From Paenisporosarcina cavernae (GTDB lineage Bacteria > Bacillota > Bacilli > Bacillales_A > Planococcaceae), in NCBI RefSeq assembly GCF_003595195.1, contig NZ_CP032418.1, forward strand, positions 1,376,501-1,440,500: a DNA stretch of 64,000 nucleotides, in the 5' to 3' direction. The translations under genes and the position numbers were made by a program. The notes under the pieces are model-generated. The model saw only the letters and a list, made by a program, of their open reading frames with translations, was not told where the DNA came from and ran no database searches. Positions 1 to 64,000 of this stretch are shown here, one piece after another (position 1 is the stretch's first letter; each line of letters starts with the position of its first letter).

Positions 1-883
1 GGTTCTGTTTCCAGTTCGTATCGTTGGGATTGAGTGCTTCACGCCCACCAATTTCAATGGCTGACATAATGGCACCAACTGCAGCACCTTCTTTGCTTGT
101 TTCTTTCGCAAGTTTCTTGGCAGTTTCTTTTGTAAGTGGTTTAGATAAGATATCTTTGGCAGTATTTGCACCTAACTTCGTACCTTTAAGACCTCTTGCG
201 ATAGCTGCACCAGGAACAAGATAACCAGTTAAATCCGCTAACATGTCCACTCCGCCACCTTCTCCAAGCTTACGCTTAGTTAGGTAGTCAGGAAGTTCCC
301 CGTTTCGCATTCGCTTGTCCAAGTTGCCCATGATGCCCATCGATGCTGAGTTGGTAGCACGTCCTGCGAAACGATCAACCGAATCAAATTGCTTGGACTT
401 TTCTTTATCAAACTCCATTGCGCTTTTCATCATGGCATCTCCAAATCCAACATCATCAAATGGATTGGCTGCTTTCACTGCTCGCTTACCAGCATTCACT
501 AAGTCCAAAAAGAAATTACCATCATCTTTCTTCGCATGTTTATTCTTATCGACACGAAGGAACCCTAAAATACTATCTAGCTTGTCTTTATCCGGCTCGT
601 TTGAGTTGCTCTCTTTTTTGTTCTTCACTAATTCATCGATGACAGAAGTATCTTCTTTTTTCTTTTTCGCTTCTTTTGCTGCCTTTTCACGCGCACTTTT
701 TTGTTCCTTCATTTCTGCTTCAAATGCTCGAACTCGTTCGTTGTATGCTGCCTTTTCAAGTTCAGCACGCGCTTTCGTATAACCGATGTCTCGAGCAGTT
801 GCTAAGCCTGAATCATAGGAACCCTTACCAAAACGCTTTTCAAACGTATCTTGGTATTTACTTCGATTAAAGTTCGTTGCCAT
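1..883 (-). CDS. Large internal/ejection-type virion protein, N-terminal part
   Basis: The reading frame is open for 294 codons and leaves the window at base 1, so only the N-terminus is seen. It starts 6 bases after the preceding gene, with GAGGATGATAGGAAATG as the start region. Residues about 30 to 80 are a very charged Lys/Glu/Ala stretch, probably coiled coil. A later part is rich in Gly/Ala, with LPDYLTKRKLGEGG followed by a hydrophobic stretch, the composition of internal proteins that phages eject with their DNA. It is placed last in the visible virion operon, right after a protein carrying a cell-wall-degrading domain. A tape-measure role is the alternative. The exact function is inference. 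Confidence 0.6.
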   Translation of the reverse strand, partial: MATNFNRSKYQDTFEKRFGKGSYDSGLATARDIGYTKARAELEKAAYNERVRAFEAEMKEQKSAREKAAKEAKKKKEDTSVIDELVKNKKESNSNEPDKDKLDSILGFLRVDKNKHAKKDDGNFFLDLVNAGKRAVKAANPFDDVGFGDAMMKSAMEFDKEKSKQFDSVDRFAGRATNSASMGIMGNLDKRMRNGELPDYLTKRKLGEGGGVDMLADLTGYLVPGAAIARGLKGTKLGANTAKDILSKPLTKETAKKLAKETSKEGAAVGAIMSAIEIGGREALNPNDTNWKQN

Positions 884-889
884 TTCCTA

Positions 890-2545
890 TCATCCTCTCA
901 ACATGCTAAGTGCATCGTTTTTCTCTCGTTGGAATCTTGCCACCACGCTTTGTCGAATATTCGCTGAGGAACTAGGGAAATATGCCAATCCATTGTTTCT
1001 TCCTCGCTCATTGTAAATAGCTTTAATCATCGCTTGTGGAGTCATACCAACTCTGGCCACTTTATTCAAGATGTTCTTCGCTCCACCAACACCATGCTGA
1101 ACTGCAGTGGACCATACTGCATCTTGAACGGCTTTCGGGTATTTCAAAATCCATGGATTAGCTTTTACCACTGGATCAAAATGAGTGGCTTTGATGTAGC
1201 TATGTTGTGCATTTGCGAACTTGCTTGGATTTCTAACTGCTTCTTGTTTCCAAGCATTATCGAATGAGCTTGTGCCTGCTTTCAATCCTTTTAGTGCGCC
1301 ACCATATTTATTCGCAAAAGCTTGTGCATTTCCTGATGCAGTTGTCAGCTGATAACTCCCGTAAGAAGCTCCACCAATATCCCCTGCATTCCGTGCAACT
1401 GTACCAGGATTACCTGAAGATTCATATTTTTGGGACAGAGCACCTAACCCTGTCCCACTAGGAAAATTTCCACCGTTCATGTAGCCCTCCATTTCTGTTT
1501 GGGCTATAGATTTATCTACTTCACCTTGGTACTCAAGTGCATACATTTTCCATGCCATTTCTTCTCCAAATTGAGAAGCATTCTGTGCCATTTGTGCCTT
1601 TTCAGATGCGGACATATTTTTGTACGTATACTCACGCCATGCTTTTTCCTGCGCATAACGTTGGTTGTCCTGCTGAAACTCTTGATTCCATCGTTTATCC
1701 CCAACAGTATCACGAGACTTCTGATAGTCCCATTGCTGTTGCCAGCGATTATCTGAGACATTGTCACGTCCAGTTTGATAATTCCACTCATTCTGTCTCC
1801 AACCATCATTCACAGAATCTCTCTCACGTTGGTAATTCATTTGGTCTTGATAACGTTGAGATTCTAACAATGCTTTTGATTTATCGGCTTCCAAGGCAGC
1901 AATTAATGATTCTACTTCACGTGGATCATTCAAGTCAGAGATACGACGATCATAATCATTTCGTTGTTGTTGTTCTTGCATGTTCAGCTGATTTAATGCC
2001 CCTTGTCGCGCAGAACCTAACGCCACTTGCGAAGTAACGTTCTCACCAGATGCTGTTAAACCGTTAGCTGCCATCAGTTCACGAAGTTTGGAGACATTCT
2101 GAGCGTTGACAACATCTGCTTGGTTACGCTTATCTGCATAAGCAGGTGCGAGTTCTGCTTTTTGTTGATTGATCTGTCCAATTGCACGATCACGTTGAGC
2201 ATTAAACTGAGCTAACTGCGCTTGTTTTTGTTGTTCAAACATGGCGTTAATTTGGTCAATGTAGTTGGTTGCTTGAGTAGGCTCTTTAGGTTTCACATTT
2301 GCGTATGCATTGTAGATTGCGTTCTTTTCGCCTGTTGGTTTATCTAATTGAATACCGGATTGAGCTTTACGGATGATTTCATTCATTTGATAATCGTTAA
2401 TTCCACCGCTGGTTGGTTTGACCTTTGGCGAGGACTTGTACATATCGTAAATGGCTTGTTTTTCTTTCGTTGGCGCTGACATTGCAATACCTGCTTGAGA
2501 CTTCTTGTAAATCTCGTTTAGTGTACTTTGATTGATTGCGGCCAT
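890..2545 (-). CDS. Virion protein with lytic transglycosylase-like domain
   Basis: 551 residues. The N-terminus (about 1 to 85) contains two related repeats of about 40 residues, each with the pattern L/MNEI..K.Q.GI......KP/PT.EK.AIY. Residues about 90 to 340 are Gln/Arg-rich and predicted coiled coil, with a recurring W-Q-x2-W-D/N-Y-Q pattern. Residues about 365 to 551 form a lysozyme-fold domain (motifs KYESSGNPG and GGASYGSYQL), typical of virion-associated murein hydrolases that open the wall during DNA entry. The long coiled middle plus enzyme domain fits an ejection protein better than a free endolysin: there is no signal peptide and the gene sits in the virion operon. The target bond cannot be told from sequence. 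Confidence 0.72.
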   Translation of the reverse strand: MAAINQSTLNEIYKKSQAGIAMSAPTKEKQAIYDMYKSSPKVKPTSGGINDYQMNEIIRKAQSGIQLDKPTGEKNAIYNAYANVKPKEPTQATNYIDQINAMFEQQKQAQLAQFNAQRDRAIGQINQQKAELAPAYADKRNQADVVNAQNVSKLRELMAANGLTASGENVTSQVALGSARQGALNQLNMQEQQQRNDYDRRISDLNDPREVESLIAALEADKSKALLESQRYQDQMNYQRERDSVNDGWRQNEWNYQTGRDNVSDNRWQQQWDYQKSRDTVGDKRWNQEFQQDNQRYAQEKAWREYTYKNMSASEKAQMAQNASQFGEEMAWKMYALEYQGEVDKSIAQTEMEGYMNGGNFPSGTGLGALSQKYESSGNPGTVARNAGDIGGASYGSYQLTTASGNAQAFANKYGGALKGLKAGTSSFDNAWKQEAVRNPSKFANAQHSYIKATHFDPVVKANPWILKYPKAVQDAVWSTAVQHGVGGAKNILNKVARVGMTPQAMIKAIYNERGRNNGLAYFPSSSANIRQSVVARFQREKNDALSMLRG

Positions 2546-2567
2546 TATTTCACCTCATTCTAGACAT

Positions 2568-2590
2568 AAAAAATACACCACATTTGGTGT
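2568..2590 (-). terminator. Intrinsic terminator-like hairpin between virion genes
   Basis: Read on the minus strand, ACACCA-AATG-TGGTGT is followed by ATTTTTTATG. The 6-bp stem with a U-run lies between the small gene at 2615-2776 and the 551-residue virion protein, so it would reduce but probably not stop expression of the genes further left. Confidence 0.5.
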
Positions 2591-2614
2591 TAGTATAGTT
2601 ACGCAATAATATTT

Positions 2615-2776
2615 CTAACGTTCATCTAATTTGTCTAAAATTAGATTTAACATTTCCATTATATCCTTATTTGTGGGATTCGCTTTCACTTTCAGAGAAT
2701 CTTTCTTCTTCTCACGGTCACTCTTTCCGACATGAAACCCCTTTGCTTTCTTCTCAATTTTTTTAAGTTTGGGCAC
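2615..2776 (-). CDS. Small basic phage protein, unknown
   Basis: 53 residues with GTG start, preceded by GGAGGTAGTTATCC, a strong ribosome-binding site. The start overlaps the end of the upstream Ig-like protein gene by 14 bases, which supports translational coupling. The first half is Lys-rich (PKLKKIEKKAKGF) and the second half ends in a short amphipathic helix (MLNLILDKLDER). No domain recognised. Its position among fibre and virion genes suggests a minor structural or assembly role, but this is a guess. Confidence 0.6.
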   Translation of the reverse strand: MPKLKKIEKKAKGFHVGKSDREKKKDSLKVKANPTNKDIMEMLNLILDKLDER

Positions 2777-3140
2777 GGATAACTACCTCCCCAATTCTTA
2801 CATTTGGAGCATGGCAAGTTATGAGAATATCGTCAACTACATCGGACGTGACTTCAATAGATACTTGCCCATCAATTAGAGAGAGTGTTTGTTCTGCTCC
2901 ATCAATCGAAAAGGTAACAGAATCATTGCTCCCTACTTGGTATTGCCCCTCATAGTTATATAGCCTCGCGGTCACGGTAGCAACATCCGTTCCATTTGAT
3001 AGAATGGTTTCCTTGTCCGTCGATAAACGAATGTGTGTTGCTTGATCATAATATGAAGTAATCGAAACTGTTTGTGTATCGGTCACTATTTCCTCGGACT
3101 TATAAACGGAGTCCCCTTGGACAATAAAATTACTTGTCAT
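2763..3140 (-). CDS. Ig-like domain virion protein
   Basis: 125 residues. The middle carries the bacterial Ig-like (invasin type) pattern: TILSNGTDVATVTARLYN, then VTFSIDG, then a final strand region ending near GEVVIRAQT. Such domains decorate phage capsids, tails or fibres and bind surface carbohydrates weakly. No enzyme motif. Start ATG is preceded by GGAGGAATAAGC. It lies in a run of small virion genes downstream of the tail-adaptor gene, so it is probably a minor tail or capsid decoration protein. Confidence 0.65.
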   Translation of the reverse strand: MTSNFIVQGDSVYKSEEIVTDTQTVSITSYYDQATHIRLSTDKETILSNGTDVATVTARLYNYEGQYQVGSNDSVTFSIDGAEQTLSLIDGQVSIEVTSDVVDDILITCHAPNVRIGEVVIRAQT

Positions 3141-3152
3141 GCTTATTCCTCC

Positions 3153-3458
3153 CTAATCTAACTCATAAGAAATCATGGTTGTTCCTGCTTTGTTGCTCAT
3201 AAATGAACCTTTAAGTAATTCGAATGAAGTATTGAATGGAATATCAAGTGCCTTTAATTCGCTAGTGGGTTTGTTTGAGTAAGTATTGTGCCACGGGAAA
3301 TAAGTGTCGTTGATTTGTGTGACTCCATCTATCTTTAGTGTAAATTTCCCTTGGGTAGACACTTGAATCATATTTAGTTTACCTTTACCCGTTACTATGA
3401 TTAGACTTGTATTCAATACGCTGTTTGTTGCTATATGGTTAATCTTTGCGACGGTCAA
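3153..3458 (-). CDS. Small virion protein, unknown
   Basis: 101 residues, TTG start with GGAGGATAACCA upstream. Beta-rich by eye, with many short Thr/Ile/Asn strands, no transmembrane segment and no cysteine. It sits between the fibre-like 330-residue protein and the Ig-like protein with gaps of about 12 bases, so all three are probably one transcription and assembly unit. No family recognised; a minor tail or fibre-tip role is likely from context only. Confidence 0.5.
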   Translation of the reverse strand: MTVAKINHIATNSVLNTSLIIVTGKGKLNMIQVSTQGKFTLKIDGVTQINDTYFPWHNTYSNKPTSELKALDIPFNTSFELLKGSFMSNKAGTTMISYELD

Positions 3459-3470
3459 TGGTTATCCTCC

Positions 3471-4463
3471 TTATAAAACATGATACATAACCCACGTGTA
3501 TATATTTAGTTGGTTGTTATACGTTGCGTTGGTCATCTTGGCGGATATTGACAATGTCGAAAACTCCACATCTTCGAACACATAAACTTCTGTCATATTT
3601 CCGTTATTTAGTGCCGAGCCATCAGTATTATAAGCAAAGGGATATTGTAGAGTTGTCGGACGAACAACAACCCCATCAATGGTTATGGTCATACTCATCT
3701 GACTGTAGACATATTCAGGAGAAGAACCTCCCGCATAATATGTTCCTAATACAGAAATTGACTTCAATACTAAATTAGTCCCGCTAATCGTCAGTAACGT
3801 TTTGTCTGTATTATCAAGTGATAAATTAGTGGGATTAAGTAATGACGGTGTTCCCGTTCTATTTGCAGTTGGTAATCCACTAACCCCTTCAACTAACTCA
3901 CTAGCTGTCGGCACTTCTCCCACTTGCGTGACTGTCCCACCCTTACCAACAATAGCGTCACGCACGGATAAAACCTTATTGTCAGTATCGGACTTTAAAG
4001 TGTCTAACTCTAGACCGACTTCTTGTAAAGCACCTTCAGTGTTTTCGGATGTGTAGTAATTGCCCTCATCTGATAAGGAAACGTCACTCGCTGTAGATGC
4101 TATGCTAAAGGCTAATTTCTCAAGGGTAATGGAATTGTCTGGAATTTGCCCGAGAACAATCCCTTGTATTTGCCCGAGTAAGTATGCTTTATTGGAATCA
4201 TCAAGTGCTTTTAGACTTTCCAATAATTCTTGTACAGTCGTTCCAGCTATATCTGCAATCGCTGTTACCGAGATGTTATCTGCTCCACTGTCTCCCTCAG
4301 CTGTCGATTTGAGGGCATCAATTAATTGGTTCAAATACACTCGGACCTCATCTGGTGCAGCATCAAACTGTGCCTTCACTTCTGCTGCAGTCATCGTCGC
4401 ATTTGGTTTGTCCGCAAGATCCTGCACCTTTTTAGTAAATGCATTTAACTTTTGTAATGGCAT
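3471..4463 (-). CDS. Tail fibre/receptor-binding-like protein
   Basis: 330 residues. The N-terminus (about 1 to 60) is helical and matches the common fibre start that attaches to the virion. A linker with GQIPDNSITLEKLA, a phrase frequent in phage fibre shafts, follows at about 110. Then come a heptad-like segment (about 140 to 175) and a beta-rich C-terminal half from about 195 with GTPSLLNPTNLSL, likely the receptor-binding head. AAGAGGTGATGAT precedes the ATG. Function is inferred from architecture and from position directly downstream of the gp10-like tail protein. Confidence 0.62.
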   Translation of the reverse strand: MPLQKLNAFTKKVQDLADKPNATMTAAEVKAQFDAAPDEVRVYLNQLIDALKSTAEGDSGADNISVTAIADIAGTTVQELLESLKALDDSNKAYLLGQIQGIVLGQIPDNSITLEKLAFSIASTASDVSLSDEGNYYTSENTEGALQEVGLELDTLKSDTDNKVLSVRDAIVGKGGTVTQVGEVPTASELVEGVSGLPTANRTGTPSLLNPTNLSLDNTDKTLLTISGTNLVLKSISVLGTYYAGGSSPEYVYSQMSMTITIDGVVVRPTTLQYPFAYNTDGSALNNGNMTEVYVFEDVEFSTLSISAKMTNATYNNQLNIYTWVMYHVL

Positions 4464-4475
4464 ATCATCACCTCT

Positions 4476-6266
4476 TTACTTAACTGGGGATTGATAACGA
4501 TATTTAATACCTATCGATAACAATCCAAGTCCTTCGTCTAATTTGTCATTTTTCATCAACAACTGAAAATGTGTGATCTTCTTCGCTTTTATTTTTGCCA
4601 TTGCTTCCTGTGGAAATTGCGACAAAATGAATGACCAGTTATTGAAATCGATATTTCGAAAATCGAGTAAATCCATTCGAGAACTTTTCACTAGATCACT
4701 TTCTTTTTTGTTCGAAATGTAATATAAATCCACGCTAGTCCTCGTCATTGGCTTCATTCCGAAATACACTTTCTCCACCAGTTTACGAAGTTCATCAGCT
4801 GAAAAAACGAATTGCTTGGAACGCCAATACGCATTGATTGGCTCACCATTATCGTTAAACGGTGTAGCTTCACTTTCTTTGAAAAAGCGATACATCATTC
4901 CCTCTTCAGAAGAAGCGAAATAAAACTCGTCCTCAATTTCGATAAAAGCGCTTGCTTTGATGTTGTCGTAGATGAACCATTCACCAATCGAATAATCGAA
5001 AATATATACTTTGCTGTTAACCGCTAGCCAATACTTACGATCGTGATCAAAGGAGATTGCTGACTCTAGATTTGGTTCTCTTAACAACGCATTATCTATG
5101 TTCTCGCTGACATGCTGCACATTTCGTTCATCACGAACGGTTGATGCAGTCAGAATGTATACGCCAGTTTTATCAAGAGATATGGGATTGTTTTCGATTG
5201 TCTGAATGGACTTCGACGCAATTGTCCCTACTTGATCATTAATTGGCTTTAACGGAAATGATGGTTCCCCATTTTGCAATTCAAATCGCATCACCCATTT
5301 GGAACGTTCTTTTTCAATCACAAGATAATCATATTGTTTGGTGAAACCTTGCACCTTTTCTGCATCAGTCCCGATTTTATAAAATCCGTTTTCCGGAAAG
5401 TACGTTGGATCCTGCAATCCACTCCGCCACACTTGAGAAGGATAAATAGGATTTCCGCTCACGAATACCCTTGTATCATTGGAGCCACCAAAGATAACGT
5501 TGAAACGACATTTCTTAATGCGATCCGCAAAGCTCGGTTGTGTTTTATAGGCGGTAATCTCCACATTATTTGTGCCAGTACTTGGGGCAGTAACAAAGGT
5601 CACTTTGCCTGTAATTGCATCAAATGTGTAATCGGTTGTAATTGTTTTGAGAACATTATCTACTTTTACGATGGCTGGTGTCGCATCCAAATCCTTTAAC
5701 GAAAGATAGAAGTCTTTTGCGGTACCATCACCTGAGAATGTTTCTTTAAAACCTGCTCCAAGTAAATTTAAATCCTCGTACAACGCCCCTCCGCCATTTT
5801 CACCTGGCAATTTACTGATTAGAAGTGTCGGAATATAGGGCACAATTTCTTCAACGGAAGTCCCGTCAAAGACTAAATAATTAGTTCCGTCTTGGATATA
5901 ACACTTTCCTCCATATTCAAAGAATGAGACTGAGTTATCTGCAATTCCTGTATACAATTCAACCGGTTGTTCGTTGTCTTGTTGCTTATACAGTTTTGTT
6001 CCGTGCGCAAGAAGCAAGATTTCACCGTTCTCATGATGAAATAAGTGAATACCATTAATTGCACCTAGACCAAGTGAAACGTCAAACTTCTTTTCATACC
6101 CAGTGCGTTTATTTAATGCACCACGCTCATCCACATGCATGTTTAACATATCGGATGCTTGGCTTTGGTCTATTTGCGTTGGAGTAACACTCAAGTTAAT
6201 ACCTTTAAACGGTTCCACACGAAGTAAGGGCGGTGGAGCTGGTATATTCGTGACTAATTGCGCCAT
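4476..6266 (-). CDS. P22 gp10-like tail hub/DNA stabilisation protein
   Basis: 596 residues. The N-terminal section has the pattern QSQASDMLNMHVDERGAL.KR.GYEK (about residues 35 to 60), which I associate with the beta-propeller hub proteins that close the portal in short-tailed phages (P22 gp10 class). The rest is beta-rich, with repeated short blocks such as YIQDGTNYLVFDG and KVYIFDYSIGEWF that look like propeller blades. The start overlaps the stop of the upstream adaptor gene (TGATG). No tape measure or tail tube is nearby, which fits. Family assignment is from pattern memory, not a search. Confidence 0.62.
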   Translation of the reverse strand: MAQLVTNIPAPPPLLRVEPFKGINLSVTPTQIDQSQASDMLNMHVDERGALNKRTGYEKKFDVSLGLGAINGIHLFHHENGEILLLAHGTKLYKQQDNEQPVELYTGIADNSVSFFEYGGKCYIQDGTNYLVFDGTSVEEIVPYIPTLLISKLPGENGGGALYEDLNLLGAGFKETFSGDGTAKDFYLSLKDLDATPAIVKVDNVLKTITTDYTFDAITGKVTFVTAPSTGTNNVEITAYKTQPSFADRIKKCRFNVIFGGSNDTRVFVSGNPIYPSQVWRSGLQDPTYFPENGFYKIGTDAEKVQGFTKQYDYLVIEKERSKWVMRFELQNGEPSFPLKPINDQVGTIASKSIQTIENNPISLDKTGVYILTASTVRDERNVQHVSENIDNALLREPNLESAISFDHDRKYWLAVNSKVYIFDYSIGEWFIYDNIKASAFIEIEDEFYFASSEEGMMYRFFKESEATPFNDNGEPINAYWRSKQFVFSADELRKLVEKVYFGMKPMTRTSVDLYYISNKKESDLVKSSRMDLLDFRNIDFNNWSFILSQFPQEAMAKIKAKKITHFQLLMKNDKLDEGLGLLSIGIKYRYQSPVK

Positions 6267-6649
6267 CAGCCTTCAACTCCTAGCACACTATAAACATCGA
6301 CAATCGGTTCTGGAGTACTAACAGATGAATATTTCTTCTTTAATTCGTCGTATCGAGCGTTAAAGAAAGAAGAGATAGTTAAGTCATCATTAATTAACAA
6401 ATGTGCTGCAAGTCCATACGGAAGGACGAGGTATGCTTGTCTGTCATTCACTTGTAAAGGTTCAGTCAAGTCATTGATCGGAATAAATACTGCCGTGATT
6501 GGCAGTAATTCGAGTTGTAGGATATTCAATGTTTGAATAGCTTTTGTTTTGTAATAGGCAGGTGTTTCTGTCGCGATAACACCTGTTTCTAACACTTCAT
6601 CCATTAAGGTAAGCGCACGATCAAATACCGCTTGTGCTGTGACAGGCAT
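6266..6649 (-). CDS. Head-tail adaptor-like protein
   Basis: 127 residues, mostly helical (AQAVFDRALTLMDE at the start, a second helix AAHLLINDDLTISSFFNARYDEL at about 80). Small helical proteins of this size directly after the capsid genes usually form the ring that joins portal to tail (P22 gp4 or gp6/gp15 classes). The ATG has GTAGGTGGCCAA before it. The gene is separated from the capsid gene by a 57-residue gene and a terminator. Confidence 0.5.
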   Translation of the reverse strand: MPVTAQAVFDRALTLMDEVLETGVIATETPAYYKTKAIQTLNILQLELLPITAVFIPINDLTEPLQVNDRQAYLVLPYGLAAHLLINDDLTISSFFNARYDELKKKYSSVSTPEPIVDVYSVLGVEG

Positions 6650-6682
6650 TTGGCCACCTACTTTCTACTTGTTTTACAAATG

Positions 6683-6709
6683 AAAAAAGGGCAGGTTCCC
6701 CCGCCCTTT
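6683..6709 (-). terminator. Intrinsic terminator inside the virion operon
   Basis: On the minus strand AAAGGGC, a 10-base G-rich loop and GCCCTTT are followed by TTTC, with a total run of six T. It is a well-formed terminator between the capsid-proximal genes and the adaptor and tail genes, so the adaptor and tail genes need read-through, antitermination or their own promoter. Confidence 0.75.
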
Positions 6710-6714
6710 AGTTG

Positions 6715-6888
6715 TTATTCCGTTTCGCCTTCGTTTGTACCAGGTGCTTCAACTTTCTCACCATATAATTTATCGCGATCAGCTTTTGTAGCTGGTTCAA
6801 ATCCTGCTTTTTCAAATGCTGCAACTTGAATTGGATCACGAGCTACCAAGATATCTTTACCATCTTTAATTTTGAATTTAATTTCCAT
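6715..6888 (-). CDS. Small acidic phage protein, unknown
   Basis: 57 residues, ATG start with AAAGGGG about 10 bases upstream. It begins MEIKFKIKDGKDILVARDP, continues with a short helix (VAAFEKAGFEPATKAD) and ends in an acidic tail. It lies directly behind the capsid gene and ends 6 bases before an intrinsic terminator, so it is the last gene of the packaging/capsid segment. No family recognised. Confidence 0.6.
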   Translation of the reverse strand: MEIKFKIKDGKDILVARDPIQVAAFEKAGFEPATKADRDKLYGEKVEAPGTNEGETE

Positions 6889-6905
6889 AGTCTAAAACCC
6901 CTTTA

Positions 6906-7733
6906 TTATATTGTTTTGTGAACGTATAGAGCGTTCTTTTTATTTTCAAGCACAAAAGCATCATAACGGTTACGACCTTCAACTAGTTTTCCGTTTACAC
7001 CTGGAGGGTTGTCATGAATCTTGTAATCTTCTAGTTTTTGAGCTCCTACAGTAGCTACAGGGTGACAGATTAAGAAAGGTGTGTTAGCCGGCATGTAAGA
7101 AGACGGGACTTTAATTACTTTCATTCCATCTAATTCACCCACCTGACCGTTAATAAGCATCTTCTGTGCAATCTCAGTAGATTTAATAAAATCTGGTGAT
7201 AGTTTAATCAGCTTGTAGAAGCTAGTAGTCACATACAATAATCGACCACCTTGAGGAACTTTCTTATCATCTAGTTTCTCAGTTCCATCAAGTACCGAAC
7301 TATATGCATTAGATGATGTTACAGCAGCTGTAGTTGTATGTCCGTTAGCAACTGCAGCCGCAGACATTGTAGCTAAACGGTACACATCAATTTCAGGAAC
7401 GATTACTTCATCCACTTGTCGAGCTAATGCTTTTCCTGCCGCCATTGTACCGTTTGTATCTTGCTCATTCGCTTTATCGATTGTGAATGTGAATGAACGG
7501 TCACGAGTTAACAGCATTGTTTGGACTGTGTTATCCAGTTCCGCTGCTGATCCATAACGAGAAGTACCTGTTTTCACATAATCGTTCATTCCAACAGTAG
7601 GTACAGAGTACACTTTAATTGTGTCTACACCATTCCAATCATACTCATGGTTTACCGCTGCTTCTGTTAGAGACTTTAATTTGAATCGTTCGTCGACTTT
7701 TTTCTCATACTTGCTTGCTAAGTTTACTACCAT
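6906..7733 (-). CDS. Major capsid protein (HK97-fold type)
   Basis: 275 residues. Position directly after the scaffold gene and the pattern of the first half (NDYVKTGTSRYG, then TRDRSFTFTIDKANEQ, a block common in small HK97-fold coat proteins) point to the coat protein. The C-terminal half has the typical short segments ending in ENKKNALYVHK. No protease domain is attached, consistent with a separate scaffold. The start has GGAGTGAACAAAC upstream. Coat proteins are abundant, so this gene should be the most highly expressed of the late block. Confidence 0.78.
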   Translation of the reverse strand: MVVNLASKYEKKVDERFKLKSLTEAAVNHEYDWNGVDTIKVYSVPTVGMNDYVKTGTSRYGSAAELDNTVQTMLLTRDRSFTFTIDKANEQDTNGTMAAGKALARQVDEVIVPEIDVYRLATMSAAAVANGHTTTAAVTSSNAYSSVLDGTEKLDDKKVPQGGRLLYVTTSFYKLIKLSPDFIKSTEIAQKMLINGQVGELDGMKVIKVPSSYMPANTPFLICHPVATVGAQKLEDYKIHDNPPGVNGKLVEGRNRYDAFVLENKKNALYVHKTI

Positions 7734-7757
7734 GTTTGTTCACTCCTAATAATGTTT

Positions 7758-8639
7758 TTAGATTGAATTGAATCCTTTGAGGAAGTCATCCTCTGAAGCT
7801 GGTTCGTCTGTTCCGAGATTCGTAAGACTACCAACTGTGGCACGTTTTGCATTTTGGTCATTCTGTTTGTACGTTTTGAGTTGGTTCTGCAAATTCTGCA
7901 TGTGTTGTTCCATGTACGCATAACGAAGTGGAACACCTTGCTCATGACGTTGCCAAACTTCTGGTGGGATTTGGTCCGTCTTCGGGTCAAAGTCTCGCTC
8001 GTTCGCTTCTTTGAAGAATTGGAAGAACTCCGTGAACTCCTCGTTACGTTTTTGTTCCTCTTGCTGACGTTGCTTTTCCTGTTGTTGCTCTTCTCGGAAT
8101 TTTTTACTTTCCAAGATTTCGCGAGCATATTCTTCTGGAATGTTTTGTTGAATCAGTTCATCTAGCTTTGCTTGCTCACGAGATTGTTTTGCATAATCTA
8201 GGAACTGTTGAGTGTCCATTCCAGCTTCTTTCGCCATTTCTTCAATAAAGGAAAGTCGTGGATCTGTTTCAAGTTGTTGCAATCGTTCCTGCAGTTTGTC
8301 GTAATTCATTCCTTTTTGAATGAGTGGCACGGCATCTTCATAACCGATTTCTTGTTCTTCGTGGTTGAATTTCACTTTAAACGATGGAGGTAACTGTTCT
8401 TCTACTTGCTCATTTGAAAGAGGTTCTTCCTCCTCATTTAAAACATCATCAACTGGTGTGGTATCCTCTGCTGATTCCAATTCATCCTCGAAACTTAAAA
8501 AATCGTCTGTCTCTTCAAAGCTGGGTGACTCGAGAGACTCTTCTACTGGTAAATCAACTACTTCTTCTCCAGCAAAATGCTGTAGATTAACACGTAATAA
8601 AAACGGTTCGCTATGGTTGGCGATTGTTGGCATAAACAT
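7758..8639 (-). CDS. Capsid scaffolding protein
   Basis: 293 residues. The start chosen is the ATG 10 bases after GGAGG; an upstream in-frame TTG (at 8708) has no ribosome-binding site. After a short N-terminus ending LRVNLQHFAGEE (a common start in scaffold proteins) comes a very acidic region (about 25 to 85), then a long Gln/Glu/Arg-rich coiled coil (about 130 to 230) and a compact C-terminus that would bind the coat protein. It lies between portal and coat genes, the canonical place for a scaffold. There is no serine-protease motif, so maturation would not depend on this protein. Confidence 0.78.
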   Translation of the reverse strand: MFMPTIANHSEPFLLRVNLQHFAGEEVVDLPVEESLESPSFEETDDFLSFEDELESAEDTTPVDDVLNEEEEPLSNEQVEEQLPPSFKVKFNHEEQEIGYEDAVPLIQKGMNYDKLQERLQQLETDPRLSFIEEMAKEAGMDTQQFLDYAKQSREQAKLDELIQQNIPEEYAREILESKKFREEQQQEKQRQQEEQKRNEEFTEFFQFFKEANERDFDPKTDQIPPEVWQRHEQGVPLRYAYMEQHMQNLQNQLKTYKQNDQNAKRATVGSLTNLGTDEPASEDDFLKGFNSI

Positions 8640-8654
8640 ATAAATAAATCCTCC

Positions 8655-8672
8655 TTCGCTATGGTGAGCGAA
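8655..8672 (-). other. Hairpin abutting the scaffold gene ribosome-binding site
   Basis: TTCGCT-CACCAT-AGCGAA on the minus strand forms a 6-bp stem ending directly at the GGAGG used by the scaffold gene. A near copy (TTCGCTATGGTTGGCGA, plus-strand reading) lies about 50 bases away inside the gene start. It may act as a standby site or be bound by a protein; this is speculative. Confidence 0.35.
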
Positions 8673-8719
8673 ATATTGTGAGACTTTTACTGTCATTCTC
8701 CAGGACAATATAAAAACAC

Positions 8720-10453
8720 CTACATTGGCATCCCTTGCCCTTGTGGTGTTTGCAGTTGACTTAATATTTGGTTTTGAACTTCTGGTGGTGCATTTTGAAA
8801 TGCCTGCTGTTCTTCTGGTGATAATTGTTGAATTAAACTAGCAGGATCCATTGGTTGGCTTTGTTGTGCTTGCATTGCTTCTTGTTGTTGCATACGTTCT
8901 TGAATTTTACTGATTAATTCTTGTTTTTGAGGAATATACTCATCAGGAACTCGATCTAAATAGTCGATGATGTCTAAGTATTTTCCCTCAAGCAATCGGT
9001 CTAGAGTTTGTAATGCTGCAATCTCTGACCAATAAGAAGATTCCCCAACATCTGCTCGAATGTTAAACCACATATCTTTCAACTGGTTAAAATCGAATTC
9101 GACTAATTGTTTCATCCCTTCTATATCCATCACTACTGGTCGTTGGCCATAATAAGTACCCATCATGTCAAATAGGATTTGTCCGATATCCTCAATCCAC
9201 TCATACAAATTCGCACGTGGGTTTTCGAGTGGTACCGATGAAGATTTCTGAACCGCAATAATTGCTGAAGTATTCTTTGGATCTACGTTACCAAGTGCAG
9301 CATCAGATGCACCTAGCATTTCTTTTGTGTACTCCATCGCCAGCTCAATCGCTTGGATAATCTGATTCGACATATTGCCTGGATTTAAATATCCTGCGAC
9401 GTTATTAATGCTGTTTTCACCGCCTAATCCCGATACGGGTATGGCCATCCCAATTTCATTGGACCACGAGCTCATTAAATCTGCGTTGTACACTGCTTTA
9501 GGGAAAGCCGTCATCATAAGGTGATACATCACCATCGCAAACATACGATTGATGAAGATTTGATTTGGCAACATGCCTGTACAAAGTGCTCGACCATGAT
9601 ATTGATTCTTTTGTTTCTCCCAGTTCATCCAAGCGACTGGATATCCCTGCAAACCTGTATCAATGTCTTTGTAAATATAAGACGATTCGATACTCTTACT
9701 AACGTGTATGGTGCCTTTTTCTTTGTTTAATCGATAAATGATTATATACAGAGCCTTACCTGTTTCATCACCCTCAATATCGAGCTCTTCAACTTCAATC
9801 TTACCTGCATCCGCAGATTGTTCTAAGTATAAGTGATCGCTCTGAATATTATCGATATCCGATTGGTTCGCTTTGAATCGTTTTGCTTCATCCTTTAAGT
9901 TTGCGACCATATCACGACCTGAAATGATAATGTATGGCTGTCCTTCTACTTTAGGATTGTTTGCATTGCCAAAATAGACATTCGCACCATCGACTAATTC
10001 GAAGCTAATTTCTCCTTTGATATCTTTAAAAGCTTTTCCGTAAGGTTTCTTCGACATATCGAAATATAAATGCGCACAAGCATCACCAGTAATAGCTGCA
10101 TCAAATAGAGCATCCTTCACTTTAAAATCCATTTTGAACTTCTCAAATAACGTTTGTATCTGAGCATTCGCTATTTCTGCAGGACTAGGTTGACCATCTA
10201 CGAGATCCGTATCGGTTAGTGGCTCTAGATGCAGTTTACTTTTTGAAGATGTGAGTGAAGCAATAAAGAACGTAATCACTCGTTTGATGATATTAAAAAC
10301 AGGTTGAGGCAATTTCTCTACTTTCAGATTGCGCCACTGATTCCCGTTAAAGAATTCTAAATTGGCAGTCACCGTATCGTAGTAGTTCGGTTCTAAACGA
10401 TTGTTATAACGCTTGCCAGCTTCGTATAATTCCCAATCTTTCGTTTGTTCCAA
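8720..10453 (-). CDS. Portal protein, P22-like family
   Basis: 577 residues, near the size of small P22-type portals. The start is TTG behind GAAGGTGTAACGC. The segment LPQPVFNIIKRVITFFIASL (about residues 43 to 62) is the conserved early helix region of this family. Later come GYPVAWMNWEKQKN and a helical C-terminal half. The last 80 residues are Gln-rich (QERMQQQEAMQAQQSQPM), a flexible barrel-like tail. It follows terL and a small membrane protein and precedes the scaffold, as expected for the DNA entry vertex. Confidence 0.82.
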   Translation of the reverse strand: MEQTKDWELYEAGKRYNNRLEPNYYDTVTANLEFFNGNQWRNLKVEKLPQPVFNIIKRVITFFIASLTSSKSKLHLEPLTDTDLVDGQPSPAEIANAQIQTLFEKFKMDFKVKDALFDAAITGDACAHLYFDMSKKPYGKAFKDIKGEISFELVDGANVYFGNANNPKVEGQPYIIISGRDMVANLKDEAKRFKANQSDIDNIQSDHLYLEQSADAGKIEVEELDIEGDETGKALYIIIYRLNKEKGTIHVSKSIESSYIYKDIDTGLQGYPVAWMNWEKQKNQYHGRALCTGMLPNQIFINRMFAMVMYHLMMTAFPKAVYNADLMSSWSNEIGMAIPVSGLGGENSINNVAGYLNPGNMSNQIIQAIELAMEYTKEMLGASDAALGNVDPKNTSAIIAVQKSSSVPLENPRANLYEWIEDIGQILFDMMGTYYGQRPVVMDIEGMKQLVEFDFNQLKDMWFNIRADVGESSYWSEIAALQTLDRLLEGKYLDIIDYLDRVPDEYIPQKQELISKIQERMQQQEAMQAQQSQPMDPASLIQQLSPEEQQAFQNAPPEVQNQILSQLQTPQGQGMPM

Positions 10454-10456
10454 GCG

Positions 10457-10669
10457 TTACACCTTCTTCCGTTGAAGAGCTGTTTTCACGTCATAGCTAA
10501 ATATGTTCGCAAAGTCCTCATTCAATTTTTTTAATCGTTGTTGTTCTTCTGGATCCATATCCGGTGGTTTGGCTTTTGGGACTTGATTGTGTCCTAATCC
10601 CATCCGATACCCTAGATAAAAGACAATAAAAAGAACCACTCCTGTGAGTAGCCCGATAAGATAATCCAT
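10457..10669 (-). CDS. Small phage membrane protein between terL and portal
   Basis: 70 residues with one N-terminal membrane helix (IGLLTGVVLFIVFYLGYRMG), then a Pro/Asp-rich linker and a basic C-terminus (LQRKKV). The start has AGGAGGAATTAAAT. It ends 3 bases before the portal gene start, so the two are coupled. A membrane protein in the packaging block is unusual but seen in some phages; no function is known to me. Confidence 0.6.
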   Translation of the reverse strand: MDYLIGLLTGVVLFIVFYLGYRMGLGHNQVPKAKPPDMDPEEQQRLKKLNEDFANIFSYDVKTALQRKKV

Positions 10670-10701
10670 ATTTAATTCCTCCTAGCAGTCTGTGAATTCA
10701 T

Positions 10702-12207
10702 TTAATCCCAGTCCATAAAATCGTTTATTTGAGGTGAGCCACCAGTCATTGTTCGTACGGCTGACTCGTGTATCTCTTTTGGTGTTGGATTATCAGGATC
10801 ATGTGCTTCTGGAACATCTGCATTGTAATAAAACAATTTGTTTAAAGCCTGTGAACCTGAATCCACATCATCGTCATTTTTCCCTCTTGGGAATGCTGAC
10901 CACTCATCAATGAATTCTGTAGTCCAAGGTTCATTTTTCGGCACCCATACATTACCTGAACGAATGTAATCTGATACCGCACTCACACGAGCTATTTTAC
11001 TTCCCTTTGGATTAACAGGAATGATACCCGGCAAATGTTTACGTAGCATCGAGATAATAGCCGAACCGTTTGCTTTGTCCTCAATAAAAATGCCTGTTGC
11101 CTTTGGATAACGCTTTTTCATTGTTTTGATGGCTTCTAAGGTTGTTGGAAAATCCATCCGCCTTTTATCTCTGTCCACGAGATATGCATTAATGCCTGTC
11201 TTTCCCCAAGCTTGAATAGAAACATAATCGGATGTATCACTATCTTTGAACGTTGCATCCACACTGATGATCATACGTTGCAACACAGGTAAGGTATCGT
11301 ACTTTTTCCACCAATCTCTTTTCACCATGTTTCCTTCATGTGCAGTAGGTCTTCCTTGGTAAAGGGAATTGAAAGAGGCAGGGTATCTCTTTCTTTCAGC
11401 GATAAACGAATAGCTATATCTCTCAGGCCACAAAGGCTCGCCAATCTTGCGACCAAGCAAATCGTTTTCTTCTGCTTCAAGTGGGAAGTTGTAAACCTCC
11501 CAATTCAACGGTTGGCCATATTCGGGATTTAGCAATCTGCCTTGTAAATCGTCTTCGTGCCACCGTGTAAGAATGAGGATAACAATTGCACCTGGATGCA
11601 AACGCGAGGAGAAAGAGTCTATCCATTCATCCCAAATCTTTTCCCGATGATTTTCGCTATTTGCTTCTTCCCTGTTCTTAATTGGATCGTCAATAATCAT
11701 TAAGTCGGCACCTTGACCAGTGATACCAGATAGAACTCCTCGACTAATCATTCCGCCTATATTGTTTGAGAGAGTCCACTCATCGTGCGCTGAACTATCT
11801 TTTGCTATTTCTATACCAAAGATATCGTTGCCGTATTGTCGAATCTTTTCTTTGTTCTTCTTACCAAACTTACGAGCAAATGTATCGTTATAGCTGATTT
11901 CAATAACCCGGTCTTCTGGAAAATGTCCTAAGTAATAACTTGGTGCAGTTTCCGTTATTGTCATTGATTTTGAATGACGAGGTGGCATGTTAATTGCGAT
12001 GTATTGGTTCTCTGTTGGTATGTCACCATCTCGCATACGTTTCTTTTTATCAACTGCAGATTGAATGATGTTACCGATAAATTCGGTGTGTGGAGCAATT
12101 TGATATCTTCCTTCATGCGCATAAACAACATAATCGATGTAATTTCTTCTGGCGATCGCCTTTTTAACTTCATCAAGTGATGGCAGTTTTAGAGAGGATG
12201 TTTTCAA
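10702..12207 (-). CDS. terL: Terminase large subunit (ATPase/nuclease)
   Basis: 501 residues. It drives DNA into the prohead and cuts it. A Walker A-like motif INMPPRHSKS (about 73 to 81) and Walker B ADLMIIDDP (about 167 to 175) mark the ATPase. The adenine or coupling motif follows near LILTRWHEDD (210 to 219). The nuclease half starts with ISVDATFK (Asp about 317), with further acidic residues in GIFIEDKANGS and DDDVDSGSQA. The TTG start follows GAGGAGTTGAAAAAGC and overlaps terS by 35 bases. The motor belongs to the Terminase_6 type by pattern. Confidence 0.92.
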   Translation of the reverse strand: MKTSSLKLPSLDEVKKAIARRNYIDYVVYAHEGRYQIAPHTEFIGNIIQSAVDKKKRMRDGDIPTENQYIAINMPPRHSKSMTITETAPSYYLGHFPEDRVIEISYNDTFARKFGKKNKEKIRQYGNDIFGIEIAKDSSAHDEWTLSNNIGGMISRGVLSGITGQGADLMIIDDPIKNREEANSENHREKIWDEWIDSFSSRLHPGAIVILILTRWHEDDLQGRLLNPEYGQPLNWEVYNFPLEAEENDLLGRKIGEPLWPERYSYSFIAERKRYPASFNSLYQGRPTAHEGNMVKRDWWKKYDTLPVLQRMIISVDATFKDSDTSDYVSIQAWGKTGINAYLVDRDKRRMDFPTTLEAIKTMKKRYPKATGIFIEDKANGSAIISMLRKHLPGIIPVNPKGSKIARVSAVSDYIRSGNVWVPKNEPWTTEFIDEWSAFPRGKNDDDVDSGSQALNKLFYYNADVPEAHDPDNPTPKEIHESAVRTMTGGSPQINDFMDWD

Positions 12208-12646
12208 GCTTTTTCAACTCCTCCACTGACAAGCTGCTTAAATCCACTTGATTATTCACATTATGCGTTGTCTCACCTGAGTGCTCGATTTCCTGTTTAT
12301 CTCTCCACTCTTTCGGTTTTCTATTTTTCAACCAAAAGATTTGTGCAGTTGTATCTGGTTGGACTTCCTTTGTAACCCTTTTTGTTTCAATCATTACCAT
12401 TTCAGTTTTTCCTGTCTCCTTGTTAAAGTGTTCAGCATACTCCTTGGTAATTTCATCATATCGATATCCAAGTGCTCTTTTAAGTAAGGCATTTTCGACT
12501 TGGCGGTCAACAATCTCTTTGCCCTTTTTTAAGGACTCCAAAAACTCTGGGAACTTGTTCTTCCAGTCGTTTAATGTGGAAACTGCAATGCCCATATTTT
12601 GAGCAATTTGTTCATCTGTCAGTCCGTCTCTTGCCCAACCGTTCAC
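12173..12646 (-). CDS. terS: Terminase small subunit (5' end frameshifted)
   Basis: The uninterrupted frame from GTG gives 157 residues: an HTH (GLTDEQIAQNMGIAVSTLND) that binds the packaging site, a helical oligomerisation region and a C-terminal tail that contacts TerL. Homologous sequence clearly continues upstream in frame (KGKFAYWITEDGLLKV precedes the GTG), yet no start codon exists there. A good start (ATG at 12717 with AAAGGGTGA upstream) lies in the neighbouring frame and stops after three codons. See the separate entry on the -1 slip site. The GTG is therefore probably not the true start, and the real product should be about 23 residues longer. Confidence 0.85.
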   Translation of the reverse strand: MNGWARDGLTDEQIAQNMGIAVSTLNDWKNKFPEFLESLKKGKEIVDRQVENALLKRALGYRYDEITKEYAEHFNKETGKTEMVMIETKRVTKEVQPDTTAQIFWLKNRKPKEWRDKQEIEHSGETTHNVNNQVDLSSLSVEELKKLENILSKTAIT

Positions 12647-12700
12647 TTTGAGTAAGCCATCTTCTGTTATCCAGTAAGCAAACTTTCCTTTAGCTCCACC

Positions 12701-12733
12701 TTTTTTTACTTTCCCATCGCAATCACCCTTTCA
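12701..12733 (-). promoter_or_regulatory. terS start region with GGGAAAG slippery heptamer
   Basis: Minus strand: ribosome-binding site AAAGGGTGA, ATG at 12717, then GGA AAG TAA. The phased heptamer is G GGA AAG, the same sequence lambda uses for its gpG/gpGT -1 frameshift, and it is followed at once by the TAA. A -1 slip would continue GTA AAA AAA GGT into the terS frame and give MGKVKKGGAKGKF, a convincing TerS N-terminus. The alternative is a one-base deletion that broke the start of terS. Confidence 0.55.
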
Positions 12734-12748
12734 CGCTATTTGCATTTT

Positions 12749-12786
12749 TAGACATATAAAAAGCACCCCTAAGGATGCTCTTTTTT
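12749..12786 (-). terminator. Intrinsic terminator before the packaging genes
   Basis: On the minus strand GAGCATCC-TTAG-GGGTGCTTTTTAT pairs as a stem with one U-G pair and a U-run. It lies between the 77-residue unknown gene and terS. The complementary strand also has a terminal A/T run, so it may work in both directions. Confidence 0.65.
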
Positions 12787-13018
12787 AACCCTCAACTTTA
12801 CCATCTACCAGTAATTCTAAGTAGTTTGCAAACTTAAACTCGGGGTTTTCATCTTCAATAACAACTATTTTAGTGGTAATATTCTTATCCAAATCAACAC
12901 CTCGACACATGTACTTTCCATCGCCAATAAATGTAATATCCGTTTGGAAATAATAATCACCATCATTTAGAACTATTAATTTTCTAACAGTATTGAAGAA
13001 CTTAGTTTCTTTTTTCAT
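12785..13018 (-). CDS. Unknown 77-residue protein with sequestered ribosome-binding site
   Basis: Starts MKKETKFFNTVRKLIVLNDG. Beta-rich and acidic towards the C-terminus, with one cysteine and no membrane segment. It is flanked on both sides by intrinsic terminators and so forms a single-gene unit between the late regulator and the packaging genes. Its ribosome-binding site AAAGGAGG lies inside a 9-bp inverted repeat (separate entry), so translation is probably controlled. No family recognised. Confidence 0.6.
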   Translation of the reverse strand: MKKETKFFNTVRKLIVLNDGDYYFQTDITFIGDGKYMCRGVDLDKNITTKIVVIEDENPEFKFANYLELLVDGKVEG

Positions 13019-13026
13019 AAGAATTC

Positions 13027-13058
13027 CTCCTTTTTCTGTACACTTCTACAAAAAGGAG
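13027..13058 (-). promoter_or_regulatory. RBS-sequestering hairpin
   Basis: On the minus strand CTCCTTTTT and AAAAAGGAG form a perfect 9-bp stem around a 14-base loop that itself can pair GTA with TAC. The 3' arm contains the Shine-Dalgarno sequence of the 77-residue gene, 9 bases before its ATG. This would block translation unless the stem is opened by temperature, a protein or an RNA. Confidence 0.6.
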
Positions 13059-13075
13059 ATATTTTCCTGCTTAAT

Positions 13076-13108
13076 ATAAAAAACGCTTAGAGATATGCCC
13101 AAGCGTTT
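13076..13108 (-). terminator. Terminator after the late regulator operon
   Basis: On the minus strand AAACGCTT, a 12-base loop and AAGCGTTT are followed by TTTATATT. The perfect 8-bp stem with a U-rich tail lies about 75 bases downstream of the late regulator stop codon. Confidence 0.82.
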
Positions 13109-13182
13109 CTAAAATTCTTATTTAATTTTACTACCTTAGTATATCCCCTACACATGCACTGGCTGCGTAGATTCAATACTGC

Positions 13183-13611
13183 TTATTTATAGAGTAACAC
13201 ACTGTTGGTCAAGTAGGTGTGTAATATTTTGTCACATTTCGCAGAAACATTTCGAACGTAGCCATATGACAAATTTAATTCATCGGAAATCTCTTTTAAG
13301 GACTTGCGATCAACTACTACTTTTTTCATGATTGCATACTCAATTCTATTTAGTTTTCCTAATGCTCTTTCATAATCCTTTTTCATTACTTCATAGTGCT
13401 CTTTACGCTGCATAATTTCATGTTTTCTGTTATGAAATAAGTCCACACGTTCGATTGCCTCTTTGGAACCAAACTTCGTAGCTCCAATACTCCCCAACAT
13501 GTAACTGCCTTTCCCGAACCAATAATCCATATCTGCATTTACACGTTCCAGGTCCAGTTCGATTGTTTCAAGTGTTGCACACAAATCCAAATAGTTAGCC
13601 AACATTTTCAC
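13183..13611 (-). CDS. Late transcription regulator, ArpU/RinA-like (sigma-region-4-type HTH)
   Basis: 142 residues. Residues 1 to 90 are helical and charged. The C-terminus carries the pattern AIMKKVVVDRKSLKEISDEL (about 95 to 115) followed by LSYGYVRN, a sigma-70 region 4-like HTH. Proteins of this size and layout immediately before the packaging genes switch on late transcription in phages of Gram-positive hosts (ArpU, RinA). It ends the early/middle operon and is followed by a strong terminator, so the late promoter should lie close by. No promoter could be assigned there with confidence. Confidence 0.75.
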   Translation of the reverse strand: MKMLANYLDLCATLETIELDLERVNADMDYWFGKGSYMLGSIGATKFGSKEAIERVDLFHNRKHEIMQRKEHYEVMKKDYERALGKLNRIEYAIMKKVVVDRKSLKEISDELNLSYGYVRNVSAKCDKILHTYLTNSVLLYK

Positions 13612-13630
13612 TTAAACCGACCCCCTTTAT

Positions 13631-13843
13631 TTATAAACCATCTAACCCTTGTTTTCTCTGTTTGATTTTCTTTCTTTCTGCTAGATCAATCACTAAGATA
13701 GCAAGCTCAATTTTCTTTCGTTTCATTTTTTTCGAGATGTTAAGCAGAGATATTTCGCTCTGCCACATCTCAATAAATTCCTCGATTTCTTTTTGGCTAA
13801 ATCCTAAATCTAAATCAATCTGATCCAGCGCAAAATACTTCAT
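13631..13843 (-). CDS. Small phage protein, possibly HTH
   Basis: 70 residues. The central part (EEFIEMWQSEISLLNISKKM) plus KRKKIELAILVIDLAER looks like a short helix-turn-helix followed by an amphipathic helix. The start overlaps the stop of the preceding gene (ATGA), so it is translationally coupled. It sits directly upstream of the late regulator, which suggests a control function. Not assignable to a named family. Confidence 0.55.
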   Translation of the reverse strand: MKYFALDQIDLDLGFSQKEIEEFIEMWQSEISLLNISKKMKRKKIELAILVIDLAERKKIKQRKQGLDGL

Positions 13844-14007
13844 CGTTTGTTACGCAACCACTCTTTATTACTGGCACTCTCAAACCCAACTGCATGACCT
13901 TCTTTCCATCCCCTAGCATGTCCCTTTGTCTCACCGTCGACCTTGCCGATGAACATTCCTGCGACAAATCCGAACAACACCATCATGAGTAACCAAAATA
14001 GCTCCAA
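13840..14007 (-). CDS. Small membrane-anchored phage protein
   Basis: 55 residues, TTG start with GAGGTGG five bases before. The N-terminus is a membrane helix (LFWLLMMVLFGFVAGMFIG) and the rest a Gly/His/Trp-containing basic tail ending WLRNKR. Its stop overlaps the next start (ATGA). Such single-pass proteins with this tail are frequent in Bacillales phages; function unknown. Confidence 0.6.
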   Translation of the reverse strand: MELFWLLMMVLFGFVAGMFIGKVDGETKGHARGWKEGHAVGFESASNKEWLRNKR

Positions 14008-14017
14008 TTGTTCCACC

Positions 14018-14212
14018 TCATTTCGTTACGACTTTCCATCCTTCTTTTTTCAATGCGCGAAGTTCTTTCCCTTCGAACCGGTCATAAAGCCATTGTTCTC
14101 GAATGCCATCATCTAGCTTGAGTAAGAACCAACTACCTTTACGTTTTAGCTGGATGTGTTGCACCTTTTGGGGACGTTCCACCTCAATCGTAATTCCGTG
14201 TTTGTTTTGCAT
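14018..14212 (-). CDS. Small phage protein, unknown
   Basis: 64 residues starting MQNKHGITIEVERPQ. The ATG with GAGGAG 10 bases upstream was chosen over an in-frame start at 14299, which has no ribosome-binding site and would overlap the upstream zinc-finger gene almost completely. Beta strands with many Lys/Arg/Trp (KRKGSWFLLKLDDGIREQW), then a helix ending KVVTK. No family recognised. Confidence 0.6.
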   Translation of the reverse strand: MQNKHGITIEVERPQKVQHIQLKRKGSWFLLKLDDGIREQWLYDRFEGKELRALKKEGWKVVTK

Positions 14213-14369
14213 AAGCACGCAACTCCTCAAGGTTTCTATGTCGATGGCAACAATTACCACACTGGATGAACGATACATAATCAAGAACATATTCGACATC
14301 GCCTAGCGATTGCCAAACACCACACTTATCACAAGAGACTAGCAACGGGTAGTACTCTTGCTTTTTCAT
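14184..14369 (-). CDS. Small zinc-ribbon protein
   Basis: 61 residues with two Cys pairs (SCDKCGVW at about 13 and QCGNCCHRH at about 36), a rubredoxin-like zinc ribbon. A helical C-terminus (LEELRAYAKQT) follows. The start ATG has AGAAAAGAAGGGATGAT upstream. It overlaps the next gene by 29 bases in another frame. It may bind nucleic acid or be structural; phages carry many such ribbons of unknown role. Confidence 0.62.
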   Translation of the reverse strand: MKKQEYYPLLVSCDKCGVWQSLGDVEYVLDYVSFIQCGNCCHRHRNLEELRAYAKQTRNYD

Positions 14370-14455
14370 ATCATCCCTTCTTTTCTAGGTTATTTGTAAA
14401 AACTTAAGCAATACTAGTCGATATAAATTACATCAAACAAAGAGGTGATTGCGTT

Positions 14456-14677
14456 TTGAATTTATTTGAAAATGTTGATTTTCCGACTGAACAAATCATT
14501 GGTCCGCTAATTGTGCTAATAATCACCATGGTAATTGTTGCTTCAGTATATAAAATACTGTTAGGAAAAATATTGCCGCCAAAAGTTTTTAACTTTTTGT
14601 TGGGACCAGTTTGTTTATTTGGATGCTATTTATGGGCTTATCCTATGCATTTAGGATTCCATGAGCTGTTTAATTAA
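14456..14677 (+). CDS. Two-TM membrane protein against the operon (moron candidate)
   Basis: 73 residues, TTG start after AGAGGTGATTGCGTT. Two hydrophobic segments: PLIVLIITMVIVASVYKILL (about 17 to 36) and FNFLLGPVCLFGCYLWAYPM (about 45 to 64). It is the only rightward gene in the middle block, ends 5 bases from the convergent methylase stop, and no convincing promoter was found in front of it. Short membrane proteins in this orientation in a prophage are often lysogenic-conversion or exclusion genes, but that is inference. Confidence 0.6.
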   Translation: MNLFENVDFPTEQIIGPLIVLIITMVIVASVYKILLGKILPPKVFNFLLGPVCLFGCYLWAYPMHLGFHELFN

Positions 14678-14681
14678 GTCA

Positions 14682-15488
14682 TTAGTTAAACAATGACTCT
14701 TGGAAATATCCATGCCTAGCTTTCTGATTAATCCATAGTACTTCTTGTCTCTTTGCACCTGCTTCTGCTGCAACATTCAATGTTTCTCTGTGCCAATGTT
14801 TTAACCTATCGTCGTAAATTTGATGAGCATATCCGGACAAAAGAACAGGACCTGGATGATCTTCCAATACATCAAGTAATTCGATGTGATCATCGATTGT
14901 CATTTCGTGTTTGTAATGTCGTTTTGTTCGTGTCTCGATGATGTATGGCGGATCCGCATATACAAGCACGTCTTCTCTTTTGTACCTTTCCAACAGCTTC
15001 ACTGCCGGTTGATGTTCAATTTGAGCTTGTTTCAATCTTTTAGTTACCAGCAGAATTTTTTCCGGAAGTTTACTCCACTCTTTTGTAACGTCTGGGCCAT
15101 TGTAAGTAATGAGGCTCCGCCATCCTGTTCTATCAGAAGTCTTAGCTCCGATTGCTTGCCAACATCTAACAAGAAATCTTCGCGCATCTTCTATATCATT
15201 TCCTGTCTCGAATTCGTACGAAGCATAATACTCTTCTCTTGAAAACGGAGTCCATTCAATTAGTGCCGCCAGCTCTTCAGGATGGTCACGAATGACTTTG
15301 AATAAATTTACTACACTGCTATCCATATCGTTGATAGTCTCAATTCCAGATGATTTTTTATTAAAAAATACTGCCCCAGAACCGAAGAAAGGTTCTAGAT
15401 ATGTTTTGTGTTCTGGCATGTGATCAATAATCCAATCTGCCATACTCCATTTGCTTCCAGGGTAGTGAAGTATTCTAGGAACCGCCAT
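14682..15488 (-). CDS. Dam-like N6-adenine DNA methyltransferase
   Basis: 268 residues. The D12-class order is clear: the SAM-binding motif YLEPFFGSGAVFF (about 31 to 43) in the N-terminal part and the catalytic motif YADPPY (about 177 to 182). Target bases are probably adenines in a short site; the recognition sequence cannot be predicted. No restriction endonuclease lies beside it, so it is an orphan methylase, perhaps to protect phage DNA from host restriction. The ATG follows AAGGTGGTTCTATC. Confidence 0.88.
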   Translation of the reverse strand: MAVPRILHYPGSKWSMADWIIDHMPEHKTYLEPFFGSGAVFFNKKSSGIETINDMDSSVVNLFKVIRDHPEELAALIEWTPFSREEYYASYEFETGNDIEDARRFLVRCWQAIGAKTSDRTGWRSLITYNGPDVTKEWSKLPEKILLVTKRLKQAQIEHQPAVKLLERYKREDVLVYADPPYIIETRTKRHYKHEMTIDDHIELLDVLEDHPGPVLLSGYAHQIYDDRLKHWHRETLNVAAEAGAKRQEVLWINQKARHGYFQESLFN

Positions 15489-15591
15489 GATAGAACCACC
15501 TTCTGTGTCGTTTAATGAAAATCTGTTTCATCATCCAATAGACATCGTACACTTAGCCTATTAGTTTCATTTTCTATCCCCCATTAAATAG
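15489..15591. other. Short gap without gene
   Basis: About 100 bases between the methylase and the next small gene. Only a few-codon reading frames occur on either strand and no convincing promoter or terminator is seen. Confidence 0.5.
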
Positions 15592-15867
15592 TTATGCATA
15601 ACCTCTGGTAGTGCCGTGCAAATACCATTTTTCATCATCGTAATTGTTATAAATGTATATTTTTCCGCTCAAACCTAATTCACACCAAACGTAAATAACA
15701 TCAACGGTATTTATTTGTTTGGCTATTCCATCTAAGGTTAAAAATCCTTGTCCGCAGCCTTCTTTATTCCACTTCAATGTTGCATTATTGATTATTTGAT
15801 TGTTTACTATAATTCTCGGCGTATCTTCTAACTCATAAATGATGATTTCCCCTAATGTATTTTTCAA
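15592..15867 (-). CDS. Unknown 91-residue phage protein
   Basis: Starts MKNTLGEIIIYELED from TTG, with AAGGGTGGG upstream; an in-frame GTG nine bases earlier is less well placed. The protein is beta-rich with several aromatic residues and two cysteines, and ends GTTRGYA. No membrane segment and no known domain. Situated between the DUF1064-like nuclease and the methylase. Confidence 0.55.
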   Translation of the reverse strand: MKNTLGEIIIYELEDTPRIIVNNQIINNATLKWNKEGCGQGFLTLDGIAKQINTVDVIYVWCELGLSGKIYIYNNYDDEKWYLHGTTRGYA

Positions 15868-15886
15868 AGGACCCACCCTTCCAAAT

Positions 15887-16330
15887 TCATTTTTTTGTTT
15901 TCGGTTTAACTACTTTCTTTGCTAAGCGATCTTTTTTTCTTTCTTTTCGAAATTTCTTTAATTCTTCCAGTCGGATGAACCCGCCATCGATATGGGAATA
16001 GGTAAGTAAAGTCAATTTGTGAGGGAACTTGTACTCAAACATTTTCTTCTTAATCTTGAAATCAGTCGTTTCCATTCCCTTGATGTCGACTACTTCAATG
16101 GATCCGTCTAAATGGTGTATTTCGAAGTCAGCGACATAAGTAATTGCCTTGAACTTTTTACTTCCTTTTTCAAACTTAGGTTGTATTTCGTATCTTGGTT
16201 GAAGACGAAAGAAGAGTATTTTCTCTTCTTTCTGTCTCGTTTTCAGTTCTTCGTAATACTTAGCTTCCGCAGCGCTATCAAATGTGTTGTCATCAATTAT
16301 TACTTTTCGATTGTTATACTTGCTCGGCAT
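15887..16330 (-). CDS. DUF1064-like phage nuclease
   Basis: 147 residues. The pattern FDSAAEAKYYEELK (about 17 to 30), then a core strand ADFEIHHLDGSIEVVDIKG (about 68 to 86) with the D-x-EVVD-x-K arrangement of a PD-(D/E)XK nuclease, then a very basic tail. This family, known as DUF1064, is common in phages of Gram-positive bacteria and is thought to cut DNA or resolve branched DNA. The stop overlaps nothing; the start overlaps the end of the upstream gene by one base. Activity is inferred from the active-site layout. Confidence 0.75.
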   Translation of the reverse strand: MPSKYNNRKVIIDDNTFDSAAEAKYYEELKTRQKEEKILFFRLQPRYEIQPKFEKGSKKFKAITYVADFEIHHLDGSIEVVDIKGMETTDFKIKKKMFEYKFPHKLTLLTYSHIDGGFIRLEELKKFRKERKKDRLAKKVVKPKTKK

Positions 16331-17040
16331 TACTCGATGATGTACACATTCTGAAGATTGATTTCGTTTTCCAACTCCTGGGCTAAGTAATTCGCAATAT
16401 TAGACATCGCATTTAATTCCCATGCCCCACCATCTGCCTCGAATAATCCGACTTGTCCACCTTCACGTAATCGCAAGATAAATTCGGATGCTGGCTGTGC
16501 TACTTCTACGAAAGTGCGGAATGGTTTCAGCTCGACAGGGTTTGGAATTTCGACATTCCCCACAGTTGCGACTCCTGTCTTAGCAGTTACACGTTGTGAA
16601 AGCCCATCGTCTGTCATTTGAACAGAATTTTCTTCCGTGATAGAACTGATCAATTTGAGTAATTGTTGCTTATGAGCGTTCTCCACGAAGCAAGCTTGCA
16701 ACATAATTTGAAATTGTTCACGGTCAATGAATCGTTCAAACTTGATTTCGGGCAGTAATGCTTTTGCTGCTACATACGATCTACGATCATTTACATCGTT
16801 CAAACTGTCGAACACATTCACTCGAGTAGGCGATTCCACATGAATCATTAGTTTGCGATCGTGATCGAAATTCGATTTAATGTAGTCAACGATTCCTGAT
16901 AAGCTACGTAATTCAATTGGTTGTACTTTCTGTTCTGTATCTAGTCGATACAATTGGTTTGTGGAATAAACCTTACCAGCTGCTTCAATTGTTTCTGGAC
17001 GTTTTAACTCAAGTAAGTACGATACGAATTCTTTTAACAT
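16330..17040 (-). CDS. Conserved phage protein, DUF2303-like
   Basis: 236 residues. The C-terminal part has PVELKPFRTFVEVAQPASEF (about 164 to 183) followed by an EADGGAWEL segment, a pattern I associate with the DUF2303 family of phage proteins. The function is unknown; such genes accompany replication/recombination blocks. No cysteine-based zinc site and no membrane segment. The start is ATG behind AAAAGAGGAACCTAA. The assignment is from memory and moderate. Confidence 0.55.
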   Translation of the reverse strand: MLKEFVSYLLELKRPETIEAAGKVYSTNQLYRLDTEQKVQPIELRSLSGIVDYIKSNFDHDRKLMIHVESPTRVNVFDSLNDVNDRRSYVAAKALLPEIKFERFIDREQFQIMLQACFVENAHKQQLLKLISSITEENSVQMTDDGLSQRVTAKTGVATVGNVEIPNPVELKPFRTFVEVAQPASEFILRLREGGQVGLFEADGGAWELNAMSNIANYLAQELENEINLQNVYIIE

Positions 17041-17072
17041 TTAGGTTCCTCTTTTCTATTTGTTGGTGTTAG

Positions 17073-17474
17073 TTATTTGAAATTAACGACTTTATTTTCT
17101 TTTTTTGCGATTTCCGTTTCAGCTGGCTTTTCCCCTCTGTCAGTTAGCACTTCCCCATTTTCATCTACATACATCTGTCCTGGGATGCCACTCTTCAACT
17201 CAGCACCAACGACTTTACCTTCTGAGTTGTAATCAATCATCAAGTTCGTCTCAATTTCTCTCGCCGGTTGAAGATTACATTTTGCAGTAATACTGACACT
17301 TGCCAAATTACGAGATTCATTTGGTTTGAGTGTAATGTTCATTGTTACTTTTCGCGCTTTCTTTGGGTCTGTGTTAGGATCCGCAATATTCTCTAAAACT
17401 TTTGATAGTTCAAGATTGATTCGTTCCGCTAATGCTCCGTTTGCAAATGTTTCTAGGTTTACATGATTGCTCAT
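17073..17474 (-). CDS. Conserved replication-region phage protein, unknown
   Basis: 133 residues: a helical start (ALAERINLELSKVLENIADP), a central beta-sheet with VTMNITLKPNESRNLASVSI and a Lys-rich end (KKENKVVNFK). The ATG is preceded by GGAGGAAGTCAAA and overlaps a possible stop of the gene before (ATGA). The gene pairs with the DUF2303-like gene downstream, so the two may work together. No domain named. Confidence 0.55.
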   Translation of the reverse strand: MSNHVNLETFANGALAERINLELSKVLENIADPNTDPKKARKVTMNITLKPNESRNLASVSITAKCNLQPAREIETNLMIDYNSEGKVVGAELKSGIPGQMYVDENGEVLTDRGEKPAETEIAKKENKVVNFK

Positions 17475-17551
17475 TTTGACTTCCTCCAGTTTTTTTGGTT
17501 TTGTATTGCATCGATACTAAAGTCGGCAGCATCCCCTTCACGAAATTGTGT

Positions 17552-17725
17552 TTAGTTTCGTCCGACAAATTTCATGTCCATACAGATATAGCCATTCTTC
17601 GTAAATTTCTCGCCATTATCTATCCATCCCGAATCGATAAGCCGTTCATGGTCTGCTCGAAACTTCGCTAAGGTATCCGCCATGATTAACCGGGTAATAA
17701 CGCCATTTTTCTTTTTCGATTCCAT
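17552..17725 (-). CDS. Small phage protein with possible in-frame stop
   Basis: 57 residues from an ATG with AGGAGGTGCAGGT upstream; an upstream in-frame start lacks a binding site. Sequence: MESKKKNGVITRLIMADTL, then a helix and KFTKNGYICMDMKFVGRN. After the TAA the frame stays open for 25 more codons with coding-like composition (REGDAADFSIDAIQ) and ends in a TGA that overlaps the next start codon as ATGA. The TAA may therefore be a nonsense mutation or a read-through stop. No family recognised. Confidence 0.5.
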   Translation of the reverse strand: MESKKKNGVITRLIMADTLAKFRADHERLIDSGWIDNGEKFTKNGYICMDMKFVGRN

Positions 17726-17736
17726 ACCTGCACCTC

Positions 17737-18072
17737 CTACCAGTTTTTGAAGCATGAGTCATACAAACTTTCAATGTATTGGGCATGCGCTAGTCGTTTT
17801 GCTAACTCTTCGCTTGGCTCGGTTTCTATTTTCTTTTTTAAGATTCGTGGGATTCGTTTGATCTCATCCCCATCTGTCGTTTGTCTTCGAACAGCTTTGT
17901 AATCTTCAAATCCTCGTCCACGGTTCACCACAAAGACAAATGCGTGACGGATTGATTTACCTTGCTTATTCACAAATGTCGAAGAAAATTGGCTGAGTAG
18001 ATACGCTTCTTTCTCAATCTCTGCCATTTCTTTCGAACCGCTGTTGCGATAGTCCTCAGAGTACCTGTTCAT
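17737..18072 (-). CDS. Unknown 111-residue phage protein
   Basis: Start chosen at the ATG five bases after GAGGTG; it overlaps the preceding gene end by 17 bases. Mixed alpha/beta, with a core strand SIRHAFVFVVNRG and a basic helix (IKRIPRILKKKI), then a helical C-terminus. Highly charged and without membrane segments. Located in the small-gene cluster after the helicase loader; perhaps a nucleic-acid-binding protein. Confidence 0.5.
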   Translation of the reverse strand: MNRYSEDYRNSGSKEMAEIEKEAYLLSQFSSTFVNKQGKSIRHAFVFVVNRGRGFEDYKAVRRQTTDGDEIKRIPRILKKKIETEPSEELAKRLAHAQYIESLYDSCFKNW

Positions 18073-18277
18073 TTGGCACCTCGTTCTCCTGCTCATAATC
18101 TCGTTTAATGCGCTCGATAGTGGTTATATGCAAAAGTTCGTGATAAGGCATGCTGCCAATGGGACGACCTTCAGGAGTTTCTGTGATGCCCATGGAACGT
18201 AACTCTTGTATAAAAAAATCTCGTTGATTTCCTTGAATTGTTTTCAAGTTCCCGCTGATGTTTCGACGGTTGCGCAC
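18056..18277 (-). CDS. Small phage protein, unknown (weak FbpA resemblance)
   Basis: 73 residues, GTG start after GGGGGAAGTGTC. The stretch DFFIQELRSMGITETPEGRP followed by MPYHELLHIT resembles the small Fur-regulated basic protein pattern of Bacillales. The resemblance is weak. It overlaps its neighbours at both ends, a mark of coupled translation. No function assigned. Confidence 0.45.
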   Translation of the reverse strand: MRNRRNISGNLKTIQGNQRDFFIQELRSMGITETPEGRPIGSMPYHELLHITTIERIKRDYEQENEVPNEQVL

Positions 18278-18453
18278 GACACTTCCCCCTCTTCGATATA
18301 GTTGATTAATATCTCTTCTGCTTTTTCTCTACTAAACCCGTATGTAAAGCAGAAGTTTGTTAAATGGTTTTCGAATTGTTCTTGGAATATTTGATGCTTG
18401 TGTTCTTTCCAGAGTCCTGCAGCGATTATCATTTGGTTGAGTAGGACATTCAT
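18244..18453 (-). CDS. Small phage protein, unknown
   Basis: 69 residues, mostly helical: MNVLLNQMIIAAGLWKEHK at the start and FSREKAEEILINYIEEG in the middle. The ATG overlaps the helicase-loader stop (TCATGAAT context), so translation is coupled to it. It could be a helicase-loader accessory, but only position supports that. Confidence 0.5.
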   Translation of the reverse strand: MNVLLNQMIIAAGLWKEHKHQIFQEQFENHLTNFCFTYGFSREKAEEILINYIEEGEVSCATVETSAGT

Positions 18454-19310
18454 GATGTAACTCCTTTATCTTTCGCAATACGTTTATCAGGAGCATTGGT
18501 GAACATGATGTACTCGGGATTTTTCAACAATCGTGAAATAGTTTTACTGTCGTACATCTTTACCAGCTGCTCTCCGCTTAAATTCGTTGTGACAATCGTT
18601 GACTTCGATTGCCTTGCAGTTCCGACAAGTTTCAAGACTCGATGCACAAAGTCTGTTGCGGTTTTCTCCGTATCTGTCGCCCCAGTCTCAGAGCCTAAGT
18701 CGTCAATCACAAGCAAATCAACTTTCGATAATAAATCGATGTAGTAAGATTCATCATCTTGCTGATCACGGTATTTGTAAGAATCTCGAATGCTTTGTAT
18801 AACGACTGCCCACTCCACAAATACACAAGATGTACCCTTCGATTTCTCGTTTACTTCGCGCAAGATGGAATAGGATAAATGGCTTTTCCCCGTCCCTTGC
18901 TTACCTTGAAAAATGAGGTTGAATATCTTTCCGTCCAAATAATCTTGTGCATACTTCTCAGCAAGCGATTTGTTTAGCTTTTCCTCCGAATCTTCTACTA
19001 GATTTCGAGTGTAGGTAGCAAAACTTGCTTTTAGGAGAGTTTCGTCTGTAACCACACTTCTGGAAGTGAAGATATTTTTTAACCGTTCCTCATGTTCCTG
19101 CTTTAGAGCATTGGCCACTTTTAGACTTTCGTTTTCGAGTTCACATCTCGGGCAAACAACTTGTCCGTCAATCACCATCATTTGAACTGGATTCGATACA
19201 ACATTTCCATGTGCCCGTATCTCGTGCTTATCACATGTCTCAGAATGGAAGACCAAATTCGTTTTTAACTCTTGTAGCTTCTTGCTCACTGTTGAATCGA
19301 TTTTTTCCAA
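18450..19310 (-). CDS. DnaC/DnaI-type helicase loader (AAA+ ATPase)
   Basis: 286 residues from a TTG placed 9 bases after GAGGGGAG; a longer in-frame reading to 19358 has no good start. An N-terminal zinc-binding region has TCDKH and VVCPRCELENE. The AAA+ part follows: Walker A FQGKQGTGKSHLS (about 140), Walker B DLLVIDDLGSE and sensor STIVTTNLSG. These proteins load the replicative helicase onto phage DNA. It follows the replisome-organizer gene, whose end it overlaps by 71 bases. Confidence 0.85.
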   Translation of the reverse strand: MEKIDSTVSKKLQELKTNLVFHSETCDKHEIRAHGNVVSNPVQMMVIDGQVVCPRCELENESLKVANALKQEHEERLKNIFTSRSVVTDETLLKASFATYTRNLVEDSEEKLNKSLAEKYAQDYLDGKIFNLIFQGKQGTGKSHLSYSILREVNEKSKGTSCVFVEWAVVIQSIRDSYKYRDQQDDESYYIDLLSKVDLLVIDDLGSETGATDTEKTATDFVHRVLKLVGTARQSKSTIVTTNLSGEQLVKMYDSKTISRLLKNPEYIMFTNAPDKRIAKDKGVTS

Positions 19311-20037
19311 AACGATTGTCTCCCCTCTTTGACTGCTGGTAATCATTATCAGGATCAAACGAATTTAAGAAAGTGGTGGGATGCTTTTTATACGTGTCAT
19401 TCGGATCGTCAAAGCCACTCACGTAATCTCTTGTTTTTGAAACGAGTATTGGATAGCCAAATTTCTTCGTAACAGCCGCAAAGGCTTTTTCTGCTCGAGG
19501 CTTGTCTTTTTTCTTGTTGTAGATTTCCCACCACTCTGAAAATTGCGCATGCGTATCGATGCTTTTATTATCTTTTTCTTTTTCTTTTTCTTTTTCTTTT
19601 TCTTTTTCTTTTTCTTTGGCGATATCGTATCCATACTGTATTGATACTGTATCAATCCCTTTATTCTCAAGGGTTTCGAGATACCTTGCGCAAAACTCTT
19701 CATTTTTCACTTTGCGCAAATCATCTTGCGCTTTTTGCACGACTTTAGGACTACTATTCCAGTTGTATTTCGTCCAATTGCGCAACATGATTTCTTTCGT
19801 TTCTTCGGAATAAAAGATTTTTTCGTATTCAACAAAACGTTCTAAGAGCTTCTCGACTGTTTCGCGGTTGTATCCCGTTTCAATCTCGATGATTCTTTTT
19901 GGCAACTCATAGATACCAATTTGGTTTGTCTTACTATTGGTCATGAGATAAATGTAAAAATACTTCTCTTCAGGAGTGAGGTCTAAGACAAAGGCATCTT
20001 GCCAAAAGCTCACTTGTACACTTCTGTATTTGCTCAT
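19240..20037 (-). CDS. Phage replisome organizer (DnaD-like N-terminus)
   Basis: 265 residues. The N-terminus YRSVQVSFWQDAFVLDLTPE and following winged-helix-like segment (about 1 to 110) match the phage replication-initiation proteins that recruit the helicase loader. A (Lys-Glu)8 linker (about 145 to 160) encoded by a 6-bp tandem repeat comes next, then a C-terminal helical region with FSEWWEIYNKKKDKPRAEKA, typical of DnaD-related proteins. The ATG is behind GGAAAGGAGATCTTGGA. It probably recognises the phage origin, which in such phages is often within this gene. Confidence 0.8.
   Translation of the reverse strand: MSKYRSVQVSFWQDAFVLDLTPEEKYFYIYLMTNSKTNQIGIYELPKRIIEIETGYNRETVEKLLERFVEYEKIFYSEETKEIMLRNWTKYNWNSSPKVVQKAQDDLRKVKNEEFCARYLETLENKGIDTVSIQYGYDIAKEKEKEKEKEKEKEKDNKSIDTHAQFSEWWEIYNKKKDKPRAEKAFAAVTKKFGYPILVSKTRDYVSGFDDPNDTYKKHPTTFLNSFDPDNDYQQSKRGDNRFGKNRFNSEQEATRVKNEFGLPF
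19572..19617. repeat. Hexanucleotide repeat in the replisome organizer
   Basis: The unit CTTTTT (plus strand) is repeated about 7.7 times; on the coding strand AAAGAA gives alternating Lys-Glu. Because the unit is 6 bases, length changes alter the linker by two residues without frameshift. Confidence 0.9.
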
Positions 20038-20053
20038 TCCAAGATCTCCTTTC

Positions 20054-20755
20054 CTATGGAATGTGAATCATTTTCCCTGTAACTTTCGCTACTTCGTCTC
20101 GTATTAATTGCTCATCTGAATTGCTATCAGAAAGATGCAATAACCATATTTCTTGCAGACACGATAAATCGTTTGAACGAAGAAAATCGAGTACATTCTC
20201 AAGGCTGAAATGCGATTTCATAATGCGTTGGCGGAGTCCTTTTGGTAATCGGCCAGACTTGTTATTTGCATCCAACACCGACTGGCAATAGTTACACTCC
20301 AACATCAAATAATTCAGTCCGACAAACTTGTATCGTATAAAATAAGTGTCGGTGGCAAAGAGTAGTTTCGATCCATTATCACTTTTGATTAAGTATCCAA
20401 ACGGTGTGTCGGTGTCATGCTCAACTTCAAACGGCAAAATCGTAAATGTACCAATTCGAAATGTTTTTTTCGCTTCAACACACTTAATTCTGTGATGGTT
20501 AATTTGCAACTCATTAGCAGTTCCTTTGCTCATGTAGCAATCTACACCAAGCCTTACTAAATCTTTTATTGCTACTGAATGGTCCTTGTGAGAGTGACTT
20601 AGTAAAACACCCGCTAGATTTGTTGTTTGAAAACCTAGCGCAGTGTTAATTCTTTTGATGGATATTCCTGCTTCCAGCATTATTTTGGATTCACCATCAG
20701 AAACTGTATACATGTTTCCTGAGCTACCACTACCGAACGATTTAATTTCGAGCAT
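20054..20755 (-). CDS. MBL-fold metallo-hydrolase, candidate nuclease
   Basis: 233 residues. The metal motif LLSHSHKDH (about 53 to 61) is the HxHxDH signature of the metallo-beta-lactamase fold; later metal ligands are likely in VEHDTDTPF (His about 112), LLFATDTYF (Asp) and a C-terminal His in LLHLSDSNS. The start GSGSSGNMYTV is a common start of YycJ-like MBL nucleases. It lies in the recombination block behind RecT and the HNH gene, so it may be the exonuclease that supplies single strands for RecT. No strong ribosome-binding site is visible before its ATG. Confidence 0.82.
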   Translation of the reverse strand: MLEIKSFGSGSSGNMYTVSDGESKIMLEAGISIKRINTALGFQTTNLAGVLLSHSHKDHSVAIKDLVRLGVDCYMSKGTANELQINHHRIKCVEAKKTFRIGTFTILPFEVEHDTDTPFGYLIKSDNGSKLLFATDTYFIRYKFVGLNYLMLECNYCQSVLDANNKSGRLPKGLRQRIMKSHFSLENVLDFLRSNDLSCLQEIWLLHLSDSNSDEQLIRDEVAKVTGKMIHIP

Positions 20756-21185
20756 GATTTCTACTTAGCGTCGGAGTTTCAAACATTTCCTCTGCTGTCC
20801 ACCCAAGTCTTGAACGACTTCGTAAAGTGTTGTAATTCAGATTCAATTCTTTAGCCCATTTAGCCAAACTCTGAGTCTTGCCTCTGTATTTGATGTACTT
20901 ATTTGTCCTCGTGTTGTTCATTTGCACATACTGATTTGCCCAACGACAATTATTCGGGTAGTAGCCATCGTTGTTATTTATGCGATCTAAGGATAATCCT
21001 TCTCTGTATCCAACTTTTTTTGCCCAAGCATAAAAATTTTCAAATCGCTCCCAATCTCCACAAACCTGAATGCCTCGCCCACCATATAATTTGAATTTCG
21101 GATGGTCACTGTTCCCACATCTTTGTCTCATTTCAACCCAAATGTAATAAAGCTTTGTACCCGATTGACCGTGAGTTTTTGTCAC
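20742..21185 (-). CDS. HNH homing-type endonuclease
   Basis: 147 residues from a GTG after GAGGAGTGGAAATT. It has the HNH/AP2-type sequence RGIQVCGDWERFENFYAW, SLDRINNNDGYYPNNCRWA (about 65 to 88) and a C-terminal DNA-binding module (KTQSLAKWAKELNLNYNTL) of the kind that modifies homing endonuclease specificity. It is inserted between recT and the MBL hydrolase and overlaps the latter by 14 bases. This looks like a selfish free-standing endonuclease gene. Target site unknown. Confidence 0.85.
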   Translation of the reverse strand: MTKTHGQSGTKLYYIWVEMRQRCGNSDHPKFKLYGGRGIQVCGDWERFENFYAWAKKVGYREGLSLDRINNNDGYYPNNCRWANQYVQMNNTRTNKYIKYRGKTQSLAKWAKELNLNYNTLRSRSRLGWTAEEMFETPTLSRNHARN

Positions 21186-21206
21186 AATTTCCACTCCTCT
21201 CAATCA

Positions 21207-22097
21207 TTAGAAACCAGGTCCGTTGGATTCTGATTCAAAAACAGGTTCAGACACTTCTTCAGTTTGTTCCTCAAGTGGTTCTGTAATTTCCCCTGTTTCC
21301 TCGTTCACGATGTAGTCATCCATATCTAATACTTCCTTGTTAGCATTCGTTTGTATCTCTTCTTGTAGTTCAGCATCTTGTGATGCTTCGTCGGATTTTC
21401 GGTAATGTGTCATCACAAGTGAATTATCATCCGATGTATTCATCAATTTTTTACATGCTCGATTGATTACTGTACGCTTGGCCATTTCTTGTGGGAATTT
21501 GCTGTGTGTTGAATCAGCACTATTTGGATTTTGTTTTGATTGTCCCCATGACTTTTTAATTTCTTCGATTGTCATAATTTCTGTGTAAACATTATTGTCA
21601 TGTTCAATAACCGTGCAGTATGCTCCGATAATAGCTTTGTTTTGACTACCAAACTTTTGCTTGTGTGAGAGATTGCGAACTCGTCCGTTGACCATTTCAT
21701 AATCAACTTCGTCGCCTTCGTAAATGACTTGGGCATCAATACTCTTAGCGCCGGTCACTCGTTTTGTTACAGCCATTGTTCCAAAATAGGAACGTTGGAA
21801 AGTCAGTGTCTTTCCATAAACGATGAAATAACCTTGCTTCTTTGCCGGATTTAATCCTTGGACGACCATATCTAGCAAACTATTGGCGATACTATCTTTA
21901 GAACAAACCTGCAGTGCTGGTCTGTAACCATCGTTTTTGCCTGTTTTGATTTCTTGCAACATCAGCCATGCTGATTTCATGGCATTTTCTGGACTGTAGT
22001 CAGCTGGGAAATGTAACTCTCCTGCTTCCTGAAATTCCTTCACTTTGTTTGCGACGATATCAACCGTATCTTTCTTGATCAGTGCTAATTCGCTCAT
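21207..22097 (-). CDS. recT: RecT single-strand annealing protein
   Basis: 296 residues. The RecT family pattern is clear: a DMVVQGLNPAKKQGYFIVYG segment (about 76 to 95), then LTFQRSYFGTM and a conserved ATP-free DNA-binding core; the C-terminus is long and acidic. It binds single strands and anneals homologous DNA for phage recombination. It overlaps the upstream Rad50-like gene stop by 4 bases (ATGA). A RecE-type exonuclease is missing nearby; the partner could be the neighbouring ATPase or the MBL protein. Confidence 0.92.
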   Translation of the reverse strand: MSELALIKKDTVDIVANKVKEFQEAGELHFPADYSPENAMKSAWLMLQEIKTGKNDGYRPALQVCSKDSIANSLLDMVVQGLNPAKKQGYFIVYGKTLTFQRSYFGTMAVTKRVTGAKSIDAQVIYEGDEVDYEMVNGRVRNLSHKQKFGSQNKAIIGAYCTVIEHDNNVYTEIMTIEEIKKSWGQSKQNPNSADSTHSKFPQEMAKRTVINRACKKLMNTSDDNSLVMTHYRKSDEASQDAELQEEIQTNANKEVLDMDDYIVNEETGEITEPLEEQTEEVSEPVFESESNGPGF

Positions 22098-24052
22098 TGT
22101 GATTCCTCCACTCGTAATGTTTTATCTTGCTCGCTAACGATCAGCGAAACGATTTGTGTATCGATTGCATTTAGCTTCGTAACTGCCTCGGCATTGTCCA
22201 CGAATATTGGCGCATAAATGCCGTAATGCTCCGATAGTGTTTGGATAATATCTAGTCCGACATTGATTCGCATCGCATTGTTTAACGAACTATAATCGAC
22301 TCCGTTATACGTTGTCTCGCAAACTTCTTGAAGACCTCCATTGATTTGGTTCTCAAACAATTTAAAGTTTGCTAGTTTGAATTTGCCATTTATCTTGTCG
22401 GTTAAGAGATCCACTTTCGCTCGAATGAATTCTTCGGTTAAGTGCAACTCGTGATCTAGCTTTTGGAATTCGGCTGCTAGTAATGATTCATTTTCGGTTA
22501 ACTCCTGAATACGAGCCTTCAAGTTTTCAACATTAGCTTGCGCTGCAATGACTGTATTCTTCTCACGCATTTCACTTCGCAGATCTGCAATTTCTGATTC
22601 AATGCCTTGAACAACTTCTACCAATTCTTCTTTTTCCGATTGGATGGCAGATTTCAATTCATCAATTTGTGCATGTAGCTTTTTGTATTCTGATTCTTCT
22701 TTTACGTCCTTCACGTTCGACTCAAGACCATCTAACTCGTTCGCAAGGTTTTGTTCATCATGCATCAAATCAATGAAAATTAGCCGTGATTTTTCGAGAT
22801 TTCCAGTTTGTATATGCAAGTCATCTTCAAGGGAAAGTTTTCGTTCTTTCAATGCATTACCTTCCGCCGAAATTGCCTGTAATCGATTGGATTTATTTAA
22901 ATTAAATGCCTCGAGTGCTTTTTGTTTAACCTCATCCACTCTTTCTTTTTGAAGAGCCTGTCCACATGTTGGGCACTCTGTATTTCCGTGAAATTCAAAG
23001 CGTTCTTGATCAATAGAATTCCAGCGGTTCCTTAGCTCTTCCATTTGTCGATCAAGCTTCTGAATGTTCTCGTTTACCCACTTGATCTCTTCTTCATGTT
23101 TTTGGATTTCACGTTGTCCAAATAGAACATTCTGTTCAGCTTCTTGCCATTTCGCTTGTTTTTCGCGTAATTCTTTTGTTTCTTCATTCAAAAATTCATG
23201 TTCGAACGTTCTTAATGTTTGTGTCAATTCCGTTATATGGAGCTCTTTTTCTTTCACAGAATTACCATTACGAATGTTATTGATTTGGTTGTTTGCCTGG
23301 TCAATTTGCAATTGAATCCCAGCTACTTCACCTTTTAATTCATCGAGGTTTTCATTGCTTTCCGGAATAGATTTCGTGATTTCATCAATCCTTACTGGAA
23401 TAGTTAGTAGCTCTTCATTTATTTTTTTTCGACGTTCGGCAATGACTTTACGATGATCGTCAATCGCGCGTCCTTTTAACAAAATAGGTAGTGCAGCTAC
23501 TTCTTTGTTTGTGGCAAATACTTCTTCATCTGTCACATCACCACTGATCGTCAGGAGAATGTCACGACGATCTTTCCATTTCAGCTGCTCATTGAAAAAT
23601 GTTGGGCTAGTGATCAGCTTGAACAAATCCTCTTTCACAATGGAATCGACAAATTCGGTGTATTCCTTTTTCTTCTTTGGCACACCATCGATGTAGTAAT
23701 CCGTTTCATGTCCTGTAAATGTAGATTCAGCAGATCCTCGTTTCCGAGTCCACACTTCCTTGTAGACTTTCTTCAATTCAACTTCGGTACCATCAACTTC
23801 AAACAATCCTTGTACAGAGTGATTTAAGTTGTGTAGCTCGTTACCGTTAGCATTTAGTGTCTTAATAGAAAAATCCTTGTCGTTATGCGAATCCTTATCG
23901 AAAAGTAACCACACAAATCCATCAAATAACGTAGATTTACCAACCGCATTATCACCGTAGACATTGACTGAATTACCATTTAGAACTAGCGAAAAATTTT
24001 TAATCCCTTTGAAGTTCTCTAACTCCATTGAGAGTAATTTAATCGTTTTCAA
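22094..24052 (-). CDS. Rad50/SbcC-like SMC ATPase
   Basis: 652 residues, TTG start after AGGAGGCAGGCAT. Walker A is VYGDNAVGKSTLFDG (about 31 to 45). A long coiled coil from about 200 to 560 is interrupted by a zinc-hook-like TECPTCGQAL (about 357). The end has the ABC-ATPase signature region MRINVGLDIIQTL and IYAPIFVDNAE (Walker B). It is shorter than host SbcC and has no SbcD-type nuclease next to it. Found first in the recombination operon, before RecT, it probably processes or tethers DNA ends with the phage recombinase. Confidence 0.82.
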   Translation of the reverse strand: MKTIKLLSMELENFKGIKNFSLVLNGNSVNVYGDNAVGKSTLFDGFVWLLFDKDSHNDKDFSIKTLNANGNELHNLNHSVQGLFEVDGTEVELKKVYKEVWTRKRGSAESTFTGHETDYYIDGVPKKKKEYTEFVDSIVKEDLFKLITSPTFFNEQLKWKDRRDILLTISGDVTDEEVFATNKEVAALPILLKGRAIDDHRKVIAERRKKINEELLTIPVRIDEITKSIPESNENLDELKGEVAGIQLQIDQANNQINNIRNGNSVKEKELHITELTQTLRTFEHEFLNEETKELREKQAKWQEAEQNVLFGQREIQKHEEEIKWVNENIQKLDRQMEELRNRWNSIDQERFEFHGNTECPTCGQALQKERVDEVKQKALEAFNLNKSNRLQAISAEGNALKERKLSLEDDLHIQTGNLEKSRLIFIDLMHDEQNLANELDGLESNVKDVKEESEYKKLHAQIDELKSAIQSEKEELVEVVQGIESEIADLRSEMREKNTVIAAQANVENLKARIQELTENESLLAAEFQKLDHELHLTEEFIRAKVDLLTDKINGKFKLANFKLFENQINGGLQEVCETTYNGVDYSSLNNAMRINVGLDIIQTLSEHYGIYAPIFVDNAEAVTKLNAIDTQIVSLIVSEQDKTLRVEESQ

Positions 24053-24118
24053 ATGCCTGCCTCCTTGCCCCTTATGAAAGAATGTTGTATTCTATAGGGG
24101 ACTTCTTTAGTTTTAGGT

Positions 24119-24137
24119 CCACTGTTGGTAGCAGTGG
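24119..24137 (-). other. Intergenic hairpin without U-run
   Basis: CCACTG-CTACCAA-CAGTGG (minus strand) is a perfect 6-bp stem just before the Rad50-like gene. No U-run follows, so it is not a terminator; it could stabilise mRNA or bind a protein. Confidence 0.4.
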
Positions 24138-24138
24138 G

Positions 24139-24327
24139 CTATTTTTGTACCAATAGCTCTGTCGTCCCTTTAAAAATCACTTTCTTCACTTCATATCCTT
24201 CTGCTAAATGCTCGTCCATTACTTACACGACAGATGATAGATTTGTGTCTTTCGTGTACACAAGCTCGATTGTTTTGTTAAAGCCATCCTCAAAGTGCGC
24301 TTCCCATAAGTAATACTCCTGTTCCAC
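24139..24327 (-). pseudogene. Small phage gene with in-frame TAA
   Basis: GTG start after GGGGGTGAGAAA. The frame reads 34 codons (ending KDTNLSSVV), then TAA at 24223-24225, then continues in the same frame for 27 codons (VMDEHLAEGYEVKKVIFKG...) to TAG. The two halves have the same composition and together look like one 62-residue protein. Either a nonsense mutation split it, or the downstream ATG (24217-24219) is a separate start without a binding site. No family recognised. Confidence 0.5.
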
Positions 24328-24331
24328 TTTC

Positions 24332-24583
24332 TCACCCCCTCTCAAGGATTTGTTTCGATTCGTCCTCTAACCTAGTAAAATCAACCACTAGACGATAACC
24401 CCAGTGCTTACAATATTCTCGTTGAAAATCGAGCATTTCTTTTAATTCCTTCTGCGTTAATCGAAGTTCCAATTCACCGACAACAGGTTCAAAGTGTCGT
24501 TGGAAATGTACGATGAACTCATTGTTTGGCAACTTCTTAATTGGTGCTATTCGAACTGTTTTTTCTGACATTATTACTCTCAT
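24332..24583 (-). CDS. Small phage protein, unknown
   Basis: 83 residues. The start overlaps the stop of the small membrane gene (TTATGAGAG), supporting the first ATG. Sequence is mixed, with FIVHFQRHFEPVVGELELRL followed by a helix (TQKELKEMLDFQREYCKHW). No domain recognised. It belongs to the run of short early genes between antirepressor and recombination block. Confidence 0.5.
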   Translation of the reverse strand: MRVIMSEKTVRIAPIKKLPNNEFIVHFQRHFEPVVGELELRLTQKELKEMLDFQREYCKHWGYRLVVDFTRLEDESKQILERG

Positions 24584-24714
24584 AAATTCTCGATAAAAAT
24601 GGAGATTTGGCTGTACAAGATTAATACAAGAATGATAGCTGCGATCAGGAAAAAACGTCTCTCTGTTTTGGACAGCGGTTCTACAAATAAGTAGTTCTCA
24701 ATTCTTTTCATCAT
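24580..24714 (-). CDS. Tiny membrane protein
   Basis: 44 residues with one C-terminal membrane helix (FFLIAAIILVLILYSQI) after a basic N-terminus. ATG start with GGAG eight bases before; the start and stop overlap the neighbours by 3 to 4 bases (ATGATG and ATGA contexts), so it is embedded in a coupled chain. Too short for a functional call. Confidence 0.5.
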   Translation of the reverse strand: MMKRIENYLFVEPLSKTERRFFLIAAIILVLILYSQISIFIENL

Positions 24715-24860
24715 GAGATGTTCTCCACATTCACTCGGTATTTAACGGCCAATTCTTTCACGATAGCTAGATAGATTTCGGTTAAACGTGAATCATCTGC
24801 AATCGCATCTAGTTTAGAAACTTTGTTTACAGTAGACTTAGCGACTCCATTAAGTGCCAT
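24711..24860 (-). CDS. Tiny early phage protein, unknown
   Basis: 49 residues, MALNGVAKSTVNKVSKLDAI at the start, helical throughout. The ATG lies inside the last codons of the antirepressor gene and has no clear binding site of its own, so it relies on coupling. Its stop overlaps the next start. Confidence 0.45.
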   Translation of the reverse strand: MALNGVAKSTVNKVSKLDAIADDSRLTEIYLAIVKELAVKYRVNVENIS

Positions 24861-25482
24861 TACTTTTTTGCTTGTTCGTCACTCGAATACTTAACTTACA
24901 CTTCGCGCGATCTTCAAGAATTTTGTAGCTTTCATTGCGAATCTCTTTGAACATGTCGTAACCGCCCTGCGCTTGAGCAATTCGATTTAATATTCCAGTG
25001 ATTTTCTTGCGCCACTCGACAACCGATAAGCCAATAATCTCGTTAATGTTGTGTTGTTCTGTTTCAATTTTTCCGATACGACCTTCTTGTTCGTTTAACT
25101 TTTTCTCCATTTCCACCATGTTCTGTGCTTGGAGCAATGCGTACTCGGCAGGAGTTAATTGTTTCTGTTGATAGGAGCCCGTTTTTCGAATAGAGGGAAT
25201 GACTTCCTTCGTGATCCACCGCTTAAAATCTTTTGCCTCTTGCTTACGACTTCCTAAAACCAAACTGTAAAGTCCTGATTCATTTACGAAATTTGTGTCA
25301 CCTTGACGCCCTATGTTGAACATAGACCGTTCATCTTCATCTAGTCGTTGCAACGCTTGAGTAACATTTTTAATTTCAAGGACTTCGCAAACATCAGTTG
25401 CAGCAAACCAGATTTCTTCACCTTGTTGCAGTGTGCGTAATTCGTTGTTTTGAAACTGGAATACGTTTTGTAATTGATTCAT
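24850..25482 (-). CDS. Phage antirepressor, BRO-N type
   Basis: 210 residues. The N-terminal BRO domain (about 1 to 100) has the typical phrases WFAATDVCEVLEIKN, VNESGLYSLVLGSRK and FKRWITKEVIPSIRKTG. The C-terminal half is helical (EMEKKLNEQEGRIGK) with a short DNA-binding-like end. Such proteins counter the CI repressor and push the phage into lytic growth. It stands across from the Cas2-like gene, whose promoter begins just past its start codon. Confidence 0.85.
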   Translation of the reverse strand: MNQLQNVFQFQNNELRTLQQGEEIWFAATDVCEVLEIKNVTQALQRLDEDERSMFNIGRQGDTNFVNESGLYSLVLGSRKQEAKDFKRWITKEVIPSIRKTGSYQQKQLTPAEYALLQAQNMVEMEKKLNEQEGRIGKIETEQHNINEIIGLSVVEWRKKITGILNRIAQAQGGYDMFKEIRNESYKILEDRAKCKLSIRVTNKQKSNGT

Positions 25483-25500
25483 TCTTCTACCTCTTTTCTT

Positions 25501-25509
25501 TGGTATAAT
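25501..25509 (+). promoter_or_regulatory. Extended -10 promoter of the Cas2-like gene
   Basis: TGGTATAAT is a perfect TGnTATAAT element 33 bases before the ATG; a -35 element (TTCTTC with a 16-base spacer) is weak, as usual for extended -10 promoters. It gives the gene its own transcription against the surrounding leftward operon. Confidence 0.65.
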
Positions 25510-25541
25510 TTCCCTATCTCATGTAGAGGGGAGGTGTTAAC

Positions 25542-25820
25542 ATGACTACTTACTTAATCTCTTACGATCTAATGGACAAAGATAAAAATTATGACGGTGT
25601 AGCCGAAGCAATTAAGTCTTGTTCCACCGGAGTTTGGTGTAGACCGCTTGCTTCTGTATTTTTAATCGAGTCCTACTTGTCTGCACAAGAAATATCAAAT
25701 GCCATTAAGGCGAAAGTTGACGCTGACGATAAATGGCTAGTAATTGAAGTTAAAAACAACAAATATGGTGTTCTTAAGCGTGATATGTGGGAGTATATGA
25801 ATAAAAATATGTTTATTTAG
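25542..25820 (+). CDS. Cas2-like / SinR-family small protein, solitary
   Basis: 92 residues. It begins TTYLISYDLMDKDKNYD, then AIKSCSTGVWCRPLASVFLI, then KWLVIEVKNNKYG. This is the pattern of the SinR/Cas2-like family, a ferredoxin-fold relative of Cas2 and VapD; the Asp after the first strand (SYDL) is the position of the Cas2 metal ligand. No cas1 or CRISPR repeats are near. Strong GAGGGGAGGTG binding site and its own promoter, on the opposite strand to its neighbours, mark it as a moron expressed in the lysogen. The role (nuclease, toxin or defence) is unknown. Confidence 0.72.
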   Translation: MTTYLISYDLMDKDKNYDGVAEAIKSCSTGVWCRPLASVFLIESYLSAQEISNAIKAKVDADDKWLVIEVKNNKYGVLKRDMWEYMNKNMFI

Positions 25821-26064
25821 TTCCAGGACTTGCTAATTCGCCGTGGCATTTACCTTCAGAAGTCTCTGGTTCGAATTCTTCAGATAATTTGTTAATTTGA
25901 GTGATCGAGTAATTTTCTAAGTACACATGAGCAACTTTTGGAAGAGCCTGAATCTCTTCTGGAGTTGCTTGTTCTTTTTTCAACGACACACTAACAATCC
26001 ACTCAGCTAATGCTTTAAGAACATCTTCACGAGATAACCCCGCGTATTCACTTGGTGTTTCCAT
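25813..26064 (-). CDS. Unknown 83-residue early phage protein
   Basis: Acidic and helical: AGLSREDVLKALAEWIVSVS, then QALPKVAHVYLENYSIT and a disordered tail. The start has CTAGGAGGAATAGGGC upstream. Its end overlaps the end of the convergent Cas2-like gene by 8 bases. No domain recognised. Confidence 0.5.
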   Translation of the reverse strand: METPSEYAGLSREDVLKALAEWIVSVSLKKEQATPEEIQALPKVAHVYLENYSITQINKLSEEFEPETSEGKCHGELASPGTK

Positions 26065-26117
26065 GCCCTATTCCTCCTAGTGTCATTATTTTTATAGTTG
26101 TTAACAAACCTTGATAT

Positions 26118-26438
26118 TTAATTAGGATCTAGAGGGTTAAAAGAAAGCACTCCTGTTTTCTTTCTTCCGTCAGCAGTCTCAAATTCATCAATTGATTTAC
26201 ATAATTGACCTAACCTATTTTCCTCAGTGGTTGTTCCAGCAACCTGTGGGGACTTTTCTTTTGTTGAGTAGTCTAATGCATCTTCAAAAGTATCTAAGAA
26301 TCGGATTGACTCTTCTTTGTTTGCTAGAAGACAATTTAATAATGCTGAGAACTGCCTTTGCTCACGATCATTTAGCTTGCGTAGCTTCGATGCTATCTCA
26401 CTTGTTCTTATTTCGATGACTTTCTTCGAACCGTTCAT
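26118..26438 (-). CDS. Unknown 106-residue early phage protein
   Basis: The first 60 residues are helical (EIASKLRKLNDREQRQFSAL); the rest is hydrophilic with a DEFETADGRKKTG segment. The start overlaps the stop of the excisionase-like gene (TAATG). It is in the early leftward operon under the lysogeny promoter. Function unknown. Confidence 0.5.
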   Translation of the reverse strand: MNGSKKVIEIRTSEIASKLRKLNDREQRQFSALLNCLLANKEESIRFLDTFEDALDYSTKEKSPQVAGTTTEENRLGQLCKSIDEFETADGRKKTGVLSFNPLDPN

Positions 26439-26647
26439 TAGACTACCTCCAGCTCTTTCACGTTTTCAAAATCCGACAAATCCTTTCCGGAGTTGCGAAT
26501 CATGAAATCTTCCAATTCGATAGTGGATACTTTTAATCGACCAAGTTTTAGTGCTCTTAAGTGACCATGTTTAATCAAGTCGTACACTTTATTACGATTC
26601 ACCTTAAGAATTTTTGCTACTTCTGTAACATCTAATAGTTGGTGCAT
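26438..26647 (-). CDS. Excisionase-like MerR-type HTH protein
   Basis: 69 residues. LLDVTEVAKILKVNRNKVYD (about 4 to 23), then a wing with LRALKLGRLKVST, is the winged-helix pattern shared by phage excisionases and MerR-like proteins. It follows the Cro-like gene in the early leftward operon, where an Xis would be expected if it acts with the integrase. A plain transcription factor is also possible. Confidence 0.7.
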   Translation of the reverse strand: MHQLLDVTEVAKILKVNRNKVYDLIKHGHLRALKLGRLKVSTIELEDFMIRNSGKDLSDFENVKELEVV

Positions 26648-26678
26648 GCTCTCCCTCCTGTTTCGGTTTTTCTGAAAT

Positions 26679-26888
26679 CTAACCTAAAAAAATATCATCG
26701 ACTTCACTTTCAAGTGCACTAGCTAACTTCTGCAAAGTTTCATATTTTGCCTTACGTAAATAAGCAACATCTTTTTCAAACAAGTGAATTGACCTAGCTG
26801 ATATTCCAGCCTTTTTAGCTAACTCTACTTGAGTAATATTCAATCTTGCACGAAGAACATTTACTTTTTCTTTTTGTTTGAGTTCCAT
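26679..26888 (-). CDS. Cro-like XRE-family regulator
   Basis: 69 residues from ATG after AAAGGGGTGAAAAA; longer in-frame readings upstream run through the promoter and are rejected. The HTH LNITQVELAKKAGISARSI (about 15 to 33) is the XRE fold; the remainder is a dimerisation helix. As the first gene of the early leftward operon, opposite the CI repressor, it fits a Cro role. Its promoter carries an operator in the spacer. Confidence 0.8.
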   Translation of the reverse strand: MELKQKEKVNVLRARLNITQVELAKKAGISARSIHLFEKDVAYLRKAKYETLQKLASALESEVDDIFLG

Positions 26889-26919
26889 TTTTTCACCCCT
26901 TTCGACAAGTTCTGACTTT

Positions 26920-26948
26920 ATCATATAATTCAGATAATCCGAAGTCAA
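26920..26948 (-). promoter_or_regulatory. Early leftward promoter
   Basis: TTGACT-17 bases-TATGAT on the minus strand, a strong sigma-A promoter, starts the Cro operon. The palindrome TTCAGATAATCCGAA fills the spacer, so a repressor bound there would block RNA polymerase. Confidence 0.82.
26929..26943. promoter_or_regulatory. Operator copy 1
   Basis: TTCAGAT-A-ATCCGAA is a near-perfect palindrome (TTC.GAT half-sites) located in the spacer between the -35 and -10 of the leftward promoter. Confidence 0.65.
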
Positions 26949-26957
26949 GCATTTTAT

Positions 26958-26972
26958 TTCAGATAAACAGAA
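26958..26972. promoter_or_regulatory. Operator copy 2
   Basis: TTCAGATAAACAGAA matches copy 1 in 13 of 15 bases, with centre 29 bases away. It lies upstream of the leftward -35 element, and with copies 1 and 3 would support cooperative repression. Confidence 0.6.
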
Positions 26973-26990
26973 AATTATTTTATATTTATA

Positions 26991-27019
26991 TTTCACTTAT
27001 TATGAAATGGTGGTATATT
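26991..27019 (+). promoter_or_regulatory. Repressor promoter
   Basis: TGGTATATT is an extended -10 element, with a poor -35 (TTTCAC, 17-base spacer), 26 bases before the repressor ATG. It drives the CI-like gene. Confidence 0.5.
26992..27006. promoter_or_regulatory. Operator copy 3 (weaker)
   Basis: TTCACTTATTATGAA keeps only the outer TTC/GAA of the palindrome. It overlaps the -35 area of the repressor promoter and could serve autoregulation. Confidence 0.4.
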
Positions 27020-27044
27020 AAATTGTAAGAAAGGAGTGGGTAAA

Positions 27045-27665
27045 ATGAGTAACTTTTTTGCCGACAATTTAAAATATCTTCGTTTAAGGCGCGGTATGGA
27101 ACAAATAGAATTAGCAAACCTCTTAGGGAGGAAAAGTTCTTCCTCAGTGAGCGAATGGGAAAAAGGAACTTACACTCCTAAATCTGGGACAATTTCAGAT
27201 ATAGCAAAAATATTTGGAGTTACTTTATCGGATTTGATGGAAAAAGATTTAAGAGTGAACTTTAAAGAAATCAAACCACGACTCATTAAAATTCCCAAGG
27301 TAGGAAGAATTCCTTGTGGAGAACCAATTGACTCAGAAGAAAATATTGAGGGTTATCGGTATGAATTAGCAGAGGGTCTACCAGCTGGTGATCTGTTTGC
27401 ACTTGAAGCTATTGGCGACTCAATGATGCCGACTATTTCAAATGGTAGTCATGTCATTATTAAAAAACAAACAACAGTTGATGATGGACAAGTTGCTGCA
27501 GTCCGTTTTAGGGAAAGTGGAGAAGTTACACTTAAAAGAGTTAAACGCCAAGGAAACATAATGTTATTGATTCCCGATAATAAGGATTATGACACAATCG
27601 TTGTTACTCACGATAACCCTGCAGACATAGTAGGTAGAGCAGTGCGTATTACTTTAGATATTTAA
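27045..27665 (+). CDS. CI-like lysogeny repressor (XRE + S24 peptidase)
   Basis: 206 residues; ATG chosen with AAAGGAG upstream, not the earlier GTG. The HTH is MEQIELANLLGRKSSSSVSE (about 18 to 37). The C-terminal LexA-like domain has the cleavage region GRIPCGEPI (Cys-Gly scissile bond), the catalytic Ser in GDSMMP and the Lys in EVTLKRVKR. RecA-dependent self-cleavage should induce the prophage after DNA damage. It is transcribed rightward, opposite the Cro operon. Confidence 0.9.
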   Translation: MSNFFADNLKYLRLRRGMEQIELANLLGRKSSSSVSEWEKGTYTPKSGTISDIAKIFGVTLSDLMEKDLRVNFKEIKPRLIKIPKVGRIPCGEPIDSEENIEGYRYELAEGLPAGDLFALEAIGDSMMPTISNGSHVIIKKQTTVDDGQVAAVRFRESGEVTLKRVKRQGNIMLLIPDNKDYDTIVVTHDNPADIVGRAVRITLDI

Positions 27666-27684
27666 TCTTTGGCCAAGGATTAAA
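27661..27684. repeat. 24-bp near-perfect palindrome
   Basis: TTTAATCTTTGG followed by CCAAGGATTAAA. Only one base pair deviates from perfect symmetry. It begins in the last codons of the repressor gene and lies between it and the integrase; it may be a protein-binding site or an integrase or excisionase control element. Confidence 0.5.
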
Positions 27685-27689
27685 ATTAA

Positions 27690-27711
27690 AGGCGAGGAAA
27701 CTCGCCTATTT
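27690..27711 (+). terminator. Hairpin after the repressor gene
   Basis: AGGCGAG-GAAA-CTCGCCT followed by ATTTT: a strong 7-bp stem with a GNRA tetraloop but a short U-run. It may partly separate repressor and integrase transcription. Confidence 0.55.
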
Positions 27712-27734
27712 TCACATCGAAGGGAGAGGTAAAT

Positions 27735-28916
27735 ATGAAAGGCGGAATCAGAAAGCGAGGAAATAGCTGGTATTACTATTTCGATTTGGGTTATGTAAAT
27801 GGAAAAAGAAAACGATTAGAACGAGTTGCAAAAGGAGCTACTTCTAAAAGTGAAGCAGAAAGGATATTGCGTGATAAAATACGAGAATATGAAAATGCTG
27901 GTCATGTATTTACACCTACAGAAATTACTGTAGAAGATTTCTTCGCTTTTTGGATGAGGGAATATGTAGAAATGAAGCTAAAGCCTAACTCCGTTGAGAA
28001 CTACCGAATCACCATTAAGAAACACGTCTTACCTGTACTAGGCAAATATAAATTGCGATCACTAACACCACATGTATTGCAAGAATTCCTTAATAACAAA
28101 ATCAGAGAAGGATATAGTTATAAAACTGTTTCAATAATAAAAGGAATTTTAACTAAATCTTTAAGGCAAGCAGTTTACCCGTACAAATTTATAAACGAGA
28201 CTCCAATGCAATATGTGGAACTGATTATGAGCCAAGAGCGAAAACCAACTAAAGAAAAACTAAAAATACTCACTGAAAACGATTTAAAGGTGCTTTTTTC
28301 GAACATTAAGGAAGGACACGCATTCTATATACCTTTTATGATTGGATACTTCTGTGGTGTACGTGTGGGCGAATTATGCGGGTTGGAATGGAAACATATA
28401 GATTTTCGAGAAGGTACTGTAACTATCGAACAACAAATGACGAAAGAATACTACCAAACAAAAGATGGCAAAAACAAAGCATTGTTTGTTGTCAGTAGTC
28501 CAAAAAGCAAAGCCAGTTATCGTGAAATAGCAGTAAGTGATTCATTGCTAGAAATTTTGAAGAAAGAACGAACTAAACAAAAAGAGAACCAGTTGCGGTA
28601 TGGCGAACACTACGCAAAAGATTCTCAATATGATTTTGTTTGTAAAAAAGAAAATGGTGAATCATATACCCCTAACGTTATTAAATGGATTACCAGAAGA
28701 TTCATCAAAGAAGAATTGGGAATCGACTTTAATTACCATTCACTTAGACATACTTTAGCTACTACGCTTATCGAAAATGGAGTGGAAACAAAAACTGTGC
28801 AAAGCATGCTTGGGCATAGTCGTTCATCCATTACACAAGACACGTACACTCATTTAACAGAAAAAATGACTAGACGAGCAGCAGATACATTAGACTCACT
28901 TTTTAAGAGTTTATAA
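27735..28916 (+). CDS. int: Tyrosine-type phage integrase
   Basis: 393 residues. An N-terminal arm-binding domain with YYYFDLGYVNGKRKR starts it; a SAM-like core-binding domain spans about 65 to 165. The catalytic residues are Arg210 (CGVRVGELCG), His335/Arg338 (HSLRHTLA), His361 (LGHSRSS) and the nucleophile Tyr371 (QDTYTHL). It catalyses integration and, with an Xis, excision. It lies at the right edge of the prophage, converging on lepA, with GGGAGAGG before the ATG. Confidence 0.95.
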   Translation: MKGGIRKRGNSWYYYFDLGYVNGKRKRLERVAKGATSKSEAERILRDKIREYENAGHVFTPTEITVEDFFAFWMREYVEMKLKPNSVENYRITIKKHVLPVLGKYKLRSLTPHVLQEFLNNKIREGYSYKTVSIIKGILTKSLRQAVYPYKFINETPMQYVELIMSQERKPTKEKLKILTENDLKVLFSNIKEGHAFYIPFMIGYFCGVRVGELCGLEWKHIDFREGTVTIEQQMTKEYYQTKDGKNKALFVVSSPKSKASYREIAVSDSLLEILKKERTKQKENQLRYGEHYAKDSQYDFVCKKENGESYTPNVIKWITRRFIKEELGIDFNYHSLRHTLATTLIENGVETKTVQSMLGHSRSSITQDTYTHLTEKMTRRAADTLDSLFKSL

Positions 28917-28993
28917 TCTAGGTGGAAACATGGTGGCAAAAGCACGTGATTCCACCCTTTATATTCTCTAAAATTACAGTAATACCAATGCTT
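28917..28993. other. Right prophage junction region (attR candidate)
   Basis: Only 77 bases separate int from the lepA stop. They contain GGTGGAA and TTCCACC about 20 bases apart, a stem that could end int transcription. The left junction is not in the window, so the core repeat cannot be identified. Confidence 0.4.
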
Positions 28994-30817
28994 TTACTCC
29001 TCGTCCATTTTTAGTACTGCCATAAACGCTTCTTGCGGTACTTCAACGGATCCGACTTGCTTCATCCGTTTTTTACCTTCTTTTTGTTTGTCTAATAATT
29101 TACGTTTTCGAGAAATATCTCCACCGTAACATTTTGCCAGTACATTTTTGCGCATCGCACTAATAGTGGAACGAGCAATAATTTTTTGCCCAATTGCTGC
29201 TTGAATTGGCACTTCAAATTGCTGCCTTGGTATTAATTTTTTTAACTTCTCCACAATCACTTTTCCGCGTTCATATGCAAAATCACGATGAACGATGAAG
29301 CTTAGCGCATCTACTTGCTCTGCATTCAGGAGAATATCCATTTTAACTAATTTAGATGTACGATACCCAATGAGCTCATAATCAAAAGAAGCATATCCTT
29401 TTGTGCTAGATTTTAACTGATCGAAGAAGTCATAAACTATTTCAGAAAGTGGAATTTCATAAATAATGCTAACTCGAGAATTATCTAAGTAATCCATCGT
29501 TAAGAAGTTTCCACGTTTCTTTTGACAAAGTTCCATCACGGCGCCAACATAATCATTCGGCACCATAATAGTTGCCTTCACATACGGCTCTTCTACGTGG
29601 TCAATCTTTTGCGGGTCTGGCATCACGGAAGGGTTGTCCACAAGCATAGAAGAGCCGTCGGAAAGATGTACCTCATAAATTACACTTGGTGCTGTTGTAA
29701 TTAGATCAATGTTAAATTCACGTTCGATACGTTCTTGAATGATTTCCATATGCAATAATCCTAAGAACCCACAACGGAAACCGAAACCTAAAGCTTGAGA
29801 TGTCTCAGCTTCAAATTGAAGTGCAGCATCGTTAAGTTCTAGTTTTTCAAGTGCTTCACGTAAATCGTTATATCGAGAAGATTCAATTGGATATAATCCA
29901 CAGAATACCATCGGATTTAATCGGCGATAACCTGGAAGTGCTTCACTCGCTGGTTTAGCAACATGTGTAATGGTATCCCCTACACGAGTATCTCCAACAT
30001 TTTTAATTGCAGCAGTTAAAAAGCCAACATCTCCAACTGTCAATTCTTCACGAAGCGTTGCTTTCGGAGTAAACACCCCTGCTTCAATTACTTCAAATTC
30101 TTTTCCTGTAGCCATCATGCGGATTTTATCCCCTGGACGAACTGTACCTTCCATAACACGAATATATGCTACCACTCCGCGATATGGATCGTACAAAGAG
30201 TCAAAAATTAACGCTTTAAGTGGTGCTTCTGGATCTCCAGTTGGTGCAGGAACTTTTTCCACGATTTGTTCTAAAATTTCCTCAATCCCAATACCCGCTT
30301 TTGCAGATGCAAGAACTGCTTCTGAAGCATCCAAACCAATCACATCTTCAATTTCCCCTCGAACACGTTCGGGATCTGCAGCAGGAAGATCTATTTTGTT
30401 AATGACTGGCAATATTTCAAGTTCATTATCTAGCGCTAAGTAAACATTTGCTAGCGTTTGCGCTTCAATTCCCTGCGCAGCATCCACAACTAATATCGCA
30501 CCTTCACAAGCTGCAAGACTACGAGAAACTTCATAGGTGAAATCGACATGTCCAGGCGTGTCAATTAAGTGAAAGGTATACGTTTCACCATCTTTTGCTG
30601 TGTAACTTAGCTGAACGGCATTCAGCTTGATGGTAATTCCTCTTTCCCGCTCTAAATCCATGGAATCAAGCAATTGTGCTTTCATCTCACGTGAAGTTAA
30701 GGCTTTTGTTTGTTCTAAAATACGGTCAGCAAGCGTCGACTTTCCGTGGTCTATGTGAGCAATTATAGAAAAGTTTCGAATATTTTGTTGTCGCTTATTT
30801 CTTTCTTCCTTATTCAT
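28994..30817 (-). CDS. lepA: Elongation factor 4 (LepA)
   Basis: 607 residues from ATG after GGAG; the upstream GTG is a poor start. G1 is [13 protein letters not shown] (about 20 to 32), G2 and G3 [10 protein letters not shown] and [12 protein letters not shown]4 NKIDLP. The C-terminal LepA-specific domain ends in [14 protein letters not shown], intact despite the adjacent prophage. This GTPase acts on stalled or mispositioned ribosomes. It is last in the host spoIIP-lepA run here; the gene that usually follows, hemW, is displaced by the phage. Confidence 0.97.
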
Positions 30818-30866
30818 ATGTGTGTCCACTCCTAATTAAACTAGTATGAATTATAGCAGTGAACAC

Positions 30867-31691
30867 TCAATACATCAATGATTGTTGGAAAGGAGAACTC
30901 CTCCAATCTGCAATTGCTTGTGCTAATACAGATATTGTACGATTAATTTCTTCTTCTGTACTTTCAATTCCACCTATTTCTATCAGCACCATGTTTTCAG
31001 ACAAATCTTGGTTGTATACCCCGTCAACATTATCTCCGGATTTCGAAATAACTCCCCTTGATATACCGGGAATCATTGTCTCTAATCGATTGGAAAGTTG
31101 GGTGCTTATTTCGTGATTTTTCCGGAAGTTTTTATTTTCAGCTCCTACAATGAAGGCAATTTTTGCGAATGAATTCGAATCCACTTCTATGGTAGACAAG
31201 TCATGTTTCGTGGAATCTCGATGCAAATCAATGATAAGATCATAGGGTTTTTCTCTTATAACATCTTGTAATATTGGTCGGATATTTTCGTATGCGCTCC
31301 TCATTAACACACCGCGTTTTTTCATTTCAAGCATATTATCAACAGGAAGTGTGTCCACATGTAATTGACGAATACCAAATTGAAAAGCGATCATATCACT
31401 TAGCTTAGTGATATTGGTAGTCGCATCATACACCATTTTTTTTCCTGACTTTGACTGGACAATGGGAATGTAGGATTCATGTGAATGTGTAAATAGTAAT
31501 AAGATATCCGCCTGCTTTTCACTGGATTCAAGTTGTTTTGCTTGCTCCCAATTTGCCGCATAGGCTACCGGTGTATAATTAGGTGTGATGGGTTCCGATG
31601 ATGGTAACGATGTTGGAAAAAATTTTCCGATTGCTATTGGTGTTAATAAAAGTACCAAATAGAGATACCCAACTAGCTTTAATTTTTTCAT
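30867..31691 (-). CDS. spoIIP: Stage II sporulation protein P
   Basis: 274 residues from ATG after GAGGGGG. A membrane helix (GYLYLVLLLTPIAI) anchors it, with the amidase/endopeptidase domain outside: FTHSHESYIP (His/Glu metal ligands), DLHRDS and MVLIEIGG with the catalytic Glu. It removes septal peptidoglycan during engulfment together with SpoIID and SpoIIM. Position between gpr and lepA is as in other Bacillales. Confidence 0.93.
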   Translation of the reverse strand: MKKLKLVGYLYLVLLLTPIAIGKFFPTSLPSSEPITPNYTPVAYAANWEQAKQLESSEKQADILLLFTHSHESYIPIVQSKSGKKMVYDATTNITKLSDMIAFQFGIRQLHVDTLPVDNMLEMKKRGVLMRSAYENIRPILQDVIREKPYDLIIDLHRDSTKHDLSTIEVDSNSFAKIAFIVGAENKNFRKNHEISTQLSNRLETMIPGISRGVISKSGDNVDGVYNQDLSENMVLIEIGGIESTEEEINRTISVLAQAIADWRSSPFQQSLMY

Positions 31692-31748
31692 ATAATGCAC
31701 CCCCTCTTACTACCTTACGCAGAGGAGATAATAGCTAGAACTATTCAC

Positions 31749-32768
31749 TCACTTTAGCCACTGGAGTAATAGACGAGAAAGCGATTTCTGATATCGACAT
31801 AACCAAGCGTCCATTTCCTTTGGTGAAACAAATAGTTGTTGATCACGAAGTGGCAATAGCTCTTTCATTAGTTGTAATCGATCGGAAGGGCTCCATTCCA
31901 TCCACTTGCCAAACAATGGTGTAAGTAATGATAGATTTCTTTCTGCAATGGTTACCTTTCCGTGCCGAACACCTGCCAATTTCTTGGATGGACTTTGTTC
32001 ATTTTCATAGACATCTTGAAACGCGTCGACTAAATTCTCTATCGATTCTGCAACGATTACGGGAGCATCGACAACGGTAGGAACTCCTATAGCTATGACT
32101 GGACAACCCATCGTTCGAGCTGATATCTCTTTTCGTTTGTTCCCTATACCTGAGCCTGGGTGAATTCCGCTAGTTGTAAACTGAACAGTTCGGCAAAGAC
32201 GTTCATGACTTTTTGCTGCTAATGCGTCTATTACAACAATGACATCCACCTTCAATTCATTCGCTAACAAGGAAATAAAATCACTTGTTTCCAATCCAGA
32301 TTGTGCTGTCACTCCTGGGGCATATAAATAGATCTCTTTTTTCTCCTGTGAAGAACCTAAATAATGCTCTTGCAGCGTTTGAATTGTTGCTGGCCCAATA
32401 GAATCAGGGGTGATTCGCTTGTTTCCAAGACCAATAATAAGCATTTTTCTGGCGTCTGTTATCTTTTCTGATTGAAGTAGTTGTGACCACTCTTTCTCCA
32501 TGGATTGTTCAAATTCTGCCCATCCTTGATCGTCATCCACATACAGTGTAGGAATCGTGATCGTGATATACTCTCCAGGCGATTTGCCAATTTTTCTGGC
32601 TGCATCGGGAGACACATTCATTCGTACAACCTTTACTCTTCCTGTTTTTATCTCATCATAGTGAATACCTTTTAAATCTTGGACGGTTCGTTTCTCCCCA
32701 GCGTTCACAAGTCGTATTCCATCAATCGTTTCATCGATTAAGTCTGTATAAGCGTTCCAATTTGTCAC
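31749..32768 (-). CDS. gpr: Germination protease Gpr
   Basis: 339 residues from GTG after GGAGGTGAATGTA. It cuts small acid-soluble spore proteins at germination; the precursor is activated by losing an N-terminal piece. The core shows IIGLGNKRITPDSIGP, then an Asp-rich VIDALAAKS segment and GIHPGSGIGNKRKEIS typical of the A25 family. A possible forespore sigma-G promoter upstream (GAATA, 17 bases, AAATAATA) is weak evidence. It is followed by spoIIP. Confidence 0.93.
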   Translation of the reverse strand: MTNWNAYTDLIDETIDGIRLVNAGEKRTVQDLKGIHYDEIKTGRVKVVRMNVSPDAARKIGKSPGEYITITIPTLYVDDDQGWAEFEQSMEKEWSQLLQSEKITDARKMLIIGLGNKRITPDSIGPATIQTLQEHYLGSSQEKKEIYLYAPGVTAQSGLETSDFISLLANELKVDVIVVIDALAAKSHERLCRTVQFTTSGIHPGSGIGNKRKEISARTMGCPVIAIGVPTVVDAPVIVAESIENLVDAFQDVYENEQSPSKKLAGVRHGKVTIAERNLSLLTPLFGKWMEWSPSDRLQLMKELLPLRDQQLFVSPKEMDAWLCRYQKSLSRLLLQWLK

Positions 32769-32928
32769 TACATTCACCTCCCAATTATTATTTCCAAGGT
32801 GTCAAGTAAATATTCTTTCCGCATCTCTATTGCTTTTTATTATTTCGTTTGCTAGAATAATGACTGATGTATGATTAATAAACGTTTCTGAAGTAATCAT
32901 CTCGGACCTTATTTAGGAGGTGAAAGGT

Positions 32929-33177
32929 ATGCCAAACATTAAATCTGCGATTAAACGTGTGAAAACAAATGAGAAAGCAAACGCTCAAAATTCACAAACG
33001 AAATCAACTATGCGTACTGCTGTGAAGAAAGCTGAAACAGCTGTTCTTAACAAAGAGGAAAACGCACAGGATCTTTTAAAATCTGCTATCCAACAATTAG
33101 ATAAAGCAGCTTCTAAAGGCTTAATCCATAAAAACACAGCGTCTCGTAAAAAAGCTCGCTTAATGAAAAAAGCTTAA
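32929..33177 (+). CDS. rpsT: Ribosomal protein bS20
   Basis: 82 residues from ATG after [31 protein letters not shown] at the start and a highly basic helical body end in KKARLMKKA. It binds 16S rRNA early in 30S assembly. The gene is monocistronic on the plus strand, followed by a palindrome and a strong terminator. Confidence 0.97.
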
Positions 33178-33180
33178 GAT

Positions 33181-33208
33181 TTACTAAGATCAGCTGAACT
33201 TAGTAAAA
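33181..33208. repeat. 28-bp palindrome after rpsT
   Basis: TTTACTAAG-ATCAGCTGAA-CTTAGTAAA; only one symmetric position mismatches. It directly abuts the terminator hairpin, giving two tandem stem-loops in the rpsT 3' region. Confidence 0.6.
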
Positions 33209-33247
33209 CAGCGCACCAACAATTTTGTCGGTGCGCTGTTTTTTTTG
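33209..33247 (+). terminator. rpsT terminator
   Basis: ACAGCGCACC, 12-base loop, GGTGCGCTGT and a run of eight T: a strong 10-bp stem. On the opposite strand A-rich sequence precedes the stem, so it may also serve holA. Confidence 0.92.
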
Positions 33248-33263
33248 TGTTCTTTTTGAGATA

Positions 33264-34271
33264 TTAATCTTTTAATAAAAATAACTCCAAAATACGTTCT
33301 CGTTTTAAGGAGGAAGTTTTTAATTCTAAATCATTATCTGCTAACCTATTCATCGCTACTAACAATTTTTTCTCCGACATTTGCGGCTTGCTTTCCACAA
33401 TCAATTTAACTCGATATGGATTTACTTTTAATTGTTTAGCGATTTGGGTCACAGGATATCCTTTGTTTTGTAGATAAAGTACATTTAACTGCAATCTTAC
33501 TTGAGATGCGAGTAACGCATTAATCATGATCGGCTCCTCTTTCTGCCTTAACAAGTCATGATATATTTGAATCGCCTTCGTTTTATTTCCTTTAAAATAA
33601 GCATTTAATAATTGAAATACGTCTTGCTCTAATGTTCTCGTTAATAAATTCTCCACAATTAATGCTGTAATTGTCTTCTCTTCCCCAAGGAAAGTGGATA
33701 GTTTTTCAATTTCACCAGAAAGTTGTAGTAGATTCGTTCCTAACGTTTCCACTAAGACTTGAATTGCCTCATCTTCAATTGCTTTACCGTGCTTTCCGAC
33801 TTCATTTTTTATCCAAACAGAGACATCATTTGATTGAAGAGGTTTTACTTCCAGGACATTTGCAGTTTGCTTCATTTTTTTGGTCACTTTTTTGCGTTCA
33901 TCTAATTTTTCATATGGTGCTACAAATACAGTGATAGAAGTTGGAGAAGGATTGTCCAACCATTCGTCCAAGTAGTCTAACTGATGACTTACTTTTTCCT
34001 TTGTTTTATCAGAAGCTTTTAAAAATGTCGCATTCTTCCCAATAATGAGCTTTTTATCCGCAAAGAAAGGCACTGTATTAGATTCTTCCACTAATGCTTC
34101 TACTGGCGTTTCTTGAAGATCAAAAATAGTCTTTTCTTCTCCGTCTTGCAATTGTAATGCCTTTTCTAGACGATGAATCGTTTCGTCGATTAAATATTGT
34201 TCAGTACCGATTAATAAGTATACTGGCGATATATTTCCCGCCTCTATTTGTTTCCATTCTTTTGACAGCAT
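33264..34271 (-). CDS. holA: DNA polymerase III delta subunit
   Basis: 335 residues. The N-terminal half (SPVYLLIGTEQYLIDE at about 14) is the clamp-loader AAA-like domain without a full Walker A, and the C-terminus is the helical collar. Delta opens the beta clamp in the tau-delta-delta' loader. It lies between rpsT and comEC, as in Bacillus (YqeN). The start is ATG; a weak GAGGGTTATT lies upstream. Confidence 0.93.
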   Translation of the reverse strand: MLSKEWKQIEAGNISPVYLLIGTEQYLIDETIHRLEKALQLQDGEEKTIFDLQETPVEALVEESNTVPFFADKKLIIGKNATFLKASDKTKEKVSHQLDYLDEWLDNPSPTSITVFVAPYEKLDERKKVTKKMKQTANVLEVKPLQSNDVSVWIKNEVGKHGKAIEDEAIQVLVETLGTNLLQLSGEIEKLSTFLGEEKTITALIVENLLTRTLEQDVFQLLNAYFKGNKTKAIQIYHDLLRQKEEPIMINALLASQVRLQLNVLYLQNKGYPVTQIAKQLKVNPYRVKLIVESKPQMSEKKLLVAMNRLADNDLELKTSSLKRERILELFLLKD

Positions 34272-34423
34272 AATAACCCTCCACTATTCTTTTTATTATA
34301 CAAAAGAAACGTGCGTTCATGAACAATTTGTGTCATGCTGAGGAAATAAGATAAATTCTTCGACAGAAGATGGATTTTTTAAAATGATTATTTTATAATA
34401 ATAAAGAATTAGGAGGGGTAGCA

Positions 34424-34558
34424 ATGAACGAATTTGAAAAAAATGTTCAAACTAAACGAAACGATGTCATCGATTCAGGAATTGGATTTGGAGTTTCCTT
34501 TGGTTTCTTTGCACTGATTTTCATCATTGCGACTGTTATTGACTATATCGGATCGTAA
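34424..34558 (+). CDS. yqzM: YqzM-family small membrane protein
   Basis: 44 residues with a C-terminal membrane helix (FGFFALIFIIATVIDYIG), starting MNEFEKNVQTKRNDV. AGGAGGGGTAGCA precedes the ATG. The position between holA and comEC on the opposite strand and the sequence match the YqzM family. Function unknown. Confidence 0.8.
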   Translation: MNEFEKNVQTKRNDVIDSGIGFGVSFGFFALIFIIATVIDYIGS

Positions 34559-34563
34559 TAATC

Positions 34564-34598
34564 AAAAAGGGGCTAGCTTAATTGCTAGTCCCTTTTTT
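34564..34598. terminator. Bidirectional terminator
   Basis: GGGGCTAGC-TTAATT-GCTAGTCCC with A-run and T-run flanks lies between yqzM and the convergent comEC gene and can end both. Confidence 0.88.
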
Positions 34599-34612
34599 CT
34601 ATCTTCCTTCTT

Positions 34613-36889
34613 TTATTCGTTCATACGTTCCAGCCTACCAGAAGGATGAATAAAGAACGTAATGGATCCTATATCTTTTGTCAGAAGAATTTCACTTCCA
34701 ACCGCTTCTAATTGAGCAAGTACGAGAGGATGTGGATGTCCGTATCGATTGGTTGCAGATACCGAAATAATACTATAGGTTGGAGAAATCGTTTCCATAA
34801 ACTTTTTCGAAGAAGAAGTTTTGCTCCCATGATGCCCTACTTTTAAAATATCCACATGAGAAAGTAATGTATGTTCTATTAATTTCTTTTCACCTCGTTC
34901 TTCTAAGTCTCCTGTAAAAAGAACTTTTCGTTGAAAACCTTCCATTAGCACTACTAATGAATCATCATTCCCTTCGTAGTTGCCTTCAAATGGAGATAGA
35001 TAGCGAAATTGAACACCTTGTAGTGCGAACCCCTCCCCTGCATATTTTTCACGTACTGGGATTTTCCTTTTATTACTGATCTCAATTGCCTTTTTCATCT
35101 CAGGTTCATTTTGAGTTCCAGGACTGATAACTAATTCTTTACTATCAATCAATTGTAAAAAATCGTCTAATCCTTCAATATGGTCTGCATCCGCGTGAGT
35201 TGCGATCACTTTTTCTACTTTTGAGATGCCTTTTCCTTGTAAATATTTCGCCACAACATCTTTTCCAATTGCGAACGTTTGATCTTTTTGTTTCCAGCTT
35301 TCATTTGACGTATAGGAAGAAAATCCCCCAGTATCAATAAGAATTGCCTTTCTTCCATGAGGAAGTTGGATAAAAATGCTGTCTCCTTGACCAACATCTA
35401 AAAATGTCACTTCTATGGAACGATTAACCAAAGGGGAAAGATGAAATAAGATAAGTGGAATTAGAAGAATCGCCAGTATTTTTCGAATAGATTCCTGTCT
35501 TTCCATCACCGCTAACGCATATAAAATGCAAATATACAGGATCACTATCCATATTAAGCTAGGTTTTCCAGGATTCCACGTTTGATACGGAATAGAGGCT
35601 GCAAAATACATGCACTCTTGTATAATCTGACGAATTGGAGAATAAACCTTCATGATTCCGACAAATATTCCTGATGGCAAATAACTTAACACAAAAAAGA
35701 GCAAATTTAATGGCAAGATAACAAGCGTAAACAAAGGAACAAATAGAATGTTCATCAGAAAAGAAGAAATGGAAACTTGAAAGAAATGAAATAGCAAGAC
35801 GGGAAGTGTCATGAGTTGGGAGAGAAATGTAATCATTAGGGAAGTTTGCCAAAACGAAGTGAGTCGAGAAAAGAACGTTTGAGAATATATAAGCGCAAAA
35901 GTAGCTAAATAGGATAACTGAAAGCCAACTGAAAGAATGAATGCGGGTTTCACAAACAACAGAACAATCATGCTAAGCGAAAAAGCAATGGAAATAGCAT
36001 TTCTTTTTTTCTTTAGGATAAACATTATCGCCGCACCCGCCATTAGCACAGAACGCCATACTGACGAAGAGCCACCAGCTAGTAACGCATAAAGGGGCAA
36101 ACAAACTAACAAGGTATACAGCGCTTTTCGCTTCCTTATACCGAACCGGATCAGCATTCCGTATAATCCCCAGGCTAATAAGGATACGTGAAGCCCAGAA
36201 ATCGCAAACAAATGGGATAACCCTAACGTTTGGTACGTCGCACGATCTTTATCATCCATAGATGATTTCCAACCAATTAATAAAGCTTTGGCTTCTTCGT
36301 TCCAAGGGGATGGAAACGTACGGTCGATATGTTTTCCTACAGTAAATCGATACGTTGACCATTTATTTAGAAATGTGTTCGAGTAGCCAACTTCGTACAT
36401 CGTTTCAATAGAAATTTTCCCAGTAATAGATTCTTGTGCAAAGTATGCTTTTTCATCATAAGCATAGCGATGAACTCTTTGTTTAGGAATTACTTGAATC
36501 GCCTCAATTTGAACTAAGACACCAACTAGCGGTTCATTTTCAAAACGGATCTTATCTACTTCTTTGGGAATTTGGTAGGTTGCTTGCCATCTAGTACCGG
36601 AGTTGTCTAGGATGACACCAGATAAAGTGTTGCCGTTAATTTTATACGTGTCTGTCCATTCCATCACTCCATTATGAAACACCTTATTCGAATTTGGTTG
36701 CACGTAATGGACACGAACAAGAATGGTACATGAAATCACAAGATACAAAATAGTTGCAGCAACAGAATATCTTCTTTTCCAAAAAATGACCACCAAAAAT
36801 AGATGTGCGAGTAGAAAAAATGGAGACAGAACAAGAGTTGCAGCAGAAATACAAGCTCCTACTGCAACGAATAATAGCCAATGTGACAT
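34613..36889 (-). CDS. comEC: Competence channel protein ComEC
   Basis: 758 residues. An N-terminal membrane segment and DUF4131-like part come first, then the Competence domain of about nine membrane helices (for example LYTLLVCLPLYALLAGG near 255), then a C-terminal metallo-beta-lactamase domain with TFLDVGQGDSIFIQ and ATHADADHIEGL. It lets single-stranded DNA through the membrane and may degrade the other strand. No strong binding site is seen before the ATG. Third gene of the comE operon. Confidence 0.94.
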   Translation of the reverse strand: MSHWLLFVAVGACISAATLVLSPFFLLAHLFLVVIFWKRRYSVAATILYLVISCTILVRVHYVQPNSNKVFHNGVMEWTDTYKINGNTLSGVILDNSGTRWQATYQIPKEVDKIRFENEPLVGVLVQIEAIQVIPKQRVHRYAYDEKAYFAQESITGKISIETMYEVGYSNTFLNKWSTYRFTVGKHIDRTFPSPWNEEAKALLIGWKSSMDDKDRATYQTLGLSHLFAISGLHVSLLAWGLYGMLIRFGIRKRKALYTLLVCLPLYALLAGGSSSVWRSVLMAGAAIMFILKKKRNAISIAFSLSMIVLLFVKPAFILSVGFQLSYLATFALIYSQTFFSRLTSFWQTSLMITFLSQLMTLPVLLFHFFQVSISSFLMNILFVPLFTLVILPLNLLFFVLSYLPSGIFVGIMKVYSPIRQIIQECMYFAASIPYQTWNPGKPSLIWIVILYICILYALAVMERQESIRKILAILLIPLILFHLSPLVNRSIEVTFLDVGQGDSIFIQLPHGRKAILIDTGGFSSYTSNESWKQKDQTFAIGKDVVAKYLQGKGISKVEKVIATHADADHIEGLDDFLQLIDSKELVISPGTQNEPEMKKAIEISNKRKIPVREKYAGEGFALQGVQFRYLSPFEGNYEGNDDSLVVLMEGFQRKVLFTGDLEERGEKKLIEHTLLSHVDILKVGHHGSKTSSSKKFMETISPTYSIISVSATNRYGHPHPLVLAQLEAVGSEILLTKDIGSITFFIHPSGRLERMNE

Positions 36890-36911
36890 GAGGATTTTAT
36901 GGCTCGTATCA

Positions 36912-37364
36912 TCACCTACTTAAAGTTAAATGTTTTTCTTCAAAAGGTATGTGAATCATATCCACACCTGCTTTTTCTAAAAGTTCCATTGCATACTCGT
37001 TATTTCGGTAGTTGTTTGCATAGATTAATTTTTTAATACCAGCCTGAATAATTGATTTCGTACATGGTAAACACGGAAAATGGGTCACATACATTTCCGC
37101 ATCTTGTGTGGATACACCATATTTAGCACATTGTAAAATGGCATTCATTTCTGCATGAATAGTTCGAACGCAATGGTTGTCCATCACATAACATCCATGA
37201 TCTATACAGTGCTCTCCACCAGAGATAGAGCCATTGTACCCAGCAGCCATAATTCGATTATCTCGAACGATCGTCGCTCCAACTGCTAGTCGAGTACATG
37301 TGCTTCGAAGTGAAAGCAGATGACTTTGAGCTAAAAAGAATTGTTCCCAAGATATACGTTCCAT
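36912..37364 (-). CDS. comEB: ComEB, dCMP deaminase family
   Basis: 150 residues. Zinc ligands are HAEMNAI (catalytic Glu) and PCLPC. It converts dCMP to dUMP in the family, and its role in DNA uptake is unclear. It lies between comEA and comEC, the usual order, about 20 bases before comEC. Confidence 0.92.
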   Translation of the reverse strand: MERISWEQFFLAQSHLLSLRSTCTRLAVGATIVRDNRIMAAGYNGSISGGEHCIDHGCYVMDNHCVRTIHAEMNAILQCAKYGVSTQDAEMYVTHFPCLPCTKSIIQAGIKKLIYANNYRNNEYAMELLEKAGVDMIHIPFEEKHLTLSR

Positions 37365-37433
37365 TTATGTTTTCCCCCTCCACTTTTTATTCAGTTTAGG
37401 GGTTTACAACGACTCCGTCAATTGACTATTTTC

Positions 37434-38072
37434 TTATTTAAGCGATAGACGTTCTTCAAATTTCGCAAATGTGACATCTCCGATTCCAGGTACTTCTTTC
37501 AACTCATCTAGCGTTTTGAATGGGCCATTTTCTTCTCTATATTGAACAATGGCATCCGCTTTTGAAGGACCTATTCCAGGTAATTGGTCAAAATCAGCAC
37601 TTGTCGCTGAATTAATCGGTACAGCACCGTCTTGTTTTGAAGAAGTAGAGACGAATGGTAGCGTTAAAATGGGTTGTTCTCCTATAACTGGAACATAAAT
37701 AATCATTTCGTCTTTCACAAGTTGAGCTAAATTCACTTGAGTTAAGTCCGCTTCCACTGTCACATCACCTGCTAGCAAAATGGCATCTTGAATACGTTTG
37801 CCTTCAGCTAATTCATAAACGCCAGGGGAAAGAACTTGTCCTTTAATGTCGACCATTAAGCTAGTGTGTGGTGTTGAATCTTCTGCCATTTCGTTGATGG
37901 TTGTAAGACCATCTGGAACTTCGGATGAAATTGATGGAAACGAATTATCAGGAATAATTTCTTCTTTTGGGGAAAAAGAAGTGAAAATATAGAGGAGTAA
38001 AACGACTGTAGGTGAAAGAAATAGAAGAAGAAGTACTTTCTTTTCTTTCCATAAGCTTTTCATTTCTTGCAT
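37434..38072 (-). CDS. comEA: ComEA, membrane DNA receptor
   Basis: 212 residues. An N-terminal membrane anchor (KVLLLLFLSPTVVLLLYIF), a SLBB-like middle domain (VDIKGQVLSPGVYELAEG) and a C-terminal helix-hairpin-helix pair (FDQLPGIGPSKADAIVQY, LKEVPGIGDVTFAKFE) that binds DNA. Receptor for transforming DNA, first gene of the comE operon. The comER gene that usually flanks it is not present here. Confidence 0.94.
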   Translation of the reverse strand: MQEMKSLWKEKKVLLLLFLSPTVVLLLYIFTSFSPKEEIIPDNSFPSISSEVPDGLTTINEMAEDSTPHTSLMVDIKGQVLSPGVYELAEGKRIQDAILLAGDVTVEADLTQVNLAQLVKDEMIIYVPVIGEQPILTLPFVSTSSKQDGAVPINSATSADFDQLPGIGPSKADAIVQYREENGPFKTLDELKEVPGIGDVTFAKFEERLSLK

Positions 38073-38150
38073 AGTTGCAGAAACTCCTTACTGATTGGGA
38101 TCAATGGAGTTCCTTTAACTATATCGAATATGGTGCAAGTTGCAAAGAGT

Positions 38151-38891
38151 TTATTTTCTTGCGAAGAAATATACCCTCTCTGCGTTTTCTTCGAAAGTCA
38201 TTGTCTCTAGTGAGGTAACGACAGTCTCTATTTTAAACCCAACGGCAAGCAGCACATTGGTTAGAAATTCAGTCGAGTAACCTCGCTGAATATGTGTCTC
38301 ATGAAATCGATGGAAGAGGCGATCGTCCTCATTCTTCACGAAAAAAGTTAAGTCTGACTCTACCATATCATGTTGTTGGTTTTTTTCTGCGTACCAAATG
38401 TAGGCAAGATTTTCATTTTCAAATGTATACGGGCTGCCTTCATGTAATGACGCCATTTTTTGGAGAGTATGACTGTCAAACACGACACATCCGTCCTCAT
38501 TTAAAAACTGATAGAGGGTTTCAAAAAGTGAAGCAATTTCGTCTTCCTCCAGTAAATAATTCACAACGTCTACCGCTAGAATAAATGCATCCACCTGCTT
38601 TGGATAATCAAAATCTCGTATATCCATGCATGTAAGTGGAATATGGTGCTTCTTTTCTGTGAATTTAGTAGAAGCAATACTTAACATTTCTTCTGAAATA
38701 TCGACCCCTTCTATCTGATAAGGATAGGACATCAGTTTTTCAAGTAAATTCCCTGTTCCACATCCTAATTCTACAACCGTCCGGCTCATCTGAGGTCCCA
38801 GAAATTCGGCAATACGTTTGGAGTAGAGTTCATAGGGAATGTCTTGCATCAATTCATCATAGATTTTTGCAAAGCGTTGATAGTGAGACAT
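38151..38891 (-). CDS. yqeM: YqeM, SAM-dependent methyltransferase
   Basis: 246 residues from ATG after GAGGCGTAACA. The Rossmann motif VVELGCGTGNLLEK (about 38 to 51) and VDISEEMLS mark a class I methyltransferase. No specific substrate is known. It lies in the yqeG-yqeM operon and starts almost at the rsfS stop. Confidence 0.87.
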   Translation of the reverse strand: MSHYQRFAKIYDELMQDIPYELYSKRIAEFLGPQMSRTVVELGCGTGNLLEKLMSYPYQIEGVDISEEMLSIASTKFTEKKHHIPLTCMDIRDFDYPKQVDAFILAVDVVNYLLEEDEIASLFETLYQFLNEDGCVVFDSHTLQKMASLHEGSPYTFENENLAYIWYAEKNQQHDMVESDLTFFVKNEDDRLFHRFHETHIQRGYSTEFLTNVLLAVGFKIETVVTSLETMTFEENAERVYFFARK

Positions 38892-38893
38892 TG

Positions 38894-39244
38894 TTACGCC
38901 TCTAACTCTACATCTATTAAAGGGGCGTCTCCCCATAAACGTTCTAAGTTATAAAATTTACGTTCTTCTTGATGGAAAACATGCGCAACGACATCACCCA
39001 TATCCACTAACACCCATCTTGCAGCGTCAAAACCTTCTAACCGTTTGACTTCATATCCTGCTTTCATTGCTTGGTCCGCTAATTCTTTCGCAATCGCTTG
39101 GACTTGGCGGTCAGAGTTCGCATGACAAATTAGGAAATAATCTGCCAGTAAGGAAACTCCTTTCATGTTTAATACGACAATATCTTCTGCTCGTTTATCA
39201 TCAGCAGCTTTGTATGCAATTTCTAGTAACGATTTTTCAGTCAT
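38894..39244 (-). CDS. rsfS: Ribosome silencing factor RsfS
   Basis: 116 residues, with ADYFLICHANSDRQVQAIA in the middle and RWVLVDMGDVVAHVF near the end, the RsfS/Iojap pattern. It binds uL14 and blocks subunit joining when nutrients run out. It overlaps the yqeK stop by four bases. Confidence 0.93.
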   Translation of the reverse strand: MTEKSLLEIAYKAADDKRAEDIVVLNMKGVSLLADYFLICHANSDRQVQAIAKELADQAMKAGYEVKRLEGFDAARWVLVDMGDVVAHVFHQEERKFYNLERLWGDAPLIDVELEA

Positions 39245-39810
39245 TCTTCACGTTTCCTTCCTTTTACCACATCATTATAACACGCCAAACTATCTGGATA
39301 TATCGGTACTCGTTTTTTTATTAAATAGGATAAGGAATGCACAACGCATTCTTCAAATCCTTTGTGAAAATCTTTGTTTACTTGTTCTCTTAAGAAATCA
39401 ACGCCAGGGAATTGGCGATTTGGCTCAAGTAAATCTGCTACATAGATTACTTTTTCTAATGCAGACATACCATCTCTTCCAGTCGTATGGAAACGAATAG
39501 CATTCAATACCGTTTCATCTGTTATCCCGAATTGCTCTTTTGCAACGACGGCTCCTACATGAGAATGCCATAATTCGACGTGAAATTCTAACAAATCAGT
39601 AGGCAAGTAGTTATCGAGGATTTGCTGTTTTAGCCAGTTCTTGTCTTCGAATTTCACAATGTCATGTAAAAGAGCAGCCGCTTGAACATCTTCCAAGTTA
39701 AGTGCAAAATTTTTGGAAAGAGAAATTGCCGTTTCTTCTACTCCTAATGTATGCACTACTCGATTTGAAGGCATGGCTTGCGTTACCGCTTCTAGAATTT
39801 TTTCACGCAC
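39241..39810 (-). CDS. yqeK: YqeK-type HD phosphohydrolase
   Basis: 189 residues. HTLGVEETAISLS and AAALLHDIVKF give the HD metal site; a later histidine lies in LWHSHVGAVVA. Members are Ap4A hydrolases of the symmetric type. The start overlaps the nadD stop by eight bases, so both belong to one operon. Confidence 0.9.
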   Translation of the reverse strand: MREKILEAVTQAMPSNRVVHTLGVEETAISLSKNFALNLEDVQAAALLHDIVKFEDKNWLKQQILDNYLPTDLLEFHVELWHSHVGAVVAKEQFGITDETVLNAIRFHTTGRDGMSALEKVIYVADLLEPNRQFPGVDFLREQVNKDFHKGFEECVVHSLSYLIKKRVPIYPDSLACYNDVVKGRKREE

Positions 39811-40372
39811 GATACCACCCCTCCCTTATGATGATTTCCTTCACTTCATTTGGAACGAGAAAAGAAACATCCTGATTACGAGATAGTCTCTCTCGAATAA
39901 TCGTGGATGATAGTTGAAGTTCTGGCGTATTAAAAAGTTCGACGGGAATCGTACTTTTCACCTCGTAAGTAGGACGTCTTACTCCAACAAAGTGAACTAG
40001 CTGCTGTAATTCGTCTATTTTATACCACGAAGGAAGATTTTCAATCATATCTGCACCAATTAACATGGAAAACACAGTATCAGGTTCTCGTTCCTTTAAA
40101 GCGCGCAGTGTTTCATATGTGTATGAAACTCCTTCTCTTTCTAATTCGATTGTCTCAACCGAAAAATATGGGAATGTTTTTGTAACTGCTTCTAACATTC
40201 GTACTCGATCTTCTGGTCGAAGCATCGCTAGAGCCTGTTTATGTGGTGAAATATTTGTTGGCATGAATCGCAACTCATCAAAATCTCCTGCATGGTACAC
40301 TTCGTTTGCAAGGATGAAATGCGCTATATGTGGTGGATTAAAACTTCCACCAAAAAGACAAACTTTTTTCAC
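39803..40372 (-). CDS. nadD: Nicotinate mononucleotide adenylyltransferase
   Basis: 189 residues. CLFGGSFNPPHIAHF (residues 5 to 19) is the HxGH nucleotidyltransferase motif and LSSTIIRERL the C-terminal ISSTxxR motif. It makes nicotinate adenine dinucleotide in NAD synthesis. Confidence 0.95.
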   Translation of the reverse strand: MKKVCLFGGSFNPPHIAHFILANEVYHAGDFDELRFMPTNISPHKQALAMLRPEDRVRMLEAVTKTFPYFSVETIELEREGVSYTYETLRALKEREPDTVFSMLIGADMIENLPSWYKIDELQQLVHFVGVRRPTYEVKSTIPVELFNTPELQLSSTIIRERLSRNQDVSFLVPNEVKEIIIREGWYRA

Positions 40373-40378
40373 AGTACA

Positions 40379-40678
40379 TCAACCCTTTTTAGGCAACTCA
40401 ATGCGCTTATTGTTTTTAGAAGCTTTGTATAAAACTACAGTTAACCCAATAAGCTGAACTAATTCTGCGTTCGCACCTTTCGCAAGTTGTTCCGCGACTG
40501 TTTGTTTGTCTTCTTCACAATTTTGAAGAATGCTTATTTTAATTAATTCACGAACTTCTAGAGCTTCCGCAATTTGTTTTACCATATGCTCATTTACCCC
40601 GCCTTTTCCTACTTGGAAAATGGGATCTAAATGATGTGCCTCGCTTCGTAAAAATCGTTTTTGTTTACCTGTTAACAT
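40379..40678 (-). CDS. yhbY: YhbY/YqeI CRM-domain RNA-binding protein
   Basis: 99 residues; a CRM domain with LTGKQKRFLRSEAHHLDP and FQVGKGGVNEHMV (the GxxG loop). It associates with pre-50S particles. It overlaps the aroE stop by 14 bases. Confidence 0.92.
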   Translation of the reverse strand: MLTGKQKRFLRSEAHHLDPIFQVGKGGVNEHMVKQIAEALEVRELIKISILQNCEEDKQTVAEQLAKGANAELVQLIGLTVVLYKASKNNKRIELPKKG

Positions 40679-41498
40679 GATTTCCTCCTAATGTTGTTTC
40701 TAATACGGAAACTATTTTTTCTGTGTTCGGATATTGACCAGTCCAAAGATAAAAGCTTTCAGCTCCTTGATGAACGAACATACCTAACCCATTTTGAACA
40801 TCTAGTTGATGCTGCTTCGCTTGATGAAGAAATTGTGTTTCCCAAGGGTTATAAATAATATCACTTATTTTACAACTTCGCTTTAAAGTATCAAATTGAA
40901 TTGGCCAATTTTCGGAAGAACGTAACCCGTTTGATGTCGTTTGAATAATAAAATCATACATGGAAAGGTCCCTTATATTTCTCCATTCGAGGACATTAGC
41001 TAATCGAAATTCTTTTTGTAAAACTAGTGCACGTTCTAGCGTCCTGTTGGTGATGTCTACATCCATATAGCCGGAGTTCTTTAGTGCATCGACAATTCCT
41101 CTCGCTGCTCCTCCTGCGCCTATGACAAGTCCTTTTGCCATACGCAATGATTTTCCAAAGTCGTTTTCAAAGGCTTTCACAAAGCCAATTCCGTCCGTGT
41201 TGTATCCAATCCATCCATTTTCGGTTTTTTTCACCGTGTTCACGGCGCCTATTGCTTGTGCCGATGGATCTATTGCCGATAAAAATGGAATAATTTTTTC
41301 TTTCAAAGGAACCGTTACATTAAATCCTTCACATCCTAGTATCGTCATCGCGTGAAGAGCTTCTTCTAAGTTTTCTGGTTCCACTCGAATAGGAATATAC
41401 GTTGCATCGATCTCTAACTGTTCAAACCAGCTATTATGCATAATTGGGGACTTTGAATGGTCGATTGGTGAACCAATAACCGCATACCATTTTTTCAT
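40665..41498 (-). CDS. aroE: Shikimate dehydrogenase
   Basis: 277 residues from ATG after AAGGAGATTTTC. The substrate region VIGSPIDHSKSPIMHN (about 6 to 21), the catalytic Lys in NVTVPLKEK and the NADP-binding GAGGAARGI follow in order. It makes shikimate in aromatic biosynthesis. It sits in the yqe operon as in Bacillus. Confidence 0.95.
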   Translation of the reverse strand: MKKWYAVIGSPIDHSKSPIMHNSWFEQLEIDATYIPIRVEPENLEEALHAMTILGCEGFNVTVPLKEKIIPFLSAIDPSAQAIGAVNTVKKTENGWIGYNTDGIGFVKAFENDFGKSLRMAKGLVIGAGGAARGIVDALKNSGYMDVDITNRTLERALVLQKEFRLANVLEWRNIRDLSMYDFIIQTTSNGLRSSENWPIQFDTLKRSCKISDIIYNPWETQFLHQAKQHQLDVQNGLGMFVHQGAESFYLWTGQYPNTEKIVSVLETTLGGNHVNR

Positions 41499-41508
41499 GA
41501 AAATCTCC

Positions 41509-42609
41509 TTAAATGAGAGATGGTCGAATTTGAACATTAACGCCTTTAGGAGCATGAACGGCAACGACAATATTTCCTTTATTTACCGTGATCCAACCTA
41601 GACCAGAAATGACGATATCTGTTTTGTCTTCCTTGACTCGAAATTCGTGTCGTACAAGCTCTGGAAATTGTTCCTTTGAAATTGGTCCAGGTGGCACGAG
41701 CATTTCACCTAAATGATTTTCATATAATGCATCCGCATTTTGAAGTTTCGTCCGATGAATCATCAAGCTATTCGATACATGTACTGTAAACGAACTCCTT
41801 GTACCTTGAATAAAATCAAAGCGAGCTACACCACCTAAATAAAGCGTTTGCTCAGGATTAAGCTGAAAAACTTTTGGCTTTAATTCACTTTTTGGCGTAA
41901 TGACTTTCAACTCGGAAGCATCTAAAAAATGTGCCATCTGATGGTGATTAATAATCCCTGGCGTATCATGAAGTGATTTCCCATCTTCTAGCGGAATGTC
42001 GATGAGGTCAAGTGTAGTACCTGGAAAATGGGAAGTAGTGATAACGTTATTTTCCCCTGTTACGTTCTTAATAATACGGTTAATAAACGTCGATTTCCCT
42101 ACGTTCGTACAACCAACCACATACACGTCTTTCCCTTCACGATATCGATCAATTGCATCCATTGCCTGTTCCATACCATTTCCTTTTACAGAACTAACTA
42201 AAAGCACGTCAATCGGTTTAAGTCCAAGTTTGTGAGCTTCTTGCTTCATCCAATGAATCACCCGATTCGGTTTCACCGATTTCGGTAACAAATCAACTTT
42301 ATTCCCGATCAGTAAAATTGGATTCGAGCCTACGAATCGTTGTAATCCAGGTAACCAACTTCCATTAAAATCGAAAATGTCCACGATTTTAACGATAAGA
42401 CCATTTTGATTTCCTAAGCTAGTTAAAATACGTAAAAAATCATCGTCGGTTAAAGAAACTGGTTGAATTTCATTGTAATTCTTTAATCGAAAACATCGTT
42501 GACAGATAACTGTTTCTTTTTTTAAAGAAGCCTCTGGTGCATATCCTACTTCATTTGGATTCTCACTTTGAATAGCTGCTCCGCATCCTATACAAACTAC
42601 TTGTTCCAT
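41509..42609 (-). CDS. yqeH: YqeH circularly permuted GTPase
   Basis: 366 residues from ATG after GGAAGGAAGATATTTA. The N-terminal zinc finger has VCIGCGA and ICQRCFR. The permuted order is NKVDLLPKS (G4), then VGCTNVGKSTFIN (G1), then HDTPG (G3). It is needed for 30S assembly. The start codon overlaps the yqeG stop (TAATG). Confidence 0.95.
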   Translation of the reverse strand: MEQVVCIGCGAAIQSENPNEVGYAPEASLKKETVICQRCFRLKNYNEIQPVSLTDDDFLRILTSLGNQNGLIVKIVDIFDFNGSWLPGLQRFVGSNPILLIGNKVDLLPKSVKPNRVIHWMKQEAHKLGLKPIDVLLVSSVKGNGMEQAMDAIDRYREGKDVYVVGCTNVGKSTFINRIIKNVTGENNVITTSHFPGTTLDLIDIPLEDGKSLHDTPGIINHHQMAHFLDASELKVITPKSELKPKVFQLNPEQTLYLGGVARFDFIQGTRSSFTVHVSNSLMIHRTKLQNADALYENHLGEMLVPPGPISKEQFPELVRHEFRVKEDKTDIVISGLGWITVNKGNIVVAVHAPKGVNVQIRPSLI

Positions 42610-43130
42610 TAAATATCTTCCTTCCATGTTACATGCCCACGTCGTTTAAGCGATTTAAAAATCGCACGTTCTACCATTCGATTAAAGCGCGTAAAAAAGC
42701 CATCTGACTTTGCGACAGGTACAACAAGAATCGTATGAATACCTAGTCGATTTCCGCCGACAACGTCCGTTAATAACTGATCACCTATCATCACAACTTC
42801 TTCTTTACGCGCATCCAATAAATGCAATGCTTTTCTAAAAGCTTTTCCCATTGGTTTACGTGCTTTAAAAATAAATGGTATTCCTAGAGGATCAGCAAAC
42901 GATTTTACCCGTAGTTCATTGTTATTCGAAACAATGATTACTTGAATCCCAGCGTCTTTCATGCTTTTAAACCATTCGATTAACTTTGGTGTAGCACCGG
43001 GTCTATCCCATTCCACTAATGTATTATCCAAATCTGTGATAATCGCGCGGATATTTTTAGATTTCAATCTTTCGGGCGTGATTGTAAAAACATCTTTTAC
43101 AAATTCACTTGGTAAAAAGTAATTAGTCAT
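42609..43130 (-). CDS. yqeG: YqeG HAD-family phosphatase
   Basis: 173 residues. The HAD motif DLDNTLVEWDRP (about 31 to 42) and GDQLLTDVVGGN at the end mark the YqeG/HAD IIIA subgroup. First gene of the yqe operon, probably transcribed from the gap behind it. Substrate unknown. Confidence 0.92.
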   Translation of the reverse strand: MTNYFLPSEFVKDVFTITPERLKSKNIRAIITDLDNTLVEWDRPGATPKLIEWFKSMKDAGIQVIIVSNNNELRVKSFADPLGIPFIFKARKPMGKAFRKALHLLDARKEEVVMIGDQLLTDVVGGNRLGIHTILVVPVAKSDGFFTRFNRMVERAIFKSLKRRGHVTWKEDI

Positions 43131-43163
43131 TCCGTGACACTCCGATCAAATATTCTTCACATA

Positions 43164-43937
43164 TTATAGCATATACCCGAGAGGCTCTCCGAACTTCACT
43201 ATATCTCCTGCACGTAAATTCTCAGCAAACGCGAATTCTTCTTTTTTTGATAATAAAATCACCGTTGATCCAAAGGAAAAATAGCCTATTTCGTCTCCTT
43301 TTTTATAGATTGTTGTATCCATTAAATGTATCGAATTGACAAACATAGCACCGATCATTGCCAGCACGACAGAATGTTGGTCATTTTTCAACTCAACTAT
43401 TTTACGAAAATTTTTGGAAAGTGGACGTTTGCCATATCGTAAGCCGGCTTTATTGACCGGATAGGAGGTTAATCCATACGTTTTAGTGGATACTCGGTTA
43501 GCTGAAAGTGGACTGTGGATACGGTGATAATTCGCGGGACTTAAATAACATACAATGTAAGACCCGTTAGCATACTCCTGTGCTAGTTCTTTTCCTACCA
43601 TCTCTTCAATCGAATATGCTTGTCCTTTTACATGAAAATGAAAGGAGTCAGATAATGTTCCAAATGCTTCAATTTTACCGTCGACAGGACTGGTGAGAGT
43701 ATCGGTAGAAGTGTTAACATTCCGCAAAGAAGAAGGAATACGTCGTGTAAAAAAATCTTGCAAGCTAGCATACGATTGAAACGACGAGTCTATTTCTTCA
43801 GTCGGAATTTGAAAGGTTTTCGCATATGAAGGGATTATTCGTTTACTAGCGGAGGATGTAACAAATTTACGCAAAAGAGTAGTCGTAAATTTCGTATTCG
43901 TTAGTTCGACACATTTTTGGTACATAAATGATTTCAT
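43164..43937 (-). CDS. psd: Phosphatidylserine decarboxylase
   Basis: 257 residues from ATG after GGAGGAAATAGC. SPVDGKIEAFG (about 79), the YLSPANYHRIHSP histidines and the FGST motif (SFGSTVILL) where the chain self-cleaves to form the pyruvoyl group. It makes phosphatidylethanolamine from the product of the divergent neighbour pssA. Confidence 0.93.
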   Translation of the reverse strand: MKSFMYQKCVELTNTKFTTTLLRKFVTSSASKRIIPSYAKTFQIPTEEIDSSFQSYASLQDFFTRRIPSSLRNVNTSTDTLTSPVDGKIEAFGTLSDSFHFHVKGQAYSIEEMVGKELAQEYANGSYIVCYLSPANYHRIHSPLSANRVSTKTYGLTSYPVNKAGLRYGKRPLSKNFRKIVELKNDQHSVVLAMIGAMFVNSIHLMDTTIYKKGDEIGYFSFGSTVILLSKKEEFAFAENLRAGDIVKFGEPLGYML

Positions 43938-44024
43938 GCTATTTCCTCCGTAAAAATACTCTATTCTTTTCAACCATTACATCATATAATGAAACTTAGT
44001 TTACCATCAAAGGAGCGCTCATAG

Positions 44025-44564
44025 TTGTACTTTTTAGAACGAATTGACCAAACGATTAAAAAAATTAAACTTCAAACTGCAAACTTTGTTACGTTGGCGA
44101 ATTTATCATTTGGTGGAGCAGCTATTTTAACGTCCATTAATGAAAATTATAGTTATAGTGTTCTGTTCATTTTTATCGCGGCTTTATTAGATCGTTTTGA
44201 CGGAATGATTGCTCGTAAATACAATATGGAATCGGAATTAGGAAAACAGCTAGATTCCATGAGCGATATTATCTCATTTGGCGTTGCGCCAGCAATCCTA
44301 TTATTTATGACCGATTTGGTTCACTTTGGTGCACCGGGAATGGTCATGACCATTCTTTATATAGCAGCTGGTGCGCTACGTTTAGCACGATTTAATATTA
44401 CGGAGTCAAATGGATACTTTACCGGATTACCAATTACCGCTGCCGGAACGCTATTAACGTTATCTTATCTAGGTATCACCTTGTTGCCTTCAGTTTTTTA
44501 CATGTTCATGATGCCTTTATTGGCAATATTAATGATCAGTAACTTTCAATTAAAGAAAATATGA
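44025..44564 (+). CDS. pssA: Phosphatidylserine synthase
   Basis: 179 residues, TTG start after AAAGGAGCGCTCATAG. The CDP-alcohol transferase motif runs DRFDGMIARKYNMESELG.QLDSMSD (Asp, Gly, Ala-Arg, Gly, Asp, Asp). About five membrane helices. It joins CDP-diacylglycerol with serine. It is divergent from psd, about 90 bases away. Confidence 0.92.
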   Translation: MYFLERIDQTIKKIKLQTANFVTLANLSFGGAAILTSINENYSYSVLFIFIAALLDRFDGMIARKYNMESELGKQLDSMSDIISFGVAPAILLFMTDLVHFGAPGMVMTILYIAAGALRLARFNITESNGYFTGLPITAAGTLLTLSYLGITLLPSVFYMFMMPLLAILMISNFQLKKI

Positions 44565-44572
44565 CCAGTCTT

Positions 44573-44615
44573 CCTGTAAACGATCGCCAAGGTGGTGTGT
44601 TTACAGGTTTTTTTT
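44573..44615 (+). terminator. pssA terminator
   Basis: CCTGTAAAC, 17-base loop, GTTTACAGG, then eight T: a clear intrinsic terminator between pssA and sigK. Confidence 0.92.
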
Positions 44616-44640
44616 AGATAATTTTTATAGAGGCATGTTC

Positions 44641-44669
44641 TCATTTTCCGACAACGTTCTACATAGGAT
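44641..44669 (+). promoter_or_regulatory. Sigma-E-like promoter of sigK
   Basis: TCATTTT, 14-base spacer, CATAGGAT resembles the sigma-E consensus (KMATATT, 14, CATACAMT) with three mismatches. The TTG start lies 19 bases further on, so it would fit mother-cell transcription. Confidence 0.5.
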
Positions 44670-44688
44670 AGTTGCAAGGAGGATTGAC

Positions 44689-45417
44689 TTGTCAGGAATT
44701 CTTACTTTCGTTATACAATTATGGTTGGATTTCCCTGCATTTGTCGGTTATTTAAAAGGGCAGGCGTTTAAAAGTCCTTTGAATGAAAAAGAAGAAGCCT
44801 TATTTTTACAACGAGCCGCAGAAGGTGATGAACATGCAAAGAATGAATTGATAGAACGCAATATGAGGCTAGTTGCGCATGTCGTAAAGAAATTCCATCC
44901 CAAACATGAACTTTTAGACGATTACATCTCCATCGGTACAATCGGGCTCATGAAAGCGATCTCGAGTTTCACCCCTGAAAAGAAAACTCGCCTTGCGACA
45001 TACGCCGCTCGATGTATAGAAAATGAAATACTCATGTATTTACGCACACAGAAGAAAGTGCAAAAAGACGTATCCCTCTATGAATCCGTTGGAATCGATT
45101 TAGAAGGTCGCGCACTACAAATTGCTGATTTGCTCCCTTCAAATGATCAAGATACCTCGGAACAAATCGAATGGAACGATGAAAAGACGAAACTTTATCA
45201 ACATCTATCTAAATTAGAAGGACGAGAATGGGATATCATTGTCCGTAGATTCGGCTTGTTCGGTTTAGAAGAAATGACACAAAAGCAAATTGCAAAAGAA
45301 CTTAATATTTCGCGAAGCTACGTGTCAAGAATTGAAAAAAGAGCACTAGTCCATCTATATCAACAATTCAAACATGAAAAAACTCCTTCGATCATGGAGA
45401 ATCGAAAGAGCGAATAA
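44689..45417 (+). CDS. sigK: RNA polymerase sigma-K (pro-sigma-K), uninterrupted
   Basis: 242 residues from TTG after AAGGAGG. Pro-sequence [19 protein letters not shown] with the likely cleavage site before YLKGQAF, then region 2 ([18 protein letters not shown]) and region 4 ([19 protein letters not shown]). It runs late mother-cell spore genes after SpoIVFB cleavage. Unlike Bacillus subtilis there is no skin element splitting the gene. Its end overlaps the convergent mtnN end by 26 bases. Confidence 0.95.
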
Positions 45418-46093
45418 CTTCTAAGACGATTTCTGTTGAATGTTTTGCAGCGATCGGTAAAAATTCATCAAAACTAATGGAAGACTCTTTTCCTGCAATA
45501 TCGGACAAAGCCCGAATGACAACAAATGGTGTTTCAAATTGATGACAAACTTGCGCCACCGCAGCAGCTTCCATTTCCGAAGCTTTAGCTAGTGGGAAGT
45601 GACCCCTTACGGATTCAACACGATCTGTGTCATGCATAAACGAATCTCCCGTGATGATTAAACCTCGTCCATACGAATGCTTTCCTATTTTCTTTACCGC
45701 AGCTTCTGCTAAGTCCATTAGTGATGCATCAGAAGAAAACCCTTCAGGTAATCCTGGCACTTGTCCCATCGCATATCCAAAAGCAGTAACATCCACATCG
45801 TGATGACGAACATCTTCCGAAATAACGATTGAACCAACGTCAAGTGCAGCGTCAAATCCTCCAGCAGAACCGGTATTTATCACAACATCTGGTTGAAATT
45901 CATGAAGCAATAATGTCGTACTCATAGCAGCATTTACTTTGCCAATTCCACTTTTTAAAAGGATGACTTCTTTACCCTCATAATAACCTGAAGTAAATTC
46001 ACAATTTGCGATTGTTTTTTCTGTAGGTTGCTCGATTGCATGTCGTAATAATTCTACTTCTTGTTCCATTGCGCCAATAACAGCAATTTTCAC
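45392..46093 (-). CDS. mtnN: MTA/SAH nucleosidase
   Basis: 233 residues from GTG after [29 protein letters not shown] holds the catalytic Glu at the start; the motifs SGIGKVNAA and RALSDIAG (Asp general acid) follow. It recycles methylthioadenosine and S-adenosylhomocysteine. It overlaps the convergent sigK end. Confidence 0.95.
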
Positions 46094-46156
46094 GATAAAC
46101 TCTCCTCTTTCATTCCCAACTTGCTTCATTAAAAATAGACAAAAAGGACGGCTATG

Positions 46157-46795
46157 TCAATAGGAGCCGTCCAACGTTTGTAAAGTTTCCACTTTTGTAG
46201 GCAACCAACCTTCTTGATCTACCCACTCTAGATAAACTTTGTATTTCTTTTCCTTATCATTAGAAGAAACAGTTCCCACCGATTTTTGTGGAGAACCACC
46301 ATTTCCAATGTACCAAACAATCATGTCGTTTGGCGCTAATCCTGTTGCATAACTTAACGCGCTTACTTTTTCTTTCCAGTCGACGGAATTTTTATCGTAA
46401 CTTGACACATGTTCACCAGTTTGAGAAGTTCCAATCGGTTCAAACTCTCCATTGGCTGGTGGAGTTTTAGTTTCTTCTGATGTATCATCCGAATTTTCAT
46501 TCACTGGGGTTTCATCATCCGATTCTTCTGGTTCAACAGGTTCTGTCGTAATATCTGGTTCATCATTTTCTTCAACTGCATCCTCTAAATCCTCTTCATC
46601 CTCTTGCACTGTATCCTCTGAAACTGCTTCTTCGTTGTCGCGATTCGAGGCTGCTCTTTCCTCATCTCCACCTCGACTACTCCAGAAAATGATACCCGCA
46701 GTAATAATGATAAGTACCAATACAACTCCGATGAGAGTATTTAAGATTTTATCCGTCTTTGTTTTTGTTGCTCGATTATTTAATCGACTAGGCAT
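46157..46795 (-). CDS. yrrS: YrrS-family membrane protein (DUF1510)
   Basis: 212 residues. One membrane helix (LIGVVLVLIIITAGIIF, about 21 to 37), an acidic Glu/Asp-rich linker (about 45 to 110) and a C-terminal domain with YKVYLEWVDQEGW. The YrrS position between mtnN and greA fits. Function unknown. Confidence 0.85.
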   Translation of the reverse strand: MPSRLNNRATKTKTDKILNTLIGVVLVLIIITAGIIFWSSRGGDEERAASNRDNEEAVSEDTVQEDEEDLEDAVEENDEPDITTEPVEPEESDDETPVNENSDDTSEETKTPPANGEFEPIGTSQTGEHVSSYDKNSVDWKEKVSALSYATGLAPNDMIVWYIGNGGSPQKSVGTVSSNDKEKKYKVYLEWVDQEGWLPTKVETLQTLDGSY

Positions 46796-46955
46796 TACTT
46801 GTCACTCCTTTTTCATACGATTCAAATTGTAACACAGTGCTTCATTACAAATGTGACGAGCAATTCTCAAAGAAGTTTCAACTTATTATCATTCCACTAG
46901 AAACCAATTTAAAATTTGATACCGTTAACAAAATTTTGCACGATTTAAGCTAATT

Positions 46956-46993
46956 AAAATGAAAATCGCCACGGAATGATTCCATGACGATTT
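46956..46993 (-). terminator. greA terminator
   Basis: On the minus strand AAATCGTCATGGAA-TCA-TTCCGTGGCGATTT pairs fully, counting U-G pairs, and is followed by a T-rich stretch. It lies about 25 bases after greA. Confidence 0.75.
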
Positions 46994-47016
46994 CTATAAT
47001 TGATGCACCTCGTACT

Positions 47017-47493
47017 TTATGTGATAGAAATAATTTTTACATCCATTTCGCCACCAGGAGTAAGTACTTTTACTTGCTCTCCTACAGAACGGCCTAATAA
47101 GCTTTTTGCAATCGGTGAATCATTGGAGATTAGTCCCTCTAAAGGATCAGCTTCTGCAGAACCAACAATCGTGTAGGTTTCTTCGTCTCCATCTGGAATT
47201 TCAATAAAAGAAACCGTTTTACCTAAAGTAACTGTTCCATTATCTTGTTCGTTTTCTTCGATGATGACAGCATTTCGAATCATCGATTCTAATGTCGAAA
47301 TTCGACCTTCGATAAATGCTTGGTCTTCTTTTGCAGAATCATACTCCGAGTTTTCGGATAGATCTCCAAAATCACGTGCTATTTTAATTCGTTCTACCAC
47401 TTCTTTACGTTTAACTGTTTTGAGGAATTCAAGTTCATCTTCTAATTTTTTCTTTCCTACAACTGTCATAGGATATTGTTTTTCGTTCGACAA
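47017..47493 (-). CDS. greA: Transcript cleavage factor GreA
   Basis: 158 residues, coiled-coil hairpin ([19 protein letters not shown]) with the tip acidic residues in [17 protein letters not shown], then the FKBP-like globular domain. It rescues backtracked RNA polymerase. Confidence 0.97.
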
Positions 47494-47604
47494 AGTCTTC
47501 CACTCCTTAAACTACTTTACCTTCACAGGAAATATTCTCTTTATTCAACCGAAGAGAACACACTATCTGTTTTAGATAAAACGATTATATACTATCTGCT
47601 AAAA

Positions 47605-47638
47605 ATACTATGCCGCTAGTCGTGAAACTATGCGGCAT
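47605..47638 (-). terminator. udk terminator
   Basis: On the minus strand ATGCCGC, 15-base loop, GCGGCAT, then AGTATTTTT; ends the udk operon. Confidence 0.8.
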
Positions 47639-47674
47639 AGATTACAGGTATTTTGGTAATCTTTCACAATCATA

Positions 47675-48313
47675 TTACAAGATGTTATCAGATTCAAGAA
47701 TTGTTTTAATTTTTGTAACCATTAAGTCAATGGCTACTTGATTTTGTCCACCTTCTGGGATAATAATATCTGCATATCGTTTTGTCGGTTCGATAAACTG
47801 GTTGTGCATTGGTCGTACAACCGTTAAATACTGCTCTACTACCGAATCGATCGATCTGCCACGTTCATTAATGTCGCGTAAAATTCGTCGAATGATTCGT
47901 AAATCCGCATCTGTATCAACAAATAGTTTAATATCCATTAATTCTCGTAGTTTTTCATCTTCTAATACCAGTATTCCTTCTAAAATAATGACATCTTGCG
48001 GTTCAATATGGATTGTCTTAGAAGATCTTGTATGTACTGCATAATCATACACTGGCTTTTCAATCGCTTGTCGTTCCAACAATTGATGTAGGTGCTCGAT
48101 TAGTAATTCGTTATCAAAAGCAAGCGGATGATCATAATTTGTTTGAAGTCTTTCTTCAAATTCTAAATGACTTTGATCTTTGTAATAATAATCTTGTTCA
48201 ATCACTACCACTGCTTTCTCTTTGTACACTTCGTATATTGCGTTCGTCACACTTGTTTTTCCAGAACCAGAACCCCCAGCAATTCCTATGACAACGGGTT
48301 TCTTTTTGTTCAT
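47675..48313 (-). CDS. udk: Uridine kinase
   Basis: 212 residues from ATG after GGAGCTTCAAAC. The P-loop is [14 protein letters not shown]; later [12 protein letters not shown] and the substrate region [12 protein letters not shown]. It phosphorylates uridine and cytidine for salvage. It starts 4 bases inside the trhP2 end. Confidence 0.95.
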
Positions 48314-49536
48314 GTTTGAAGCTCCTTCCTCATCATGTTCATGGGATAAACAGGATGATCGCATTTAAATTGAATTACTTGTAGCGGATGATTTGCCGAT
48401 TCCACTACATTCCCCTTGTCATCGTAAATAGTATCAATGGTGATCTCGAAATTGTCAATTTCCGGACCGAAAAACTCTACTTTCTCCCCAGGGTTAAATT
48501 TGTTTCGTTGCTGGACCGTGACCATCTTTGTTTCGTGGTCATAGCTTTGTACAAATCCCACAAAATCAATGTCATTTTTCTTGGAATGAACACCGAACAT
48601 TTGTTGCTCGTACCCAGGTTCATTTTCAAAAAAGGCACTAGCTGTTTCCCGATTCGCACATTTAGCCAATTCTTCGACCCACTCTGGTAAAATTTCAAAG
48701 CTTTCTGGATTGTCGAAATAGCCATCTATTACTTTTCGATAAACTGAAACAACGGTTGCAATATAATGAATCGATTTCATTCGACCTTCAATTTTAAGCG
48801 AATCGACACCTAAATCCATCATTTTTGGAATCGATTGCAAAAGATTTAAATCTTTCGGGCTCATGGCAAACGGAACAGCTTCACTAGTAACAGCAGGTTG
48901 CTCGCTATAAGCATCCGTTAAAGCATAATCCCATCTACAGGACTGACAACATCCGCCACGATTTGAATCTCGGGCAGTCATATGATTCGAAAGCGTGCAA
49001 CGTCCACTATATGCGATGCACATCGCACCATGAATAAATGCTTCGATTTCGATCGGCACTTTCTCTTTCATGAGTCTAATTTCTTCAGCGCTTGTTTCTC
49101 GCGCCAAGACAACCCGATGTAAACCTTCTTGCTTCCAGTACTCTACTGCTTTATAGTTCGACAAAGATTGTTGTGTGCTCAAGTGAATCTCTAATTTAGG
49201 CGCTGCGATTTTACACGTTTCGATAATTAAAGGATCTGCAACAATGATACCCGTAATGCCAGCTCCTTGTATGGAAGCTAAATAAGTATCTAATCCGTCC
49301 ATGTTTTCATTATGAGCGAAAATATTTGTTGTAACATATATTTTCGCCTCATAATTATTGGCAAATTCCACAGCTTCTTTCATCTCGTCAATTGTAAAGT
49401 TCCCTGCATTGGAACGTAGTCCGAATTCTTGACCTCCGATAAAAACCGCGTCTGCTCCATAGTGTATTGCGACCTTCAATTTTTCTAGATTTCCAGCAGG
49501 CGCAAGTAATTCTGGTTTTTTTCGCAACTTTTTCAC
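48310..49536 (-). CDS. yrrO: tRNA hydroxylation protein TrhP2 (peptidase U32 family)
   Basis: 408 residues. TIM-barrel U32 family with [18 protein letters not shown] at the start and the Fe-S-type cluster of Cys: [10 protein letters not shown] and [11 protein letters not shown]. In Bacillus this paralogue takes part in prephenate-dependent 5-hydroxyuridine formation at tRNA position 34, with TrhP1 and TrmR. The whole route is encoded together here. Confidence 0.93.
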
Positions 49537-49550
49537 CTCCTATTTGTTCG

Positions 49551-50477
49551 TTAATAAACGGTCTCTTTCCAAAGAAAACCAGTATCCATTTTTCGATGTC
49601 TAGGTTGGATTTCATTCAATTGGTCAGCCAGATTTTCTTTTATTTCCTCATAAGTCTCAGCTGATTGATAGTAGGCGTCTATCGCTTGACGGTATCGTTT
49701 CGTTACTTCCGTTACATATGCTTCTTCATGTAGAATCCCATCAATTTTAAACGCATCTACACCAGCCTCTAGCAATTCGCTTAACTCTTCCACTAAACAA
49801 ATGTCACGCGGACTGAAAATATGGGTACCATTGGAATCCTCTAATATCGGGTAATATTGGTCGCGTTCTTTATCGTATAAACTCATCATTCCGGTGGAAT
49901 GTTGAGGTTCTATTTTCATCGCTTGTTGCAAGTACATAAAATAGTTACCTATTAGGGCACGCTTCGACTGAAACATGCATGTCATGCCATGAACTTGCAC
50001 TTCTAGTTCCACTGTTGCATGTTCTTTCATTTCCAAAATTTCATCTAAATTTAACTCTCGTGCAAGGACAGCTCGCTTCGCGCCTCTTTTTCCCCAATAG
50101 TTTGCGGTAAACCAATTTGTTGCAGTCGTTTCCGCATTCCACGTTAATTCAAATGGTTCGTCTAATTGACGATTTATTTGGATGACAGCAGGGTCTCCAA
50201 AAATTAAACGATCTATAGAGAAACTTTGAAGAGTTGTCATATATGCTTCTAACTCTTCAATATGTTCATTATGAAAAATAGCATTGACGGCAACGTATAA
50301 TTTTTTTCCGCTCGTTCTCACAAGAGTCGATGCCTGTTTAATTTCTTCTATGGAAAACTCCCCAGGTAGTCGAAGTCCAAACCTGCTTTCTCCAACAACG
50401 ATTGCATCAGCCCCAGCATCAAGTAAATGCTGTATATGGTCGTATGAATGCGCAGTGACAACTAATTCCGTCTTCAC
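49551..50477 (-). CDS. yrrN: TrhP1-like U32-family protein
   Basis: 308 residues, related to the downstream protein (DAGADAIVVGESRFGLRL; VQVHGMTCMFQSKRALIGNY). It is shorter and lacks the four-cysteine cluster, so it is likely a partner subunit rather than an Fe-S protein itself. It overlaps trmR by 4 bases at its start. Confidence 0.88.
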   Translation of the reverse strand: MKTELVVTAHSYDHIQHLLDAGADAIVVGESRFGLRLPGEFSIEEIKQASTLVRTSGKKLYVAVNAIFHNEHIEELEAYMTTLQSFSIDRLIFGDPAVIQINRQLDEPFELTWNAETTATNWFTANYWGKRGAKRAVLARELNLDEILEMKEHATVELEVQVHGMTCMFQSKRALIGNYFMYLQQAMKIEPQHSTGMMSLYDKERDQYYPILEDSNGTHIFSPRDICLVEELSELLEAGVDAFKIDGILHEEAYVTEVTKRYRQAIDAYYQSAETYEEIKENLADQLNEIQPRHRKMDTGFLWKETVY

Positions 50478-51118
50478 AAACGTTCCTTCTTTCTCGAAAT
50501 AATAATCCCATCCCCTACAGGTAGAAAAGCAGAATCAAATTCCGGATGAGTCATGATAAAAGTTGTAAATTCTTTCAATTTTCGGATCATTGTTCGCTTT
50601 CTTTTTGGGACTTCTTCTAATGTAGAAGTAGTCAACCCATGCATTAGCATATTATCACAATAAATTACGCCACCTGGTGCTAGTAACGCGGAATATTTGT
50701 CAAAAAAAGCACGATATTGTCCTTTTGCAGCGTCGATAAAAATAGCATCATAAAAAGAATCCGAAAAAACAGTCGGATCAATATCTAAAGCATCTCCTAC
50801 TATTACTTCAATATGGTCATTTTTTGATGCTCTTTCCACATAACGTTTTGCTACTTCCGCACGTTCTTCGTCTCGTTCAATTGTTGTAATTGTCACGTTT
50901 GGAATCTTTTCTGCCATTCGTAATGCAGAATAGCCGATCGCTGTTCCAATCTCTAAAATAGACGATGGTTGTTGAATTGCAAGAACCTGAAGCAAGGCTT
51001 CAATACCCACGAGACTCATAATTGGCACATGGTTATCTGATGCATACGCTTCCATTTCTTGAAGCAAATCACTTCTAGGTGGAATGAAATTTTCAATATA
51101 AGTGTCCACTTGTATCAC
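50474..51118 (-). CDS. trmR: tRNA 5-hydroxyuridine methyltransferase TrmR
   Basis: 214 residues. O-methyltransferase fold with LEIGTAIGYSALRMA (SAM motif, about 58 to 72), IFIDAAKGQ and a metal-site Asp in YCDNMLM. It methylates ho5U34 to mo5U34. It is the first gene of the trmR-trhP1-trhP2-udk operon. Confidence 0.92.
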   Translation of the reverse strand: MIQVDTYIENFIPPRSDLLQEMEAYASDNHVPIMSLVGIEALLQVLAIQQPSSILEIGTAIGYSALRMAEKIPNVTITTIERDEERAEVAKRYVERASKNDHIEVIVGDALDIDPTVFSDSFYDAIFIDAAKGQYRAFFDKYSALLAPGGVIYCDNMLMHGLTTSTLEEVPKRKRTMIRKLKEFTTFIMTHPEFDSAFLPVGDGIIISRKKERL

Positions 51119-51126
51119 TCTTTTCG

Positions 51127-51158
51127 CAAAAAGAAGAAGGAAGAGAAATCCTTCCTTC
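51127..51158 (-). terminator. mltG terminator
   Basis: On the minus strand GAAGGAAG-GATTTCT-CTTCCTTC then TTCTTTTT. Separates mltG from trmR. Confidence 0.75.
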
Positions 51159-51176
51159 TTTCTTCATAAATTCATG

Positions 51177-52298
51177 TTAATCGATATATTTGCTCTTGTT
51201 TTCTAAATGCTCTTGATAGGTTGTTGCAAAATGATTTTTTCCTTCTGAATCAGCAAGGAAATAAACAAAATCTGTATCTGGTGCATTCAATACTGCTTCA
51301 ATAGAAGAAACACCGGCATTTGCAATTGGTCCTGGTGGTAACCCAGTGTGTAAATACGTATTGTAAGGACTTTCTGTTTCTAAATCATCCAATAACACTC
51401 GGTCTTTATGTGATCCTAACGAATAAAGCACTGTCGGATCCGTTTGAAGTGGCATTGGAGGTTCTGCATTCATTCGATTATAAAATACACTTGCAATTGT
51501 TGCTCTGTCAGAGGCTTCTGTGGCTTCTTCTTCTAACAACGACGCAAATGTCAATAACCAATGAACGGATTGACCTTCTGCTAGCATTTCCGTATATGGG
51601 GTTACGGCTTTTTGCGTTGCCGTTAACATTTGTTCCACAATGGAACGTAATGTTGGATTTTCTTCATAAAAATCATACGTCGCGGGAAATAAATAGCCCT
51701 CTAAATTATAACGGATTGCCTCATTTGATACTTCTTCCGTAATAAGATTAGGATATTTAGCTTTCATTTCTTCAATAAACCCTTCATCCGTCACTAAATC
51801 CATGAATTCATCCGCCGAGTAATTCGTTTTAGAAGCAATGATATCCGCAATTTCTTCTAAGTTTACACCCTCACGTACGGTTAACTTGAAAACTGGCTCG
51901 CGATATACTTTTCCCGTTTTTAAACTTGTAATTAATTCATCAAATGTCATAGATTGAGTTAACGCGTAATCCCCTGCTTGGAAATCAGACTCATTATTAA
52001 ACTTCGCATAATATTTAAATATTCTCGCGTCGCGAATAATGTTATTTTTCTCTAATAAAGCAGAAATCGAATCTAAATTCGATCCTATAGGCACATTAAT
52101 TTCAATAATATCTTTTGCATTTTCATTAACCGGTTGTAAGCCTTCCTTCACATAATTATACCCAAAGTAAGCAGCTACACCGACTACTAAAAAGAGGACC
52201 AGCACAATAATAAATACAATTTTACGTACTATCTTTACTTCCTTTTTCTTTTCTTTCATACGCTCGAACATAATCTCTTTTTTTGATTCATTTTCCAA
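51177..52298 (-). CDS. mltG: Endolytic murein transglycosylase MltG
   Basis: 373 residues. One membrane helix (IVFIIVLVLFLVVGVAAYFG), a LysM-like domain (GSNLDSISALLEKN) and the YceG domain with the catalytic Glu in FASLLEEEA. It cuts nascent glycan strands and sets their length. Start ATG with a weak binding site in GGGGGAATCCC. Confidence 0.93.
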   Translation of the reverse strand: MENESKKEIMFERMKEKKKEVKIVRKIVFIIVLVLFLVVGVAAYFGYNYVKEGLQPVNENAKDIIEINVPIGSNLDSISALLEKNNIIRDARIFKYYAKFNNESDFQAGDYALTQSMTFDELITSLKTGKVYREPVFKLTVREGVNLEEIADIIASKTNYSADEFMDLVTDEGFIEEMKAKYPNLITEEVSNEAIRYNLEGYLFPATYDFYEENPTLRSIVEQMLTATQKAVTPYTEMLAEGQSVHWLLTFASLLEEEATEASDRATIASVFYNRMNAEPPMPLQTDPTVLYSLGSHKDRVLLDDLETESPYNTYLHTGLPPGPIANAGVSSIEAVLNAPDTDFVYFLADSEGKNHFATTYQEHLENKSKYID

Positions 52299-52633
52299 TT
52301 GGGATTCCCCCTCTATCTTTTCCTATTATACAGTTGTCCACTCAAAAGCAAAAGTAAGAATACGAGGAAAAATGGATAAATGCGTCGTAAATGTACTTAC
52401 TTTGAAATACTGTGTCATGAACTAGTAAATGATACGTAATTCAGACGTTCTTCTACCGAAAAAGTTTCGAGTCAAAGTTATATTGGAGCTAGCGGAAAAT
52501 CAATCGTTTCATCTTGATGATCGATTCTACAAGGATAGCGTTTGATTCATTGTATAGACCGCTCTATTCCTGCGCATAATTTAAAAGTAGATTTCAAGTC
52601 TTTAGCTTTTTTCTATTATGGGAATTTGAAATG
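52299..52633. other. Gap between mltG and yrzB, no gene
   Basis: 335 bases with no reading frame of coding character on either strand. It must contain the mltG promoter; no strong -35/-10 pair was found. The 3' end is the yrzB terminator. Confidence 0.5.
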
Positions 52634-52664
52634 AAAAAACGACCAACAAGAATCGTTGGTCGTT
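52634..52664 (-). terminator. yrzB operon terminator
   Basis: On the minus strand AACGACCAAC-GATTCTT-GTTGGTCGTT and a T-run: a perfect 10-bp stem ending the alaS-yrzL-ruvX-yrzB operon. Confidence 0.92.
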
Positions 52665-52683
52665 TCGCTATGACAAGTATACC

Positions 52684-52977
52684 TTAGTTTTCTTCCTCTT
52701 CTTCTTCATCTAAGAACGTGTTTAACATTTCTTCAATCATTTCCCACTCTTCGTCTGTTTCAATTGGAAGAAGTTCTCCATCTGTTCCATCTTCGTTAGG
52801 CATGAACGCTGAAGCATGGATTTCAATTTCGCCATCTTCATCTTCATCTGCGCCTACCGGATAGTATAGTACGTAAGATTTTTCAAATTCTTCTGATTCA
52901 AATGTAAAAAGCACTTCACAAAGTTGTTCGTTTCCGTTTTCATCTACTACTGTAATATTTTCTTGTCCGTGTTCCAT
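52684..52977 (-). CDS. yrzB: YrzB-family protein (DUF1292)
   Basis: 97 residues, acidic with an [17 protein letters not shown]-like end and the DUF1292 core ([19 protein letters not shown]). Last gene of the alaS operon. Function unknown. Confidence 0.88.
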
Positions 52978-52983
52978 GTTTGC

Positions 52984-53409
52984 TCACCTCATATTAGATT
53001 TGCTATCTAAATAGCCTTGTAAAATCATCACTGCGGCCATCTTATCGATGACTTGTTTGCGTTTTTTTCGACTCACATCTGCACTAATTAGCATTTTTTC
53101 CGCTGCCGATGTTGTTAATCTCTCGTCCCAAAGTGTAACAGGGTGGTGAAAAGTCTCTTGTAAGAGCTCTGCATATCGTTCACTCGCTTCTGCTCTTGGT
53201 CCGATCGTGTTATTCATGTTCTTCGGATAACCGACGACAAATTCTGTTACTTGATGTTGGGAAACAAGTTCTTTTACTCGTTCCATTCCAAACTGACCGT
53301 TCGCTTCATCGATTTTAATCGTTTCGATTCCTTGAGCAGTCCACCCCAGGGCATCACTAATGGCGATTCCTACGGTTTTTGTTCCAACATCCATTCCCAT
53401 TATTCTCAT
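52984..53409 (-). CDS. ruvX: RuvX/YqgF (Holliday junction resolvase-like)
   Basis: 141 residues. RNase H-like fold with [17 protein letters not shown] (Asp6), the [11 protein letters not shown] segment and [12 protein letters not shown]. It processes pre-16S rRNA. Its first codons overlap yrzL by one base. Confidence 0.93.
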
Positions 53410-53678
53410 TACTTTTCCTCGTTATTCTTCTTAATATAAAATTTCACCAGTTCTTCTAAAATCTCATCTCGTTCTAACTTACGGATTAAGTTTCTAGCAT
53501 CTTGATGACGAGGAATGTAAGCAGGGTCACCTGAAAGTAAATAACCAACAATTTGATTGATGGGATTGTACCCTTTTTCCTCAAGCGAAGTATGAACATG
53601 TAACATCACTTGTTTTACTTCCTGTTCCACCGATTCTTCAGGGAAATTGAACTTCATCGTTTGGTCAAATGAACTCAT
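53409..53678 (-). CDS. yrzL: IreB-family regulatory protein (YrzL, DUF965)
   Basis: 89 residues from ATG after [26 protein letters not shown] (about 47 to 66) is the family core. In enterococci the homologue IreB is phosphorylated by IreK. The gene lies between alaS and ruvX, as in Bacillus. Confidence 0.92.
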
Positions 53679-53760
53679 GATCAGCACCTCACTTTCCTAG
53701 CAGTCCTTGTAATACCCGAATTACTAGTACCATTTCAGTATACAGTATTGTTCTTACAAG

Positions 53761-56385
53761 TTAAATTGATTTGACATAATCATACACAGATTGAAGTGCC
53801 GCATCAAGTTTTGAAGGATCCTTTGCACCAGCCATCGCCATATCTGGTCGACCGCCACCTTTTCCGTCACATTGCATAGCGACGTGATTGACGAGTTTCC
53901 CTGCATGATAATTTGTTCCCTCTAAATCTTTTGTTACGCCGGAAATAAGCATTACTTTTCCTTCATTGACCGCTGCAAGCAAAAGAACTCCTTTAGATAC
54001 TTTCGATTTCAAGTCATCCATCAGTTGACGTAATTGGTTGTTGTCTTTTGCCTCCACTTTTGCACTTAATACTTGAACTTCTCCAAAAGTTTGTATTTGA
54101 TCGAGTAAATTGCCAGATTGGTTACTTGCTAATTTTGAAGAAAGTGATTCATTTTCTTTTTGTAGCTGCTTCATATCTACCAATAGAGCATTTACTTTTT
54201 GAATGACATCTTTTTTCGTCGATTTTACTAACGATGCAACTTCATCCAGTTGTGATTCTTGTTCTTTAAGGAATAAAAATGCAGATCTACCCGTTACTGC
54301 TTCAATTCGACGAGTACCTGCTCCAATTCCACTTTCAGATACCAGTTTAAATAAACCAATTTGAGAGGTACTTTGAACGTGACAACCACCACACAACTCA
54401 AGTGAGTAGTCTCCTACAGAAACCACACGAACAATATCTCCGTATTTTTCCCCGAAAAGAGCCATTGCACCCATTTCTTTTGCTTCGTTAATGCCATGAT
54501 ATCCAGTGACAACTTGTAGGTTTTGCCAAATTGCTTCATTTACTTTAGTTTCAATACGTTCTAATTCCTCTGGGCTCATTTGTCCAAAATGAGAAAAGTC
54601 AAAACGTAAGCGTTCAGGACCAACGTATGAACCTGCTTGGTTTACATGTGTACCTAAAACTTCTTTTAGTGCTTGGTGTAGTAAATGAGTTGCTGTGTGA
54701 TTTTTGATGGTTTCATTTCGTAAATCCATATTTACAGTTGCTGTCACTTCATCTCCAATTGAAAGTTCCCCCGATGCAACGAAAGCAGTATGGAGATTTT
54801 GTCCATTTGGAGCTTTCTGAACATCTTTAATCTCAACAGTAGCCATATCACTTACTAGCTGTCCTTCGTCTGCAATTTGTCCGCCGCTTTCTGCATAAAA
54901 TGGCGTTTCATTCAAAATAAGTTGTACGGTATCACCTTCCTGAACCGAATTAACGAGTTGTCCATCTTTTACAATGCGCACGACTTGAGAGGTAATTGTT
55001 GTCGTATCGTAACCGACAAATTTGCTTTCGTCTTTAAGGTTACCTAGAACTTCTGATTGAACTTGCATGGAGTCGACATCTTTTCGCGCAGCACGAGCTC
55101 TATCCCGTTGCGAATTCAGTGCTTGTTCAAAGCCAACCATGTCCACAGTCATACCTGATTCTTGCGCAAATTCTTCTGTTAACTCCACTGGGAATCCATA
55201 CGTATCGTATAGCTTAAACGCATCTTCTCCTGGAATTTTAGTAGAATTTACCTTTTGTTGTTGTGCGATCACTGTTGTTAAAATATCTAGTCCGCCTTGC
55301 AACGTTTCGTGGAATCTTTCTTCTTCTGTTTTCATTACTTTCATAATGAAGTCCTTTTTCTCCAATACTTCTGGATAGAAGTCGACCATAATTTCCCCTA
55401 CTACCGGTACGAGTGTATATAAAAACGGACGATCAATTCCCAATGTCTTTGCGTAACGCACTGCACGTCGTAGTAAACGACGTAACACGTATCCTCTTCC
55501 TTCATTGGACGGAAGTGCACCGTCTCCAATGGCAAACGCAACAGTTCGTACATGATCGGCGATCACTTTGTATGCAACCATGGAAGAATCATCGTGACCA
55601 TAACTAACGGATGCTAATTTTTCGGTTTCACGAATAATTGGCATGAACAAATCAGTCTCAAAATTCGTTGGAACATCTTGAACAACACATGCCATACGTT
55701 CTAATCCCATACCTGTATCAATGTTTTGTTTTGGAAGTGGTGTGTACGTATGGTCTGGATTATGGTTAAATTCAGAGAATACAAGATTCCAGATTTCTAA
55801 GTAACGCTCATTTTCTCCCCCCGGGAACATCTCCTCTGCCGGGTCGTTTTGACCGTAACTTTCACCGCGATCATAAAATATTTCTGAGTTTGGCCCACTT
55901 GGACCTTCCCCGATATCCCAGAAGTTACCCTCTAAACGAATAATTCTGTCTTCTGGTATACCAATAAGATCTCTCCACATTGCATACGCTTCTTCGTCTT
56001 CTGGATGAACCGTAACGGACAATTTTTCTGGATCAAATCCCATCCATTTTTTATCAGTTAAAAATTCCCATGCCCACTCAATTGCTTCTTTTTTAAAATA
56101 TTCTCCAATTGAAAAGTTGCCAAGCATTTCAAAAAAAGTATGATGTCGAGCGGTAATTCCCACGTTTTCGATATCATTTGTTCGAATCGATTTTTGAGCG
56201 TTTGTGATACGTGGATTCGATGGAACTACACGTCCATCAAAGTATTTCTTTAATGTTGCAACACCGCTATTAATCCAAAGTAGTGATGCATCATTAATAG
56301 GAACTAGTGGTGCACTTGGCTCAATTGCATGCTCCTTTTCTACGAAAAAATCTAAGTATTTTCTTCTAATTTCTGCTGCTTTCAT
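53761..56385 (-). CDS. alaS: Alanyl-tRNA synthetase
   Basis: 874 residues (an ATG two codons upstream is possible). Class II catalytic core with [18 protein letters not shown], the editing-domain zinc site in [11 protein letters not shown] and CGGCHVQ, and a C-terminal DHHA1 domain ([16 protein letters not shown]). Under T-box control. First gene of its operon. Confidence 0.97.
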
Positions 56386-56402
56386 GTTCATCTTCCTCCT
56401 TT

Positions 56403-56638
56403 TACATAATAAAAAGCCCTCATCCCTAAAAAGAAGGGACGAAGACTATACGTTTCGCGGTACCACCCTAGTTACAGTATACATACTGTCGCTCGAATTG
56501 CCTTAACGCGGCATACGGCAGGGATTAGCTGCACTCCGAAGTAGCGTGTATTAAACGATCTGGTGATGTTTCAGCACTTCCATCACTCTCTAAATCAGAT
56601 TCCTTTATAATACGATCTCCATCAATGTTTTCATTTAT
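56403..56638 (-). promoter_or_regulatory. T-box leader of alaS
   Basis: The hallmark AGGGTGGTACCGCG lies at 56455-56468 (minus strand). Stem I begins near AGAGAGTGATGG and pairs GTGATG with CATCAC and GTATTA with TAATAC. The terminator GTCTTCGTCCCT/AGGGATGAGGGC with a T-run lies 3'. Uncharged tRNA-Ala would pair with the T-box and let transcription go on. I could not place the specifier codon (GCN expected) securely. Confidence 0.93.
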
Positions 56639-56644
56639 GTTTGA

Positions 56645-56673
56645 ATTATAGAAAAGTTCTTTGTTGATGTCAA
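56645..56673 (-). promoter_or_regulatory. alaS promoter, perfect consensus
   Basis: TTGACA, 17 bases, TATAAT on the minus strand, all 12 consensus bases matched, placed between recD2 and the T-box leader. Confidence 0.92.
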
Positions 56674-56681
56674 ATGGTTCT

Positions 56682-59033
56682 TTACATAAAATCGGTGGGA
56701 GAAATATTGTCCATACCAATCATCGGGTGAATAAGTAAATAATTCGTTTGTTGTAATCCCTCAATCTCTACCACTGGTTCTTCTGACTTATTCGCTGAAG
56801 TCATTCCTTCACCGGATAATCTTTCCTTTAAGGAAGTAAGTCTTTCTAAATCCGATGTTCGACTCACACCCATGCGGAACACAGATTCTTCACCGCATAG
56901 GATTAAGAAATCCTTTGCTCGTGTAATAGCTGTATAAAGCAAATTTTTTCGCAGCATTTTGTGATAGGACCTGACAACAGGCATTATCACAATTGGAAAT
57001 TCCGAGCCTTGCGATTTATGAATCGAACAACAATAAGCTAATGTAAGTTGATTTAAATCGCTGCGAGTATATGTTACTTCATTCCCGTCAAAATCAACGA
57101 CGATTAATTCTTGTTTTTCTATGGTTTCATTCGCTCGGAAAATACTAATAACTTCTCCCATATCTCCATTAAAGACATTACTTTCCGGTTGATTCACGAG
57201 CTGCAATACTTTGTCTCCGATCCGATAAATCGTATCTCCAAATTGTACTTCTTTTCTACCAGTTGTATTAGGATTCACCATTTCTTGAATCATTTTGTTT
57301 AATGCATCTATCCCTGCCGGACCTCTGTACATTGGTGCAAGCACTTGAATATCTTTCATCGTATGCCCTTTTGATAACGCACTCTTCACAACTTGTTCTA
57401 CTACTTGTGGAATTTGCTCAGTGGAAGCTGGTAAAAAAGAGCGGTCAGAAGTTTTCTCCACAAGAGAGGGAGGTAATTCATTTCGTTTCATCTGATGGGC
57501 AAGCTCTATAATAGATGAGCCTGAACTTTGACGGTAAATATCCGTTAATTCCACGGTTTCAATTTTATTCGAAGCTAATAAGTCCTTTAACACTTGTCCT
57601 GGTCCAACTGGTGGTAATTGATCTTGATCTCCTACAAAAACTAGTTGTGCAGATTCAGGAATAGATTTTAATAACTGATGTGCTAGCCAAGTATCTACCA
57701 TCGACATTTCATCTATTATGATGAGCTTTGCTTCCAATAATTTTTCAGTTTCTTCTTCTTTTTCTTGACCTGTAAAACCTAATAAACGATGAATGGTGCT
57801 GGCAGGTAACCCGGTGGACTCTTGCAGTCGTTTCGCAGCTCGCCCTGTCGGAGCTGCTAAAACGATTGGAAACGGAAGATCTTTTTTACGATACTCTGTC
57901 GGATCAAGCGTTTCACCATGTAAATTGGCGAAAACCTCCACTAGTCCTCTGACAACTGTCGTTTTCCCTGTGCCAGGGCCGCCTGTTAATAATAAAACAG
58001 AAGAATTCATCGCTTTTTCAATCGCGTCTACTTGTGTATTGGCATATTGAACGCCTAAATTTTCTTCTACTTTACCAAGTGATTTTCGAATATCAGCTAC
58101 TGGAAATTTGTCGCGATCACTATTCGTCGCGATCAACGCTTCCATTTTGGACACAATTCCTACTTCTGAAAAATAGAGAGAAGGTAAATAAAAGTTGGTT
58201 GACTCGCCGCAGAGTTTACTTTCCTCTACAAGTTCTAGTGCAGCAGACGTAATCGATTCGATCGTCACATCATTCGAATGACTGGAATGCAGCAATTCTT
58301 GAACTTGTGGCAAAAGATTTTCTGCTGGGACATACACATGTCCTTCCTGTAAAGAAGCAGTATTAATCGTATGTAAAATCGCTGCTTTTATTCGAGAAGG
58401 ATGGTCTCCAGAAATACCTAATTTATAGGCTAATTCATCTGCTCGATGAAACCCGACGCCTTCTACATCCTCAATCAATCGATATGGGTTTTCTGTTAAA
58501 GCGGATACTGTTTCTTCTCTATAGGTTTGGTATATTTTCATCCCTAACTGAGCACCAAAACCCCATTCGTTCAATTGTATGAGAACTTTTTCTAAACCGA
58601 GATTTTGTTCAATTAGGTGTTTCACTGATTCCTTTTTTTCTTTTTTGATCTTCACGCGATTTAACGCTTCCGGGTCATCCATTATTAGTCGTAAAGCATT
58701 CGGACCTAATGTCTTAACGATTTGCTCCGCCGTCTTTTTCCCGATACCAGGAAATAAATCACTGGATAAATAAGTTACAATTCCTTGCTCCGTTTCTGGA
58801 ACTTCTTTCGAAAACTGTGTGACTTGGAATTGCATGCCATATTTCGGATGATTTTTTATTTCCCCGTTAAATCGGTAAAGTTCGTCTTGCATGAGGGATG
58901 GGAAATAACCCGTAACAATCAGTTCCTTCTCGTTGTAGTCCAAATCAGTGTCTTGGACTTTCAATTTTATAATCGAATACAGGTTATTCGCATTATGAAA
59001 TATGGTGACGACTGGTTTGCCAACTACAAACAA
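56682..59033 (-). CDS. recD2: RecD2-type DNA helicase
   Basis: 783 residues, TTG start after GGGAGGGAAGATCT. Two helix-hairpin-helix regions (SDLFPGIGKKTAEQIVK at about 92), the helicase with Walker A LLTGGPGTGKTTVVRG (about 340), IIDEMSMVDT and TLAYCCSIHKSQGSEF. A 5'-3' helicase for repair and replication restart. Located between yrrB and alaS. Confidence 0.94.
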   Translation of the reverse strand: MFVVGKPVVTIFHNANNLYSIIKLKVQDTDLDYNEKELIVTGYFPSLMQDELYRFNGEIKNHPKYGMQFQVTQFSKEVPETEQGIVTYLSSDLFPGIGKKTAEQIVKTLGPNALRLIMDDPEALNRVKIKKEKKESVKHLIEQNLGLEKVLIQLNEWGFGAQLGMKIYQTYREETVSALTENPYRLIEDVEGVGFHRADELAYKLGISGDHPSRIKAAILHTINTASLQEGHVYVPAENLLPQVQELLHSSHSNDVTIESITSAALELVEESKLCGESTNFYLPSLYFSEVGIVSKMEALIATNSDRDKFPVADIRKSLGKVEENLGVQYANTQVDAIEKAMNSSVLLLTGGPGTGKTTVVRGLVEVFANLHGETLDPTEYRKKDLPFPIVLAAPTGRAAKRLQESTGLPASTIHRLLGFTGQEKEEETEKLLEAKLIIIDEMSMVDTWLAHQLLKSIPESAQLVFVGDQDQLPPVGPGQVLKDLLASNKIETVELTDIYRQSSGSSIIELAHQMKRNELPPSLVEKTSDRSFLPASTEQIPQVVEQVVKSALSKGHTMKDIQVLAPMYRGPAGIDALNKMIQEMVNPNTTGRKEVQFGDTIYRIGDKVLQLVNQPESNVFNGDMGEVISIFRANETIEKQELIVVDFDGNEVTYTRSDLNQLTLAYCCSIHKSQGSEFPIVIMPVVRSYHKMLRKNLLYTAITRAKDFLILCGEESVFRMGVSRTSDLERLTSLKERLSGEGMTSANKSEEPVVEIEGLQQTNYLLIHPMIGMDNISPTDFM

Positions 59034-59046
59034 AGATCTTCCCTCC

Positions 59047-59703
59047 CTACTGTTTCATCGATAACATATCGTACACATAACGTGCTTGGTCAAAGTTCGG
59101 TTGTAATGTGACTGCTTGGTGTAAATGATGTTTTGCCGATTCGATATCTTCAGTCGAAACTGCGTACAATACACCAAGATTATAATGGGCATCTGCATTG
59201 TTTTCATCAAGCGCAAGTACGACGAAGAATTGTTCTTTCGCTTCTTCAAACATTTCAAGTGTCGCTAAACAAATTCCAAAGCTCAGCTGAATTTGAATAT
59301 CTTTTTTTTCCAGTTCCGCCGCTCGTTGATAATATGGTAAAGCAAGCTTTGTAGAACCCAAATTATCTAAGGATCTTGCTAACATATAATAGGCGTCTGC
59401 ACTCTTCAACTCATAACGAATGGCTTTTTCATAGAGCTTTGCCGCTTCTTCTAAACGTTCACTTTCAAAATATAAATTAGCCAATCCGTAATAAGCAGTA
59501 GCTGCTGATTCATCTAATGTGATGGCTTTTTGAAAAAATCGCTCAGCACGTTCTATCTCATTCATCCGAGCTAGTAAATTACCAAAATTGATATATCCAA
59601 TAGGATCGTTCGGAGCATCCTCAATCGCTTGATTAAAATGAATCGCCGCTTTTTCATAATCTTTCTCTTGCACAGCTTGAATTCCTAATTCCATTTCCGT
59701 CAT
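59047..59703 (-). CDS. yrrB: Tetratricopeptide repeat protein YrrB
   Basis: 218 residues from ATG after GGAGGTTCAT. About five TPR units (EKAAIHFNQAIEDAPNDPIG, ERAERFFQKAITLDESAATA and so on). A scaffold for protein contacts; partner unknown. Between mnmA and recD2, as in Bacillus. Confidence 0.9.
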   Translation of the reverse strand: MTEMELGIQAVQEKDYEKAAIHFNQAIEDAPNDPIGYINFGNLLARMNEIERAERFFQKAITLDESAATAYYGLANLYFESERLEEAAKLYEKAIRYELKSADAYYMLARSLDNLGSTKLALPYYQRAAELEKKDIQIQLSFGICLATLEMFEEAKEQFFVVLALDENNADAHYNLGVLYAVSTEDIESAKHHLHQAVTLQPNFDQARYVYDMLSMKQ

Positions 59704-59716
59704 ATGAACCTCCAGC

Positions 59717-60841
<1,125 letters not shown>

Positions 60842-60856
60842 TCACCTTTTTCTCAT

Positions 60857-61996
60857 TTATTTCACAAGTCTATGGATTATCTGTGATGTCATTTTTGCAA
60901 CATCTACTATATCTTCTTCCGTCAAATTCTCACCAAAACTAAAGCGAATAGAGTTTTGCAATTTCGGGGAATTCTCCGAGTGCATGGCAACTAGTACGTG
61001 TGATGGCTCCACCGCCCCAGCAGTACATGCCGACCCACTTGAAACAGCGATTCCTTCCATATCAAAATTGATTAGAAGAGTTTCTACGTCTGTTCCATCA
61101 AAGCTTACATTTAAAATATGTGGAAGACAAAACTCCTTCGAACCATTTACGGAAAATCGTACGTTTTCCTTTCTCCAAGTGGAAAGTAACAATTCCTTAA
61201 AATGAAGAAAACGTTTTGTTTTTATCTCACGTTCTTTTTCCAAGATTTTTACTGCTTCTGCAAAACCTATAATTGCCTGCACATTTTCTGTACCTGCACG
61301 GCGCTTTCGTTCTTGACTGCCACCATATGTTAATGATTGTAAAGGTGAATTTTTTTTCGCATAAAGCGCACCAATTCCTTTAGGACCATTAATTTTGTGG
61401 GAAGAAATGGAAAGTAAATCGACGCCTAAATCGCGGACGTCCATGTCTATCATTCCATATGCTTGAACTGCATCCGTATGAAAATATAAAGGAAGATCTT
61501 TTACTAATGATCCAATTTCTTTAATTGGCTGTATCGTTCCTACCTCATTGTTTCCGTACATAATGGAAAGAAGAATGGTATCTTCTCTTAGAGCATGTTT
61601 CACATCATTTAATGAAATTAACCCTTCAGAAGTTACAGGTAAATAAGTAACCTCAAAACCCTCTTTTTCCAGTTGATGAAAGGCATGCAATACAGCATGG
61701 TGTTCTATTTCTGACGTAATGACATGTTTGCCTTGATCTTTCATTGCTCTTGCAATCCCCAGAATGGCGAAATTATCAGCTTCCGTTCCACCAGAAGTAA
61801 AGATGATTTCGTTTAAATCTGCTTGAATACTTTTAGCGATCGTTGACCTTGCATCGTCTATATGTTTTCTAGCTTCTCGTCCAAAAGAATGAATACTAGA
61901 CGGGTTCCCAACAATGTGTGTACTGTTGCTCATCACTTCTAAAACAGAAGGATGCAGAGGAGTTGTTGCTGCATGGTCTAAATAATAAGTTTTCAC
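60857..61996 (-). CDS. Cysteine desulfurase (YrvO/NifS-IscS type)
   Basis: 379 residues from GTG after AAGGAGGAGAAACAA. PLP Lys in SISSHKINGPKGIGA, catalytic Cys in SSGSACTAG, start YYLDHAATTPLHP. It supplies sulfur to MnmA, matching its place beside it (YrvO in Bacillus). Other sulfur acceptors are possible. Confidence 0.94.
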   Translation of the reverse strand: MKTYYLDHAATTPLHPSVLEVMSNSTHIVGNPSSIHSFGREARKHIDDARSTIAKSIQADLNEIIFTSGGTEADNFAILGIARAMKDQGKHVITSEIEHHAVLHAFHQLEKEGFEVTYLPVTSEGLISLNDVKHALREDTILLSIMYGNNEVGTIQPIKEIGSLVKDLPLYFHTDAVQAYGMIDMDVRDLGVDLLSISSHKINGPKGIGALYAKKNSPLQSLTYGGSQERKRRAGTENVQAIIGFAEAVKILEKEREIKTKRFLHFKELLLSTWRKENVRFSVNGSKEFCLPHILNVSFDGTDVETLLINFDMEGIAVSSGSACTAGAVEPSHVLVAMHSENSPKLQNSIRFSFGENLTEEDIVDVAKMTSQIIHRLVK

Positions 61997-62009
61997 TTGT
62001 TTCTCCTCC

Positions 62010-62429
62010 TTAAATGTAGTACATATACCCATCATCTAAATCCGTGTCTGTATAATTTGCTAAGTCTTCTATTGTTGTTGTATCTAATACGTTTTTAACA
62101 GCATCTCTTATTTGAATCCATAAATGTTTCTGTGCAGCAGCTTCCTCTTCAATTCCTTCGACGGGTTGAATAGGACCTTCTAAAACACGAATTACATCAC
62201 CAGCTGAAATAGCACTTGGTTCATTTCCAAGCATATATCCGCCATATGCACCTCGTACACTTTTCACTAAACCATGATTACGAAGCGGCGATACTAATTG
62301 TTCTAAATAGGCTTCCGACAAATCGTTCTCGGATGCGATCTGTCTAAGTGGCACTGGCCCTTGTCCATACGTTTTGGCAAGCGCAATCATGATGGTCAAA
62401 CCGTATCTACCTTTTGTTGAAATTTTCAT
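62010..62429 (-). CDS. cymR: Cysteine metabolism repressor CymR (Rrf2 family)
   Basis: 139 residues. Winged helix with KGRYGLTIMIALA and VPLRQIASENDLSEAYLEQL. It contains no cysteine, so unlike IscR it cannot hold an Fe-S cluster; this fits CymR, which works in complex with CysK. It lies directly before the desulfurase gene, whose GTG overlaps close behind. Confidence 0.9.
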   Translation of the reverse strand: MKISTKGRYGLTIMIALAKTYGQGPVPLRQIASENDLSEAYLEQLVSPLRNHGLVKSVRGAYGGYMLGNEPSAISAGDVIRVLEGPIQPVEGIEEEAAAQKHLWIQIRDAVKNVLDTTTIEDLANYTDTDLDDGYMYYI

Positions 62430-62501
62430 CTATTTTTCACTCCTGAATACGACAAAATAACTTTCCATAGTATATCATAATTCAAGCATATTCCCTGTGA
62501 A

Positions 62502-62530
62502 ATGACTTTTCGCAAGTTACCTTCTATAAT
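62502..62530 (+). promoter_or_regulatory. rarA promoter
   Basis: ATGACT, 17-base spacer, TATAAT; the -10 is perfect, the -35 matches 4 of 6. The ATG lies about 35 bases downstream. Confidence 0.55.
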
Positions 62531-62565
62531 TAATAGAACAGATGTACGGATTGGAGTTGTCTTAT

Positions 62566-63858
62566 ATGCACCAAGAACCCTTAGCGTATCGAATGAGACC
62601 AACAGCACTTGATGAAGTAGTCGGACAAGATGCAATTATTGGACCATCGACTGCACTTTACAAAATGATACAACATGGACATGTGCCATCTATGCTTCTA
62701 TATGGTCCTCCGGGAACAGGAAAAACGTCACTCGCATACGCCATTGCTGGTTCCAGTAATCTACCTTTCTATGCCTTAAATGCCACAAGAGCTGGAAAAA
62801 AAGATGTAGAAACAATTGTCGATGAAGCACGTTTACAAGGAAAAGTCATCCTGTTTTTAGACGAAATTCATCGCTTCAATAAACTTCAACAAGATACTTT
62901 GCTTCCACATGTTGAAAACGGTTCAATCATTTTAATTGGAGCAACAACAGAGAATCCATTTCACGATGTTAACCCAGCTATACGATCTCGTTGTGGTGAA
63001 ATTAAGCAATTAAGTCGTTTGGAAACAAAAGATACTGTTACATTGTTAAAAAGAGCACTAACAGATAAGTCGAAAGGGTTAGGGAAACAGGAGATACAAA
63101 TTACAGAAGAACAAATCGAATCTATCGCAATAGCGGCTTCTGGTGATGCGAGAAAAGCACTAACTTTGTTGGAATCCGTTGTAAGTGCAAGTGATGAAGA
63201 AAATGGCGTTTTACTTATTGAAGATTCTCTTTTGACACAATTAATGAAACGTATAGGAGTTTTTGGAGATAAAAATGGATCCCATTTTTACAACCTATTA
63301 TCTGCACTTCAAAAATCTGTACGCGGAAGTGATGTAAATGCAGCTATGTTCTATTTAGCACACCTACTGGAATCAGGTGATTTAATAGCTGTGAATAGGA
63401 GACTTTTGGTGATGGCGTACGAAGATATAGGCATGGCAAATCCAGATGTTGGTCAACGAGTACTAGCAGCAGTTCAATCAGCAGAAAGGCTCGGAATGCC
63501 AGAAGCAAGAATTCCATTGGCCAATGCAGTTGTCGAAATGGCATTATCTGAGAAATCGAATTCTGCCTATAAAGCCATTGATCAGGCAATGCGCTCTATT
63601 GAAGAAGGATCGATTGCAGACATTCCGAATCATTTAAAAGATACCCATTATGCTGGTGCAGCTGCACTTGGTCACGGAGGTTACCAGTATCCGCATGATA
63701 CCCCTATCGGAACATTTGGTGGCTGGAATGCTCAGTCGTACTTACCCGACAAATTAGTAAAATCAACTTTCTACACGCCAGTCTTAGCTGGCGAAGAAGT
63801 GAAAAAAGCAAAGATTTATGAAAAACTTCAAACATTTCGAAAGCAAGCTGAAAAGTGA
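62566..63858 (+). CDS. rarA: Replication-associated recombination ATPase RarA (MgsA)
   Basis: 430 residues from ATG after GGAG. N-terminal LAYRMRPTALDEVVGQ, Walker A LYGPPGTGKTSLAYA (about 44 to 58), Walker B ILFLDEIHRFNK, then the oligomerisation domain with LGHGGYQYPHD near the end. It helps replication forks at blocks. Divergent from cymR. Confidence 0.95.
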   Translation: MHQEPLAYRMRPTALDEVVGQDAIIGPSTALYKMIQHGHVPSMLLYGPPGTGKTSLAYAIAGSSNLPFYALNATRAGKKDVETIVDEARLQGKVILFLDEIHRFNKLQQDTLLPHVENGSIILIGATTENPFHDVNPAIRSRCGEIKQLSRLETKDTVTLLKRALTDKSKGLGKQEIQITEEQIESIAIAASGDARKALTLLESVVSASDEENGVLLIEDSLLTQLMKRIGVFGDKNGSHFYNLLSALQKSVRGSDVNAAMFYLAHLLESGDLIAVNRRLLVMAYEDIGMANPDVGQRVLAAVQSAERLGMPEARIPLANAVVEMALSEKSNSAYKAIDQAMRSIEEGSIADIPNHLKDTHYAGAAALGHGGYQYPHDTPIGTFGGWNAQSYLPDKLVKSTFYTPVLAGEEVKKAKIYEKLQTFRKQAEK

Positions 63859-63896
63859 AAAATCGACCACTCCTTTGAAGGCAGTGGTCGATTTTT
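63858..63896. terminator. Bidirectional terminator between rarA and tcdA
   Basis: AAAAATCGACCACT, 11-base loop, AGTGGTCGATTTTT. It overlaps both stop codons and can end both convergent genes. Confidence 0.9.
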
Positions 63897-64000
63897 TATA
63901 CTCGTTTTAAAGGGATATCTTTATTGATGTCATTTACAACCCAAGAAGCAGCGATTAAACCGGCTACAGAAGGAACAAAAGCGTTCGAAGAAGGTGGCAT
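63896..64000 (-). CDS. tcdA: tRNA threonylcarbamoyladenosine dehydratase TcdA, C-terminal end
   Basis: Last 34 codons of a gene that enters from the right edge. PPSSNAFVPSVAGLIAAS followed by WVVNDI is the C-terminal signature of the TcdA/CsdL family, which makes the cyclic form of t6A37. The order rarA (yrvN) then tcdA (yrvM) is that of Bacillus. The catalytic part is outside the window. Confidence 0.85.
   Translation of the reverse strand: MPPSSNAFVPSVAGLIAASWVVNDINKDIPLKRV

Follow-up and report, generated by a model that had tools for sequence, protein, structure and literature searches.

Anatomy of the terS start region

How does a ribosome enter terS, the gene for the small terminase subunit, when the strong ribosome-binding site and start codon placed before it open a different reading frame? 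The gene belongs to a prophage in the window, by which we mean the whole stretch of 64 000 nucleotides of Paenisporosarcina cavernae DNA that was analysed. An earlier note on this DNA, which gave no strand, had described a strong ribosome-binding site and an ATG followed by GGA AAG TAA; these were found on the minus strand, with ATG GGA AAG TAA at 12717–12706. Read downwards from 12731, the start region runs AAAGGGTGAT TGCG ATG GGA AAG TAA AAA AAG. The Shine–Dalgarno (SD) sequence, AAAGGGTGAT, occupies 12722–12731, the frame-0 ATG lies at 12715–12717, in the position at which relatives have TTG, and the frame-0 stop codon TAA lies at 12706–12708, frame 0 being an ORF of three codons that encodes MGK. 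The last base of the ATG and codons 2 and 3 form the heptamer G GGA AAG (12709–12715), directly 5′ of the TAA and, as had been claimed, phased as in the lambda site, that is, X_XXY_YYZ relative to the ATG. The terS coding sequence (GGG AAA GTA and onwards, 12173–12715, minus strand) occupies the −1 frame, which opens after a TGA at 12733–12731 and ends at the stop at 12173; the product of a slip would begin MGKVKKGGAKGKF. Within the window, this frame contains no ATG, GTG or TTG before the GTG at 12644–12646, a codon 23 codons inside the gene that has no SD and is not conserved.

The end of terS is overlapped by terL (10702–12207, minus strand), the gene for the large terminase subunit. Just upstream of the terS leader, a terminator-like hairpin with a T run can be read from the sequence at 12756–12780 (minus strand); similar hairpins lie upstream of terS in relatives, and transcription of terS would require either readthrough or a promoter of its own. 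The string GGGAAAG is not rare in itself, with 12 occurrences on the two strands of the window against approximately 5 expected; what goes beyond chance is that it stands in phase right at the start codon and that diverged relatives have it too.

The reading that we favour, with a probability of about 0.64, is initiation at the ATG (TTG in relatives) followed by −1 programmed frameshifting at codons 2 and 3, which would limit TerS synthesis. Ribosomes would initiate at ATG 12717 by way of the strong SD, and tRNA-Gly on GGA and tRNA-Lys on AAG would slip back one base on GGGAAAG; a minority of ribosomes would then continue into terS as M-G-K-V-K-K-G-G-A-K..., while the remainder would terminate at the UAA after MGK. 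The SD that serves initiation, 10 nt upstream, probably promotes the slip as well, and the outcome would be a fixed low rate of translation that throttles TerS. The slip, its efficiency and its purpose in dosage control are what we infer from the observed anatomy, conservation and selection on the −1 frame.

Some other routes into the frame were considered and discarded. Transcriptional slippage at the downstream run of seven A residues cannot remove the frame-0 TAA, which includes the first two A residues of the run, and the A run of the heptamer itself is only three residues long. Reinitiation after MGK was rejected because the terS frame offers no start codon within 60 nt and because the viral contig L152 lacks the adjacent stop.

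Identity of the gene and its prophage

The product of terS matches the terminase small subunit family phrog_309 with an E value of 9e-72, the match beginning at residue 3 of the translated −1 frame, and the gene also has the adjacency to terL of that family. The late genes on either side are long, intact ORFs. An AlphaFold model of TerS, built on an alignment of six sequences, had a mean pLDDT of 54.7, with the N-terminus below 50, too poor for judging the N-terminal helix.

A second prophage in the same complete host genome has a terS start identical to that in the window. The two share a late module of 14.4 kb at 99.3% identity (window positions 1–14386 against 1763948–1778321 of the host contig), within which the sequences differ only in a few short tracts, and the remaining parts of the prophages match only piecewise, which suggests a recent exchange between two different prophages of one genome. 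Viral-contig entries that match the window copies probably come from the same assembly and were hence not counted as independent. A third prophage-like region of the host (383784–386854) has a similar terS leader (81% identity over 71 bp), but the TerS behind it is a different one and starts conventionally at an ATG.

Selection on the upstream codons

When the first 23 codons are read in the −1 frame, pS is 0.56 against a pN of 0.14; in the other two frames pS is below pN. Such purifying selection indicates that these codons, which precede GTG 12646, are translated in the −1 frame, and it bears out the claim that coding sequence precedes the first conventional start in the terS frame. Among the phrog_309-type loci with the heptamer, synonymous sites are near saturation (pS up to 0.86), with pN at 0.13–0.29, and pairwise pN/pS over the whole gene is about 0.2–0.4.

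No synonymous change was seen in the GGG AAA codons across six sequences, compared with a pS of 0.63 for codons 4–23; GGG accounts for 13–15% of the glycine codons and AAA for about 70% of the lysine codons. The most telling case of heptamer retention is, in our judgement of these alignments, L152, in which GTA has changed to GTC, AAT to AAC, GGT to GGC and GGA to GGT, and the adjacent frame-0 stop has been lost, with the heptamer unchanged. Conservation of the heptamer gives only moderate support to a functional site, since recombination may have moved the leader, and recent sharing of the leader may account for part of it.

Recurrence in related phages

Searching relatives at the protein level turned up terS genes in this frame relation in three genomes (G025, G053 and G057) from two other host genera, whose start region reads GGTGATGCC ATT GGG AAA GTA AAT AAA GGT GGA GCT AAA. 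Pattern scans added two genomes of a further genus (G039 and G205) and the viral contigs L152, L154, L155, L156 and L195, all with GGGAAAG in phase with a frame-0 TTG; counting that of the window, the in-phase heptamer precedes terS in four host genera and in several viral contigs. Another contig, L188, has the same start, with a reading frame that ends after 22 codons. When viral contigs were scanned with a loose pattern, most matches were due to chance and were dropped after translation. The TerS proteins of L155, L156/L170, L171 and L195 belong to phrog_51, which is unrelated to the phrog_309 of the window, and the start cassette is therefore joined to two unrelated TerS bodies. Relative to the TerS of the window, those of L116, L117, L118, L142, L149 and L152 have an insertion of about 20–40 residues in the middle of the protein.

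Of the other Bacilli genomes sampled, none from beyond the host family had the pattern, and the ATG-type pattern GGTGATNNNGATGGGAAAGT matched no terS besides that of the window. Megablast against the phage collection returned no close relative, and a search for the terS leader in plasmids gave nothing beyond a chance match. The leader does occur in a Psychrobacillus phage, and the heptamer-bearing terS start therefore appears to be kept in phages of one bacterial family, probably the Planococcaceae.

The shared leader and its in-frame sisters

A scan with the leader alone (TAGCNYNANGNGGTGA) over 261 genomes of the host family identified GGTGATGCCATTG as a common leader of terS. Its TTG is the in-frame, evident start in 16 sister terS genes that are intact; GGGAAAG is absent from all of them, their codons 2 and 3 being ATT GAA, AAT GTG and similar. 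In the same set, TTG GGA AAG is present in all four intact genes that have terS in the −1 frame (Fisher p = 2e-4 for heptamer against frame class, in lineages that are not independent). The frame-0 start is retained in every member of the heptamer class, as TTG or as ATG. The terS-frame codon at this position is ATT in most relatives; L195 has GTT and the window GAT.

In the earlier note, comparison with related phages had been proposed, on the view that an uninterrupted start with one more base at this point would argue against slippage. Uninterrupted starts do exist (TTG in the 16 genes, GTG or ATG in others), but codons 2 and 3 differ in them. The extra base was seen in a single copy, L338, where one more A at the heptamer (GGGAAAAG) would bring the gene into frame, and which counts against slippage; that gene, however, is degraded and contains stop codons, and the extra base may be left over from an in-frame ancestor or may have arisen neutrally in a pseudogene.

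A conserved leader of approximately 25 nt, TAGCATAATG(G/A)GGTGA, was observed in many genomes of the family, preceding unrelated TerS families and also some genes other than terS (for example in L303, L328 and L357); its distribution resembles that of a recombination joint or a regulatory site. The sister terS genes of L117, L134 and L365 have an overlapping ATGTGA, in which an ATG at the frame-0 position is followed by TGA and the in-frame GTG start lies two bases on.

SD spacing, tRNAs and downstream structure

In all 11 loci, the GG of the SD precedes the start codon by 8 nt and the heptamer by 10 nt, and the predicted SD duplex energies range from −12 to −16 kcal/mol. The 16S rRNA tail of the host is standard (TGGATCACCTCCTTTCT, present in eight copies). 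SD elements that stimulate −1 shifts lie 9–14 nt upstream, and the hybrid with the rRNA persists for 5–7 nt of translation (reviewed in PMC5009743). The 10-nt spacing falls within this range in a sequence that also serves initiation and, given the persistence of the hybrid, the SD would plausibly still be in place, at a stimulating distance, during decoding of codons 2 and 3; it therefore probably doubles as the frameshift stimulator.

G_GGA_AAG is among the three most efficient heptamers in Escherichia coli (PMC4066793) and is the site of lambda G/GT (PMC7618472). The tRNA-Lys genes in the rRNA-linked clusters of the host all have the anticodon UUU, and tRNA-Gly with UCC is present, which makes re-pairing on GGG and AAA possible. 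The host contig (at about 5124–6788; L391 525–2189) also holds a cluster of nine tRNA genes followed by the same nine inverted, a near-perfect palindrome that may be real or an artefact of assembly.

No conserved downstream stimulatory hairpin was found: the z scores indicate a strong one in L112 (−4.65), moderate ones in L116 (−2.9) and L111 (about −2) and none in the window (−0.5). A downstream hairpin or pseudoknot is not obligatory for −1 frameshifting in bacteria.

The features that mark −1 programmed frameshifting of the X_XXY_YYZ class are thus present here, namely a phased heptamer, selection on the −1 frame, conservation of heptamer and frame-0 start among diverged homologues, and an SD at the appropriate spacing, and the frameshift proposed in the earlier note gains from them support that is comparative rather than experimental.

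Alternative explanations

Relatives might instead initiate TerS at the in-frame ATT (ATT GGG AAA GTA); as a rare start codon it would limit expression, and the window, with GAT, would have lost its start and make little or no TerS. The presence of ATT in the terS frame, 7 nt from the GG of the SD, in most loci of the heptamer class speaks for this and against slippage, and Staphylococcus aureus has conserved AUU and AUA starts preceded by strong, extended SDs (PMC13009471). Of the 16 in-frame-TTG leaders, however, 15 contain the motif CCATTG with its ATT out of frame, so that the ATT belongs to the shared leader and is not specific to the class. Moreover, the window (GAT) and L195 (GTT) retain the frame-0 start and the heptamer without it, L195 being the weaker evidence because of an in-frame TTG five codons on, as is also present in L156. 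Initiation at AUU also leaves unexplained why a top slippery heptamer stands in phase in every −1-frame terS. We consider it a possible but unlikely account of the class. It cannot serve the window, which has GAT and for which slippage or a crippled gene remain; in the members that have ATT, AUU initiation and slippage could act together.

That terS is simply broken, through a frameshift mutation or a sequence error that leaves both prophages defective in packaging, would agree with the lack of a conventional start before GTG 12646 and with the frequency of prophage decay, but we judge it very improbable. The ORFs are intact, pN is well below pS and the neighbouring late genes are intact; both prophages carry the same arrangement, and its frame relation and heptamer are common to diverged phages of three other genera. 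Sequencing error and a private deletion were rejected on these last grounds, and the earlier suggestion of a one-base deletion crippling packaging, taken as a private accident, is not supported, the arrangement being shared also by two TerS families. Nor do we find it credible, save at very long odds, that TerS (157 aa) starts at GTG 12646 and that the conserved stretch upstream is untranslated in this phage. The GTG is the first conventional in-frame start, but it lacks an SD, is not conserved, and would remove conserved residues; purifying selection in that frame acts on the 23 codons before it, and in most relatives the first conventional in-frame start lies 28–57 codons into the gene, in many cases inside the HTH region. 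Slippage beside the start codon is the reading that we carry forward, and the arrangement looks like a deliberate brake on the amount of protein rather than a broken gene, as far as can be judged from these sequences.

Implications and comparison with known systems

It is quite possible, if still tentative, that the leader, the SD, the TTG or ATG and GGGAAAG together form a mobile start cassette. Its SD would also be the stimulator, and it would admit a fixed small fraction of ribosomes to any downstream terS; placed by recombination before two unrelated TerS families, it would be a general throttle missed by both start annotation and frameshift finders. If the reading is true, a frameshift within the first three codons that uses the initiation SD is a simple way of setting an expression level, the dosage of the packaging enzyme is linked to slippage of tRNA-Lys, and gene callers would place such TerS starts 20–60 residues too late. 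GeneTack missed frameshifts less than 50 nt from the start codon (PMC3711429), and searches of the open-licence literature turned up no account of frameshifting where terS begins.

Recoding of a phage terminase gene has been proposed before, in the Streptomyces phage Hau3 (PMC5009743), but there as likely translational bypassing at a UUA codon, in contrast to a −1 slip beside the start codon. AUU and AUA starts, as in infC and in cvfC1 and ccpN of S. aureus, are weak, SD-driven and associated with low expression, and the relatives of terS with ATT in frame resemble them; the window, with GAT, has no in-frame ATT at SD distance.

The terS site shares with the lambda G/GT tail-chaperone site its heptamer, its phase, the −1 direction and its setting in a phage late gene. 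Known productive −1 frameshifts lie mostly deep inside genes, and tail-chaperone genes, located between those for the tail tube and the tape measure, yield two functional products with a common N-terminus. In terS, by contrast, which adjoins terL, the site is at codons 2 and 3, the zero-frame product is the three residues MGK rather than a long protein, and the whole functional protein would depend on the shift. As in E. coli dnaX and the IS911/IS3-type elements, which have an internal SD as stimulator, an SD-like element lies about 10 nt upstream of the heptamer, but in terS the initiation SD would itself act as stimulator, and there is no consistent downstream hairpin. The cdd gene of Bacillus subtilis, in which the −1 shift occurs at CGA AAG, resembles terS in its Bacilli host and in the slip of tRNA-Lys at AAG; an upstream SD stimulates the shift there too, and a stop codon directly follows the AAG. 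Yet cdd lacks a full X_XXY_YYZ heptamer and slips near the stop at the end of the gene, whereas terS would do so at its start.
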